Assembly (NCBI GenBank): GCA_945643635.1
Contig: CALZFC010000030.1
Span: 4,268,001 to 4,332,000 of the forward strand
DNA from: Allodiplogaster sudhausi
Lineage: Eukaryota; Nematoda; Chromadorea; Rhabditida; Diplogasteridae
Direction: 5' to 3'
Length of the DNA: 64,000 nt
A program made the translations under genes and the position numbers. The notes beneath the pieces were generated by a model. That model searched no databases. It was not told the DNA's origin and saw only the letters and a program-made list of their open reading frames with translations. Positions 1 through 64,000 of this stretch are shown piece after piece (the first letter of the stretch is position 1; each line of letters starts with the position of its first letter).

Positions 1-59
1 ATCCCCATTCCATGCCTTATCTGTTCGCGACCTCCGCAAGAGAGTAGTCACTAGATTGC

Positions 60-780
60 GCAACTGGAACAAGAGAGAGATAGAGATAGAGATAGAGAGA
101 GAGAGAGAGAAAGAGAGAGGAGAGAGAAAGAGAGAGCGAAAGAGGAGACACAGAAAAATAGTCTGCATGCAATTTCGCGAATATGGAAGAGAAGTTTAGT
201 ATAAAATATATTATATGAAGATAAAATATAAAACAAAAGAAAAATGGGAATACGAGATCTAGAATTTTGTTTGAGTGCATGACAAATAAACGAGATGACC
301 ATGTCCACCTTGGCTATCGTGAAGTCTCTACAATGAGAGAGCAACAGAGAAGGAGAGAAGGACTCGAGCGAGTACGTGAAGACGGCGTGCAGTGCGTGAA
401 GACATGTTGAGTGACACCGTGGCTAATTTAAATTAAGAAGACGAGAGAGACAGAGAGAAAGAGAGAGACAGAGAGAGAGAGAGGAAGGGATGAGGGCGAG
501 AGATAAAAACGATGCTTAACATGGTGAGAGAGAGAGAGAGGGTACCAGACAAAATATAGAGAGAGAGACAAAGAGAGACAGAGAGAGACAGACAAAGAGA
601 GTGAGAGAGACAGAGATAGTGAGAGAGACAGAGAGATGGAACGCATGAGGGTGAGAGATTAAAATGATGCAAGACATTGTGAGAGAAAAAGGGTGCAAGA
701 CAGAAAGAGAGACAAAACGAGAGAGAGAGAGAGAGAGAGATAAAGAGAGTGAGTGAGAGAGAATAAAGGAGCCATAATCT
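60..780. repeat. (GA)n-rich purine tracts
   Basis: Several interrupted GA dinucleotide tracts (about 72-143, 440-485, 520-640, 700-760) are joined by imperfect GAGAGACA and GAGATA variants. No gene is visible. The Ser/Leu-rich or Arg/Glu-rich open frames here come from the repeat and are not supported as coding. Confidence 0.95.
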
Positions 781-914
781 TCTAGATTGTAGCGACGAAA
801 AGTGTTAGAAGCAAAGAAGTCGGAGAAGGTCGAAGATTAGCGTGAGGCTAGGTTTGAGTTCGTAACCCTCGCCAGGCGAACATGTCCTTTGTCGCGCTGA
901 AAGGCAGCATGCCA

Positions 915-1130
915 GAGCATCAAGAAGAGAGAGCGAGAAATTTTCTTTCTATCTCTAGCTTGTCTCTCTCTCTCTTTTTCTCTCGTTTTTCATCTCTCTC
1001 TCTCCCTTTCTCTCTCAATCTCTCACTCCTTCCCTCTCTCTTTTCACACACGCACTCTCTCCCTAAACACACTCTCTCTCTCTCCTTCGCTCTCTCTCTC
1101 TCTTTCTCGTCTCTATCTCGGCTCGCAAAA
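915..1130. repeat. (CT)n pyrimidine tract
   Basis: Interrupted CTCTCT runs make a long pyrimidine-rich plus strand, the opposite polarity to the preceding GA cluster. No coding support. Confidence 0.9.
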
Positions 1131-1269
1131 AAGGTGCAGCGCCGCCGGAGCAACAATGACAAGAATAGAAGCCGTCGCGGAGTGTGTGTGTGAATGGGAT
1201 TTGAATGCAGTCTTCCTTCTTCCAAGCTTTCTTTTTTTCCATTTCAAAAATTCGTATATTCCAATGGCT

Positions 1270-1490
1270 CTAGGCTACTTAGGTTTGCCGTCGATAGTGA
1301 AAAAGACGAGGTGAATTCTTATTTTTAACTTGTAATAAAATTATTTTATCAACAGTCTTTGTTACCATTTTTTTTCTTCAGATAAGATTGATCAGGCGGT
1401 GTTCATCGTTTCCCACATCCAGAAAAGTGTCAGCTTATACTTCGAAGGAGAAATTTGCCAAAACATTGGAATATGCAAATAGGTGTAGCG
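1270..1490 (+). other. Possible isolated coding exons, gene unknown
   Basis: A short stretch ending at a GTGAAT donor near 1312 can be read as FAVDSEKDE. It is followed by a TTTTCTTCAG acceptor near 1381 and an open stretch containing the words QAVFIVSHIQKS and SLYFEGE. The two pieces do not join in a consistent phase, so this is only a hint that an exon may sit between the GA/CT tracts. No family is recognised. Confidence 0.2.
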
Positions 1491-1524
1491 GACGCTTCTT
1501 ATAAATGCCGCCATCTTCTTTCAT

Positions 1525-1589
1525 ATGCGGAGTCTTTCTCTCTCTCTCTGTCTCTCACTCTCTCTCGCCATCTCTCCGTATCCCGCTCT

Positions 1590-1642
<53 letters not shown>

Positions 1643-1679
1643 GCTCTCGCTCTCCATCTCTCCCTATCCCTCTCTTTTC

Positions 1680-1719
<40 letters not shown>

Positions 1720-1966
1720 CTCCACCTTTTCCTCTTACGCCACTCTGGATAGCAAGCGGAAGCAAGCATCGAGTGGTCAGATCAAAGAAGCCTTCGGATG
1801 CTTTGCGCCACAGCGGATAGGTATGACCAAGTGGGACTGTGAGAGAGGAGAAAGAAGGAACAAGAAAAGAAGAGAGGGATTAGAGAGAGAGAGAAGGGAG
1901 AGATGGCTGGAGAAAGAGAGGGAGAGAGATTGGGAGAGGGCGAGCAGGGAGACAAGAGGAAGCGAT

Positions 1967-1999
<33 letters not shown>

Positions 2000-2040
2000 T
2001 AGAGAGAGAAAGAAAGAGAAAATGAAGAAGAGAAAAGTCT
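1525..2040. repeat. CT tract followed by GA tract
   Basis: A pyrimidine tract (about 1533-1730) containing long uninterrupted (CT)n is followed, after about 100 unique bases, by purine tracts (about 1838-2040). The opposite polarities give the potential for a large imperfect intramolecular stem. No gene seen. Confidence 0.9.
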
Positions 2041-2623
2041 CTGAAGAAGGACACTGTATACAAAAGATGAAAAGATGACCGATGTGAAGGGGATGGCTGA
2101 AGATGAGCAAAAAAGCATGTGAGATATTGCACATATTCAAAGATAAAATGAATGGGCAAGGCAATAAACAAGAAAAAACGAATTAATCATACAGATTACA
2201 AAAGAGAAAGAACAATTATATGTCAGTCATATCAAATATTTCTTAAAAACGGATGGGGTACGGAATTGGATATGAACGAGACCAGGGAGAAGTGCAAATA
2301 TGACGATGTCCACTAAAAAAATTTCTTCTTCATTTTTCAGTTTATTTTGTTAGGAATTTGTAATATTCTAATATTTGCCATTCACGATGATAGGAAAAAT
2401 TGTCAATTCGATATTTTGGCATTTTTCTAGCTACATGAGAAATGGCAGACAGTGGAATATTCGAAATCCCGAGACGACATAACGGCTGAAGCGAAAAATT
2501 AAGAATAATAAAAACAAATAGTTCAGTTGACATTGTCTTATGTGTAGTACATCTGAATATTCATTTGATGCGCTGCCGTTTACATGTTCAGGCGCACTGC
2601 TTAGGCCTTTGTGCAAGCAGACG

Positions 2624-2658
<35 letters not shown>

Positions 2659-3270
2659 TGAAAGAGAGAGTGTGAGAGAGAAAGGTTGGGAGTCGTAGAG
2701 AAAGGAAAAGCGACCGGCGAATCGCAAGAGCAGAGTGAGGGAGGGTTGGAGAAGGGATTAGCGCAGCTGGCACACGTCTCTTCGGAATGACAAGGCTACT
2801 TGTTGGGCGTGTGACGAGGAGCTACTCTACACGAGGAGAGCAGCTTCAGCAGAATGAGAGAACATTGGCACATTCTGTGATTTCGAATATTCTAATAGTA
2901 ATTTCGAATATTCCAATAGCGACCATCTGATTATCGCTGATTTTGAATATTCCAATAGTGAGAAGCTGATTAGATTATTCTAATAAAATTTGTTAAAGAA
3001 TTTATGTTATTCAAAAAGGAAGGTTTGCAAATTAGAATATTTGAAAGTGTACAAGAATAAATGCCCTGCTGATTGTCAAATAGATAGCTACTTGCAGATT
3101 CTTCTTCCCATCACTAACCTTTCCGCTTTTTTCTTCATGAGAAAGAGGGCCTCTGAAAAGACTGTCTACAACTAGGGGAGGAGGAGGATGACGAAGGACT
3201 AGCTGAGCGTCTCAGTGTCTGTGGAAAGGTGCAGAGCAGTGCGCCAGACCTCCAAGAGATTATTCGGTGT
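2041..3270. other. Gene-free stretch with GAATATTC cluster and a GA tract
   Basis: No convincing coding exon. A (GA)n tract lies at about 2622-2690. At about 2878-2990 the word GAATATTCYAATAG recurs at short intervals, a dense local example of the GAATATTC palindrome found in introns elsewhere in the window. Confidence 0.6.
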
Positions 3271-3668
3271 CTGTTCGCTCTCTCTCTCTCTCACTCTCTC
3301 TCTCTCTCTCTCTCTCTCTCGCTCTCTCTCTCTCTCACTCGCTCTCTTTCGTTTCTCTCTAGCTCTATCTGTCCCTCTCTCTCTCTCTCTCTCTCTCTCT
3401 CGCTCGCTCGCTCCCTCTTCACCGTCCATTCCTCTTTCAAGTCGCTTCAGCCAATCAAAGTTCTTCGAAGCGCCGCCTGCTGCCCGATCACTTACATACG
3501 GCGACATGACAGATTTGCGGTGATGATTAGAAGGGAGCAAGAGAGTAGAGAGTGGATAATAGGGGGAAAGTCAGATGAGAGAGTTGGAGAGAATAGATGG
3601 AGATGGGAAGGGAGGGAGGGAGAGAGCGAGAGACAAGAGAGACAAACTGAGAGATATTGAAAGTGACG

Positions 3669-3700
<32 letters not shown>

Positions 3701-3720
3701 GAGAGGGAGAGAGAGAGTCA
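3270..3720. repeat. CT tract then GA tract
   Basis: A pyrimidine tract (3276-3415) is followed by purine tracts (about 3536-3720). Frames across it encode Ser/Leu or Arg/Glu low complexity only. Confidence 0.9.
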
Positions 3721-4119
3721 GCGTTGAAATGAAACTCTTTCAAGCCTGTTTTCCACAATTGGACCAATTAAGAGGATTAGCGAATTAAAAACAATTAATG
3801 ACACTCGACAACTTGACAATTCAATTGTCTAACTTGATTGAAGAAAGGCGATAGCGCGGATAGAAGAGAAGATCTTTGTACATGAATTGTGCTCATTGTC
3901 AGAGAACACGAAGTAGAAATGATGAAAAGATGAGTAGAGTAAAAAGAAAGTAGCAGAAAAAGGGGCATCGAAGCAAATACTACATATTTGCAGTGCAAAA
4001 GTGAAAGGAAGTTGAACGATAAGTAAGGAAGAGAAGGGCGAAGCATCAGAATCGGACAAAACATACGAGGGTGTGAGAAAAAAAAGAAATAAATGACATA
4101 GGGAGGGAGCGAGAAAGGT

Positions 4120-4731
4120 TAAAGTTGCAGAGAGTGAGAGAGAGAGAGATGGAGAAAGAGAATAGAGAGAATAGAGAGAATAGAGAGACAGGATAGAGAA
4201 TAACTCAAAAGAGAGAAAAAAAAGAGGGGAAGTGGAAAGAAGAGGGATGCGCTGGCGAGAGCACGCATATTGGCTATGATGGACTTCGAAGATAATGATG
4301 GATAGACATTAGAGGAGAAGTCACAATGAGCGAAATAGAGAGAGGAGAGGGAGACAGACGGAATATGTGAAGAGAGAGAGAGAGAGAGACAGACAGACAA
4401 ACAGAGAGAGATAAGTGAGGTGGCGAGATAGAGTGGGAGAGAGGCAGACAGAAAGACAGCTAGAGATAGAGAGAGATTGAGATAGAGAGACAGGGACTCG
4501 GAGAGAGAACGAAGAGAGATAGATAGAGAGACGTCCCCCGGGTATATCTGACGTTGTCAAGCTTTCTGCAGCAGAAGGGAGATGTTGCAGATGAGGACGA
4601 CCCTTTCATAAGAGGTTCTTAGCTCCGGCGGCTGTTCTTAGCCTCGGGCCGGGAAGTGGGGTGAAGATTGGAGGAGGAGGTGGGTGTAGAAAGAGGGTGG
4701 CAGCACATGGTTGGTTGCCTCATCCCCAGCA

Positions 4732-4796
<65 letters not shown>

Positions 4797-5202
4797 GAAC
4801 TTGTCAAAAAGTGCCCTCTATCTCGAGACTCGTCATACTCTCCTGTCATCTGCCGCCGCAAACCTCACAATCAGATGAGTGAATGGGAAGAGAAACGGAG
4901 ACAGTAGCGGAGTTATTGGAGAAAAGCTGAACGATTATGTTATCTATACAGAGAGAGGGGAGTGAGTGAGAAATAGAGAGAGAGAGAGAGAGAGAGAGAA
5001 AAGAAGGAAAGATAAAGAGAGCGAAAGACTGAGAGAGGTAGAGGGAGAAAGAGAATTGGGGAGAGCAAGAAAGGAGTGAGGGAGAGAGGGAGAGAGAAAT
5101 AGAAATAGAAAGAGAAAGAGAAGGAAAAAAAAGACAAAGAGAAAGAGAAAAAGAAAGAAAAAGAGAAAGAGAAAGAAAACGAAGAATAGAAAGATAAAGA
5201 GG

Positions 5203-5243
<41 letters not shown>

Positions 5244-5400
5244 AAGGAGAGAGAAGGAGAGCGAGAGAGAGAATATGAGATCGAGAAAAAGAAAGAGAGA
5301 GAGAGAGAGAGATTAAGAGAGAGCGATATGAAGCGATAGAATGAGAAGAAGAGAGAATATAAATAGAGTGAGAGAGTTGAGAAAGAGAGAGGAAAACTCT
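4120..5400. repeat. GA tracts with one inserted CT tract
   Basis: Purine tracts at about 4128-4530 and 4950-5395 flank a CT tract at about 4732-4797. From 5100 the repeat grades into GAAA and GAAAGA variants. Between 3721 and 4120 I see only AT-rich unique sequence without splice-bounded coding potential. Confidence 0.9.
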
Positions 5401-5915
5401 AATGGAAAAGTGAGATGTCTGCAAGAGAATAGAATAGAGACATTACGAAAGTTGCCCGTACTCATTGTGATACAACATGAAGAGAAAAGGGCTTATATGA
5501 GACTTATTTTTCAAATTACGCACATATTGATGTCATATTTTATTCTTCTTCAGCCGCAGTTCAACAAGTTTAGCTATTCCTTTCCAAAATATAAATCTGT
5601 ATTTACAAGCAAACAGATTCAAGTGAAAGTAAAGCAAACAATCTATTCCATCACTGAAAGTCGGAAATAAAAGGCAAAAATCAGAAGAAAAAAGTAAAAA
5701 GCATTTAGTGTACTACTGGTTAAAATGTTTGGTGAAAACATGGAATTGTGATATTTCTGTGTATTATCAAAATTGGCTTGAATATCTCGGAAATTTTTTT
5801 TTGGAGCGGTGCGAACGAATATATTTTTTTCCTTCTTCTTTTCTTTAAGGTGTTTTCTGATTGGTTTGATTATTGATAGCAAGATGTTCTTATTTCAACG
5901 GCATTTATTTCTGAG

Positions 5916-5981
5916 GTCGCGAGGCTGTTCGCCTTGCTGGACGAGAACACTGCCGCCCGGCTCAGCAAGTTCGAAAACTTG
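5916..5981 (+). CDS. Possible internal exon of an unknown gene
   Basis: A 66-base open stretch lies between a TTTCTGAG acceptor and a GGTCAG donor. It encodes 22 residues with an amphipathic helical look (reads VARLFALLDENTAARLSKF and on). The surrounding sequence is AT-rich. No neighbouring exon could be joined and no family is recognised, so it is a candidate only. Confidence 0.3.
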
Positions 5982-6369
5982 GTCAGCTCTCGTTTTTTTT
6001 CTTCTTTTAATGAAACATATTTGTTTCGAAGGATTTAGAATATTCTAAATAGTATATGTCATAGCTCAGAATGGAATATTCCACCTGTGGGTGAATATTC
6101 TAACGGGCCAATCTTTATTCAGAATATTTTAAAGAATATAAAAGCATACGTTGTGGATTAGAATGGAATATTCCTCTTCGAATATCCTAACTGGTCAATA
6201 TGTTTTCCCCCAACGATCAATGCCCCGTGATGGTGCGGGTCAGTCGTTCGTTTGCTTGCAAGGTTTTGGAATATTTGCACTGGCTCTTCCTTCCTCTACG
6301 GCTTCCCCTCCACCCCGAGCACAATGCGCTGTCTATTCTCGACCACTCCTTTCGCCCACCTCATCTCTC

Positions 6370-6409
<40 letters not shown>

Positions 6410-8050
6410 GTCTTCATCCTCCTGTTTACCATTCCTTCTCCTTCTCAATACAACTTCCTTCTTGTTTCATCACTTTTAATATATTTATGATTCGTCTTCC
6501 ACGTGATGAATGGGTGAGAATTGTTATTCATCTTCACTCTTAGCTTTTATACGCTTTTTAATGGTCTACTGAAGTGTTAATTATAGAAATAGTTGGGTGG
6601 TTGCTCCAAAATTGGTCAATATTCCATACTTTTTTTGCAGTATTACTTTGTTTCAGATTCTCCGTAAATAGTGAGTGAACTGACTAACTTCTGCTCGCAA
6701 TGATCTTATTGCTCTCTTATTCTAACATGTTTAGTATAAACTGGTTCATTGTAAACGTATTTTATTCGAAAGTCTGATTTCAAAGGGGTGTTTTCAAAAT
6801 TTTTTTAAAATTCACAATTGGTTATTCCGAATTGTTCCTCTTTTTTCTTCTTCCAAATGTCATTGCACATTTCTCTCCTTCCTCGGTATGTCCTTTCTAG
6901 TGTTCATTCCTATTCCGTTCCCTTGAGATGATTCATACAGGCGTCTGATTTGTTATCGACAAAGGAAAACTGTTTTCCTTACCACCTCATGACTAGCTAG
7001 CGTATTCCTTCTGCTTCTTAACACTTCTTTCAGCTTGTTTCATGTTTGTATAGCTTATTTTTTAATGATTTAAAACTTTAAAAAAACTATGATTTTACAC
7101 AAACAGTCCGCAGCTGCAATAACTCTTGTGACTTTCGCTTATTCGAAAGGCCAGCAGTTGCCTATGACTACGGTCTAGGCAATCAGGCGGCAGACGGCTT
7201 GTGCACTAAGCTAATTTGCTGCCTGCTCTCGATTCCATCCTTACCAGCAAGAATAATCAAAACACGCGCTCTATATTGGTCTCGAATATGCCAATTTTTG
7301 CTGGTTTTTCTCCATTTACCACCAACCATTGCCGTTCTTTTGCAAGCGACAGCAATTTTTAACAAATCTGGATAGATTTGACGAATTATGCTTTATTTGG
7401 TAAATATATATTTATTTGGCAATTTGGGTTTATTTGACGAATCTGCATTTTAATGCTAGTTGCACATGAAAACGAGATGATTTGCTTCAAAAATTTTCTG
7501 CAGTCGATTTGTCATCGAAATCACGTTTTAAGCGAATGAATGATGATTCGGATGATTTATTATTCAACAGAAATGAATAGATGAATGGAAATGGGATAAA
7601 TCATTCAATGCTGATAAATAGTCTTGATCCCGGAAACAATTCCGTGATTGATAGTGGACTAAATAGCAAAAGACTGTTCTTGTAAACTGTTCGTCTATTC
7701 ATCCTTTCCAATATTCCAGAATAAATTCCTTGCCATCCCTGCAACTTCTCTTTTGTACGCCTTAGTTCCGTGATTGACAGTGGACTGAAGATACAAAGAT
7801 TTCCTATATAAATTATTCATCTATTGGTCCTTTCCAATGTTCCTCATTAAATTCCTTCCCCGCTTGCCATCCCTGCAACTTCCCTTTTCTAAGCCTTGAT
7901 CTTGGCGCTGCAGATTTTTCGCATATTCTAAGTCGCTCTATGACGTATTCCAGAGTTGGATTTATTTGCGCCCTTTCGTCGCTCTAATTTGCAAACTGAA
8001 CTACTGGATTTTGGCTGCAGCCCAGTGTGGTACCACTCTTTCTCAGTCGA
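5982..8050. other. Mostly gene-free AT-rich spacer
   Basis: GAATATTC-type palindromes cluster at 6035-6190, and a (CT)n tract lies at 6360-6410. From 6413 to 8050 I see only AT-rich unique sequence with no splice-bounded coding stretch I would defend. Confidence 0.5.
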
Positions 8051-8054
8051 GGCT

Positions 8055-8442
8055 TTTCAATTTCTCTCTCACGCTCACTCTCTCTCTCTCTCCTGCTCTT
8101 TCTTTCTCTCACACTTTCTCTCTCTCACTAGTTTTTTCTTTCTTTCTCTGATTGATTCTCTCTCATTATCTAACAAATTGTCTGCCCAGCTTCTCGCGCT
8201 CTCTCTCTCTGTCCTGTCATTTTCTTTCTTTAGAGCCTCATGTTTATCTCCCATCCACTTATTGCTGTTGCGACCACTTTCTGCATAAATATATAATTTC
8301 CTTCGGCACGAATTAAAGGACATTTAACGCGTCCACTTGTTGCGTCTGGCTATTTTTCAGCCTCTTCCGTGTTTCTATTTCCTATATATTACTCTCTCTC
8401 TATCTCTCGGTCTCTCTCTCTCTTTTTCTCTCTCTCTTTCTC

Positions 8443-8493
<51 letters not shown>

Positions 8494-9320
8494 CTCCTGC
8501 TTCCAAAATGCTTTCCTCTCCTTTTTTTACTCCATCAGGACTATGCGAATAGAGCACATGGCTGACTGGTGCTCGTGTATTCAATCACACGCACCCTTCC
8601 TTTTTCTCTTTCTCAATTTCTCTCTCTCTCTCTCTCTTTCTCTCTCCCTCTCTTTGTCTCTACACTATCTCTTTCTCTCTCTCTCTCGTGTCTGTATCTA
8701 CACTCTCTCTTTCCTTCTTTTCCTTCTTTCTCTCCCCTCTCTCCATCTGCCTCTATTCTCTACCCCCCCCCCCCCTCTCTCTCTATTCTATCTCCTCTCT
8801 TCCACTCTTTCCCGGGTGTAGGGGGCTCCAGAGCGACATCGGAATGGTGAAATTGAAAATTGCGACGAGTACGTCAGCGAGGCGGGAAAGCGGAGAGGGT
8901 GAGAGAGAGAGAGAGAGTGGGAAAATTGGGAGAGAGAGAGCCCACGAGAGAAAGAGAAAGAGCACCAGAGAAAGAGACGGAAAAGTTTTCTGGCCCCCGG
9001 ATGAGTCTAGGGGATATCCCCTGACCCGTTCGCCTCGGACTATGTCCTTGCTTCGTGCACCCTTCCCCATCGGCTCTCCTAACCTTAAGTACGCCCTATA
9101 GCTCATTCAGAGAGCTAATTCATTCAGAGTAGGACTTCTTGCGCAGAGTCAAATGTGCTCTCTCTTCTCTCTTTCTCTCTCTCTCTCTCTCTCCTCTCTC
9201 CCTCTCTCTCTCCTTTTCTCTCTCTCACACTCTCTCTCTTTCTCTCTCTCATTCTCTGTCTTTCTCATTCTCTGTCTCTTTCTCTCTCTCTCTTTCTCTC
9301 TCTTTCTCTTCCACCACACA
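8055..9320. repeat. Long cluster of (CT)n tracts with a GA island
   Basis: Pyrimidine tracts at about 8060-8210, 8388-8490, 8600-8760 and 9155-9312, a C14 run at 8764-8777, and a purine island at 8895-8985. Open frames are Ser/Leu low complexity. No gene supported. Confidence 0.9.
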
Positions 9321-9689
9321 CCACCTATTGCGGGAATGTACTCTCTCAAAAAAAGTTGGGGCCCATGAAGGAAAGGTCATGGGAGTTAAGAACGTGCGCC
9401 CATGGATGAGAATGAAAGCACAACTTTTTTTACTCCCTCCCTTCCTCCTTTCCTCTCTCTCTCTACGGTGATAGTAATTCGGGTGGTAATTCATCTATTA
9501 ATTAGTTAAGGATGAGAAAGAGTGAAGCCATAGCGCCCTGGTTCTCCACTTTTCTTCCTTCCTTGGCCACAGCACACCCCTCCCCTTTCTAGGCCCCCTG
9601 TAGACGCAGAATGACAAGGCGGAAAGACTGCCTTCTTTCTTATCATTTCTTGTGTGGCGAGAGCTTTTTGTTGCCATACAGAGAAGCCC

Positions 9690-9960
9690 TAGGGAGACGA
9701 GATGAGAGAGAGAGTGAGAGAGAGAGATAGAGAGAGAAAGAGATGGAGAGAGAGATTGTGGAGTGAGATTGCGCAGCACAGCAGGATGGTGAAATAGCAC
9801 CCGAAAAGAGATAGAGAGGCCAAAGAGAGAGAGAGAGAGAGAGAGAGAGACTGAAGGCGAAGAGAGCCCGTTGTTGTGGAGTAGATAACAGCGGGAGTTG
9901 CGGAGAAACAGTGGTGGTTAAGGAGTGAGAGAGAGAGAGAACGAGAGAGAAGGAAAACGA
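9690..9960. repeat. (GA)n tracts
   Basis: Three purine tracts (about 9700-9760, 9808-9850, 9925-9955) with short unique spacers. No coding support. From 9961 to 10500 the sequence is AT-rich with nothing recognisable. Confidence 0.85.
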
Positions 9961-10509
9961 AGCTGTGGCCTTTGCTTTCTTTAATTGTCCGCTTCTTTTC
10001 CAGTTGAAGCGTTCTATAAAAAAAACATAGAATGCTCCTGGGTACGTCATTAAAGAGATGTCATATGTTTTGTCTGGCGATTTAAATAAGTCACGCATAG
10101 CTTATGTTTACTTTAAAGCTTCATATTTTTTTATTCCTTCCGGTTTCGTCTCACTGTATTATTAACATATTCCTTTCGCTCTATTTAAGCTGGCCACTAT
10201 TTATTTTTAACTAACTTTTAATGATTACTCAACCTTGTTGTAGGAAGTTGGCTTTTAAGCTGTGTATGTTGCAAAAATCCTTTTTCTTCTTATTGAAATC
10301 AAATAATTCCGGGTTCTTTCTCGTCTCGGAACTTGAATAGTGTTTCATTGGCTTCCTCCCGTTGCTTCCTTTCAATATCACACAATTAAGGTAGAAGAAG
10401 CCAAAAGCTAAAAGATTGCCACTACTTGCTTACCTTTATAGTCATCATAGTTTCTTTAATGCATTCCTAAGTTCTTAGCTCTGCTTTTTCTCTTCTTCTC
10501 TGTCTGTGG

Positions 10510-10511
10510 CT

Positions 10512-10557
<46 letters not shown>

Positions 10558-10890
10558 GCTCGCTCTCACATTCTTTCTCATTCTGCCGATCCCTTATCCC
10601 TACTCCTTTTCTTCCTGCTTCGATTGTCTAGTCATCTTTCTCTGCCCTGCCCGACGCTCTAGATTCACATTGTGCGTTATCGTGCAGCTTTATCAGTAAA
10701 GTGCGATTGTTTGGGAAGTGTGTGTGTGAGAAGTGGACAAGAAAGTTTATTGGGGGGAGAGTATTCACAGAGAGACACAGATAGAGAGAGAGAGAGTGAG
10801 AAAGAGAGATGGAGAGAGAGAGAAGGATGGCGAGGGAGAGATGAAGAAAGAGTGAGAGAGAGAGAGAGAGAGATGGAGAGAGACGAACGA
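10510..10890. repeat. (CT)n tract and (GA)n tracts
   Basis: A clean CT run occupies 10513-10555, followed by purine tracts at about 10770-10890 after 200 bases of unique sequence. No gene seen. Confidence 0.9.
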
Positions 10891-11253
10891 AAGGGCAGAG
10901 CAAGTCACCCGTTACTCTCCCCTCTTCTTTCCTGATGGAGACGTTTGGTGTTTCTGATATCGAGCCTTATGACTCCAACTCAGCATTTTTTCATGCCACC
11001 TGCATAGCTTTTGAAGGCTTTTTCACGCTCCCTGATTCTCTCTTCTGCTCATATTCCCTCGCTCTTTTACTTTCTTCTTCTCTCTCTCTCTTTCTCTAAT
11101 TTTGGTCATGATGATACGAAATACACTTCCTCAATCGCATGCAAATTGTGAAAGGTGAAGTCTTTGGTCTAGACGCTAATAAGGTAGTTGAGAGGGGCAA
11201 CCAGCCCCGGGCTTGGTGGTCTCACGCTCACTAATATTCACGTTCGAAGACGC

Positions 11254-11254
<1 letters not shown>

Positions 11255-11291
<37 letters not shown>

Positions 11292-11510
11292 GTCTCTGTC
11301 TCTGTCTCTCTCTGTCTCTCTGTCTCTCTCACTCAATGTCTTCTTCTTCCTTATGCCTCCCCTCTCTTTCTCTTCATGCTCCTTCCCTCTAGCATTCTCT
11401 CTCTCACTAACTCTCTCTTTCTCTCCCTCTCTCTCACTCTCTCTCTCTCTCGTCTCTCGTCTCTCTCCCTCTCCCTCTCTCTCATTCTCTCTCTCTCTCT
11501 TTCAATTAGC
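11255..11510. repeat. (CT)n / (TCTG)n tracts
   Basis: A CT run at 11259-11285 grades into TCTCTG repeats and further CT runs up to about 11505. Low-complexity frames only. Confidence 0.9.
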
Positions 11511-11729
11511 AGAGCCACTTCCACTCTACGAGTCGTCATCTTCCAGGGTCATTTCCTTTCTCTCTCCATCCACGCTTCGTTTAGCGTTTGCATTGGAAAC
11601 AGAACTCAATCTTGTTATTTTCGAGCCTGGTTTTTTTTTTGTTTTTCGCTCTCTTGTTATGCTGACAATGTCACCAGGTATACCTCATATACCATAGCGC
11701 AAGGGGTCCATAAAAGGTTGAAGGGTGGA

Positions 11730-11774
11730 GGGGGGAGGAAGGGGGGGGGGGTTGAACCCCCCCCCCCCCTCCCC
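11730..11774. repeat. Poly-G / poly-C inverted repeat
   Basis: A run of 11 G (11741-11751) is separated by the five bases TTGAA from a run of 13 C (11757-11769), with purine and pyrimidine extensions on either side. The arms can pair as a G:C hairpin, or the G run can form a quadruplex-like structure. Confidence 0.85.
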
Positions 11775-12245
11775 GCTGAAGCCAAAGAAGAGTCCGTTGT
11801 TGACACCTCTCACAGGCAGACGTAACACTTCAAATCAGGTGCCTCGCGTCACTCTCCACTTCTCTCTCTCTCTCTCACACACAAGTACTCACTCTCCTTC
11901 GAGGGAGCGCTTTGAGCTAACTAACAAATTTTTCTTTTTTTCCTTTTGGATTATTCCAATTATGAGCGATACGCGAATTTACGACAAACAAATAGCCTAA
12001 TTTCTAGTGGAATATTCGAAACATACTTATTCCTTGTTTTTACTAAGACATTGTTTTTACTAAGACATTGTTTTACCTCAAAAAGGCTTCTGGTTTTTTT
12101 AAAAAGCCATCATATCTCTATTTCTCGCCGAAGAATATTCCATTTTTAGCTTCCGATTTGTTCTCGCTATTTCTGGAGCACCTCTCCCCTTCTCGCGTTT
12201 TACTCCCGTCACTCTCCCTTGTCTCGTCCCTTCTGGTTTCTCTTG

Positions 12246-12276
<31 letters not shown>

Positions 12277-14135
12277 GTCTCGTCTGTTCTCTCTCTATCT
12301 CTCTCTGTTCTTCCTCTTCGAGGTTGTGCGCCATCGCGTTATAACCCCTAATTTTCGTGATGAGCCCCCTTGTGAGAGAAATGCATGACTTCTTAGCCGA
12401 CTTCGTCACTCGCCATATCCGTCATAGCAAGCTAATCAAGCGAATATACCTAACTTGAGAGCATTTAGAATAATCTAAACTTTTCGAATTTGGCACCAGA
12501 ATCTGGTGCGGTTCTTTTGCATTCATCGAATCATGCGTTCGTTTCCACATTTCTCTCGTTTACAAGTCTGCAGTTTTCTTTTTTTATTTTATCTCCACTT
12601 TTAGCTCATTCTCTCTCTCTCTCACTCACTCTCATATGTATTCACAGACCAACATGGCCAAGTTAGGAAAACAGCACCAAAGTACCGCCCTAGCGGTTTG
12701 CTCTGGACTGCTTTGAGTACTGGTTTGTATCGCTGTGGGGCGCATTATATCACTGGCTCTTCCCAATAGCTAGTTTATATTTTCATTTGTCATCAATTTT
12801 TTTTCTCTTTTTTTTCCAAAGTTTTGCCGAGACAATTTTTTTGTTATTCCTTGGTTAATATTGTTTTAATTTATACAACGAAAGCTTCTGGAGCAATTAT
12901 TTTCGTCCGATTACTATAAGTAGACACATCCTATGCGTTGGGATACTGTCGGCCTTACAGAGAAGCATACGCTATTTCGATAAAGACTTTTAAGGTCTGC
13001 TATTATCTAGCAAAGTTGCACTTAATTTAAAAAAACACTTCTTATAATAATTTTTTCTCTGATTTGCTTTGGATTTATATTTTTTAGGCACGCATTTTTC
13101 TAGTCAAGATTAAAATACTTCTCTCCGGGGCTGATTTCCTTTTCCGATGCCCTAAATGCTCCGAAAACACAAGTAAGTAGACACAATACTTTACGCATCT
13201 TGTCCCATTGTTTTCTTTGTCTCTCTCTCTTCCAACCACTCGGTGTTTTCTGGTGATTTGGCCCCCATCGAGGGGAGCGGAAGTCTCTTTAGAGGAAGAC
13301 GCCTGCCTGGGCATTCCTAGCGCCCCCCTCCTTTTCTTCCTCTTTTCCATAGTTCTTTCTCTTTTGGCCTATTCAATTCAGTCGGGACCAAACAACTTCC
13401 CCCCTCAACACCAGCCCCCACTCACTACTTCCTACCCTGCCCAATGTGAGTTGTGATGAGAGAATATGCCAAAGTTGGAATATTCCATTTTTTTCGTCTT
13501 CTCCTTTTGCCTTGAATTTACAATGAATTTTAAGCGAAATTACCGAAATCCTACTCGAATATTCCATGTCATATTCGATTATTCCAGTTGTCTGCCCTCT
13601 TTTTTCATCATGATTGGTACATTCCAACTCGGGTGCTCCTGCAGCCTGCGGATACAATTCATAGATGATGCACTCGACCTTTGACTCTCCCCTGTTCTGC
13701 TCTCCCACTTCTTTCGTCTTTCCATTTCTCTCTTCTCTCTTCTCCATGTGCCACGTTGCCCCAGCCGAAGCCGTCTCCATAAACTTTGGAATTATGGGAG
13801 ATTGCTCGCCCCCAAATAATAATCATATTTCGCACTTTTCCGTTGTCTTTTTTTTGCTGCGCTGAACTGTTTGCACAATCTATACACAGCTATCTCTTCT
13901 CCCTTTTTCTTATATTGTCTTTCTCTCACACACACTCTTTCTATCTCTCTGTTTCTCTGCCTCTCTCTCCCCCTCTCTCTCTCTCTCTCTCTCTCCCTCG
14001 CTCTGTCTATCATCTCCCTATCCCATTTCTCACTTTCGTTCCGTTGCTCATCCTTGGTATCTCTACGCTCATGTTTCTCCTTTTTAGTCGTGGCTCTAGC
14101 TCCATTTCATCGTGGAACATCCTCTCATCGTTTGT

Positions 14136-14181
<46 letters not shown>

Positions 14182-14750
14182 GTTTTCTCCCGCTTTTTGG
14201 CCATGCCCTCACTTGGCTTCGCTTCCGCCCACCAAACGAGCGCTTGTCGAGCTGTTCTTCTTCTAGTCGCCCTTGTCGATCGTTTTTGTATTCCTGTCGG
14301 AATCTTCCTGGCCAAGGCTGCCCCCCCCCTCCGGAGCAACTTTACTTAACGCACCCCAACCTACTCTACCGTGCACTTGGCCCTCTATACTACACCTCTC
14401 TGGATCTCTACCCCCCTTCTCTGTCCCCTCCACACATAGACTTCCGGCTCACTGCCTTTCCGATTGGCTCCGCAAATTGACTGAGTGGTAGTGGTGAAGG
14501 TTTGGCGGGCAGCAGGCGGCCACCCACCTGTGCCTCTCACTATCCCTAAAAGCACCGACCCCTGGCTGGAATAATCGAGATCCAGATCCAGACTGGCATA
14601 TACTATGCGCGTGCCATGGGTTGGTAGAGAATATTGGAATATGCGAGAGAGAACCTGAAAGTGGCATATTCGAAAGAAATGTGTAGTATTTGGATTACTC
14701 GAATTTCCGGTCGTTTACTAAGTCGAATAAACAGATTTGCTAATCTTGTG
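11775..14750. other. Gene-poor spacer with CT tracts
   Basis: CT tracts lie at about 12243-12305, 13960-14000 and 14138-14180. GAATATTC-type words occur near 12010, 12135, 13480, 13555 and 13570. I found no splice-bounded coding stretch I would defend. Confidence 0.5.
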
Positions 14751-14756
14751 GTATTT

Positions 14757-14849
14757 CAGCAGCGACATCCCGAAGCGAATGATAGGTCGCCCTTCCTAAA
14801 GATGCACATCATGCGCTACGCGAGGAAACGCCTTGGTGGATATGGTTAG
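14757..14849 (+). CDS. Possible terminal exon of an unknown gene
   Basis: After an acceptor ending TATTTCAG, an open frame of about 30 codons runs to a TAG stop. The carboxyl end reads MRYARKRLGGYG. The basic RKR motif before a short Gly-rich tail resembles a prohormone cleavage site, but it could equally be the basic tail of a structural or ribosomal protein. No upstream exon was joined. The following 14850-15350 is AT-rich and empty. Confidence 0.3.
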   Translation, partial: QQRHPEANDRSPFLKMHIMRYARKRLGGYG

Positions 14850-15354
14850 GGATTCTGCACGTTAAAATATTTGTATTTAATTTACTAAAGTAATAAAAAT
14901 AATAATGAATTCTAAATATTTTTTTGAGTATTTTAATTTTGAGATTGTCTGTTTTTTAAAGTTTAATTTTTATATTTACTGTGATGGAAGTAATACAAAA
15001 TAATTGTAACTTCAATTTCATAATTCACGCATCTACTAACCACATCCGAATCGGACTACCCATGCAACTTTTTAGGCTCAGAAATTTAAATTTTTGGCTC
15101 ACCCACTCAATTTTTTTTTCGAAAAAAATAGTTACATTTTTGGCTTTTCCGCCTTAATTTTCGAGGTCTCGGAGCTCTTTCCTACCTATTTGTGTGGGAT
15201 CTTCGGACCACTTTTTTTCCCTGCCTGGTTAACAATGTTTGCTCGAGAATGAGAGAAAAAATTGTGTATGTTGCTGTAATGGTACATTGAACAATCGGTC
15301 GATGTAAAGGAAAGAAATTTGCAGGTCTATTAGAAGCGTGTATGAACTCTAAGG

Positions 15355-15480
15355 TGAGAGAAAGAAAGAGAAAATGAGAGAGTTGGGAAGATAGTGGCAG
15401 AAAAAGAGAGAGAAAGATTGTGCGAGAAATAGAGAGAGAGAGAGAGAGATTGTGCGAGGAATAGAGAGAGACAGAAGACT
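15355..15480. repeat. (GA)n tract
   Basis: Interrupted purine tract about 160 bases upstream of the hexosaminidase gene's presumed 5' splice acceptor. It may lie in that gene's promoter region. Confidence 0.85.
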
Positions 15481-15616
15481 GAGGAGGAAAAAAGCTAGTA
15501 CACACCAAATGAATGATTGCCTTGAGCAAGCGAAACAAGGAACAGGAGAACGAGAATAAAAGAAGTGCCTGATGCTGTAAGATTAGATCTGACTTCCTTG
15601 TGAATTCTTCTTTCGT

Positions 15617-15640
15617 TTTTTTTCAGGCACCATTGGCAAG
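15617..15640 (+). promoter_or_regulatory. Splice acceptor just before the start codon (5' UTR intron or trans-splice site)
   Basis: A T-rich tract ending TTTCAG at 15625 is followed by only 15 bases before the ATG at 15641. In nematodes this arrangement is typical of a spliced-leader addition site. An ordinary intron in the 5' UTR would look the same. Confidence 0.45.
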
Positions 15641-18600
15641 ATGCTTCTTCTTGGTGTTGTCGCCTTTGGAATATTCCAAATCTGCCAGCCAGCTCCTCCA
15701 AGGGTTCGAAACAATTAAATTAACTAGCTAGTCGTCCTTGGAATATTCATTTCACATTTTTTCACGTGTATATATTTATTCACTACGTCAGTATATTCGA
15801 TTTCGTGTGAAAACAGAGGACGATTGAAAATTTTTAACACCATTGCAGGATACTCGTCATTTGCCTGGCCCTCCGAAAGCTGCTGGAAACAACGAGCTTG
15901 GCGGAGCAGCGGTTAATTCGCGGCCCCTTCGCTTTCGAAAAACCACTCGGGCGAATCGAAAACCAGTTAGTATTACATGTATTTGGAATATACCATTGGT
16001 AAATATTTTGGAATATACCAATGGCGAATATTTATTTACAAATGGTGGAATATACCAATAATTTTATTAAAGATATGTCCCTGACAGTGACTGCGTTGTA
16101 GGGTTCCTTCTACCGCAATGTCATCGTCCACTTCGACCTGAAAGGCGCACCGCCGCGTGTTCCGTACTTCTTGCAGCTTCTTACACTTGCAGCGAACAGT
16201 GGAGCAACAGGTTTTGGAATATATCAGTGAAAATTATGAGTAGAGAGAACATTATTTCACTATTAGTATAATAATGTACTAGCGTGCCTTCGGCCTTCGG
16301 CACGCTATGGGCCTTCGGCCCGGTCAATTACCACCGGGGCTATCGCCCCGGTGGTCATTTCCCGATTTAAGAAAACAAAATTCGTTCGATTGTTCCGGCC
16401 GATTCAGTTTCTTTTCTCTAGCAAACAAAAAAAATCCAAAAAAAACATCGAACGCCAGTAAGCATCCGGACGCAAGCGTGCATCCGGACGCAAGCGAGCA
16501 TCCGGACGCAAGCGAGCATCCGAGGCGCACCCAAGAGATTACCTCAAACTTGGGTAATTAAACCGACTCAGTGAGAAAAACCGAGGGAAGCCAATTGCTG
16601 CAGCATTCTATATCTGTCGGGTTTTTGACTACGCACCGGCTCGCTCGCTGGGTGCGAGACAGCATAGAGAGGAGAGAGAGTGCAGATGGCCAGACAGCAG
16701 CCGCCTGACCCAGAGCTCACCTAGACCAATTAAACAGCCATTCAAAACCTTCAACGACCCTTTATAAGCTTAAGATGAATTCTAATGACAATGCAATGTA
16801 TGAGAAAGTTGTTCGACTTGGCGTGACGGTTCTTTCAAACCATAATTTGATGACATAGCTTAAATACCCTCGGAGATATCGCGGGGCTTCGGAAACCGGC
16901 TCCTTTAAGGTACTTATCGAATGTTTTAAAAAACCCAAATAGGCTCATATTGAAGCCTGTTCAATTCTCAACAAGATGCTCCTAGTCCCATCCCGATACC
17001 GTTCCTACTTCTTAAGATATAAAAGTTCAAAGTTGGTCCCTAACAAAAAATGTTTTCAGTTTTATCGATTTTTTTGATATCCCCCATGCGCAAAAGTTTA
17101 CAAGTCATACATTAAAAGATGCGCCTTGAAAAACTGCATCGATAGAACCCGACAATCAACGAAGCGCACGTCAGGATTTTGAGAAAAGGGGCAAAAACAT
17201 GCGAAAAAGTGCCCATTTTAGAAAATCATTTCCCACCGATCTACCAATCGATCTACGAAATCGAACTTCTGGCTATTGGTAGATTCAGCCCTGAGGAATA
17301 CAATACTATTTTTGTTATTTTTGTAAGTGCCCTAGAAAATGAGATATTCCACCTCAAAGTTTCCCGAGTAAGCCCCCTTTGGGGCGCCGGGGCCGGCGCC
17401 AACCAAAAATTTCCAAACCCTCATAGGACGATAGCCGAGACTTCAAAGTACCTTTTTGGAAAGTTTCATCCAAATCCACCAATCCTGCCGCCCACAGGAA
17501 TCAATCTGCCGTAACCGGCCTTTAAATTACATACGTTGTTTAATCTATAGAGAGATATTCTGGTTTTTTTTTTGTCAATGTGTTCAAGCAATTGATATCA
17601 ATATTTCCACTAAAACGAAAAGTGCCTGTTACAGGAGTTCTGCTAGAGTGGGAGGACATGTTCCCCTACACTGGCGAGCTAGAAATCGCGCGAAGCTCAG
17701 ATGCATACTCTATCGAAGATGTCCGCACCATTCTTGAGCACTGCAAGTTAGCGAATTTCTGAGTTCCAATAATATTTATTTTAGTTCATTTAGTGATTAA
17801 TTTTAAATTCGAAAATGTGCTCATTGTAGAATTTTATTATTCAGCATCAAATCTTTTGAACATAAGATTACCAAGTAATTGACAGTGAACTGAACAACCT
17901 CAATGAGACACTCTGTATTCAGATCACTCGGTCTTGACGTGATCCCGCTGGTGCAAACGTTTGGTCATCTCGAGTGGATTCTGAAGCTTGAACAGTTTCG
18001 GCCATACCGCGAGAACGATGCGTCTCCGCAAGTTTGTTTTATTTTTAATTTTGATCTTTTTAAATATTTTACTTTATGCAGTAAGCACACTGTACTCTGA
18101 CTGATTGTTTAAACATCTTTGTTTTAGGTCATTTGTCTCGGTGATCCTAAGGCTGCCGCGTTGATTAAGGATGCTATTAGCCAGGTAAATATTCTAAGAT
18201 TTCTAGGATGACTTTTTTGCATATTAAATTAAGAAAAATGAAGAGGTTGATATTCGTACTTTATGATTTGCTCTATTTAATAACGTTATATCAAGTAAGA
18301 AAAAGAATGATATTTTCCCAGTTTTATTCTACGCCTATTGCAGGTGATGAAGGCACACGCGGACATTGGAATTCCATTCTTCCACATCGGCGCTGACGAG
18401 GCTTTTGAGGTTGTGGAATAATCTATTTTTTTCTCTCATAAAAATCCAAAATGTGCATTACAATTGTCCTAAACATTTCATTGCAGTAGACAATCCATAT
18501 TTAGCTCTGTTTTTTTTTCTGTTATCGCTTACTCTTATTTTGTCTTTTCTGCGCTAATTTTTACTTACAATTAGTTAATCTTTCTAAAATTCTTTAAATA

Positions 18601-21600
18601 ATATATTTTAACATAAAAAAATTCAGTATGGCGACTGCAAAGCCGCGCGCGCTTGGCTCACGCAACACAGCGCCTCCCGTGAAGAGCTCGCTCTCACTCA
18701 TCTTCGAGACATTGCCGAGCATGTCATGGCGACGTCACCAAGCACTGTGTTCGTTGGTCTTTTTAGAATATTCTAATTATTAGTTTTAGAATAACCTGAT
18801 TACTATTTTTTCATAGAATATTCTAATTATGATTTTTAGAATATTATAAAATTATACCTTTATTTAGACATTTATATTTGAACGTATATAGGTATTTTAG
18901 AAAGGTTTTATTTTTATTTTAGTATATTTTTCACTACGAATTCTGACATTTAGTGTTTTGGCATGGAACGACATGCTCAAGACGTTCCCGCCCTCAGTCA
19001 TCGCTGACCTTCGCCTTGGCGACCTTGTTGAACCTGTTGTTTGGGACTACTCCGAAGGAATTGTTACACTAAATGGTCTAGTATTTAGATTATACTAATT
19101 TAAAATATTTTAGGAATCTTTCTACACTTTGGTTTAAAAAATTTCTTATTTTTGTGATTCTCCATTTTAGAAAGAAACACGTCATTTGTTGCCAGTATTA
19201 TACTGTATATTTTAGATCAGCAGTGGGATGCGCTGGCAGCGAACTTTCCAACGGCTTGGGCATCCTCTGCATTCAAGGTGCTTCATTTAATCACTGACGA
19301 TCGTAATATGGAATATTCTAACTTTAAATAAAGGAAGATGGTAATCTCTTTATTCATATATCTATTAGTAGGAGAATGGACAGAATAAGTTTTTAGGGAG
19401 CAAACTTTCCATCGGCACAATACATCGACATTCGGCATTACGAAACAAATAATCGAGCGTGGATTGAAGTCAAAAAGGTACCTAGTAAATTACGATTTAA
19501 ATAATGTTAACATTGAAAAAAACTGTGGATATATGAACTTTTGGATGCTAGTTTTTTTTTAGAATAATAAAGAATATAAAATCAATTAATTTTTTTAAGA
19601 AGCGTATTCAGACATAATAAAAACATTCACCATGTCCATTTGCAGCAGCAAGAGAGCAAGTTCAAGGACGGCATCAGAGGCATTATCATCACGGGGTGGC
19701 AAAGGTGAACGATATGTAAAATTATTTTTTTAATTATTTAAAAATGTTTTGAGTAGTTATTTATTATGTTCCTTGTAATTTCTTCTCAAACAGGACTGTA
19801 TATGGTTGTTGTTTTGCCCATATTTATGATTCCTATTTATCATTGTAATAGTGCTATAATTGCGCGTTCTTTTAATAGCCGGACAAAATTTTAGAATTTG
19901 CTAAATTGGATATTTCCTTTTTTATCTACGAAAATCTGTTTAGATACGATCATATGACCGCACTCTGCGAGACTTTGCCAGTTGGCACACCTTCCATGGT
20001 ACTGAACATCGAGACGGCGTTGGCGGGAGGAAAAATGGTATGTCGAAAATCTTTTGGAGTATTCTAATTGGAATATTCTATTCGATGAAAAAAATATGTT
20101 ATAAAAATGGAATAGTTCGTTTTCTTTTCAAATACTCATGATCCCCTTCCCGGTGGTTTTCAGTTCACCCGCTCTGATTTAGTCTGTATACTATTCAAAG
20201 CCTGTGATGTGGAGGCAGCAGCAGGTCAAAAATTTGAGATTTTAGGAATGCAGTAAAGGTGTCTGCAATCATTGAAATTATTTGTAATAATGTGTCATTT
20301 TTAAATTCATTGGCATTACAGTTTTTATAGAGTGATATAATCAATATTTATTTGAGGAGCAAGAAACAATCAGACGACGCGCCGCAGCCAAGCTGAACTG
20401 CACGTCCTTCTCTGTCGGAAACCTTAATGTCATCAGCACTCGCTGCGGCTTTCCAGGTTTATTCCGATTAGAATATTTTGGTTAGAATATTCCAGGATGT
20501 GACCCATTCCTTTATGCCGATTAGAACATTCAAACTTTGAATATACCATCAACTTTAATATAGTAGTTGTAGGTCACAAAGTAAAAAAAAAGTCTTTGTT
20601 ATGTCAGGTTTCCAAGCGTACCTCACCTTCCAACAGTCGGTGCGTTCGACAGTCGAGTACATTGAAGCGGAGCTTGCGAAGTTAACATTACTTAATGTTC
20701 AATTAAATAAAATCCTTTCTTCCATTTATTGATTGCTCGCATGCAATATTAGCGTTGGCTAAACAGAAAATTCACCCACTTTTATCATAGTATCCTGTTC
20801 TTTGAATGTACACTTTTTTAAACGGATTTGACAGCATAACATTGGATGATCCGTGTTTGATGTAAAAAAATGTTTTTTAAGTATATTTCAAATTGTATTA
20901 TCAGGGACCACCAACTGCTGGGCTGGATGAGCCCGTACTCGCGTGCTCATAGCTACGGCCAGAACTGGTACCTCAGACAGATCGAGCCAAAGCTGGCTGG
21001 CTTCTCAGCCTCACTTCAGCGTACCATCAGCGAGCTGAGGTATAATTCTTATTAGAATATGCTAATTATATTCGTGTGAATATTCCAATTAAAAAAAGGA
21101 ATCAAAGCTGTAAGAAGCCAGGCCGCCTAAAGCCTGACTCCTCATCTAGATCTAATAATGTGTAATGACCGACCTGTTAATATGCCTCCTGGCTTGCGGT
21201 CGGTGCTCGAACCAGCCGTCCTGCAGTAGTGCAGAGCCCCTCTCTGACGCGCCCTCTCCCGAGGGGGCGGAGCGTAGAGAGGGAGAGAGAGTGTGCGGCC
21301 GTTAGGCGGCCGAGAGAGTGTATGTGGATGCACGGGTTTCAACATGCCCCCTTTCGGAAGCTTGTCGATCCCCTGGTCGACGGTCGAAACGACGCGACTT
21401 TGCGTTTCGGTAACTCCGTGACTGATGTTGTGGTTAAATATGCGGTTATGGTGTGGGGAGTATATGCTTATGCACATGAGAGACCGGCCGAGCAGTTTGG
21501 ATGGTGTTAGGTTTTTTTTTTCTGCTCAGCTCGGCTCTTTCGTCTGCCTTAGTCACGTCTGTAGCGCGCAGGCGGCTGCCTGTGGCGCGTCGATCTTCGG

Positions 21601-24600
21601 ACTGGATGTCCGTCTGTCGTTGTCGGCATCTCGAGTGGGGTGCTCGACTTCTTGGTCTTCGGAGCTCGTTTTCTCGCTGTGCTCGACGAAGCATTGTCTT
21701 CTGGTTCGGCTTCCTCTGGCTCTTCTTCGCTTTCCTTCTCACTCTCTTGGATGTATTCTGGATTCTTGTTCTTCTTCTTGGGCTCGTAGGTGCGCACATT
21801 ATCCTTGTGGTGAAACTCGATCCTTCCGTCTCCTCGGATCGAGATTCGCGGCCCTTGGACGTCGAGCACTTCGAAGGGCCCGTGAAGTCTCGGCGCCAGC
21901 TTGTTCTTTGGCGGTTGCCGCTTCACCAGGACACGATCACCGGTCATGACCTGTCGTTTCGCCACATTGTGCTGCTGCTGATAGAGACGCTCTTGTTCTA
22001 GCTCGGCTACATTGAGCTTCTCTTTGACCAGCTTCCCGACGCTCTGCATGTTTGCCTTGAGCTTGTCTGTGTACGAGGGTTCCATGAAGAACTGGCAGTT
22101 CCAGGGATCGTTGCCATTATCTTCCGGAATCCTTGGTGTTCTGCCGAAGAGTGCTTCGAATGGTGATGTACCGATTGAACGGTTTGGAAGCGAGTTTATT
22201 GCGAAGATGACGAGCGCGAGGTGGATGTCCCAGTCGTCCTGCGTCTCGTTCACGTGGCTCGCCAGGATTTCTTCGATCTGACGATTGAGACGCTCTACCA
22301 ACCCATTGGTGGCATGGTGATACGGGGTCGATGTTGCATGGTCTATCTTCATGGTTCCGAGGAATTCTTGGAATTCGCCGGCGAGGAAGTTCGACCCCCG
22401 GTCGGTGACTATCATCTTCGGCGCTCCGTGCTTGCCGATCACTTCTTCCATGAAGGCGCGTTCGACGGAGGTAGCGCGCTGGTCCTTGAGTGGGACGGCG
22501 ATGGCGAACCTGGTCAGCGCGTCACGCATGGAGAGGATGTATCGGTTGCCGTCGATTGTCTGGGGCAGGGGACCCAGAATGTCGACGTGGAGACGCTCGA
22601 AGGGGAGACTGGGCTCCGGGAAGGTGCCAAGAGGCTCCTTCGTCTCTTCGTGGGAGAACGTCTTTCTCTTCCTGCACTTCAGGCAGAGAGTGACTGCTTC
22701 TTCCACGTCCTTCTTCATTTCCGGCCAGTTTTATCGTCGCCGGATGCACAAGAGAGTGCGGTCGATACCAGCATGCGATGCTAGCATCGGGGATGTGAGG
22801 AAGTGTTCGACGATTTGTTTCATGATGATCGTTGCCAATCTGGAGGTTGTAGTCGACTTCGGCAATGAAGTGAAACGGGGTGCCGTTTGCGGCGAATGCC
22901 CCGCGTGCTCGTTCGTCGAGTGAGCCTCCTTTGTCGATGTTTTGGCGAACGAAAGTCTGATGATGGTAATAGCTGTTCTTCGTCCGGTGTACAGCGCGAG
23001 AGCGCTAAGTCGAAGATGTTTTCCTTGCCGAGACGAAGTTTGGTCGTGACATTGGACAGCACGAAGTAAATATAAAGATAACTAGCTACTTTCTAAATGC
23101 ATGATATACTATAACGAAAATACATTTACGAGAAAATTAAGAATAACAATAAGCTAAACTTTTGATTGAAATATATTGGGTAAGCCTTATTAATGAGAGA
23201 TATAGAGATAGAGAGAGAAATAATGAAAGAAAGAAGGAAAGAAAGAAAGGAAGAGAGAAAGATATGACTAGACCGAGATTGTTGACGATTTTTTCTGTGC
23301 CAGCTGGACTGGCTGGAATGCAAATGTTGCGTGCGCCGTCTTATCTGACAGGCGCACTGAGCCTAATATCATCAATCTTGACCTAGTTGGAGGCAGCGGG
23401 CAGCAGCGAGAGTAAATGAGACGAGAAAGATATAAGATACATATGAGATAGAGTAAGTTAGATAGAGAAAGAGAGAAAATGTGGCTCTCTGTTGTTTACT
23501 CTGTGTGCCTCTAATGCCTGCTGGCTGATAGTCTAATGAGAGATTCGATCGGCTGCGACCGGGTACTCTCGGCCATAGGCAATTAATCAAGGCCAGCGGC
23601 GTAGAGATAGAGAGAGAGAGAATGCATCAGAGAAAGAAACAACGAGAGATAATAGAGAGAGATATAGAGAAATATACATACATATAGAAATTTGTTAGAC
23701 ATATATATAAATAAAAGAGTATGAGAGAGGGATAGGATACCAGCACTGTGAACAAAACAAGAAAAAACAAATACCCGAAACAGTGCTGGTTGCACTTCTA
23801 CAAAACGGCTTAGGCGGAACGAGCATACACATTTCTCTAAAGGTACTCCAGCCAGCGTGGAATGAACGTCACACTTTTACCTCTATTTTAGCTATCCTTC
23901 TAATCGTATCCATCAAAGCTATTGGTAGAGAGATTGTCCGCTATCACCAAAATAAATCCCAGTTGCTAACTCCGTTTGCCTATCCTAGTTTGGACTATAG
24001 AGAGACTTACATATGAATTCGAGGGCGGTAAGCGCCATCCCAGGCTACCGCCTTGCCTAGCCACTGTAGGAGGAGAAGAACTACAGTGGATACAGCTACC
24101 TTGGGGGCCCTCGTTTGCTCTATGGGGATTCTAGGATGGAGGTGCCCAGCCTTGCAGCTCCCCGTGCTGCAAGTTACTATCCACTTGGGTCACTCTCAAT
24201 AGGTGGGACGTGCTACCACCGGCAAAGAACGCTTACCTTATAACCAAATAAACGGAGTCATTCCAAAACACGAAACATGCTACTGGGGGGTGACTAGTTA
24301 ACTCAGACAATCTAACCTAGAACCTAGGAGTGTGAGTTCACCGGCTAGAGGCTCAAGAGTTCACTAGATTATGTTAGTCCTTGTGAACAAGTATAGTTTA
24401 AATATTAAAATCTTTGAATGAAATAATTTTTGGTAAAATTCCCTCTTGCCCCTGCGGCAAGAGTTCGACCCGGGACCTCCATGTAAGAAGCCAGGCCGCC
24501 TAAAGCCTGACTCCTCATCTAGATCTAATAATGTGTAATGACCGACCTGTTAATATGCCTCCTGGCTTGCGGTCGGTGCTCGAACCAGCCGTCCTGCAGT

Positions 24601-25013
24601 AGTGCAGAGCCCCTCTCTGACGCGCCCTCTCCCGAGGGGGCGGAGCGTAGAGAGGGAGAGAGAGTGTGCGGCCGTTAGGCGGCCGAGAGAGTGTATGTGG
24701 ATGCACGGGTTTCAACAAAGCATTATAAAGAATTTTCAGGATACAGTTGTAGTTGATATTTTATTGGTTTATTCTAGCCAAGACTTTTTTTTTAAATAAA
24801 ATATTTACAATAGTTTATACGAAATATTGCTTTTACAGATCATCGCTCAAGACGCTGTTCTTTGAGAACACGATCGATGAGATGGTCTTCTTGTCCATCG
24901 GCCAACTCGACGCCAGAATTCAAGGAATGCTCGACGATCTCAGAGAGATGTCGAAGAAACGCTCATGGCCCAGCCGACACTTTTCGATCAAGAAGCCCAA
25001 AGGTGACCTCTAA
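15641..25013 (+). CDS. Hexosaminidase D-like glycoside hydrolase (GH20)
   Basis: Predicted to remove terminal N-acetylhexosamine from glycans. About 566 residues from 18 exons: 15641-15703, 15849-15965, 16102-16210, 17635-17746, 17923-18031, 18128-18184, 18344-18409, 18627-18748, 18954-19075, 19216-19277, 19397-19477, 19646-19704, 19944-20037, about 20164-20208, about 20357-20456, 20608-20680, 20905-21039, 24839-25013. Family words match HEXD: HFDLKGAPPRVPY, EWEDMFPY, IPLVQTFGHLEW, HIGADEAF (catalytic Asp-Glu near residues 207-208), WNDMLK, ITGWQRYDH, GWMSPYSR. The chain starts with a hydrophobic segment (MLLLGVVAFGIFQICQ) like a signal peptide, which is unusual because human HEXD is described as nucleocytoplasmic. 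The junction between exons 14 and 15 is uncertain in phase: the GTGGAG donor near 20209 keeps frame, while the better-looking donor at 20225 does not. Introns host a Helitron-like element and an LTR retrotransposon. The frame is otherwise intact. Confidence 0.9.
16281..16360. repeat. Three consecutive GC-rich perfect hairpins
   Basis: Hairpin 1 pairs AGCGTGCC with GGCACGCT. Hairpin 2 pairs GGGCC with GGCCC around TTC. Hairpin 3 pairs ACCACCGGGGC with GCCCCGGTGGT around a 4-base loop. All lie within 80 bases of an otherwise AT-rich intron and probably belong to the terminus of the Helitron-like element. Confidence 0.85.
16455..16515. repeat. Short tandem repeat, about 18 bp unit
   Basis: Three consecutive units of GCATCCGGACGCAAGCG with one-base variation plus a partial fourth, inside the Helitron-like element. 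Confidence 0.85.
21109..21344 (-). repeat. LTR (element 3' end)
   Basis: 236 bp, starts TGTAAGAAGCC and ends GGGTTTCAACA on the plus strand. By eye it is identical to the copy at 24482-24717. Confidence 0.92.
21345..21354 (-). other. Polypurine tract
   Basis: On the minus strand GAAAGGGGGCA lies directly before the downstream LTR, in the position expected for the plus-strand DNA primer of an LTR element. Confidence 0.6.
21549..22718 (-). pseudogene. Retrotransposon integrase (partial pol)
   Basis: A 389-codon open frame begins at the CC half of an HHCC zinc finger (CLKC at residues 13-16). It then carries the catalytic core with the D,D,E pattern: HVDILGPL, VTDRGSNF, and NGLVERLNRQ. A GPFEVLD chromodomain-like/GPY segment follows near residue 283, then an acidic charged tail. 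The pattern matches Ty3/gypsy integrases. Directly upstream, the expected finger sequence (around 22720-22800) continues in frame except for a TAA near 22731, and further upstream the frame is disrupted. It acts to insert element DNA into the genome, but this copy probably cannot act alone. Confidence 0.85.
22719..24460. other. LTR element interior without recognisable genes
   Basis: 22820-23060 has fragments of a coding-like sequence in shifting minus-strand frames, possibly decayed pol or gag. 23165-23740 is GA-rich and resembles the host microsatellite DNA seen at 1-15 kb. 24020-24460 is unique leader-like sequence next to the primer-binding site. Confidence 0.5.
24463..24481 (-). other. 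Primer-binding site complementary to a tRNA 3' end
   Basis: Immediately inside the LTR, the minus strand reads TGGAGGTCCCGGGTCGAAC. It begins with TGG (pairs with CCA) and continues into a sequence matching the T-arm of a tRNA. The tRNA species is not determined. Confidence 0.75.
24482..24717 (-). repeat. LTR (element 5' end)
   Basis: 236 bp, same sequence as 21109-21344. On the minus strand this is the upstream LTR, because the primer-binding site abuts it on the inside. Confidence 0.92.
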
Positions 25014-26159
25014 GAGGCTCTGTCATAGATTTTTAGATTATTCCTCTTTAAAGTGGGTCTAGGAATATTCTATTCCGTAAGATTTAAATTTTTTAAAGAT
25101 TATCTAAAACATTTTAGTTTTGTTATCATTGCTGACCTCCTTGTTGATCATTCCGTTTTGCTCAAACATTTGTTGATCTACGAAGCCCCTCTGTTAAACA
25201 GCGTGACCCAAAGATCGTGTACAGATGGAATCTTTTTCCATTTATCTGTTCTGTAGATTAACATGCCTAATATGTTAATTTTGGCCCACTCCGAGTGAAG
25301 TACTTTTTTTAAATAGTAGGTTTGCTCGAATTCAACGGCCTGCTTTCTCTGTGATATCCTTGTGATTTAGGAACTTGTTTCTGCGGGTGCACGTACACTC
25401 TCGAATTTTCAGGATATTTGTGCACTCCTGTTTTTTTTTACGTCCATAGCTTTCTTTCAAGCGTATGGTATATTCTAAAGTCTTGGCACTGTTTTAATAT
25501 TCCAAAGTCTGCTTGGCAGTTTTGGAATATTCCAGATTCTTGGCCTGTAAGTCTTCTATTCAACGCAGTGTATTTTTTCTCTCCGTTTTCGTTTTGGAAT
25601 TCAAAAATTTCCTTGTGCGGCCACTTTCATTGTTACGGTTTGCGTGTGATATTTCGAGATGGTTTATTTTATCGTTTAATTGCACCATGTGCACAGTGCC
25701 GAGAAATATAGTTTGTTTCTGAAATAAATAAATAAGTACTTTTTGTCAATGTAAGCATATTTTTCATATAGGAAAGAAATCCGGATTTTACAGTTGATGG
25801 AGGAAATGTAACAACTGTTCCATTAATATCACAGGGGCTTCCATTGTAACAACACAATAAAAACGAGGGGAATAGCAGGTTTGTTAATTTGGCTCGAAAA
25901 TGTTACAATAGGAATGTATTATTAACTATTTGTCTCACATACGTTTGTAGTACGTTAAAGGACCCAAAACCTCAATCTTGAATTCGCGCCTTTTTGCCTG
26001 ACCGAAGCGCGAGAACATGTGCTTTGGAGAAGAGACTACAAAAGTCAGTAAACTTCAAATTGGTTACGATTGAGTTTCGTGCATTTTCTTATCAGAAACA
26101 AACTTGGGGGGAATATATACTGAATTTGATGATAAGGCTGCAGGAGAAGATTCTGCTGA
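25014..26159. other. 3' flank of the hexosaminidase gene, gene-free
   Basis: AT-rich sequence with GAATATTC words near 25060 and 25520 and AATAAA-like signals near 25720-25735 and 25855. No coding exon seen before the foldback element. Confidence 0.5.
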
Positions 26160-27851
26160 TTAAGAGATCCTGTCCGTATCGTTTGATCAAGGCCTGCCCT
26201 AGGAATTTTTTTCGAATTTCTTCACCAAAATTGAATACAGCATACAACTCGACGTGGTGAACAAAATAGGCTATATTTCAATGTTGAAATAAATTTTCCG
26301 CGCGAGACCCAGTACAGTAATCTTTTAAATTACATTGGTCATAAGTCGCTTCAAACTTATTATTAGACAACCATCGAGCTATCATTGGATAGCTGATTGA
26401 ACGGGCTTCAATTTTCATGTTGATGATGTTTTCATAAAATTTGAATTTGGCCCAAAAAGACGGCCCTAAACATTTTCGAAAGTGGTTTTTGGCCAAATTA
26501 GGCATTTTACATTCATTTCCACAAAACCGCTCCTGCATATTCTTAAACTACGTGAAATTTGCTACAACATATGTCTCTTTCAAAAGAATTAAAGGTCTCT
26601 CTCTTAGTTTCCCAAATGCTTGAACATGATCCGGTGTTAACTGTAACACCGTGCAAGCGCATTCTTCGATTCATAACTGCGCTCAATGTCAATATTACAA
26701 AATCGTAAGTATATCATCTAAGAGCTCTCACGGAGATCTTCAAATGTTACATACATACTTTTATTGAAAAGTTTCAATTTATATGGGAAATTTCGTTCTG
26801 TACAATTAGAAGTCTTAAAAATCTACTTTAAAAACATTTTCGCCTGTCGAAACATACATCAGAAGAAAGAGGATGAAATTTGCTACAAGATTAACCCTTT
26901 CAATGGAATTCCATGCATACGATCTTTTGTTATAAGCCAAGAGAGTAGGATAACAAGGCCTTTTGGAAAAACTTTAGAAAAAAGGAATTGGAATATTCTA
27001 ATTCGAATAACCTAAAATGTAAATTCTTGGGCGAAATGACAGCGACGCTACTGGCACTAGGTTTATGATTTATAACAAAAGATCGTATGCATGGAATTCC
27101 ATTGAAATGGGTTCATCTTGTAATAAATTTCATCCTCTTTCTTATGATGTATGTTTCGACAGGCGAAAATGTTTTTAAAGTAGTTTTTTAAGCCTTCTAA
27201 TTGTTCATAACGAAATTTCCCATATAAATTGAAACTTTTCAATAAAATAATGTATGGAACATTTGAAGATCTCCGTGAGAGCTCTTAGATGATATACTTA
27301 CGATTTTGTAATATTGCCATTGAGCGCAGTTATGGATCGAAGAATGCGCTCGCACGGCGTTACAGTTAACACCGGATCATGTTCAAGCGTTTGGGAAACT
27401 AAGAGAGAGACCTTTAATTCTTTTGAAAGAGGCATATGTTGTAGCAAATTTCACGTAGTTTAAGAATACGCAGGAGCGGTTTTGTGGAAATGAATGTAAA
27501 ATGCCTAATTTGGCCAAAAACCACTTTCGAAAATGTTTAGGGCCGTCTTTTTGGGCCAAATTCAAATTTTATGAAAACATCATCAACATGAAAATTGAAG
27601 CCCGTTCAATCAGCTATCCAATGATAGCTCGATGGTTGTCTAATAATAAGTTTGAAGCGACTTATGACTAATGTAATTTAAAAGATTACTGTACTGGGTG
27701 TCGCGCGGAAATTTTTTTTCAACATTGAAATATAGCCTATTGTGTTCCCCACGTCGAGTTGTATACTGTATTCAATTTTGGTGAAGAAATTAGAAAAAAA
27801 AACCTAGGGCAGGTAGGGCCCTGCTCGAGTCTTACTGACATCCTCTCTTAA
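26160..27851. mobile_element. TTAA-flanked foldback element, copy 1
   Basis: About 1.68 kb made of two long inverted arms (roughly 26195-27010 and 27060-27810) around a short centre. The arms match almost base for base over hundreds of bases. TTAA lies at both edges (26160-26163 and 27848-27851), and the ends read inward as GAGA...TGTC.GTA on both sides. No transposase frame exists; the open frames in the arms are mirror copies of each other. TTAA targets are typical of piggyBac-type transposases, but the CCC terminus of classical piggyBac is absent. Right edge coincides with a gene's stop codon. Confidence 0.8.
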
Positions 27852-28420
27852 CACGTCGTCCATCCTCCATCCACACAGAGCGTATGCCCTGTGGTCATTG
27901 AAGCGCCGTCTGAAGAGAGCAGAAACATGACCGATCGGACGACGTCTTCGAGCTCTTAAAGTGGAATACTCTAATTGTCATTATAAGTTATCTGAAAGTA
28001 GAATACCCTAATTGTGAGATGCCATTCCGGTGAAAGACAATTTGGTACATCAAAATCTCATATTCCAGATGCCAGCTCACCACAAAATCGTCCCAACGGA
28101 GTTTGATCTAGCAACAACGCCGATTTCGCCGGATCGCTCCAAAGCTGTAATATCGTTAAAAATATTCGTAAATACAAGCGAAAAAATAATTTATTAATTG
28201 AATAATAAGAAAAGGTGTATTTGCTCTCATACAGCACGTCCGAGGTCAGTGAAGACGACGGTGGGGTTGACGGTGTTGAGACGAATGCCGTACGCGCCGA
28301 GCTCGAGCGCCATCACTCGCGTCGCCATGTCGAGAGCAGCTTTGGAGACGCCTGATTAGAGGAGAGAGTGAGCGACAGAGAGAGAGAGAGTGAGCGACAG
28401 AGAGAGAGAGAGAGAGAGAC

Positions 28421-28453
<33 letters not shown>

Positions 28454-29305
28454 ACACAATGACAGAGAGTCTCCCTAACAATAGGCTAGGTGATTGTGGA
28501 GCGGCCGCCGTGACGCCTGACTCGAGATGTTGACAACGGCTCCTTTGATTCCGTGCTGACGCATCGAATTGGTCACGATCTGTGAGAGCAGGATGGGACC
28601 GCGGCAGTTGACTGCGAGCTGACTGCAATGAACGTACAAATTAGAATATTCGAAGATTAGAATATTCTAAGTACTTCAGACTTAAAATATTCAGAGATTA
28701 GATAATTCTGAATGATTCAAACTTAGACCGTTCAAAATTTGAATATTCTAAAATTGAAAAAAGAATCAATTTTGGAATATTTCTGGTAATTTGAGTTAAT
28801 TTTGACATGCTCACGTTTCAAACGACTCCTCCGTCAGCTGGCCGACTGGCTGCAGGTCGGCAATGCCGGCGTTGTTGACGAGTGCATCGAAGGGCAAATG
28901 AGGCTCTAGCAGCTCGGTCAGAGCCGAAAGGGAAGTGGTGACGTCACCAATGTAGTGAACGAACCGTTCGAATTCTGTAATGTTTAAGAAAAAATATTAT
29001 TCCATTAATTTTATGATTTTTGTTTGTAGTATGTACGTAAGAAACGCTAAACTAATTGCTAGGTTACATTGCTTGGTTGTAGATCGTCTTCCCCTTTGAG
29101 CACATCAAGACCGACGACATGAGCGCCAGCATCGAGTAGTGTCTGCGCAATTGCGCGACCGATTCCTGTTAAATGAGAATTAGAATAGTTAAAAAAATTT
29201 CTTTGAATAAACCTTATGTCTTTTTTTACTTTCTAAGATAATCTCACCTTTACTTCCGCCAGTAACGAGAATCTTCTTTCCGGTGAAGTCGAATGTGGAG
29301 GTCAT
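27848..29305 (-). CDS. Short-chain dehydrogenase/reductase, DCXR / L-xylulose reductase type (copy 1)
   Basis: NADP(H)-dependent carbonyl reductase of the DCXR group (C. elegans DHS-21 class), which interconverts L-xylulose and xylitol. Exons on the minus strand: 29305-29248, 29165-about 29068, 28974-28815, 28622-28480, 28351-28233, 28144-28081, 27954-27848; about 247 residues. Visible motifs: TGGSKGIGR cofactor loop, VNNAG, NISSQ catalytic Ser, LAYCVSK with catalytic Tyr and Lys, and end DGGWTTC. The second donor is a problem: the canonical GT after 29068 gives the same 98-bp exon as the paralog but breaks phase into the third exon. A GC donor at 29072-29071 would restore phase. Either splicing is non-canonical or the copy has a frameshift. 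A GA microsatellite fills the intron at 28352-28479. The stop codon lies at the edge of a foldback transposon. Confidence 0.85.
28372..28453. repeat. (GA)n tract in an SDR intron
   Basis: Interrupted GAGAGA and GAGACA units fill most of the 128-bp intron between the exon ending with the catalytic Tyr codon and the next. In the paralog the equivalent intron has a shorter GA tract at about 31987-32065. Confidence 0.9.
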
Positions 29306-30090
29306 CTTGGACAGTAAACAGATGGTTCGAATGTGCGGCAGTGTCTCTGCAAACTCTCAATTCTTCAGGTTTATATGTCGCTGGAGTCAAGCGTACCGAG
29401 TGTACCGAATTCAGTCAGTTATGGAGAAAAAAAATAAGGGGACGCAAGGAGAAAGAAAGAGGAAACGGGGAAATGGCGAGACAGAGAGAGAGAAAGCTAG
29501 TGAGAGAGAGAGAATGAGAAGATAATAGGAAGGAGGTGACGCAGACTGTTAGAGAATGCCTTGAAATCGTATGTATGTTGATGAAGATATATTTTGCTGA
29601 TAGAGCTTGCAGAGATATGTAAATGAGAGATGGAAGTGTTGTTGCTATCCTATCAGCGATATTTTCACTCAAAACTCATGCAAGAACGCGGAAGAAAGTA
29701 TTCCTACTTCCTTCTTACAATAAAAGGATACAAAAACGTTTCCTTCTGTTATTCTAGATTTTATTATGTCAGCCGGCATATCTAGCTTATGACCTTCTGT
29801 CAGGTTCATAGTACATAGGGAGTCAGAGAAAATTGACTGTTCACACTGCTTAATGGTAAGCTAAAAATATGCCAACTCGCTTAGAATTTCCAATAATTTA
29901 ATACAAAACTTATATTATTTTCAGATTCACTAAATAATTCACATGTCTCACTTTCTATTCTTTCTCATTCTCTGAATCGGATATTCCGAGTACAGTTCTC
30001 TCGTTTTTATCAAGGGTTCACGCAGTCATTCGTTGTCATTCTAGTGTCTTATGTTTTGTGCTGATCAGAGTATCTGTGTATATGTACATA
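29306..30090. other. Intergenic region upstream of SDR copy 1
   Basis: Contains a short GA tract at about 29480-29520 and otherwise AT-rich sequence. No gene seen. The promoter of the SDR gene should lie at its left side. Confidence 0.5.
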
Positions 30091-30265
30091 TAAGACAGTG
30101 TGAATTAAAAAGTTTGGTTTTTTTTTCAATTTTCGAGTAAGCTGTTATTTTAGGCACGGATTTAGAATATTCCACCGTTTGCCATTTTTGACGACCGTTA
30201 AAAAAAATAACAGCTTAGGCGATAATTGCTGAAAAAAACCAAATTTTTTTATTCACACTGTCTTA
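30091..30265. mobile_element. Short palindromic transposon (MITE) with TA flanks
   Basis: About 175 bp with terminal inverted repeats TAAGACAGTGTGAAT...ATTCACACTGTCTTA. The arms remain similar for about 60 bases each (including GCTGTTATTTT and its complement). TA dinucleotides flank both ends, as expected for Tc1/mariner-type insertion. No coding capacity. Confidence 0.75.
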
Positions 30266-31314
30266 TATATGTATGTATGTCTCAAACATGCTTCTAGAAT
30301 CTTCTGTTTCTTAGCTTTTGTACAAATGTATGTTATTTCATAATTTAAATGGATTTTAGGTAGATCGATCCCATGTAAATACATACATATCTACTTCTAG
30401 AATATATTTCACCATTGTATTTCACAATAGTTTTGAAGAGTGATACTTAATCTAGATATTTCGATGTAATATCTTTTTTGCGTTCCTCTTTCTGTCTGCA
30501 ATCCTCGTTATGAAATAATAGCAATTATATAAGCTGTTCGCCTCCCGAAAGCCAGATCCTTCCTCGCAATTACATTTATCGCATGCACTCGACATAATAA
30601 ATTTTCCATTTAATTAATATAGACTTTGAAACACATACATATTTCCGAACTTGTCCGCAATTTTGGCTCCCAGCCCAATCATTAATCTCATTTTTGTCAG
30701 GATACTCAACTGTAGTCTATAATGAATTACCAATGTATTTGTTTCGTTCTTATTACATATTCGCTCGCCATTGTGTCAGAGAAAATGGCACAAATTTTAG
30801 ATTGATTTTCAGGCTCCTATCATATATGATTTTTACATTTCTCTTTCATAAAATTTTCTGCATTGGATGATAGGCTTCTTTATTCCTTTGCAACTGTATC
30901 GCATATTGCTTAGCATATTGAACGCTAATAAAGTATTTTTAGACTGCAAACAGATGCTGCGGCAATTGAACTTGAAGCGGAATGTGTTTATCCGTATCTG
31001 ACGCATGGAATAATCGACACAATGAAATATTCAGATATCTTCAAATATACAGTCATGTAACACATGCAGAATCGAGAAGAGAAGAATTAGACATCCGCTT
31101 GTGTCACAAAAACGAACTACGCAGGCAAAACTTGTCAAGTCTGGAATATTCTAAACTCGAGCCTGCAATTTTTTTTTCTTGCACATGCCTAGGAACCTGT
31201 ATTGAGTGATGTGATAAATGACCTAATCCATAAAAAGAGAAGTGATATATGTATAGTTTTTGATTTTTAGATTGTTCTAAATAGCTGAGATCAGTGATCA
31301 GAGACCAGAGATCG
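30266..31314. other. Gene-free spacer between the two SDR genes
   Basis: AT-rich, with GTATGTATGT and similar short repeats near 30270 and a few GAATATTC words (31145). No coding exon seen. Confidence 0.5.
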
Positions 31315-34085
31315 TTAGCATGTCGTCCATCCTCCATCTATGGGAAGCGAATGGCCGGTAGTCATTGATGCGCCGTCGGAGGACAACAGGAACATGATCG
31401 GCCGGACGACCTCTTCGATCTCTGAATTAATAGGATTACTGTATCTTTATAAGGTTCGTTTATTGATTGAGGCGTTTTAATCAATTTATACATTTTAAAA
31501 CTCGTTGCATATATGTAGTTGGCGCTAGGCTTAACAAAGTTAAGAATTGTGTCAAACAAGAAAAATCCTGCCTTCTCTTATGTTAGACTACTCTTGTTCT
31601 TTGCACTTTCATCAATCGTATACGACCTCTTTTCATAGTCTCACTCTCTCTCTGTCTCCCTTTAGCACTTTCTGTCTCAACCACTCTTACCGCAGAATCG
31701 GCCAAGTGGAACGTGATCAAGCAGCTGCGCTGCGGTCGCAGGGTCGCTCCATTTCTGAAGGACAGGAGAAATTAGCATATTCCATTTAGGATACTCTCTA
31801 CAATAGATGTTTGGTATATTTGAAAAAAAATTATAGACCTCAAGTCCTAATAACACTTACCGCGCGGCCCATGTCAGTGAAAACGACGGTGGGATTGACA
31901 GAGTTTATGCGAATGCCATACTTGCCGAGCTCGAGCGCCATCACACGCATGGCCATGTCAAGCGCGGCTTTTGAAGCACCTGAGAAATTGAAAGAGAGAT
32001 AGAGAAAGATGGGGTAGAGAGAGAGAGAGAGAGAAATAAAGAGACAGAATGAGACAGTGTGTGAGAGAGAGAGAGAAAGATCGAATAGCTTCTCTATTCT
32101 TTAGCGTTTATATGTCTAGGCAAAACAAATAAATACGTAGATAGGTAATTTAATTATTTCCTGAAAACTTACAATATGCGAGATGATTGGGAAGTGGCTT
32201 GAGCGACGCCTGGCTCGAGACGTTCACCACGACGCCACTGATGCCGTTGGCGCGCATTGCATTCGTCACGATCTGCGTGAGCAGGACAGCGCCGCGGAAA
32301 TTGACCATGAACGTGCTGAAAAAAGACTAGTTCGAATAATCAAATATTCGAATAATCCAATAATATAATATTTGAATTATAGAATATTCGAATAATCTAA
32401 CATTCGGAAAATATAATATCCCTACACTATTCCAATTACTGCATTCTTTTCAAGCATTTGCTCTTTTGCTCTTCGTTATGGACTTTGTTTATCATTATTC
32501 ATCTCAATTTGACCCCACCGATGCGTTCTACTTCTCAACATACGTTTTTATGATACTGCAATTGATGCATAGGAATGGGGTACTAGCTAGTCATTTCAAG
32601 GTGAACTCTCGTGCTGTAATGGTGTGGTTGACAATTGATCATGGCCGATTTGCATGGGAGTGGCTCTTCTCTGCCATTTCTCTTTACAGGGAACCATGTA
32701 ACCTACTCGCAATATTTCGAATAAGCTAATAATATTTCTTTGTCCTATGCAAAATACTGATGAATCTCGCCTTTCAATAGAGTCCTCGGTCAGCTCGCCG
32801 ACTGGCTGGAGATCGGCCATGCCGGCGTTGTTCACGAGCGCGTCGAATGGCAGATGCGGCTTTAGAAGCTCGCCCAGGTTGGACAGCGACGCAGTGACGT
32901 CACCGGCAAGTGCCGTAATCGATCCCTTCGAAGAGGCGGCCTGAAAATAGTCTGATTATTGGAATATTCTAATTCCGCTTGAAATGATGTAAAAGAGAGA
33001 GCTTTTCGCTTTCTGCACTCGTCGTTTTCTTCGCACGCCTATTTACACACACACATACACAAACTCTTTTTTCACGCTTACGAAGAATTGCTCGTTGGTT
33101 GCTAGAGAAGATGTCTTGAGAAACACGCCTTGAAATACTCTAATAGCTCTTGAGAATTTTGTCTATCTGTTTGAGCCGACTTCATGATGGACGTCGGCAG
33201 AGAGAGAGTGTGTGAGAACGAGAGAGACAGAGAAGCAGAGACATCAGTCGCCGGTTCCACAGACGACATCTGCGGCAACGTTCAATTCTCGTTTCTGGCC
33301 ATCATCGAAGACGTCCCATCCTCGAGACCTCTCCCCACATCTCACCAGCTTGCTGCGATGAGTCCTGTTGAGTTCTCAGTTCAGCAGAGAGACAAGAAGA
33401 CAAACGGAGAAAGAAGTAGTGAGATGCCGAAGTCTCAAGTCGATGAGAAAGAGCGATAGAGAGAATGAGAGGACGGAATTTGTAAGAAGAATCAAAATGA
33501 ACATTTTGAAGAGATATGAAAAGTTGAGTACAAGGCTTCTTCAATTCAAGAATCGCCAAAAAGAGATGTGGAAGAGCTGAAAGGGTGATTCAGAGGCATT
33601 AATGGTGATTCGTGAGGAGTCGAGAGAGATTGTGCCTTGACAGCAGTTTTCAGTCCATTTTGGATATTCTTTTATTTATTTTTCTTTTAGGAAGTTGCCT
33701 TTGATTCTTTTTTGGGAATGAATGCGAAAGTGGTTTAATAAATATTCTTCATTACCTCTTTAACGAGCAACTCGAGATCGTCCTTGCTGCGCGCCATTGC
33801 AACGACATCTGCGCCAGCATCGGCGAGCATCAGTGCCATTTTGCGGCCGATTCCTATTTTTTTGGAATATTCGAAATATTTTTTTGGAATATTCGTATTA
33901 TTTTTTTGGAATACTCGAAATATTTTTTAAACACTCGAAATATTATTAGGAATATTCGGAAAAAAACGCCTTTATTCTTTGGAATATTCCAAATGAAAGA
34001 TAGAATATACGGTAGTTCCAATCTGACCTTTGCTGGTGCCGGTGACGAGAACCTTTTTTCCGCTGAAGTCGTACGAGGCGGACAT
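31315..34085 (-). CDS. Short-chain dehydrogenase/reductase, DCXR / L-xylulose reductase type (copy 2)
   Basis: Intact paralog of the neighbouring SDR, 252 residues. Exons: 34085-34028, 33853-33756, 32940-32771, 32315-32173, 31979-31861, 31754-31691, 31421-31315; lengths 58, 98, 170, 143, 119, 64 and 107. Six of the seven match copy 1 if its second exon ends at 29068, and the other is 160 bp in copy 1. Motifs: TGTSKGIGR (residues 15-23), NNAG (89-92), catalytic Ser143, Tyr156 and Lys160, terminus DGGWTTC. The third exon ends AG|GCGAGA, a GC donor, and the join gives the correct frame. As a tetrameric carbonyl reductase of the DCXR type it would act on L-xylulose and dicarbonyls; substrate is inferred from family only. 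Introns carry GAATATTC clusters. Confidence 0.92.
33860..34010. repeat. Local tandem cluster of the GAATATTC word in an intron
   Basis: Within the first SDR copy 2 intron the unit TTTTTTTGGAATATTCG and close variants (GGAATACTCG, AACACTCG) recur about six times in 130 bases. It is the clearest small tandem expansion of the palindrome in the window. Confidence 0.8.
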
Positions 34086-34547
34086 GACTTCGCTCGCTAT
34101 CGAGTATACCAAGTTCGAGTAGTGTTCGTTGATACGAAAGTGACTGCTCGAGTTGCCGGCACGGCCGACTTATATCCTGCCATGGGCAAAGGGGCGGAGC
34201 ACCCCAGCGCGGGGCCGGTTCATTCCCTCCTAATGGTAAGGAATCTCTCGTTTTCATGTAACAATATGAAAACGCAGGCTGCAAGAGAAGTGATTTAAGA
34301 TAAAGATGATCAAGAGGACTAAAGAAATGGAGAGAGCTATTGGGAAGTGAGAGTGTGTGTTAAAGAAGAGACACAGACTGCGAAACAAGGTAGATGAAAT
34401 ATTAGGCGATAGCGGCCGCTGAACCTGGCGTGGGGGTAAAGGAAGCGCACCAAGCAGATGACTCTTGTGATCACTCAACGTTCTCTTTCTCTCTCTCTCT
34501 CTTTTTCTCTCTTACTCTCTCTCTCCCTCTTCTCTCTCACTCTCTCA

Positions 34548-34579
<32 letters not shown>

Positions 34580-35520
34580 TTCTCTGCGAGAGTACGCTAC
34601 TCTCTTCATTTTGCATCTTCTCTTATCTTATATCTTTTGGTGTATCACTGACCGACCGATCGCATGACCCTCTTCTACTGCAGAGAGGAAGTGTCGTCGT
34701 CGGGAACAGGTTTTGCCGAGGAGCTCTCTATCCTCTGCGTCCCTGCACTTTTTACACTCTTTCACTCTGCTTCTCTGTCCGCACTGATAGTCTCTCTTAT
34801 CTGTGGCTGCGAAGCAATGCTCTCCTTTTTCCGCCCCGTCACTTTCTCACAACCACGTGTCTGCAACAATGGGGCGATTCGATCCGACTTTCATCAGTTG
34901 ATTATCAAGCCGTCAGGTCACGCTAAAGTTCGCTGTTGTTGCCGAATCGTTCGGTGTAATGAACCTTTAAAATATTCCGCATGACTTTTGAATATACGAA
35001 ATGGAAGACCTTCGAATATGCGAAAGAACAAATGACACCGCTAATACGTCACGAGAGAACACTATCATTGTTTTGATGACACATGACATTGATACCACAC
35101 ACGACCTTGCATTCCTCTCGTCAGACTGTTTCATCATGATGAAGTGACTCTCTCAAGAAATCTTTGAAAACGCCTTTGAAAGTTTGATCTTACTGATTGT
35201 CAAAATTGAATGAAAACCTTTTTTAATGTAAAAGGCTGACTATTTTATAAAAGAGTTATATAATAATTGAAGAGAAGAACAATAATATAGAAGTGAAAAC
35301 ATACATTTATTTTCGATTAATTCTACCAATATAGGAATAATTATTAGTTCGTTTTCACTTGGACTATCACAGAGAGATGAAGCGCATATCCATTTTGATT
35401 TGTTTGAAAATGTAAAAGGAAGATTATGAAATAAGACATTTTAAAAAAATTACTGAAAGATTCTTGAGTAAGCCACCGCCAGATCGTCCTTCTCTTCTTC
35501 TCGTGTACTTCGGACCTTTT
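34086..35520. other. Upstream region of SDR copy 2, gene-free
   Basis: A (CT)n tract lies at 34485-34585. The rest is unique sequence without a coding exon I can defend. Confidence 0.5.
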
Positions 35521-35527
35521 TCCCCAT
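35453..35527 (-). CDS. Possible short first exon, gene unknown
   Basis: On the minus strand an ATG 11 bases after TGATTACAGCG-side sequence opens a 25-codon frame beginning MGKKVRSTREEEKDDL. The frame ends at a stop or at a GTAATT donor. Composition looks like a real charged N-terminus, but no downstream exon was identified. Confidence 0.2.
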
Positions 35528-35970
35528 CTTGATTACAGCGCGTGTTCACAACCTGCACACGTTCAAGGCCATCGAAAGGCATTGATGGAAAGTTAACGAA
35601 AATCATACAGAGTACTTACTAAGAACGATTGTTCCGGAGCAGTAACTCCCGAATATACTACACTGAGGCAGGAGTTGCTGACCTGTAAAGAGTGTTGTCT
35701 TATCAAATTGGATTTCAAGTTGATTGTTATAGTCTCGTATGTGTATTTCCTATAATAATATTATTCAACCATTTGAGACAGTTTATCCATGTTTTTCAAA
35801 AGCTAATTGTGTTTGAAAAGTGTTATTAGAATATTCGTCATGGTTCGAGAGAGAATTTTCTTCAATAAACAACTGCTGCCTGTGTCTCTCTTCGACTGAA
35901 ACATAATATAATAAAAAATAAAGAAACATTGACATCACTACGAATGAGCTGTTGCTTTTTCTATTACATA

Positions 35971-36183
35971 TATGACGGTGCCAACTAAAAAAAACGGTCG
36001 TTTTTGCATTTTCGACTCGTTGTGCACACTTTTTTGGAATACTCCACATAAATATGCCAAATTGGCCAAAAAGTACGCGTACTTTTTGACAAATTTAGCA
36101 TATTCGTGTGGAATATTCCAAAAAAGTGTGCATAAGGAGTCGAAAATGCAAAAACGACCGTTTTTTTAGTTGGCACCGTCATA
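35971..36183. mobile_element. TATGACGGTGCC palindromic MITE, copy 1
   Basis: 213 bp, nearly a perfect palindrome: TATGACGGTGCCAACT at one end and its complement at the other, pairing across almost the whole length to a centre near ACGCGT. TA flanks both ends. It contains two GAATATTCC-like words. Other copies at 50718-50919 and 61942-62151. Confidence 0.85.
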
Positions 36184-38200
36184 TATGTATGTATGCTTTA
36201 GATATATTTACTGGAATAGCCTATAAAAGTACCTGAGCTTGCCATGATATAATGAAGGTAACTCAGGTGAATATATGGATCAGGAAACTTTTCTCCCTAT
36301 CTTTGCGTTTACCAAGATCCTTCTTATGCAGCAAAGGAGGTGAGCACGTTTGAAGGTCGGTTTAGAGTGTGGGAAAATACGCGTTCAGCGAATCAGGAGA
36401 GGGGCCAATGCATCCTTCACGTCGCTTCTTCATTTTCAATTCTCTTTCTTACAATTATTTTCTTATCTCGCTCTTTTTTACCCTTCAACTCTCTCTCTCT
36501 CTCTCTCTCTCTTGCTCGGCCTGTTCAATGCATCCTTGTATAATTCTGGGAGCTCCCAACTCCATTCACAACTTGGGAAACACTTTGGCTACTATAATTT
36601 ACTACAGTATGTAGCAGTTTGCCATTTTCAGGAAATCGAGTTTTCAAGACGGATCGGCCGTTCGTCTATGCGATTATTTGCAAACTGACGGACATCGTCC
36701 TTTTTATAAAGCTTTGCTAAAACCTCCCCATAATGTGTGTCAATACTAAAATAAAAGTTGCCAAGAGCATGTTACAGTTTATGAAGTGTCGCTGACAAGT
36801 AAACACTCTGAACCAACTAGCCGGATGAGTCAGCCCATCATGCCTCAGACAGTGCCCTTTTCTCTTTTTCTCTTTATCCCTCAATCTCTCTTCTTATTCT
36901 CTCTCTCTCTCATTCTCTCTCTCTATCTCTCTCTCTTTCTCTCTCTCTCTTTCTCTCTCTCTCTCGCTCTCTCTCTCTGTCTCTCTGTCAATCTCTCTCT
37001 CTCTGTATGGTGATTCTCTCTTTCTCTCTCACCACTGTCACTCTCTTTATGTACGTTTCTTCCCTCATCCCTTCAATGCTTCAGTTTCGCATGATCTTTT
37101 CACTTTCAATAACTTGTTATATTTTTTTTCTTCCAGCTTCTGCCGGGCTAAATCTGGAAAACAATCCGTTCTAATGAGTCATATCGTTAAAATCAATCTA
37201 AGATCTATTAGACGCGAAGTATTCCTGTTTATCCGTTTGAAAAAGACAACATACTTTTCTCGTTCGATGATCATAAAAAGCCCTCGAATATTGTGCATTT
37301 TATTCAAAGAGAGGACTTGTTTGCGACGATTAAGAAGGCAGATTCATAGATGAAAGGCGCGATATCTCGCAGTGGCATTCTCTCTCTCCCACTTTAGTAT
37401 TATCTGTGAACAAAACTCAAACGATAACAGATCTTCTCCCGGAGACTTCTCCCTGGATATACTTTCTTTCTCTCTGCTCTTTCTCTCTTCATTACTCTTT
37501 TTCTTCGACTCTACAATCTCTCCGTCTCTTATCTCTCTCCGACTCTTGCCTTCACCCATCCCGTTCAGACATAACCGCCTCGGCCGAGCCGGCCGGCTAT
37601 ACATACCCTCTCTGTTGTCATACCGTACCCTCTCCTCCCCCTACCGTAACCCGCTATCACTTGTTCACTCACTTTTTCGCGCGTATGATGTTGCGAGTTC
37701 TATCCAAAATCGGGTCCGAATGTGCATCGCCAAACGCACAGAAAAAAGAAACTTCGTTCGCAGCTTCCAGACTGTTAAATTTCCACTTGCAAAAGTGGTA
37801 TCATCCCATCTGTGTTCATTTGGTAAAAATTAGTATCTTTAAAATATATTTTAAATAAATTAAAAAAATAAATATTTTTGACTTTTTTTGGGTACATGCT
37901 CGTCGAGCTCGAGTAAGTAAAGCGTCCGCCAAAAAAGCTCCGAAGAAGCTCACGCGCTAATGCGTTTGCAACCCGCAGTGTAACCGCAATAAATGTATAT
38001 ATTGTAACAATTCTTTTAAAAAACGTATATAGCAATTTGTAAATGTAATTTAAGACTATTATTATATGTAAGAAATATGTATGTATTTATTAATAAAAAA
38101 ATTACCTGAGAATACATTCGCATCAAGAAAATCTGCTTACCCCTTTGGCGTCCTTAGAATGATGTTCTAAATTTAAAGCAAGCCTTACGTCTATGCAGTA
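36184..38200. other. Gene-poor spacer
   Basis: CT tracts at 36488-36512 and 36895-37035. An open plus-strand frame at 37372-37858 is low in coding character. No gene is supported. Confidence 0.5.
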
Positions 38201-38340
38201 TTTTGCATACAAAATCTATTATCGCATTTCACTGGAACTTTTATTCCTACTCACTTCACTCAAGTCTCCGTCCGGTGTTTGGTTGGCTTCTCCGAGTCTC
38301 TCTTCTGCTTCGCTCTCTGCGACTTCGTCTTTCGTCCACC
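38160..38340 (+). promoter_or_regulatory. Duplicated 5' flank of the small membrane protein gene
   Basis: This stretch shares GATGTTCTAAATTT, TTGCATACAAAATC, CGGTGTTTGGTTGGCT and GAGTCTCTCTTCTGCTTC with 55420-55600. That region lies directly upstream of the start codon at 55602, so the shared block probably contains the duplicated promoter and 5' UTR. Confidence 0.55.
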
Positions 38341-40463
38341 GATGTCAAGACTTCGGATGTCATCGATTTCAAGACTTCGGATATCACAGAAGTCGAAAAT
38401 TCAAGTTCGGCTTCTGTAGCCTCTGAGAAGTCAGTAGGAAAGCTTGGAGGAAATAGAATAGTATAAGTAATGTAATGACGAAATCTTCGACGTTGACTCT
38501 GAACAACAAATATTTCTTATGGTAAAAAGAAGTTTATTTTCAACAACCGTTCGCATCCTCGATCATTTTAGTGCGTTTGTTCCACATCCGTATTTGAGGC
38601 CCATCCACACATTTCCGGTATCTGATTATTTATCTAATCATATCTGAAAGATATTTTTGTCTGCATTGTTTACATAAAACCATTTTTTCCCAATTTTCAA
38701 ACGTTCGTTTTTAATTACATTTTGCTTGCAGTTCTTCTGGGTTGGCGTGGCATTCCTCGCAGTCACTTTGCTCATTTCTCTGGGCGTCGTTTAACCTTTC
38801 GAACTACGAAATCCTAAAGCCGAATAAATCGTTTGTTCTCCGAATAAAACTGTGGAGAAACCATATGCAATTTCGAGGAAAAAGTTATGAAATGGCCTCT
38901 GCTGTTGGGCGATTATTCTCAGACCTATTGAATTTTTTCTTAAATAATTGGTAGTTCACAATTACTTTTTACATAAACAAAAGCTAAAACATTTATCCTC
39001 TCTTTTTCCAAACAAATTAGTAAATGAGTGTTTCTGATTTTCTGATTACTATTCGGCTGGCTCGCGTCAAAGCTAGCGATGGTGTTTAGGAAGACGTGGA
39101 GGCTGGCGTTGAGTCCGCTACCTTCTCAAGCAACAATGGAAACGGAATTGTCATTTATTCTCCGTATAAAATCTTCCTATTTATAATTACTTTTGGCTAC
39201 CTTCTCAGATAAAAAACAAATATTTCATCATTCAGGTCAATATAGAAAACACCCACAAACGACATTATGAAACCATATTTATGTAAATGTAAATACATGT
39301 GTTCACACACAAGTACCTTCTCGGGGGCACTAAACACCTTAATACAATAAATCCCATCCATCTCACAAGCCGCTATGAACTCCTATCTCCATAAATTCAT
39401 CCTCGTCATTATTTTGTTGGCTCTCATTTTTCAACGTGCGCAAACATTCTGCAACAGAAATTTTGTCGTTGTGGTTGTTTGTTGATGCAATTTCGCGATG
39501 AAACCGCACCGCCCTCGCGGCGTGATCATTGTCAGGGAGATTCCATATCATTCTTCGTACGCGGTGACGTCATTGCCATTTCAGCGATGATGTGTTAACC
39601 CCTTGTTTGTACGGCTTCAGATACTGTCGCCATAAATGCGACCGCATTGTTTCTGTCGTCATACACACGACTTCTTAGACTGCAGCCATACATTGGCATG
39701 AGTACCTCGAATGGTGAAGAGCGACTTTTACTCTACAGTAATCGATTCCACTCCAATAAGAAAGAATGGTCCTGTTGATTCCCATGTTATCGATCAGTAT
39801 TTAAACAATTAAGATGTCGAATTTTTTCTATGTCCAAAACTCCCCGTTGAAATTTTGTCCAGTTATTTTTTTTCTAGGCCCAGGAATTAGTTCACCGCGT
39901 TCTTGACCTGTTGAAATATCACAAGTCGAGAATCCCGACGGGAATCGTCCTGACCGGGCAGACAAAGACGAGCGAATCTTCCAAGAAGAAGGATGAGATC
40001 ATTTCTTCTTCAAGCGAAGAACAGCCACATTCGTCGAACGACAAGGTTATAGATAATGTTTTTTTCATTACATGTTAATATTTTTTACATTTAATATTAA
40101 TAGGTTATGTTTTAATAACATCTTTAAAAATAATATCTCATTATTTTTATTTAATAATATTTATTTTGATTTTACAGAGAAAGAAGACGGTGACCTGGCA
40201 GACAATGACAAACGAATCTTCTAAGAAGAAGAGTGCACTTTCTTCAAAGAAGACTGCAGGGACTGAGACGACTGAGAATTTATTTACTTCAATGTTACAG
40301 AAGAAGAGACCTCAATGCCCTTGTGGCATCACCATGACTTTGAGGGTTTACGGAAAGGTGAGTGATTTATATACACTATATGTAAGTATTCTATTTACAT
40401 ACTATATTCTTTTTGTTTGAACTACATTGTTTTGTTTAGACGCTCGTGTTCATGTGCTGGTAA
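38203..40463 (+). CDS. Small single-pass membrane protein, family unknown
   Basis: Exons: uncertain start to about 38460, then 38732-38788, 39878-40045, 40178-40357 and 40440-40463. The first exon encodes a Ser/Thr/Asp-rich segment (STDVKTSDVIDFKTSDITEV). The second encodes a transmembrane helix (FFWVGVAFLAVTLLISLG). The later exons encode a basic, Ser/Lys-rich cytoplasmic-looking tail with two similar blocks (VLTGQTKTSESSKKK and VTWQTMTNESSKKK) and a CPCG motif. The ATG at 38203 is the first in frame but may not be the true start, because the homologous flank upstream of 55602 is non-coding. Not recognised as a known family. It sits 1.4 kb upstream of the EGAS-like gene, mirrored by the second unit. 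Confidence 0.5.
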
Positions 40464-41873
40464 CACGGCCAAGCTAAGAATCGTCGAATTGGCCTTGCAT
40501 GGGAATACGAACAGATGAAACAGTGCTGAAAGAAAGCAGAACGGCGTTTACTTATTTCTCACTCAGACTGAGTCAAATCCGGGCCGTGAATTCTCACAGT
40601 GTCATTCTCTTGCTCTTTCTTGCAAGTCCAATATTGCCTTATTTAAAACCATATTCATGTTAATGTAAGAAAATTGTCGAAGCTTAGCTTGCTCTAATAA
40701 ACCTGTAACAAATCCTTTGCATTTTGAGTCTGTACAACCAATGAGAGAGGAAGAGGGTGAAGGAAAGGGAAAAAGACATTTTTCGCATTTTTTTATGCCA
40801 CAGATGTTGACGGCCGGCCATAAAATCTTAGAAATAAAAACCTTCTGATCAATTGTTTAATCCCCTCCCCTTTGTTATTACATATTTCGTCACAGAAGTC
40901 AAAAAGATATTCAAGATATCCCTAACACGGCTTGTTGTGACAGAAAAAGAGAAAGAGAGAGAGAGAGATAAAGAAAGAGAAAGATAGAGATCCATACTGA
41001 CAAATTTCTTTAAAATTTACACGCAGATCAAAGGGTTTCTTCTGTGAAATTTCTTTTTCTTACACTAACAATAAGAAGAAAGACAAGGAGAGAGAGGGAG
41101 AGAAAAAAGAAAAGTACAGAAAGTGAACAAGGGCTTAGTGGAGTGATTGACTATGGAAATAAAGAACTAAAAGGAACGCGAGCTGTAGTCGTGATTTAAA
41201 ATTTGATTTAAACAGCGAATTTATTATCAAAAGACCTGTAGTTTGACAACTGCCAAAAAAAAACGAAACGTAGACCTTAATGAAATGGATATTGAAAAAC
41301 AATTAATATACAAATTAATCATTATATCAACAACAAAAACAAATATATAATATGCATTGATCGAAACAAGATGGCAGTTGTTTAGTAGTGCTTCAATTCG
41401 TTTAAGCGCCAATATATTTGAAGAGGATCTTGAAGCCTTCTTTAACACAATTCTCCAGAATTTGCCTCCAGCCAATGCCATGTGGATACTTGGCTTTGTA
41501 TCGGCACAAAAAAGTACATGTGTCCGTAATGAAAGAAGCCAGTTGTCAGGCCTTTTTAGGACGTTGAGAGGGCGTTTGTTTTCGAATGGAAGCAGTCTTA
41601 CAGACACGGAACTTTTTGGTCGAGATGTTGGGTGGGGGGGGGGGCGGGGGGGGGGGGGGGGGGGTGATGTAAAGTTGTGAGTCTGGGAGCATGTGGAGAA
41701 GATTGAATAAGAAGGAAGCTGAATAAAAACTCTGCCACGGAATAGGAAAGGTTCGTCAGGACCATGCCCAATGCTCAAACGCACATTGTCTGCACGGCTG
41801 TGCTAGCCTTGTGGCTTTCTCATACTTTCTCCTTTTCAACATAATCTACTCATTATGACAGTTTTCAGAGCTG
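40464..41873. other. Spacer and duplicated 5' flank of the EGAS-like gene
   Basis: Purine tracts at about 40940-40990 and 41085-41120. From about 41380 to 41870 the sequence matches the 5' flank of the second EGAS-like gene (58400-58773), including AGTACATGTGTCCG, GCCAGTTGTCAGGC and CTTGTGGCTTTCTCATACTTTC. The latter lies just before both start codons and may be promoter sequence. Confidence 0.6.
41631..41664. repeat. Poly-G run
   Basis: About 33 G interrupted by a single C. It is absent from the homologous flank upstream of 58774, so it expanded in this copy. Confidence 0.9.
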
Positions 41874-44800
41874 ATGCTGCTGTGTCTTCTGTGCGGTCTC
41901 TTCGAACTCGCCAGAGTTGTAGAAGGTAATATGTAGCTAATCTAAATTAGGTAATGAAAATGGCTTATCTTTTATATTTTCTCCATTTTGATATCTAAAA
42001 TTGATTGTCGAATGTTTGGCGTTAAGCGCAGCACGACTGCACCGTGCCTTCGTGTGACCTGTGGGTGTCGGACTCACATGATAGCAGCGCGTGCTACATC
42101 GCCACGCCGAACGACCGCGACTTGCTCCTCTGCACCGTTGGATACCTGCGATGTGTCAGAGACAGATTGGCAAGCTGCGAGTCGTTGTTGCCGATCGACC
42201 GCAAGAGTCGTTGTTGCCGATTTAGAAAATACATCCACGACAAGGAGCTGACATATTTTTCCGTGTAGGCAATTCGGCAACAACGACTCCCCCCCTTTTC
42301 CAAATCGGCAACAACGCCTCCCCCCGAAATTTGACCTAGATATTTTTTTCGCGGCAACAACGACTCGCAGCCAGATTGGCAACCCTTTGTGGCCTACCTG
42401 GTAGATCATTAGGGACCCTCGGGGTCTACTAGACACATCATTAGGGGTCCCACATATGTGTCTACTTGGTAGCTCGATTGAAGGTAAAAAGGAAGTTATG
42501 AAAAAAAAGTACATAGGTAAAATAAAGAGAAGAAGACAAATTCTGCTAAATGTAATGCAATCCACAATTATCGGAAATAATACCTAGTAAGTATTTTTCT
42601 TACAATTAGTGCCTTTTCAAGTTCATGGAATAATAAAAATTCCATGCTATTTAACGTATTCAGATTGACGACGACGGCAACGACGAATCTGGAATTCTTG
42701 CCTGTCAAGATGATGTTCGTTCCAAGTAGATATTGTCGAAATATATGTATGTATGTATGGCGCGGTTTGCGAAAGTATCAAAAGGGCAAGGGCCGCGCAA
42801 AATCGATAAGCTTTTATTTCTTCAAAAGCTTTCTTGTATGAGGAATCGATTGGTCGTGCTCAAGGAAGCGGAAATCGCTGAAGTATGCGGTTCTCCGCGG
42901 GAGGGGGGGGGGTTGGTAGTATGTATGAATGTGTGTATGTCAGAGTGACCCCCAGGCGTGCGCTCAACTCTCCCCTCCCCAGCTATATCAAGCCTTCCTA
43001 GGAAACCCATTTCCTAGAAAACGTCCAATCGATTCATCACATCAGAAAGCACCACCTATGAATAAGGAACTTTTGAGGACAATCCAAGCAGGTCGATTTT
43101 TGCCGGATTCCCTGCCGCATGTATTCCTTATGATTCTCTCGCAAATCGTGTCCCATGTTTGTACTATTTTCCAGTCTCTTTCACTCTCATTTCTCCCTTT
43201 CTCAATGATGGGTATTATCCATTCAGCAAACGTGGGGCAGTTACGATGGCGCATACCGCAATATTGTCTGGATGACGGACCCCATCTCATGCACTTGCGT
43301 CACCGCATACGATCCGACCGAATGGAGTCAGCCGAGATTCTGAGAAAGCACAAAGCTACACTTTGAACTCGCGCTCTTTTACCTGAATATAGGACGAGAT
43401 GATACTTTTATCATATTCAAAAAGGATTACTGCTATTTCGTGCTATATGTATATGATGTTGCAGAAGACATAGAAGATCAGATCACGAGTGAAAACCTAT
43501 CAATTGATTAGATCGAATCGGCTACTGCCTCACTTGCACGCCAATAGCTCTAGCCGCGAGTTGTCCGTCCGGCTACTCTGGCGACTCCTCTTTGGTGCAG
43601 CAGAACACCGAGAACCCGTGCAAAACCGTCTCATGCCCCACAGGCAGCCAGCTACTGGTAAGAGAGTCAAAACATTATAAAAAAAGAAAAAAAATTATTA
43701 TGAAAAAAGTTCATGAAGCCATTTTTGGTTTAGTCTTTATTTAAAAAAAATAACATTCCTAGGTTTGAACGTGAAAGATTGGACCGGAGACCATTCATTC
43801 ATTTTAGAATTAAAACTATATTTGTCTAGATTTTGAAAGAAAGTGGTACTTGGGCAACCACTTCGCCAACTGCAAGCTGCTACTTCAGCGACAATGAACT
43901 ATATCGCTTCGATGACTCTGGGCAAATACTCTACTATAGCCCAGAAGCGACGTGCTCAGTTGCGAGTAAATTTCGAAATTACTGTATAGCAAAATTGTAC
44001 AAAATTCAGTCTTTGGCTATTTCTGCAATAATATTTGTCCTAAAAAATATACTTTTTTTTAAGTTTACGCGAACCTATTTCTTTTCAACAACCACCACAT
44101 CCACAACTACGACCACGCCAATGACCACTACACCGTCAGATGCGACGGCATCTACGGTTTCAACAACTTTGACCATCACCACAACCGCGTCCGGTAATTG
44201 AACTTCTTTATCGCATACACTAACAAAGTACACGGATTCAATTATATGTATTGGCACAACAAGTACGAAACTATGACACTGAAAGGGAAGAACTTGACTG
44301 GAGCGAAGAGAGTGAAGTGCTTCAAAGAGTGACCCCCGCAGATTGGGGGAATATCTGGAGGGTACAGTGGGATCAACATTTTAAGCGTAACCAGATCTGT
44401 AACACGTCTGCGATGTTCAAGAGATAAGATTCCGAGAGATTTCTACCACTTTTATCACTAAAAGGACACGAATCTGGTTCTTCTCAGCAACCACAACGAC
44501 GACCGCGCAAACGACCACCACCATCACGGCCGAAGGGACTTCTGCTACGGCTTCGACAAATTTGCCAAGCGCCGGGCCAAGCACAACGGCGTCAACTGCG
44601 TCCGGCAAGAGAAATCTTTTAATTTTTCGGTTCCATTATTTGTTTTTAGAATATTACACGGTTTGTATTTCTTATTAAACTGAGAAACCGTCTTATATGT
44701 ATATAGATAATAGCACCACTACTTCAGCGGCAGCTTCACCGACAGTTCCTGGTTCTAGCATTACGACCGTTGCCCAGACAGGTTTCATAGTTTCATATTT

Positions 44801-47800
44801 TCTTATTTATTTTAAAAACAAAACTTCTAATACATATGTAGTTATTGCCATATTTTCACCAATACGTTAGCGACCACTTCATCTATGTTTTCAATTTCTA
44901 GCATCACGACCGATGTCTCGACATGCATCATTAGCATATTTAATGGATTAAGTTATTCGAAAATTGCTATAAAACAGGGACCGAGTCAACTTCGTCCTCA
45001 ATTAGCACCGCTACGGCCACTCCCACAACTACGACAACGACCGGAGCATCCAGTGAGAAAATGAAATGAGAATATTCTAGCTAGAAAAGAAATTAGAATA
45101 TGCTAATTCAAAAAAGAATTAGAATATGCTAGTTCAAAAATAGGAACATGCTAGTTCAAAAAGAAATTCGAATATTCGAGTTGAAAAAAATCAGAATAGG
45201 TTAGTTCAAAAATAAATTAGAATATACTATTAAAAAGGAAATAAGAATATGCTAGTTGGAGAACAAAGTAGAATATAAAAAATTTTAGGAAATCGTTTAG
45301 AAAATTTTTTTTCCTTCTAGACTGCGGTGGATATATCGAGAGCAATGGGCATTTTTATGAGAACAAGTGCGTCGTGGCAGACGCAGCAGCCACTTGCGAG
45401 TCGTCGCCCGGCAACGAAACCGTCTGCCATTGCTCGACGAATCGAACTGGCGAGTTCTGCGAATATCGTGAGTCGACAAAAAAGGAAAAAAATAAAAAAT
45501 AGAAAAGAAAATCATGATACGCTTCTTTTAGCACTATCCACGATTGCTGTCCTCGGCACAAGCTATGGAGAAGATGGCATGAATATCATTAGACAGGTTT
45601 ATCTGTTAGGGAAAAAATATTCTTTTTACCGTCTATTTTATTTACCAATTTTGATCTAATCGTTTTTTTTAAAGAACCATTCTAACTTAGCTGACAAATA
45701 AATAGATTTTAGGCGGTAGATCAATCGGGCAGCAACTCTGCGGCAATGAGTATCTTGGTGCCATCCATGCTGGCCAGATACTCGCCTGAGCAACTCTAAG
45801 CCTTCTCATGGGATGTATCGGATATGTTTCAGTTCTTCAGTTTCGAGAGGAAAGAGATTGCGCTTAGGTTCGTAGATCAATTTACCGTAAACCTTCTCCT
45901 TGACTCCCTTTTTCTTCTTCATTTAAATATCTTTAAATAGCTCGCTCCACCGCACGTACGACCCTTCGATGGGAAACTGCTTCGCTTTCAATTACTTTAA
46001 CGGAAGTTTCTTCTATCAGTTGAGAATGACAGGGAGTCGAGGAGGTCTGTTTTCCTTGTAAATCTCTTTTTTTCCACTAAATAACCATGGAATTATCAAA
46101 ACTAAACAGGAATCTTTACGGCTCTGACCATCAATCAATCTGAATACTTTCCATGGACGGACACTGCTTCCATGCGTATCTTTGTGCATTCCACGGATTC
46201 CATCATTCTTGCGGAGAGTCCGGGGTGCGGCAGGCTTGACGAATTTATTATTTATATTATGATTAAAAAAAATTTAAATTCAGAGTCGTGGTGCAACCGT
46301 TGAGGAGAAATTTTGGCCTAGTTATTTCGAGAGTTAGCTGAATTTTATGAAATCCTTCATTCATATTTCTTAGGGATAGTATTTAGTGCATGGATGGAGT
46401 TTTAAAATACAGTATAATTACGCTGAAGGAGTGACATTTGCAGAATGATTATAATCTCTTGTCAACCACGTCAAGAGATGTCTGCGCTCATTCCGATGGC
46501 GTGCTTACAAATGGCGGCCGAGCTCACTCGTACTACCCGGGCGCCTTCACACTCGAGGTCTTCTCACCTCATTTCAACAACAAAAGCATTCCCAGAAATG
46601 CTTCTTCAATACAAGAATAGCTGTTTTTATGTGACATTATTCGTATAAATGACCAGAGCTATGAAAGTGAGACAAACGCAGGGCTGCTACCGCTCGTGCT
46701 ACCAAGACGTGCTGCAAGCGGAGTGCGGCTGCATGGATGCGACTTATCAGCGGCCTACTGAGTCGACCGCTTGCGGCATCAGTAAATGTTAGGAATGACT
46801 TGGACTATTTGTTTACTTTGAAGAATTGGAACTAATCTGTTGCTTATAAGCGAACTGTCCTAATGTGGGCCCATAATTCGAATAATGAAAAAAACAATCT
46901 AAAATAGTTAAATTTAAAGCGTTTATTATGTATGAAGTTGACGTTCGGCCAATAATAACATCCCTGTGCTCATCCCACAATCGGCCTGACACAACGATAA
47001 ATTATTAATTGTTAATTATGTATGTACATAATGATCGTCCTAAATTCGAAAAAAAAAAAAAGCTTATTTATTATGCATTATATACAGTATCCTGCATACT
47101 CTCTACGCTGTCCACGCGTGGAGAGAACTACGCGGCATGGCCAGAGTGCTCGTCAGGATGTCGTCAACCGTGTCACTTCTCCGAGTACAATATTGCTCTG
47201 TCGAAAGGAGCTCTTTCGGTTAATTTTTTAATATATATTTTTTTTAATTAAAAAAAATAAATTTATGCTCTCTACGCTGTCCACGCGTGGAGAGAACTAC
47301 GCGGCATGGCCAGAGTGCTCGTCAGGATGTCGTCAACCGTGTCACTTCTCCGAGTACAATATTGCTCTGTCGAAAGGAGCTCTTTCGGTTAATTTTTTAG
47401 TATATATTTTTTTTAATTGAAAAAAATAAATTTAATCATATGAAAAATATATTTAAAAATTAAAAAAAAAAAAACAATAAAAATAAAGTAATTTTTTCCT
47501 AAATTATGATTACATTTGCTCAGGCTTCGAGCAAATACGGGTGATGACGTAATCCTCGTGAGCATCGTCTTTGCTCTCCACGAGAACACGGCTACGGGTG
47601 ATGACGTAATCCTCGTGAGCATCGTCTTTGCTCTCCACGAGAACACGCTCGTCCACGTAGAAGAGCGAGAAATGACGGTAGAGCCAAAGTGCCTAAGATT
47701 GGGTTTTAGTTGTTATTTTAGTATTTTAATTTTTTATTTTATTATTGAATTTTACAAATTAATTTGTTTATAATCAATCATATAACTAAAAAAGAGAATA

Positions 47801-47917
47801 TATTATTTAAAGTTTTCACGGATGCTCTCGATAGTAGGCAGCTTTGGCGGAATTCTCCTCGCCCTCGGCGTTTGCTTTCTCTTTGAAATCATCGCGTTAC
47901 TCGCTGTCGTGTCATAG
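41874..47917 (+). CDS. EGAS-like protein: Cys-rich modules, Thr/Ser stalk, EGF, DEG/ENaC channel domain (first copy, probably damaged)
   Basis: A hydrophobic first exon (MLLCLLCGLFELARVVE, 41874-41925) is followed by Cys-rich exons 42027-42154, 42664-42714, 43227-43326, 43512-43657 and 43830-43965. Thr/Ser-rich stalk exons lie at about 44089-44193, 44488-44604, 44707-44780 and 44981-45053. An EGF-like exon follows (45321-45467; ends CHCSTNRTGEFCEY). The channel extracellular domain runs about 45531-47690 (MGNCFAFNYFNGSFFY, GCYRSCYQDVLQAECGC). The last exon, about 47823-47917, holds the second membrane helix with SFGG and FEIIALL. Predicted as an amiloride-sensitive-type cation channel subunit. 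Damage: TAA at 45797-45799 where the paralog has TCG; Cys replaced in the fourth exon (WGS for CCS, NI for DC); two tandem exon duplications. The CTATGAAAG exon near 46656 joins in uncertain phase. Confidence 0.75.
42160..42375. repeat. Inverted and direct copies of GTCGTTGTTGCCG
   Basis: Two copies on the plus strand (near 42181 and 42207) and three reverse copies CGGCAACAACGACTC / CGGCAACAACGCCTC / GCGGCAACAACGACTC (near 42283, 42306 and 42353) sit in the second intron of the gene. Short flanking matches such as AGATTGGCAA occur on both sides (42165 and 42373). It can form alternative hairpins. Absent from the paralog. Confidence 0.8.
42750..43155. repeat. Degenerate foldback repeat in the third intron
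   Basis: The left arm (GCGGTTTGCGAAAGTATCAAA to ATGAGGAATCGATTGG) and the right arm (CCAATCGATTCATCACATCAG to ATTCTCTCGCAAATCG) are inverted versions of one another. A related single arm is at 50924-51080. This appears to be another foldback family with GCGATTTGCGAGAGAATC at its end. Confidence 0.6.
45062..45275. repeat. Degenerate minisatellite in an intron (TTAGAATATGCTAGTTCAAAA unit)
   Basis: About seven diverged units of 28-32 bases with consensus AGAATATGCTAGTTCAAAAA and a variable AAATT fill the intron before the EGF exon. The paralog's equivalent intron (62318-62470) carries four or five related units. The unit core resembles the GAATATTC word. Confidence 0.8.
45966..46244. repeat. 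279-bp tract identical to the paralog
   Basis: Aligning by eye with 63218-63496 I find no difference over 279 bases, including the whole 58-base intron between two channel-domain exons, while flanking exons and introns differ visibly. Confidence 0.85.
47099..47436. repeat. Tandem duplication of an exon, 169-bp period
   Basis: 47099-47267 is repeated at 47268-47436 with about two substitutions. Each unit holds most of an exon encoding a Cys-rich part of the channel domain (PECSSGCRQPCHFSEYNIAL) and its following intron. The second unit lacks the TATACAG acceptor present before the first, so it may not be spliced in. Confidence 0.9.
47537..47650 (+). repeat. In-frame 57-bp duplication inside an exon
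   Basis: A 19-codon unit (TGDDVILVSIVFALHENTA) occurs twice in tandem at 47537 and 47594 with almost no difference, in the exon just before the last transmembrane exon. It keeps the reading frame. Confidence 0.9.
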
Positions 47918-48892
47918 TTCTAAAATCATAGTTCTGAGATCTAATAAAGCATTCATGCGCTAGAAGCTATCATTTACTCCTTGTCTCATTTTTGCTTGTT
48001 CGCAAATGAAGAGAACCATGACTGTGATTGAAAGGAATGTGATTGAGAGGGAAGACTGTTATTGCGATAAAATGATTGGGAACGCAGATGAGGATTTAAT
48101 TACAATTTTGATACATATTCCCCGCTCTTTCGAAGGGGATCAATTCGTTTAAGCGCCAATATATTCCAGAAAAGCCTTGAAGTACTCAACAACCATGTAT
48201 GTATGTATATTCTCCAGAATTAGACTCCTGCCAATGCCACGTGATGCACAGCGTTCCGAGCAGCAGCATCGGTTCATTTCTCACAAATGTATTGCCCACA
48301 AATTAGGAACATTTTCCTATGCGGTATACATTTTTGGACATACGCGTCCTAAGGAAAACTCGACCGCAACTTGAGAAAACATCAAAATAAAAATTTTAAT
48401 TCACGGGCCATGTCCGTAGATTAGTAAAATCCAAGGATGACCTTAAACGCCTGACAACTGGCTTTCATAGCGGACACATGTACTTTCAGTGCAGTGACAT
48501 TAGAAAGCCAAGACTTCACCACAGCGTTCTGACCCCAGTAGTTTGGGGAGCATCTGATGTTTTACTAAATGTTCACGGAATACATTTACATACTGGTAGA
48601 TGTTGTTTATAGGAAGTGATAACAATTCGTTACTTAGCTTATGCAGCTTATGTGTGTGTGTATACATACAATCGGCGACATCAGAATAGTTCATAGGATA
48701 CTTGCGCTCAACATACTAAAACTTCCTTGAAAGTCTTTTCTAAGATGGACTGGAAAAGGGATCCCAATATAAAACGTTAATATTCGATTAAGCTCCAGAA
48801 TCAGTGGCAGGAGGCGAGTCGTTCTGGAAAATCTGTTATTTAGCAAGACAATTTTTCATTTAATACTATTCGTTTAGTATATTTTGTGATGA
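47918..48892. other. Spacer with fragments of the duplicated 5' flank
   Basis: 48146-48180 repeats TTTAAGCGCCAATATATT from 41400, and 48425-48500 contains an inverted copy of the flank found at 58420-58480. No exon recognised. Confidence 0.5.
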
Positions 48893-50672
48893 TTATAACA
48901 TATATATTAAATGAACATTGCAAGGAGCTAATGGAACCTGCTTGCACTTTTCAGCAACCATTTTCCGTCGTCGCCGAGAGAAGGCAAGCCATGCGATCTT
49001 TGCAGCATATATGATCGTCTCGAGGATTGTGAAAACGCTCAGGCCGAGGAACATGTCCAGGTTGCCGCCAATATTGCCTCAAGGACAGAGATTATCACGC
49101 AATTTTAAATGTATTCGCAATTCTACGAAACTGACAAATGAAAATATTTATGCCAGTTTAAACAACTGACAGATAAGTTGCGAAAAGCTTATGGCGTGCA
49201 GCTGCGTATACTGCACGAATGCGAGTTCTTTGAAGAATATTCTAACGCCAGCCAAATCGCTTCAAGGACACATAAAACGCATAATCTTGCGACAAAAATG
49301 CTTATATATAGCTAAAACTTACATAAGGGAAAATAAAATGTGAAAAAATTTTAATTAAGATTTCTCACGTATGCTCTCGGAAACGACTCAGCACGAGCTC
49401 GTCAGCATAAGAGCTGCTCGGCGACTCCCGCGTCACGAACTCCACTCGATTGCACTCCAGTCGCTGCATGTTCTCTTTGACGAATCTTCTTGGACTTCTC
49501 AATTTATTCATTTTGTTCGCTTCACTTTTTCATTTCCCAACAGTTTACTCAAGGAAATTCAGCTAAACCATCATCAACTCTCTTCCTGCAGTCGTCCATT
49601 TGCTCTATTGTGCATGAGGTATATTCTGCAAGGAAAAAGGAGCTAGACAATCTCTGTCCACAATATCGAGACGTTTGACATTTGTCGAGGTTGAACACTT
49701 GTGGAGAACATCCGCAATGTCTATTGTACCTCCTGAAAAATATGATTAGTGTTCCATGAACATAGTCATTGACAAGGCAATATCCTATGTAGCTCACCAG
49801 CTTATAAGCTGGATGTTTTTGTTAGACTAAAAGTTTTGAAAGAGCGGCTAACATCGCCTTGCATTTTGCAATGCAGCCGGCGGACGTGTAGTTGCTCAAT
49901 GCTGTTTCGTATCCCTTAGGCCACTTCGATGTACAGTTGCCCCAGTTGTCCTGGTCAAGAAGCGAGTACTGCAAATCAATTAATTGGTTTACTTAATTGC
50001 GCACACTTTTAGACATCTCATGCAAAATGACCTGGTTCACTGAGAGCTCAACGTTGGAAATTCTTCCTGATTTGACAACAATTGGCTGAACGATATTATT
50101 TTTTTAAATAGTTTAATATTGTAGCCCAAGTTAAAATTACAAAAAAAATTAAAACAAGCCTACCTCACTAGAGCTAGTAAGCGTTGGCTCGAAATCGCCA
50201 ATAAAGATCTGGAAGCCTTCGACTGTAAAAAAAAGGACATTGTATTATTAGAAATCGATAAAGAGACGCACCTGTTAAATTTTGTGCGCTCGTGTCAAGA
50301 ATGATTTCCATCCTGGAAACACGAATACCTATTTCATGTTTCAAGGGAGATAATACAGTCCATGTTGAACAGTCAGTCTAACCAACTTCGAAGAAATGAG
50401 AGAAGATAGCAGTACCCATTATTAACTCCTGGAAACTGCTGTGTTCGAATGATAGCATCTTTTGCTGCGCGCACATCGAAGATCTCGCAGATGCCAAGCG
50501 AATTGTACGCAAGTTTGGCGTAACTTTAATGAAAAAAGTGGTTAGAAAGAATACTAGGAAAATAAGTAAAAATGAGTTTAAATAAAGAATGCACAATGAA
50601 ATCACTTACAGGCAGCAACTGACGTTTTGTTGTGCTATCTTACACGACTTGAACGTTTCAGAGCATTTGTAG
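48893..50672 (-). CDS. DEG/ENaC family cation channel subunit (N-terminus not found)
   Basis: Minus-strand exons: 50672-50610, 50523-50416, 50312-50272, 50222-50164, 50085-50032, 49968-49853, 49732-49579, one near 49490-49375, and a last one near 49090-48893. In order they encode KCSETFKSC, NSLGICEIFD, MEIILDTSAQN, GFQIFIGDFEP, SGRISNVELSVNQ, LDQDNWGNCTSKWP, AGCIAKCKAM, RHCGCSPQVFN, and the second membrane helix with GGNLDMFLGLSVFTILE. The last matches the conserved pore motif (GxS as GLS) followed by a basic tail RRRRK. This is the canonical ASC extracellular order. Channels of this family conduct Na+ in mechanosensory or peptide/acid-gated roles; the specific role is unknown. The first membrane helix should lie beyond 50672, where a MITE now sits (50718-50919). 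The phase at the junction into the 49490 exon is unclear. Confidence 0.8.
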
Positions 50673-50717
50673 CTAAAACATTAACGGCGCAAAAGCACTT
50701 ACTTCTGTACATACATA

Positions 50718-50919
50718 TATGACGGTGCAAACTAAAAAAAACGGTCGTTTTTGCGTTTTCGACCCGATATGCACATTTGCGCACAAATGTGCATGTACTT
50801 TTTGACCAATTTGGCATATTCGTGTGGAATATTCCAATAAAGTGTGGAATATTCCAAAAAAGTGCGCATAACGGGTCGAAAACGCAAAAATGACCGCTTT
50901 TTTAGCTTGCACTGTCATA
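50718..50919. mobile_element. TATGACGGTGCC palindromic MITE, copy 2
   Basis: 202 bp, same family as 35971-36183, slightly diverged (GACGGTGCAA at the left, TTGCACTGTC at the right), with an internal duplication of GTGTGGAATATTCCA. It lies at the presumed 5' side of the minus-strand DEG/ENaC gene, probably in an intron. Confidence 0.85.
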
Positions 50920-51636
50920 TATGACGCGATTTGCGAGAGAATCAAAAAGAAGCTTAGTTCCCGGGGACCCGGCCAAAATCGACCAGCTTAGATTTTCTTT
51001 AAAAGTTCTTAATAGGTGCTTTCTGATATGAGGAATCGATTGGAAGTGGTCTAAGGATCGGAAAATGCGGTTTTCGTTAGCTATAAAGGCTTGAAATATG
51101 GGGCTCGCCGCGCTGGTAGGCGAGTTGGATGCACGTCTGGGATCACTGCGGAGCGCTTTGTTGAGATATATAAACGAAAATTTACATCTCAATAGCCAAG
51201 ATATTGCTCTAAACAATAAAAAAAGAAAATTTTGAAAATTTCCAACTCTAAAGTATTTATAGACGTTGAAGTTTGAGAGGGTGCAGAAAAATTATTTCTC
51301 ATTTTACCAGAACCAAACCTACATATTTGTATAGAGCATGAAAAGAGCTTTCGAATGCACTATAGGAGTTATAAAACTTATGAAGTCTTTGATGTTTCCT
51401 GATCGATTATTTCGGCGAGGCTGTACAAATCAGCACGTCCGCGGATTAAAAAAGGTGCTTAAAAATCTTTTCACACGTCCAAACATAAACTAGAAGAAAG
51501 AGCGTGAAATTTGCTATAAGTTGACCTATTTCATTAGAAATAAAAACATTAGGATTTTTTGTTATCAGTTAAAAGCATGGGGCATCTGCTTGTAACAATT
51601 ATTCAAAGAAAGGCCCCAAAAAATTCCTCTGCCTAG
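50920..51636. repeat. Degenerate foldback remnants
   Basis: 50924-51080 matches the arms of the repeat at 42750-43155. 51470-51540 resembles the foldback element interior at 26840-26900 (CGTCCAAACATAAACTAGAAG versus CGTCGAAACATACATCAGAAG type). No coding exon recognised. Confidence 0.5.
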
Positions 51637-52279
51637 TCGCCGTTCTCTCTTCTGCCGAGAGTGCCCCGTCCGTCGATCCGAAGAAGAAGAGTCCGAGTGT
51701 GCGTTCTATCGAGCTGATCAAAGCCATCCTTGCCAACTCGTCCAGCGCAGCCACCTTCGTTGACACCTTTGTTACGGTGGCGCAGCATGCGCCAACATTT
51801 TCTTTTAAATGCCAATTTTTTAGAATCTAGTTCCTTTTTTTTCTTTTTTTTTCGCCCATTATTTTTCTACACGACGTTCGTTCAACTAGTAGGCAAAAGC
51901 AGTGAACAAACAACAACTTTTTTATGCCTTTGTAGAATTTTGTATCGCTTTTGACATCCGCGGCATCAGATCAGCGCTGGGTGGTTTCTGGGTACATATT
52001 CGGTGTACCGAGACTGCCTATCCTCTAGCACTCTTGCTTTCGAAATATGTATTATTTTTTTTAGAAAGGATACAGAAACAGTTGTGGCAATCCTTTCTTC
52101 TCTTGCAGATCATTTCGACAGTAGTGCTCTGTTCGGAAGTCGCCGAGTACATGTATCCCGACCTGGCACGCGAGCAAGTCTGGCAGGGCCTGCTGGCCAA
52201 CATCAAGAAGACGGGTCTATCCTCGTTTAGTTTGAAGTCAATCGGATACAAAAAATTTTCGACATGGTCATCAATCTAG
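51637..52279 (+). CDS. Fragment of an unknown plus-strand gene
   Basis: Two coding-like exons are visible. The first is 51637-51776, after a GCCTAG acceptor, encoding VAVLSSAESAPSVDPKKK... and SIELIKAILANSSSAATF. The second is from 52109 after CTTGCAG, encoding IISTVVLCSEVAEYMYPDLA and QVWQGLLANIKK, with a possible donor at 52214 or reading on to a stop at 52277-52279. The composition (Ala/Ser-rich amphipathic helices) suggests a small secreted or structural protein. No family recognised, no start exon found, and the downstream side is interrupted by repeats and a foldback element, so it may be a relic. Confidence 0.45.
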
Positions 52280-52455
52280 ATGTTCACAGACCATAATCTC
52301 CCTGCAAACTTGGGCTTTCTTATTATGCTTTTCAGATTCATCATTAAGGGACCTTGAAGTTTGCTTAGTTTCCTTGCTTAGTTTGAAGTCATTCGGATAC
52401 AAAAAAATTTTCGACATGGTCATCAAGCTAGATGTTCACGGACCATAATCCCCTG
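52222..52455. repeat. Direct repeat, about 75 bp, two copies
   Basis: 52228-52297 (TAGTTTGAAGTCAATCGG to GATGTTCACAGACC) is repeated at 52379-52449 with few changes, separated by about 80 unique bases. It overlaps the end of the unknown gene fragment. Confidence 0.8.
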
Positions 52456-52490
52456 AACATGCCATGGTCGAATATCTCAAACAGACTCTC

Positions 52491-54189
52491 TTAAGAGAGC
52501 CTGTCCGTATCGTTTGATCAAGGCCTGCCCTAGGAATTTTTTTTCGAATTTCTTCACCAAAATTGTATACAGTATACAACTCGACGTGGTGAACAAAATA
52601 GGCTATATTTCAATGTTGAAATAAATTTTCCGCGCGAGACCCAGTACAGTAATCTTTTAAATTACATTGGTCATAAGTCGCTTCAAACTTATTATTAGAC
52701 AACCATCGAGCTATCATTGGATAGCTGATTAAACGGGCTTTAATTTTCATGTTGATGATGTTTTCATAAAATTTGAATTTGGCCCTAAAAGACGGCCCTA
52801 AACATTTTCGAAAGTGTTTTTTGGCCAAATTATGCATTTTACATTCATTTCCACAAAACCGCTCCTGCATATTCTTAAACTACGTGAAATTTGCTACAAC
52901 ATATGTCTCTTTCAAAAGAATTAAAGGTCTCTCTCTTAGTTTCCCAAACGCTTGAACATGATCCGGTGTTAACTGTAACACCGTGCAAGCGCATTCTTCG
53001 ATTCATAACTGCGCTCAATGTCAATATTACAAAATCGTAAGTATATCATCTAAGAGCTCTCACGGAGATTTTCAAATGTTACATACATACTTTTATTGAA
53101 AAGTTTCAATTTATATGGGAAATTTCGTTCTGTACAATTAGAAGGCTTAAAAATCTACTTTAAAAACATTTTCGCCTGTCGAAACATACATCAAAAGAAA
53201 TAGGATGAAATTTGCTACAAGATGAACCCTTTCAATGGAATTCCATGCATACGATCTTTTGTTATAAGCCAAGAGAGTAGGATAACAAGGCCTTTTGGAA
53301 AAACTTTAGAAAAAAGTAATTGGAATATTCTAATTCGAATAACCTAAAATGTAAATTCTTGGGCGAAATGACAGCGACGCGACTGGCACTAGGTTTATGA
53401 TTTATAACAAAAGATCGTATGCATGGAATTCCATTGAAAGGGGTTCATCTTGTAATAAATTTCATCCTCTTTCTTATGATGTATGTTTCGACAGGCGAAA
53501 ATGTTTTTAAAGTAGTTTTTTAAGCCTTCTAATTGTTCATAACGAAATTTCCCATATAAATTGAAACTTTTCAATAAAATAATGTATGGAACATTTGAAG
53601 ATCTCCGTGAGAGCTCTTTGATGATATACTTACTATTTTGTAATATTGCCATTGAGCGCAGTTATGGATCGAAGAATGCGCTTGCACGGTGTTACAGTTA
53701 ACACCGGATCATGTTCAAGCGTTTGGGAAACTAAGAGAGAGACCTTTAATTCTTTTGAAAGAGAGATATGTTGTAGCAAATTTCACGTAGTTTAAGAATA
53801 CGCAGGAGCGGTTTTGTGGAAATGAATGTAAAATGCATAATTTGGCCAAAAACCACATTCGAAAATGTTTAGGGCCGTCTTTTAGCGCCAAATTCAAATT
53901 TTATGAAAACATCATCAACATAACACTTAAAGCCCCTTCAATCAGCTATCCAATGATAGCTCGATGGTTGTCTAATAATAAGTTTGAAGCGACTTATGAC
54001 TAATCTAATTTAAAAGATTACTGTACTGGGTGTCGCGCGGAAATTTTTTTTCAACATTGAAATATAGCCTATTGTGTTCCCCACGTCGAGTTGTATACTG
54101 TATTCAATTTTGGTGAAGAAATTAGAAAAAAAAACCTAGGGCAGGCTTTAATAGGGCCCTGCTCGAGTCTTACTGACATCCTCTCTTAA
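52491..54189. mobile_element. TTAA-flanked foldback element, copy 2
   Basis: About 1.69 kb, same family and orientation as 26160-27851, with long inverted arms and high similarity along the full length. TTAA at 52491-52494 and 54186-54189. It retains about 8 more bases than copy 1 near the right end (GCTTTAATAGGGCCC versus GTAGGGCCC). No transposase. Confidence 0.8.
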
Positions 54190-55601
54190 AGAAGGGCGAT
54201 CACCGAAAATTTACTAATATGAGTTCAAACATGCAAAAATCTCGAATGGAAGTCCATAGAATCAAACTAAAATATACGGTAAGAGCGTGACACTTGTTGC
54301 CAAATGCATTGTTTTTTTTCCAAAGCGGGATGATAATTCTGATTGACTATTTTGATGTCGTCTTGTTCTAGCTAAAAGTTTTTACAGAAAAACTAACACA
54401 AAAACTTTATTAAGCTCACTGAAATGTCAAAGTCGCGAAGTCTTTGTAAATTTTATCTTCCCGCTATGGTAAATGTACCCTAGTTACTGTATACACCACA
54501 TTTTTGCATTGCGACACAAATATGAATTTGATTCAAAAGTCTCACTTTCAAGTGCATATACTTGAATGTGAAACTCTTTTGAGGTCTTTTATGTGCATAT
54601 CATTTATCTATATGCTGAAACCTATTCGAAAATACGTAAAATGTCTCATATCTCGTGAACGACTTTTCGGTGATCCTTTAAGAATACTTCTGCTGTGGAG
54701 TCGGTCAAACTTCAATGGCAAGTCTTTTATGCGATATAGCCGTAAAAGTAGTCCTAATAGAAAACATTTTTTTTTAATTTAAAAATTTGTCCCTGACATG
54801 TCTCCCAGGTGTCTCTGAAATGTCCTGGACAATAAAATGTCCTGGACATATCAGAGACGCTTGTCTGTGTCCTCGAGGGAGAATAATCGTGCGGCAGTAC
54901 GTAGAACACGAATACAACAACCGTTTTGCAGAATTCCGTCAAAAAAAAAAAATTATGACCGAAAGTGACTTCCGATCACTTCACAGACGAGTTTTGGACT
55001 TGATTTTTTTGTGAGGTTGAATGACATGCGTAACCTCGGCACCATCGCATGTAATTCGAAAGTGTGTAGAATTCAGAGCGAAATTAAGAGAGAGAGAAAG
55101 AGATGGTTACTCTTGCATCGCATATGCGAGAATCAGAAGAGAATACGGACATTGTAATAAGTCCCTGATCGCCTTTGACAAATACTAATAAAGTCTTCAG
55201 TTATAACAAAAATTTGCTTAATGCAAGGCAGTTTACATTAGCACAAATGGAAATACAAATTGCTACAAAAGGAGCGGCAAAAGTTAATTATTGTAAATCT
55301 TGACAAGGCATGTCCAAAACCAGGCCCGGGCTGAGCGTGGAGTAATATGTATATTAATTAGAACATTATTGGAATGCATATTCGGACAATGAAAATCTGA
55401 TTACCCTGTAAAACGCTTAATGAGTATGATGTTCTAAATTTGAAACAAGAATGAAGGAATTTGCACTCCTTGCATACAAAATCGAGCTTATATTCTCCAT
55501 AACTCTTTTTTCCATTCACTTCGCTCAAATATCCACCCGGTGTTTGGTTGGCTCCCCCGAGTCTCTCTTCTGCTTCTCTCTGCGTCTCCGTCTCTCGTAC
55601 A
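54190..55601. other. Gene-free spacer
   Basis: A hairpin at 54811-54858 pairs GTCTCTGAAATGTCCTGGAC with GTCCTGGACATATCAGAGAC (three mismatches). A short purine tract lies near 55088. From 55420 on is the duplicated 5' flank shared with 38160-38340. No exon seen. Confidence 0.5.
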
Positions 55602-57372
55602 ATGTTGCTGCTCAAAATCGGCCTCATTTTGCTGGCATGCGTATGTATGGCAAATGAAACGACGAAGGTGAGAAATAACTGACTTTAGAACAATTACGAA
55701 ATAATGTAAAAATATATATGCAAAATATTAGTTATTAAAATTATTTTTAAAGTCTAAAAAAAAAAGAAAAATTTAGTTTATTTTTATTTTTTCTTCCCGC
55801 AATATTCGGCTTCATTGAGAGAAATTGCTACGACTGGAACAGCGTCGAAGAAGTCGAGAAGACTTGCATCCGTCGCCAATACGATGCATCCTGCTATCAC
55901 CAGTTGAAGGGGCCAAGCCTGAGTCTCTTTCAGAGCTGTTACGCTGAACTGGAACCGAACAGAACTCGCTATTTGGGTTAGAATTGATTGTTTATCTATA
56001 GTTTTGGTTATTAATATAAGAATATTGTTTATGCTTTTGCAGGACTGAGCCATGTCTATACTGGGCAGGCCTATTGAAACTCATTTTGCCCACTCATTCC
56101 GTGGTGTTATATGCCTTATTTGTATAACTGTTTTAGTGTGGGAACAGAGAGACGAATTCGGGCAACTTGGCTGCACAATCGGAGGCAATGACGTGCGCCT
56201 GAACTTGTCTGCGATCCCGGACGCACTCGACCGGATCATGCACTTCAAAGAATACGGTGACCAGCAGTTTGGCAGCCGCACCATTCTCCTCGATCCGGTA
56301 ATCTATTCTGACTCTTCTCTTTGAAAGGCGAAATATATTAACGATTATCAAAAGACTATGTAGATGAATAAATTTGGGGCGAGTGTGGCGAACAACTGTC
56401 GCCATTTGGATTTCGACATGAGCACTTCATGTAATTGATACTTTGAAAAGGACAAAAAAGAAACCAATTGTTTATTTCAACCTATTTAGATTATTGCGGC
56501 CCTTGAAAATCCAATTCCAACAACGACAGCAACGACATCCACTCTTCCAACGACCAGCATGTTAACGACAGCGCCTCCAGACCAGACAACGTCTACATCA
56601 AGCCATGGCCTGCCTCAGGTACATATCATCCATTTATTCTCATTGTCTAACACATTTCCCTACGTTTCAGTTTAGACTAATTAAAAGTGCTGATATAGGT
56701 GACAGTGATCAATGCGGTCATCGCCTTTGCCATTCTCGCCTGTGTGTCAACCGAAGGGACTACGGGTTGCACCTCTCGGGTTGGACTTATATTTACTGAA
56801 GACTGTTCCTCTTCATCCACGGCTTTTTAAGGTTATGACAAGCAAGTCCTCTACGGGCGCGTTTGAGGCTACAACGGAGACTGGCGTGGGCCCTTCCACC
56901 AATCTATTTCTTCAAATAGATTTCTTTAAATGGACAATTTGTGAAATGGCTGGACGCTTATTTCAATGTCGGTATTATTCGCCTTTATTTATAGGGTGCG
57001 ACTACGGCCATCACGGACATAACCGGCACAACGTTTGGCCCCGTAAAACTATTTTTACTTTTGAGTATTTATGTAATACTTTTCTTCATCTTTATCTTTT
57101 TGATTCTGGCATTTTTTTAGGTCCAGACAATGACGACCACAAAGTCTGAAGCGCCTTTGCAGATGTCTGAAGAGAAACCGGAGGTAGTTTTATCTCTGGA
57201 ATTGAAGGAACACCTTACGAGAAAAGAATGCTGATATATGTATAAGTATTTGAATTAATAGCTAAAATATTAATAAAATTAAATAGATTATTGAGAATTT
57301 GGATGACTTTACTGATTTACATTTCGTTATAATTTGTTTCAGCGAACAGTGGACACGCAGACATTCGGATAG
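55602..57372 (+). CDS. Single-pass membrane glycoprotein with Cys-rich ectodomain, family unknown
   Basis: Exons: 55602-55667, 55820-55976, 56137-56297, 56364-56430, about 56491-56620, 56699 onward, then short exons near 56831, 56993, 57121 and 57344, ending at TAG 57370-57372. It begins with a clear signal peptide (MLLLKIGLILLACVCMA), then a Cys-containing ectodomain (NCYDWNSVEEVEKTC, SCYHQLKGPSL, LGCTIGGNDVRL, NNCRHLDFD). A Thr/Pro-rich stalk follows (PTTTATTSTLPTTSM), then a likely membrane helix (VINAVIAFAILACV) and a Thr-rich cytoplasmic tail. The junction into the stalk exon is uncertain in phase. The homologous position in the first unit is the gene at 38203-40463, with which it shares 5' flank but little visible protein similarity. 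It might be a channel accessory protein, by position only. Confidence 0.6.
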
Positions 57373-58773
57373 AACTTCCACTCGCCTTTGTCTGTCCTCC
57401 CTCTCTCCCCTCCTTTCCCACATCCCCAACGGATACCGAAGAAAGAGAAAGGATAAAACCTTTTAAAAAGTCTTCTCCCTCAACTCAAGAGTAAAAACCT
57501 AGGCTGAGGAATCCATAAGATAGATACATTTTCCGCATAATGCTTCGTCTCAATGCCCTTTCTTCCTCGGTGTATTTTCTTCTTTATCTCTCCCTCTTAA
57601 ACCTTCTCTATATATTTTTGTCAGTCTCTCTCATCTCTCTCTCTCTCTTTGGCGTTTCGGGTAATCGTAGTATGATTGTTGATGATCTATTTCTCGGTGA
57701 ACGAAAGGCGTATCTCAGTCAATGTCTGTCTTACAATTAGAGGATCGGGTTTTTTTTAATTGATCGGGTGAACTTAACCGCTTACAATTAGAGCGTAGGC
57801 TCCACATGTAAAAACGACATTTATTACAGCCCTCTATCAGTACAAAGATGCGGTTCTGTTTTCATTAGTCTCTTTTTCTTGTGATGATATTTGCGATTTG
57901 ATTTATATGTAGTTCTACGTCATGGCTCGAATAGTATAGTTTATTGTATCTTAAAAGCGTTCAGTTGGCATCTGATGACGAATACTTCATTCGTGAAATA
58001 CTCTATGGTCAATTCTCTGTTCCAGTTTTTTTGCTTATATTTTTGATTAAGAAAAAGATTCATTATGGCCTTAATCACTACAGGTTATACAATTGTATCG
58101 CATGATTTATGCTGCGTTTGGTGGCGACACTTTTCAGAATGCTATGGTGGTAGGGTTCTTTCTCAATTCCCGTTCATATTAACTGATACAAAATTAAACA
58201 TCTTACTTTTACTCTTAATTTATTATTTTGTGCCTTGTTGCAAAGTATGATGGCCGTTCATTATCATGGAAAGACGGAATGGTTCCTGACCATGAGATCT
58301 CGTACTCAGCCTTACAATAGATGTCAACGAAACAGCATGGCTGATTGCCTGGCACACCGAATTTCCTTCGTTAGTCCAATTTAGTTCACTTTTCAAAATG
58401 TTCATTCTGATGCCACTGCACTGAAAGTACATGTGTCCGCAATGAAAGCCAGTTGTCAGGCGTTTAAGGTCGTGTTGAGGGCGTTTGTTTATGAATGGAA
58501 GCTCTTTTACAGACAAGGAAGGGACTTTTTGGCCCAAATGTGTGGAGGCTTTTTCGTTTTTTGAGATATGTCAGTGAGTCTGAGAGGTTGGGCGACGAGA
58601 AGATTGGAAGAGAAAGAAGCTTTCGTCATGACCATACTCGAGAACCATGGCTGCACGGCCTTGTGGCTTTCTCATACTTTCTTCTTTTCATCATAATCTA
58701 CTAATTTTCTCTTTATCATTTATTTATGAATACTTGCTCGTTTGATCTGCTCTAAATGACTGTTTCAGAGCTG
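57373..58773. other. Spacer and duplicated 5' flank of the second EGAS-like gene
   Basis: Largely unique AT-rich sequence. From about 58400 it matches 41400-41870, ending in CTTGTGGCTTTCTCATACTTTC and TTTCAGAGCTGATG just at the start codon. A possible promoter lies in this block. Confidence 0.5.
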
Positions 58774-61700
58774 ATGTTGCTATGGTTTTTTTGCGAATTC
58801 TTCCAACTCGCCAGAGTTATCGATGGTAATAGCAAATCTAACATAAGCATTGAATAAAAATAGCTTATTTTATATTTATCCATATTAATATTGCTTCATT
58901 GTTTAATTGATTCCCTTCATTTTTAAACCATGCGACGACATCATGACATGAAAATTATAGGAGCCGTTCACTGAATAATCAACTTACGGTTTCATGAACG
59001 TGGATACAATTGCAGTTGTCTAAAATTTACTTCCCGATAGTTTCAACCATTTTCGTCGACTTGCTAGCGAGTTAAAAGCCTGCAAGATATGGCTCGGAAA
59101 ACATTTCTTACTGTAGCCGTTCACCTGTTTCACACGCTCTCTATTTGAGGGCGCGCGTTCAAAATGATCCTAATGTACTTTTGTAGAATCATCGGTGCAT
59201 GTTACTAAAAGATTAAATGTAAAGGCACTTCCTAGCAGCGAAAGAGGGGACCGTAGCAAGCGTAGTCCTTCGAACCTGAGAATAATATACAAATTAAATT
59301 GCCGAATCGTTTGCCTTAAGCGCAGCAGGGCTGCACCGTGCCTTCGTGTGACCTGTCCGTGTCGGACGCGCACGACAGCAGCGGGTGCTACACTGCGACG
59401 CCGAACTCGCGTCTCATGGTCTTCTGCCGCGTTGGCTACTTGCGATGTGTCAGCAACGGGATTGGCAATCAATCCTTTTGGTGGTCGACCTTCAATTCAA
59501 TCCTTGATTTTGTACCTGCAATGAGTCAGACGACGATTCAGAAGGCCTTGGTGTCTACTTGTTAGCTGTAAAGGAGTTATTATAGAAGTTTTGGAAAAAC
59601 TTACAAAGGCACAATTTTCATCCCTAGTAATGCAATTATCGGGCAACATATTTAAGACTTTATGAATGCATTCAGATGGACGACTCCGGCAACGACGAAT
59701 CTGGCCTTCTTGTCTGCCAAGAGGATGTTCGTTAAATGATATGCTATTTCTTACTCTCTCTCTCTCTTTCTCTATCTTTCTGTCTCTCTCTCTCTCCTTT
59801 TCTCTCTCTCATTTGTCCCTTTCTCAATGATGGATTCGCAGCAAAGATGCTGCAGTTACGATGGCACTGACCGCGATTGTATCTGGTTGACGGATCCCAT
59901 CTCCTGCACATGCGTTACGGCAAACGATCCGAACGAATGGAGTTAGTGGACAGTTAGAAATACACTTTGAATTGGCGCTCTTTTGCCTAAATATGTGATA
60001 TTTTTCATAAAATTCAGAAAGATTACTATTTTTCACGTTGCTTTTATGGAGGGATTAAAAACTAAATGAATTCGCTGATAAAGCGACGCGAGCAATTTGC
60101 AGAAAACGTTGCAAGTCAGACCGCGACTAATCTAATCAATTGATTAGATAGAATCGGCTACTGCCTCAGCTGCAAAGATATGGAGCTAACCTCGAGGTGC
60201 CCCTCCGGCTTCTCTTGCGACCGCTCCTTGGTGCAGCAGAACACGGAGGATCCATGCAGCACAGTCTCGTGCCCGACAGGAAGTCAGCTACTGGTGAGTA
60301 AATGCATTAAAAAAATTTTTTAGTTTTTATTTTCAACTACAGTGATGTGCACCAACAATGGCAGAAAGGGGCGCGGCGTGACGCCGCGTGCCAATCAGAC
60401 CGCATTGAATAAGTTGATGCAGAAGCAACCAAATGTAAAGATCCGCATATATTATATACATATATATATATCGCATATACATATATCGACTTATTCAATG
60501 CGGTCTGATTGGCACGCGGCGTCACGCCGCGCCCATTTCTGCCATTGTTGGTGCACATCACTGTATTTCATGTTCTTTTTCTAAGTACTACTGCACAGGG
60601 GAAGGTGCAGAAAATCACTTTTGTTTTCTAAGTTCTGCTTAGGGAAGCCTTGGTGTAGTCTTCAAAAAATCATAATCTTATCTCTTATAATCTTAAAAAA
60701 AAATTTTTTTTGTCTAGATTTTGCTCGACAATGATAGTTGGGAAACGACATCGCCAACGGCCAGCTGCTACTTGGGCGACTACGACTTCTACCGCTTCGA
60801 CGACTCGGGACAAACTCTCGGGTTTGACCCAGAAGCGACTTGCGCTGTTGCAGGTAAATATCCAAATTACTGTACATAAGATTCAGACTGTACAATTTCA
60901 ACAATAACATTTACTGACTTCTACTGCTTACCGATCATGAATCTGTCTTTTTATCACCAACCACCACATCCACAACGACGACCACCACGTCGTCAACTTT
61001 GGCGGACGCCGGGACAAGCACCACAACTGCGTCAGGTATTTATAATGTCTTTATTGCATTGACCGGTAGAGATCAAAGATGTATGTGTGTACATGTAAGC
61101 AGTGTTGACCGGTAGAGATCAAAGATGTATGTGTGTACATGTAAGCAGCTCTAACAAAATTATTGCATTGACCGGTAGAGATCAAAGATGATTGCATTGA
61201 CCGGTAGAGATCTTTATTGCATTGACCGGTAGAGATCAAAGATGTATGTGTGTACATGTAAGCAGCATTGACCGGTAGAGATCAAAGATGTATGTGTGTA
61301 CATGTAAGCAGCTCTAACAAAATACACAAATTCAAGCTATTTGGGAAAGAATAAAGAAGAGAAGGAGAAAGTATAAAAAAAACATCAGATGCAGATATGT
61401 ATTGACACAACTAGTACGAAACCATGACACTGATAGCGAAGAAGCTTGGGAAACGACTTCACCAACGGCCAGCTGCTACTTGGGCGACTATGACTTTAAT
61501 GAATTCCATTGTCGGGTAAATACTGTAAGAGAGAAAATAAGCATTTCAGGGGCGGTTAAAGGGAAGGGAGGAGGGGGAGTGCTTCAAAGAAAGACACCGG
61601 TGATAGGAGGAATTTTCACTAAAACCTTTTACTTGTTAATGAACACAAAACCACCACGTCAGATGCGATGTCAGCTACGGCTTCGACAACTTTGCTAAGC

Positions 61701-64000
61701 CCTGGGCCAAGCACAACGGCGTCAACTACGTCCGGCAAGCCAAATATTTCAATTTTTCGATTCCATTGCTTGTAAACCGAAAATGAAGCGAAAAATCCAA
61801 ATTTTAAGTTGACATCTTCTTATATTCGTATGTATGTACATATGTATGTGGTTAATACCAAATGCTTACCATTATTTCAGTGACCTCTTCTAATACGGTT
61901 GCGGGTTCTACCATCACAAGCGATGCCTCGACAGGTACATATATGACGGTGCCAACTAAAAAAACGGTCTTTTTGCATTTTCGACTCGTCATTCACACTT
62001 TTTTGGAATATTCCACATAAATATGCCAAATTTGCTAAAAAATACGCGTACTTTTTGGCAAATTTGGCATATTTATGTGGAATATTCCAAAAAAGTGTGA
62101 CAACGAGTCGAAAATGCAAAAACGACCGTTTTTTTAGTTGGCACCGTCATATATCATGGTTTAAGAGCTACACATTCGTCAGAAAATATTCTAACATTGT
62201 TATGAACTTCGGTGATATCGAATCCAGACACCGAATCCAGTTCTACATCAACTAGCACCTCTAGGGCCACTCCCACAACTACGACAACGACAAGAGCATC
62301 GAGTGAGGAAAATTAAATTAGAATATGGAAGTTAAAAAAGAAATTAGAATATACCAGTTCAAAAGGAAATTGGAATATTCTACTTCAAAAAGACATTAGA
62401 ATCTGCCCGCTCAAAAATAAAGTAGAAAATGCCGTTCAAAGGAAATAAGACTATGCTAGTTCTTCTAGAAATTATAAGCTTTTAGAATGATAAATTTTTC
62501 TCTTTTAGACTGCAGTGGATATATTGAGCGCAATGGGCATTTTTATGAGAACAAGTGCGTCGTGGCAGACGCGGCAGCCACGTGCGACCTCTCGTCGCCC
62601 GGCAACGAAACCGTCTGCCAGTGCTCGACGAATAGAACTGGCGAGTTCTGCGAATATAGTGAGTCGATGAAGAAAGAAAAACAGTTTAAATTGCCCGCGC
62701 TTCTTCAAAAATTGATTCAAGAAAGAAAAGCTTGATATATCACTTTACTCTAGCACTCTCCACGATTGCTGTCCTCCGCACAAGCTATGGTGAAGATGGC
62801 ACGAATATCATTAAGCAGGTGTGCGTTCTATGGTTGTTTCGTTAATCCACATAAAGTAAAGAAAATTGTAATTTTTGCAATCCTTTTTTATTTATCAATT
62901 CTGCTCTAATCGTTTTTTTTTAATTATTCCAATTTAGCTAACAAAGAAATGGTTCTTATTGTTAGGCAATCGATAAATCGGGCAGCAACTCTGCGGCAAT
63001 GAGTATCTTGGTGCCATCCATGCTGGCCAGATACTCGCCTGAGCAACTCTCGGCCTTCTCATGGGATGTCTCAGATATTTTTAAATTCTTCACTTTCGAG
63101 AGTAAAGAAATCGCACTTAGGTTGGTTAATCAATTCACCATCAAAAGCTTTTTGGCTAACTTTTTTCGGTTCCTCTAGCAAACTTTCATTAGCTCGCTTT
63201 CCCGCGCCTTCAACCCGTCGATGGGAAACTGCTTCGCTTTCAATTACTTTAACGGAAGTTTCTTCTATCAGTTGAGAATGACAGGGAGTCGAGGAGGTCT
63301 GTTTTCCTTGTAAATCTCTTTTTTTCCACTAAATAACCATGGAATTATCAAAACTAAACAGGAATCTTTACGGCTCTGACCATCAATCAATCTGAATACT
63401 TTCCATGGACGGACACTGCTTCCATGCGTATCTTTGTGCATTCCACGGATTCCATCATTCTTGCGGAGAGTCCGGGGTGCGGCAGGCTTGACGAATCTAT
63501 CATTTCTATTATTATATTTGCAAAAACAAAATAAAAAAAGATAATTCAGAGTCGTGGTGCAACCGATGAGGAGAAATTTTCGTCTAACTATTTCGAGAGT
63601 TAGCAGTATTTTTGCGGTCCTTCATTCATATTTATTAGGGTACTTTATTAATGGGGGAGGACGTATTCGGCATGTTGATCGAATAATACTTTACTATACT
63701 AATACTATACTTTTAATACTTTACTATACTAATAATACTATACTTTTAGAATGATTACAACCTCATGTCCTCAACCTCTCGAGACGTCTGCGCTCATTCT
63801 GATGGCGTATTAACAAATGGACGCAGTGCCAATTCGTACTACCCTGGCGCATTTACACTCGAGGTATCACTAGTTATAGTCATATATTATGGTATTTAAT
63901 GGGGTGGGGACATATTGGTATAAAAGACTAGAGCTACAAAAGTGAGCCAAGCCCAGGGCTGCTACCGCTCCTGCTATCAAGACGTGCTGCAATCGGAGTG
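58774..64000 (+). CDS. EGAS-like protein: Cys-rich modules, Thr/Ser stalk, EGF, DEG/ENaC channel domain (second copy, runs off the window)
   Basis: Same exon order as the gene at 41874. Hydrophobic start 58774-58825 (MLLWFFCEFFQLARVI). Cys-rich exons 59321 onward, 59676-59726, 59842-59941 (CCSYDGTDRDCIW), 60148-60293 (SGFSCDRSLVQQ) and 60718-60853. Stalk exons lie near 60960-61036, 61650-61734, 61880-61935 and 62231-62300. EGF-like exon 62510-62658 (DLSSPGNETVCQCSTNRTGEF). Channel exons run from about 62756 onward, with QLSAFSWDVSDIF where the first copy has a stop, MGNCFAFNYF, NDYNLMSSTSRDVC, and the incomplete GCYRSCYQDVLQ exon at the edge. All cysteines lost in the first copy are kept and the frame is open wherever read, so this looks like the functional paralog. 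An extra partial copy of the 60718 exon lies at 61427-61515. Two MITEs and a minisatellite sit in introns. Confidence 0.8.
60340..60563. mobile_element. Tc1-type palindromic MITE
   Basis: 224 bp with about 75-bp near-perfect terminal inverted repeats beginning CAGTGATGTGCACC, flanked by TA at both ends. CAGTG...CACTG with a TA target is typical of Tc1/mariner. GC-rich arms (GGCGCGGCGTGACGCCGCG) surround an AT-rich centre. It lies in an intron of the second EGAS-like gene. Open frames inside are palindrome artefacts. Confidence 0.85.
61052..61320. repeat. Minisatellite, GACCGGTAGAGATCAAAGATG unit
   Basis: Six occurrences of TTGACCGGTAGAGATC within 260 bases: about 45-60 bp full units, two of them carrying the CTCTAACAAAAT extension, plus truncated units. 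It lies in a stalk-region intron of the second EGAS-like gene and is absent from the first. Confidence 0.9.
61427..61515 (+). pseudogene. Partial duplicate of a Cys-rich exon
   Basis: Reads AWETTSPTASCYLGDYDF, matching the exon at 60718 (SWETTSPTASCYLGDYDF) nearly base for base for about 65 bases, then diverges. No clear acceptor precedes it, so it is probably a dead exon copy inside an intron. Confidence 0.7.
61942..62151. mobile_element. TATGACGGTGCC palindromic MITE, copy 3
   Basis: 210 bp, near-perfect palindrome of the same family as 35971 and 50718, with TA at each end. The insertion begins within about six bases of the splice donor after the stalk exon that ends GCCTCGACAG near 61934. 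Confidence 0.88.
62318..62470. repeat. Degenerate minisatellite in an intron
   Basis: Four to five diverged units related to AGAATATGCTAGTTCAAAA, at the same intron position as the array at 45062-45275 of the paralog, so the array predates the duplication. Confidence 0.7.
63218..63496. repeat. 279-bp tract identical to the first EGAS-like gene
   Basis: Partner of 45966-46244: two channel-domain exon parts and the full intervening intron with no difference found by eye. Confidence 0.85.

Follow-up and report, generated by a model that had tools for sequence, protein, structure and literature searches.

Does a foldback transposon whose border coincides with the stop codon of a gene supply that stop codon, or did it enter one that the gene already possessed? 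This question is raised by a locus in the window, the 64,000-nucleotide stretch of the Allodiplogaster sudhausi genome analyzed here, where an inverted-repeat element directly adjoins the end of an SDR gene.

The element and its family

The element spans positions 26160-27851 of the window (1692 bp) and carries a TTAA at either border. The left TTAA (26160..26163), placed by the sequence and by the empty-site alignment described below, has to its left the sequence that originally flanked the SDR gene on the 3′ side, and the right TTAA (27848..27851, minus strand) is made up of the third base (T) of the final Cys codon, TGT, and the SDR stop codon TAA. The body between them (26164..27847) has GAG...CTC termini and long inverted repeats, with a left arm of 708 nt (26193..26900, plus strand) that is 96% complementary to a right arm of 708 nt (27106..27813, minus strand). 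Between 26895 and 27110, an inner pair of 41-nt arms (26895-26935 and 27070-27110) encloses a 134-nt centre. The ends of the element family read TTAAGAGAGNMTGTC. No Pfam domain was found in the four ORFs of at least 60 aa that lie wholly inside the element, and for this reason it is taken as non-autonomous. With long inverted repeats, no coding capacity and many near-identical copies with target duplication, it has the structure of a foldback element or MITE. A scan of a viral collection with one 25-mer of an arm, which possibly did not extend to records of the source genome, yielded no match, and the window gave no Rfam match at gathering thresholds.

The source genome comprises 352 Mb in 382 contigs, and the search for the element returned 1870 candidates, of which 40 were scored, giving 102 matches. 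From 38 fetched stretches and the window, 39 full-length copies of 1661-1710 bp were taken, excluding the partial copies L045 and L046, two pieces in L033 and one in L014. TTAA stands at both ends of all 39 full-length copies examined, a count drawn from matches reaching the query ends and thus from a sample favouring intact ends; the surviving end of the truncated copy L046 is TTAT. For 32 of the 39 there is another copy at 98% identity or more. A second copy in the window (52491..54189, plus strand) has TTAA on both sides and different flanks, and is 97.6% identical end to end to the element at the SDR gene. It is also 99.9% identical to L011, again with different flanks, and such near-identical copies in different surroundings point to recent transposition. 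At 51443..51568 lies a diverged fragment that resembles the element's inner arm at 73-75% identity.

So nearly perfect a palindrome could in principle also be a local inverted duplication, or a palindrome produced in assembly, and no transposon at all. This explanation is vanishingly improbable, given that 39 full-length copies of nearly equal length with TTAA borders occur in different places and that a homologous site on another contig is empty. Moreover, the two window copies have 30 arm-specific differences in common, so both derive from one element and not from two local palindromes.

When 200 bases on either side of each of the 39 copies were compared, only L034 and L035 matched on both sides, a pair which we read as a segment duplication. 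The other flank matches (L009, L014, L033, L018/L031 and L021) are neighbouring or related elements; in L009 and L033, adjoining elements have one TTAA in common. The 30-base left flank of the second window copy is common to the partial copy L045. In the flanks of L018, L031 and L037, sequences like the ends of other TTAAGAGAG families adjoin or lie near the element copies, which suggests that related TTAA elements form a clan, united by a common end motif.

Within one copy, the left and right arms are identical at a fraction of 0.90-0.97. Gene conversion from arm to arm was considered and rejected, the arms mostly evolving apart: 307 changes are private to one arm versus 33 that are identical on both, and of the latter 28 occur in the diverged copy L009b and 5 in L027. 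Three both-arm differences between the two window copies lie within ~100 bases, a hint of a short gene-conversion tract only.

Relationship to known elements

In the accessible text of the sources, the Kolobok superfamily is characterized by TTAA duplication and 5′-RR...YY-3′ termini (PMC9587614, PMC6004289). The present family has the 4-bp TTAA duplication (39/39 copies, with the single word CTAA at the empty site), and behind the TTAA the left terminus is GA in 39/39 copies and the right one in 38/39, the exception being GT in L033. Kolobok MITEs such as the Xenopus T2-MITE are likewise described as non-autonomous, with TTAA duplication and RR...YY termini, here GA...TC (PMC9587614, PMC6004289, as far as their accessible text goes); unlike the present element with its arms of ~745 bp, T2-MITE has the termini AGGRR, and neither a Kolobok transposase nor an autonomous partner came to light among the sequences covered here. 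We therefore classify the element tentatively as a long-TIR MITE that is Kolobok-like, TTAA and GA...TC fitting Kolobok better than piggyBac.

The TTAA target is also that of piggyBac, whose termini are CCY, in contrast to the GA at 77 of the 78 ends here. The piggyBac transposase profile PF13843 gave 0 hits against the genome, and the control was likewise silent. The name of another nematode repeat, PALTTAA2, joins palindrome and TTAA. This repeat of C. elegans and C. briggsae, annotated as PALTTAA2/PiggyBac in the accessible part of PMC1431705, is the nearest named one, judged by its name. Tm1 Mutator/Foldback of Meloidogyne is a further foldback-like nematode element with inverted-repeat termini, but the available text on it gives 9-bp target duplications (PMC3169594). 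A description of the present element family was not found among the open-licence papers listed. Tc4 of C. elegans has the fold-back architecture as well and, at ~1.6 kb with ~770-bp repeats, is similar in size. Membership in the Tc4 family was rejected, since Tc4, according to the accessible text of PMC11071193, targets CTNAG and duplicates TNA, and the word duplicated here is TTAA in the joined context GTTAAT.

The SDR gene and its stop codon

The L-xylulose-reductase-like SDR gene (27848..29305, minus strand) is complete, with 7 exons (29305-29248, 29165-29073, 28974-28815, 28622-28480, 28351-28233, 28144-28081 and 27954-27848) encoding 247 aa. The intron between exons 2 and 3 is modelled as GC-AG and the five remaining ones as GT-AG. 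The best 12 of the listed relatives are L-xylulose reductases, 9 of them from nematodes and 1 from an insect, including one of Cylicocyclus with 55% identity. Cylicocyclus and Auanema belong to Nematoda according to a taxonomy look-up, and the other genera concerned are nematodes as well. This range of relatives by itself makes a nematode host probable. The best solved structure match is L-xylulose reductase 1pr9 (E 4.4e-60, residues 7-247). In the alignment, Y151 and K155 are invariant, and Y and K are the active-site residues of SDR enzymes. By its full-length similarity and this Y/K pair, the gene fits an SDR of the L-xylulose reductase (DCXR) kind.

The translation ends in GGWTTC, followed by TAA, and the last column of the alignment is common to all 17 homologues, chosen from 120 listed. 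On this evidence the stop codon is native and was not created by the transposon. The first-pass annotation had placed the right-hand TTAA on the last four bases of the gene's TGT TAA and had held the coding sequence to be untouched; its coordinates (27848-27851) prove exact, and the frame of 247 aa is complete with the stop where the 17 aligned homologues have it. In a tandem SDR paralogue, the frame that contains the last exon (31318..31446, minus strand) likewise encodes GGWTTC, with TGC TAA at its end; no element is found there. The SDR gene's original 3′ flank (25880..26159, minus strand, outer limit set by eye), now 1.7 kb farther downstream, starts with TCAGCAGAATCTTCT as it does at the empty sites.

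An empty homologous site

Among 14 matches to the last 35 SDR residues, five are close; two of these lie on C30 (the contig of the window) and three on contig C75. C75:29001-45000 is collinear in blocks with window positions 33774-14253, in opposite orientation and at 82-88% identity; C75 has an additional tandem SDR gene in between, at 34165. These C75 blocks appear to be either the other, deeply diverged haplotype or an old duplicate in the same assembly. When the window flanks were joined without the element, a single C75 alignment ran from the gene across the junction and 75 bases into the left flank; a further block lay beyond it. The empty site, C75:37793-37810, reads GGATGGACGACGTGC TAA TCAGCAGAATCTTCT, and the window reads GGATGGACGACGTGT TAA, the element with its TTAA and TCAGCAGAATCTTCT, so that the element-free join is GGATGGACGACGTGT TAA TCAGCAGAATCTTCT with the target context GTTAAT. 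The element was not found in C75:29001-47000. At the extra SDR gene (C75:34165-34269) the same 3′ flank follows TGC TAA and is also empty, the upstream SDR gene ends in TGC TAA on both C30 and C75, and an SDR relative on contig C40 ends in TGC TAG.

Since the same exon, stop codon and 3′ flank are present on C75 without the element, the stop is native and the target was duplicated, the word occurring once when empty (as CTAA) and twice when filled (as TTAA). The stop codon is thus not located elsewhere in the related locus, which would have spoken against the first reading, and the view of TTAA as a duplicated target is borne out. The expected empty site was found, with one nuance: the gene end directly adjoins what lies left of 26160 in the window, and the single target between them is CTAA instead of TTAA. 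The empty state was seen at one locus of the element; around the second window copy, the alignment to C75:6001-14000 does not bridge the insertion site.

In the right flank of L023, ~14 bases from the TTAA of the copy, 14-16 bases repeat the end of the SDR gene exactly. A target common to L023 and the SDR site was rejected, as no SDR frame and no BLAST match to the window SDR were found in the 400-base right flank of L023, and the likeness, noticed post hoc, is probably due to chance.

Other features of the window were observed in the same comparison or beside it. A 3.6-kb LTR element at 21109-24717 has two identical 236-bp ends (TG...CA), AAGC on either side and, judged by eye only, an integrase-like frame (21552-22730, minus strand); the C75 alignment skips 21061-24715, so this element is also a recent insertion. 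The region of ~25160-25395, beyond a plus-strand frame with its stop near 25013, is nearly identical in C75 amid surroundings that differ far more, and the Rfam search at gathering thresholds matched nothing there. Two tandem duplications, each of two perfect or near-perfect copies, were also seen, one of 169 bp at 47099-47434 and one of 57 bp at 47536-47647.

Insertion and its timing

Compared with its 8 closest copies, the element at the SDR gene has 8 private substitutions among 1692 sites. This is far below the 12-18% divergence of the C30/C75 blocks, and the insertion is therefore placed after the two segments parted, with the empty state ancestral. Taken together, the sequence comparisons make it very probable that a non-autonomous long-TIR MITE or foldback element integrated at a TTAA made up of the last base of the Cys codon and the stop codon of the SDR gene, with duplication of the target.

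CTAA is found at both empty relatives with the same flank, so the TTAA most likely arose by a synonymous C-to-T change. A silent change of TGC to TGT in the last Cys codon would have created the TTAA before the insertion, and is unremarkable because the same last exon (107 bases) contains 4 other substitutions between C75 and the window. A palindromic, transposase-dependent element of a recently mobile family would then have entered the TTAA at the SDR end and duplicated it. With TAA inside the target word, the duplication would restore the stop codon, and the insertion would have spared the protein and replaced only the 3′ UTR.

Alternatively, the element may have entered CTAA itself, and pairing or repair with its own TTAA ends may have turned both copies of the target into TTAA, recoding TGC to TGT. 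A study of piggyBac is reportedly titled as showing mutations at non-canonical sites. In the accessible text of PMC3983033, 93% of piggyBac integrations fall at TTAA and CTAA is among the remainder, a precedent that agrees with the CTAA of both relatives having the same 3′ flank. This precedent, however, comes from piggyBac and not from the present element family, both ends must have resolved to TTAA, and with 4 other substitutions in the exon the C/T difference needs no special cause. We consider insertion into CTAA unlikely, and by our judgement the silent change, which is strongly favoured over it, is most likely.

Predicted fold of the 3′ UTR

Folded as RNA, the element is predicted to pair 1496 of its 1692 bases across the arms near register, with a longest uninterrupted helix of 236 bp and -1248 kcal/mol, and the inner 1081 nt are predicted to reach -771 kcal/mol. 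In transcripts through both arms, a hairpin several hundred base pairs long would be present. Counted on the transcript side from the start of the TTAA, a possible variant poly(A) signal, ATTAAA, occurs at 434, in the first arm, and AATAAA at 1087, together with the weaker variants TATAAA (778 and 1069), AATGAA (1335) and AATATA (1575); the next AATAAA is located in the old flank, at 2184. The arm-to-arm hairpin would be missing from any transcript that stops in the first arm. dsRNA from the SDR 3′ UTR is therefore possible on condition that transcription passes both arms.

The near-complete duplex predicted for the element would also be compatible with a hairpin 3′ UTR that has been put to use, read-through dsRNA silencing the SDR gene or the element family. 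Such a use appears distinctly unlikely, as the insertion is recent, there is no sign of selection for the hairpin, and ATTAAA in the first arm could stop the transcript before the hairpin is complete. Very unlikely is a reading in which CTAA was overwritten by the TTAA ends of the element, with silent recoding and a restored stop, and the SDR gene expresses a family-wide hairpin 3′ UTR; if it were true, the mRNA of the enzyme would be a source of siRNA against the whole element family.

Frequency and significance

Extrapolated from the 366 TTAA words in the window, the whole genome has ~2 million. For a gene number of perhaps 20,000, typical proportions give ~2,500-3,000 genes with a T before TAA. 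By this estimate such gene ends make up ~0.1% of the TTAA targets, and a hit at a stop codon is expected about once by chance provided that the copies of the family number in the hundreds (there are 1870 candidates), which makes the present case striking but not extraordinary. The preferred account, insertion at a TTAA that was already present, is an ordinary event of a known kind that is unusually well resolved. The locus provides a clean natural example of how TTAA-targeting elements settle harmlessly at gene ends, because TTAA contains TAA and the duplication regenerates the stop codon. With filled and empty sites in one assembly, the 3′ UTR, poly(A) choice and small RNAs of the two versions of the gene could be compared directly.
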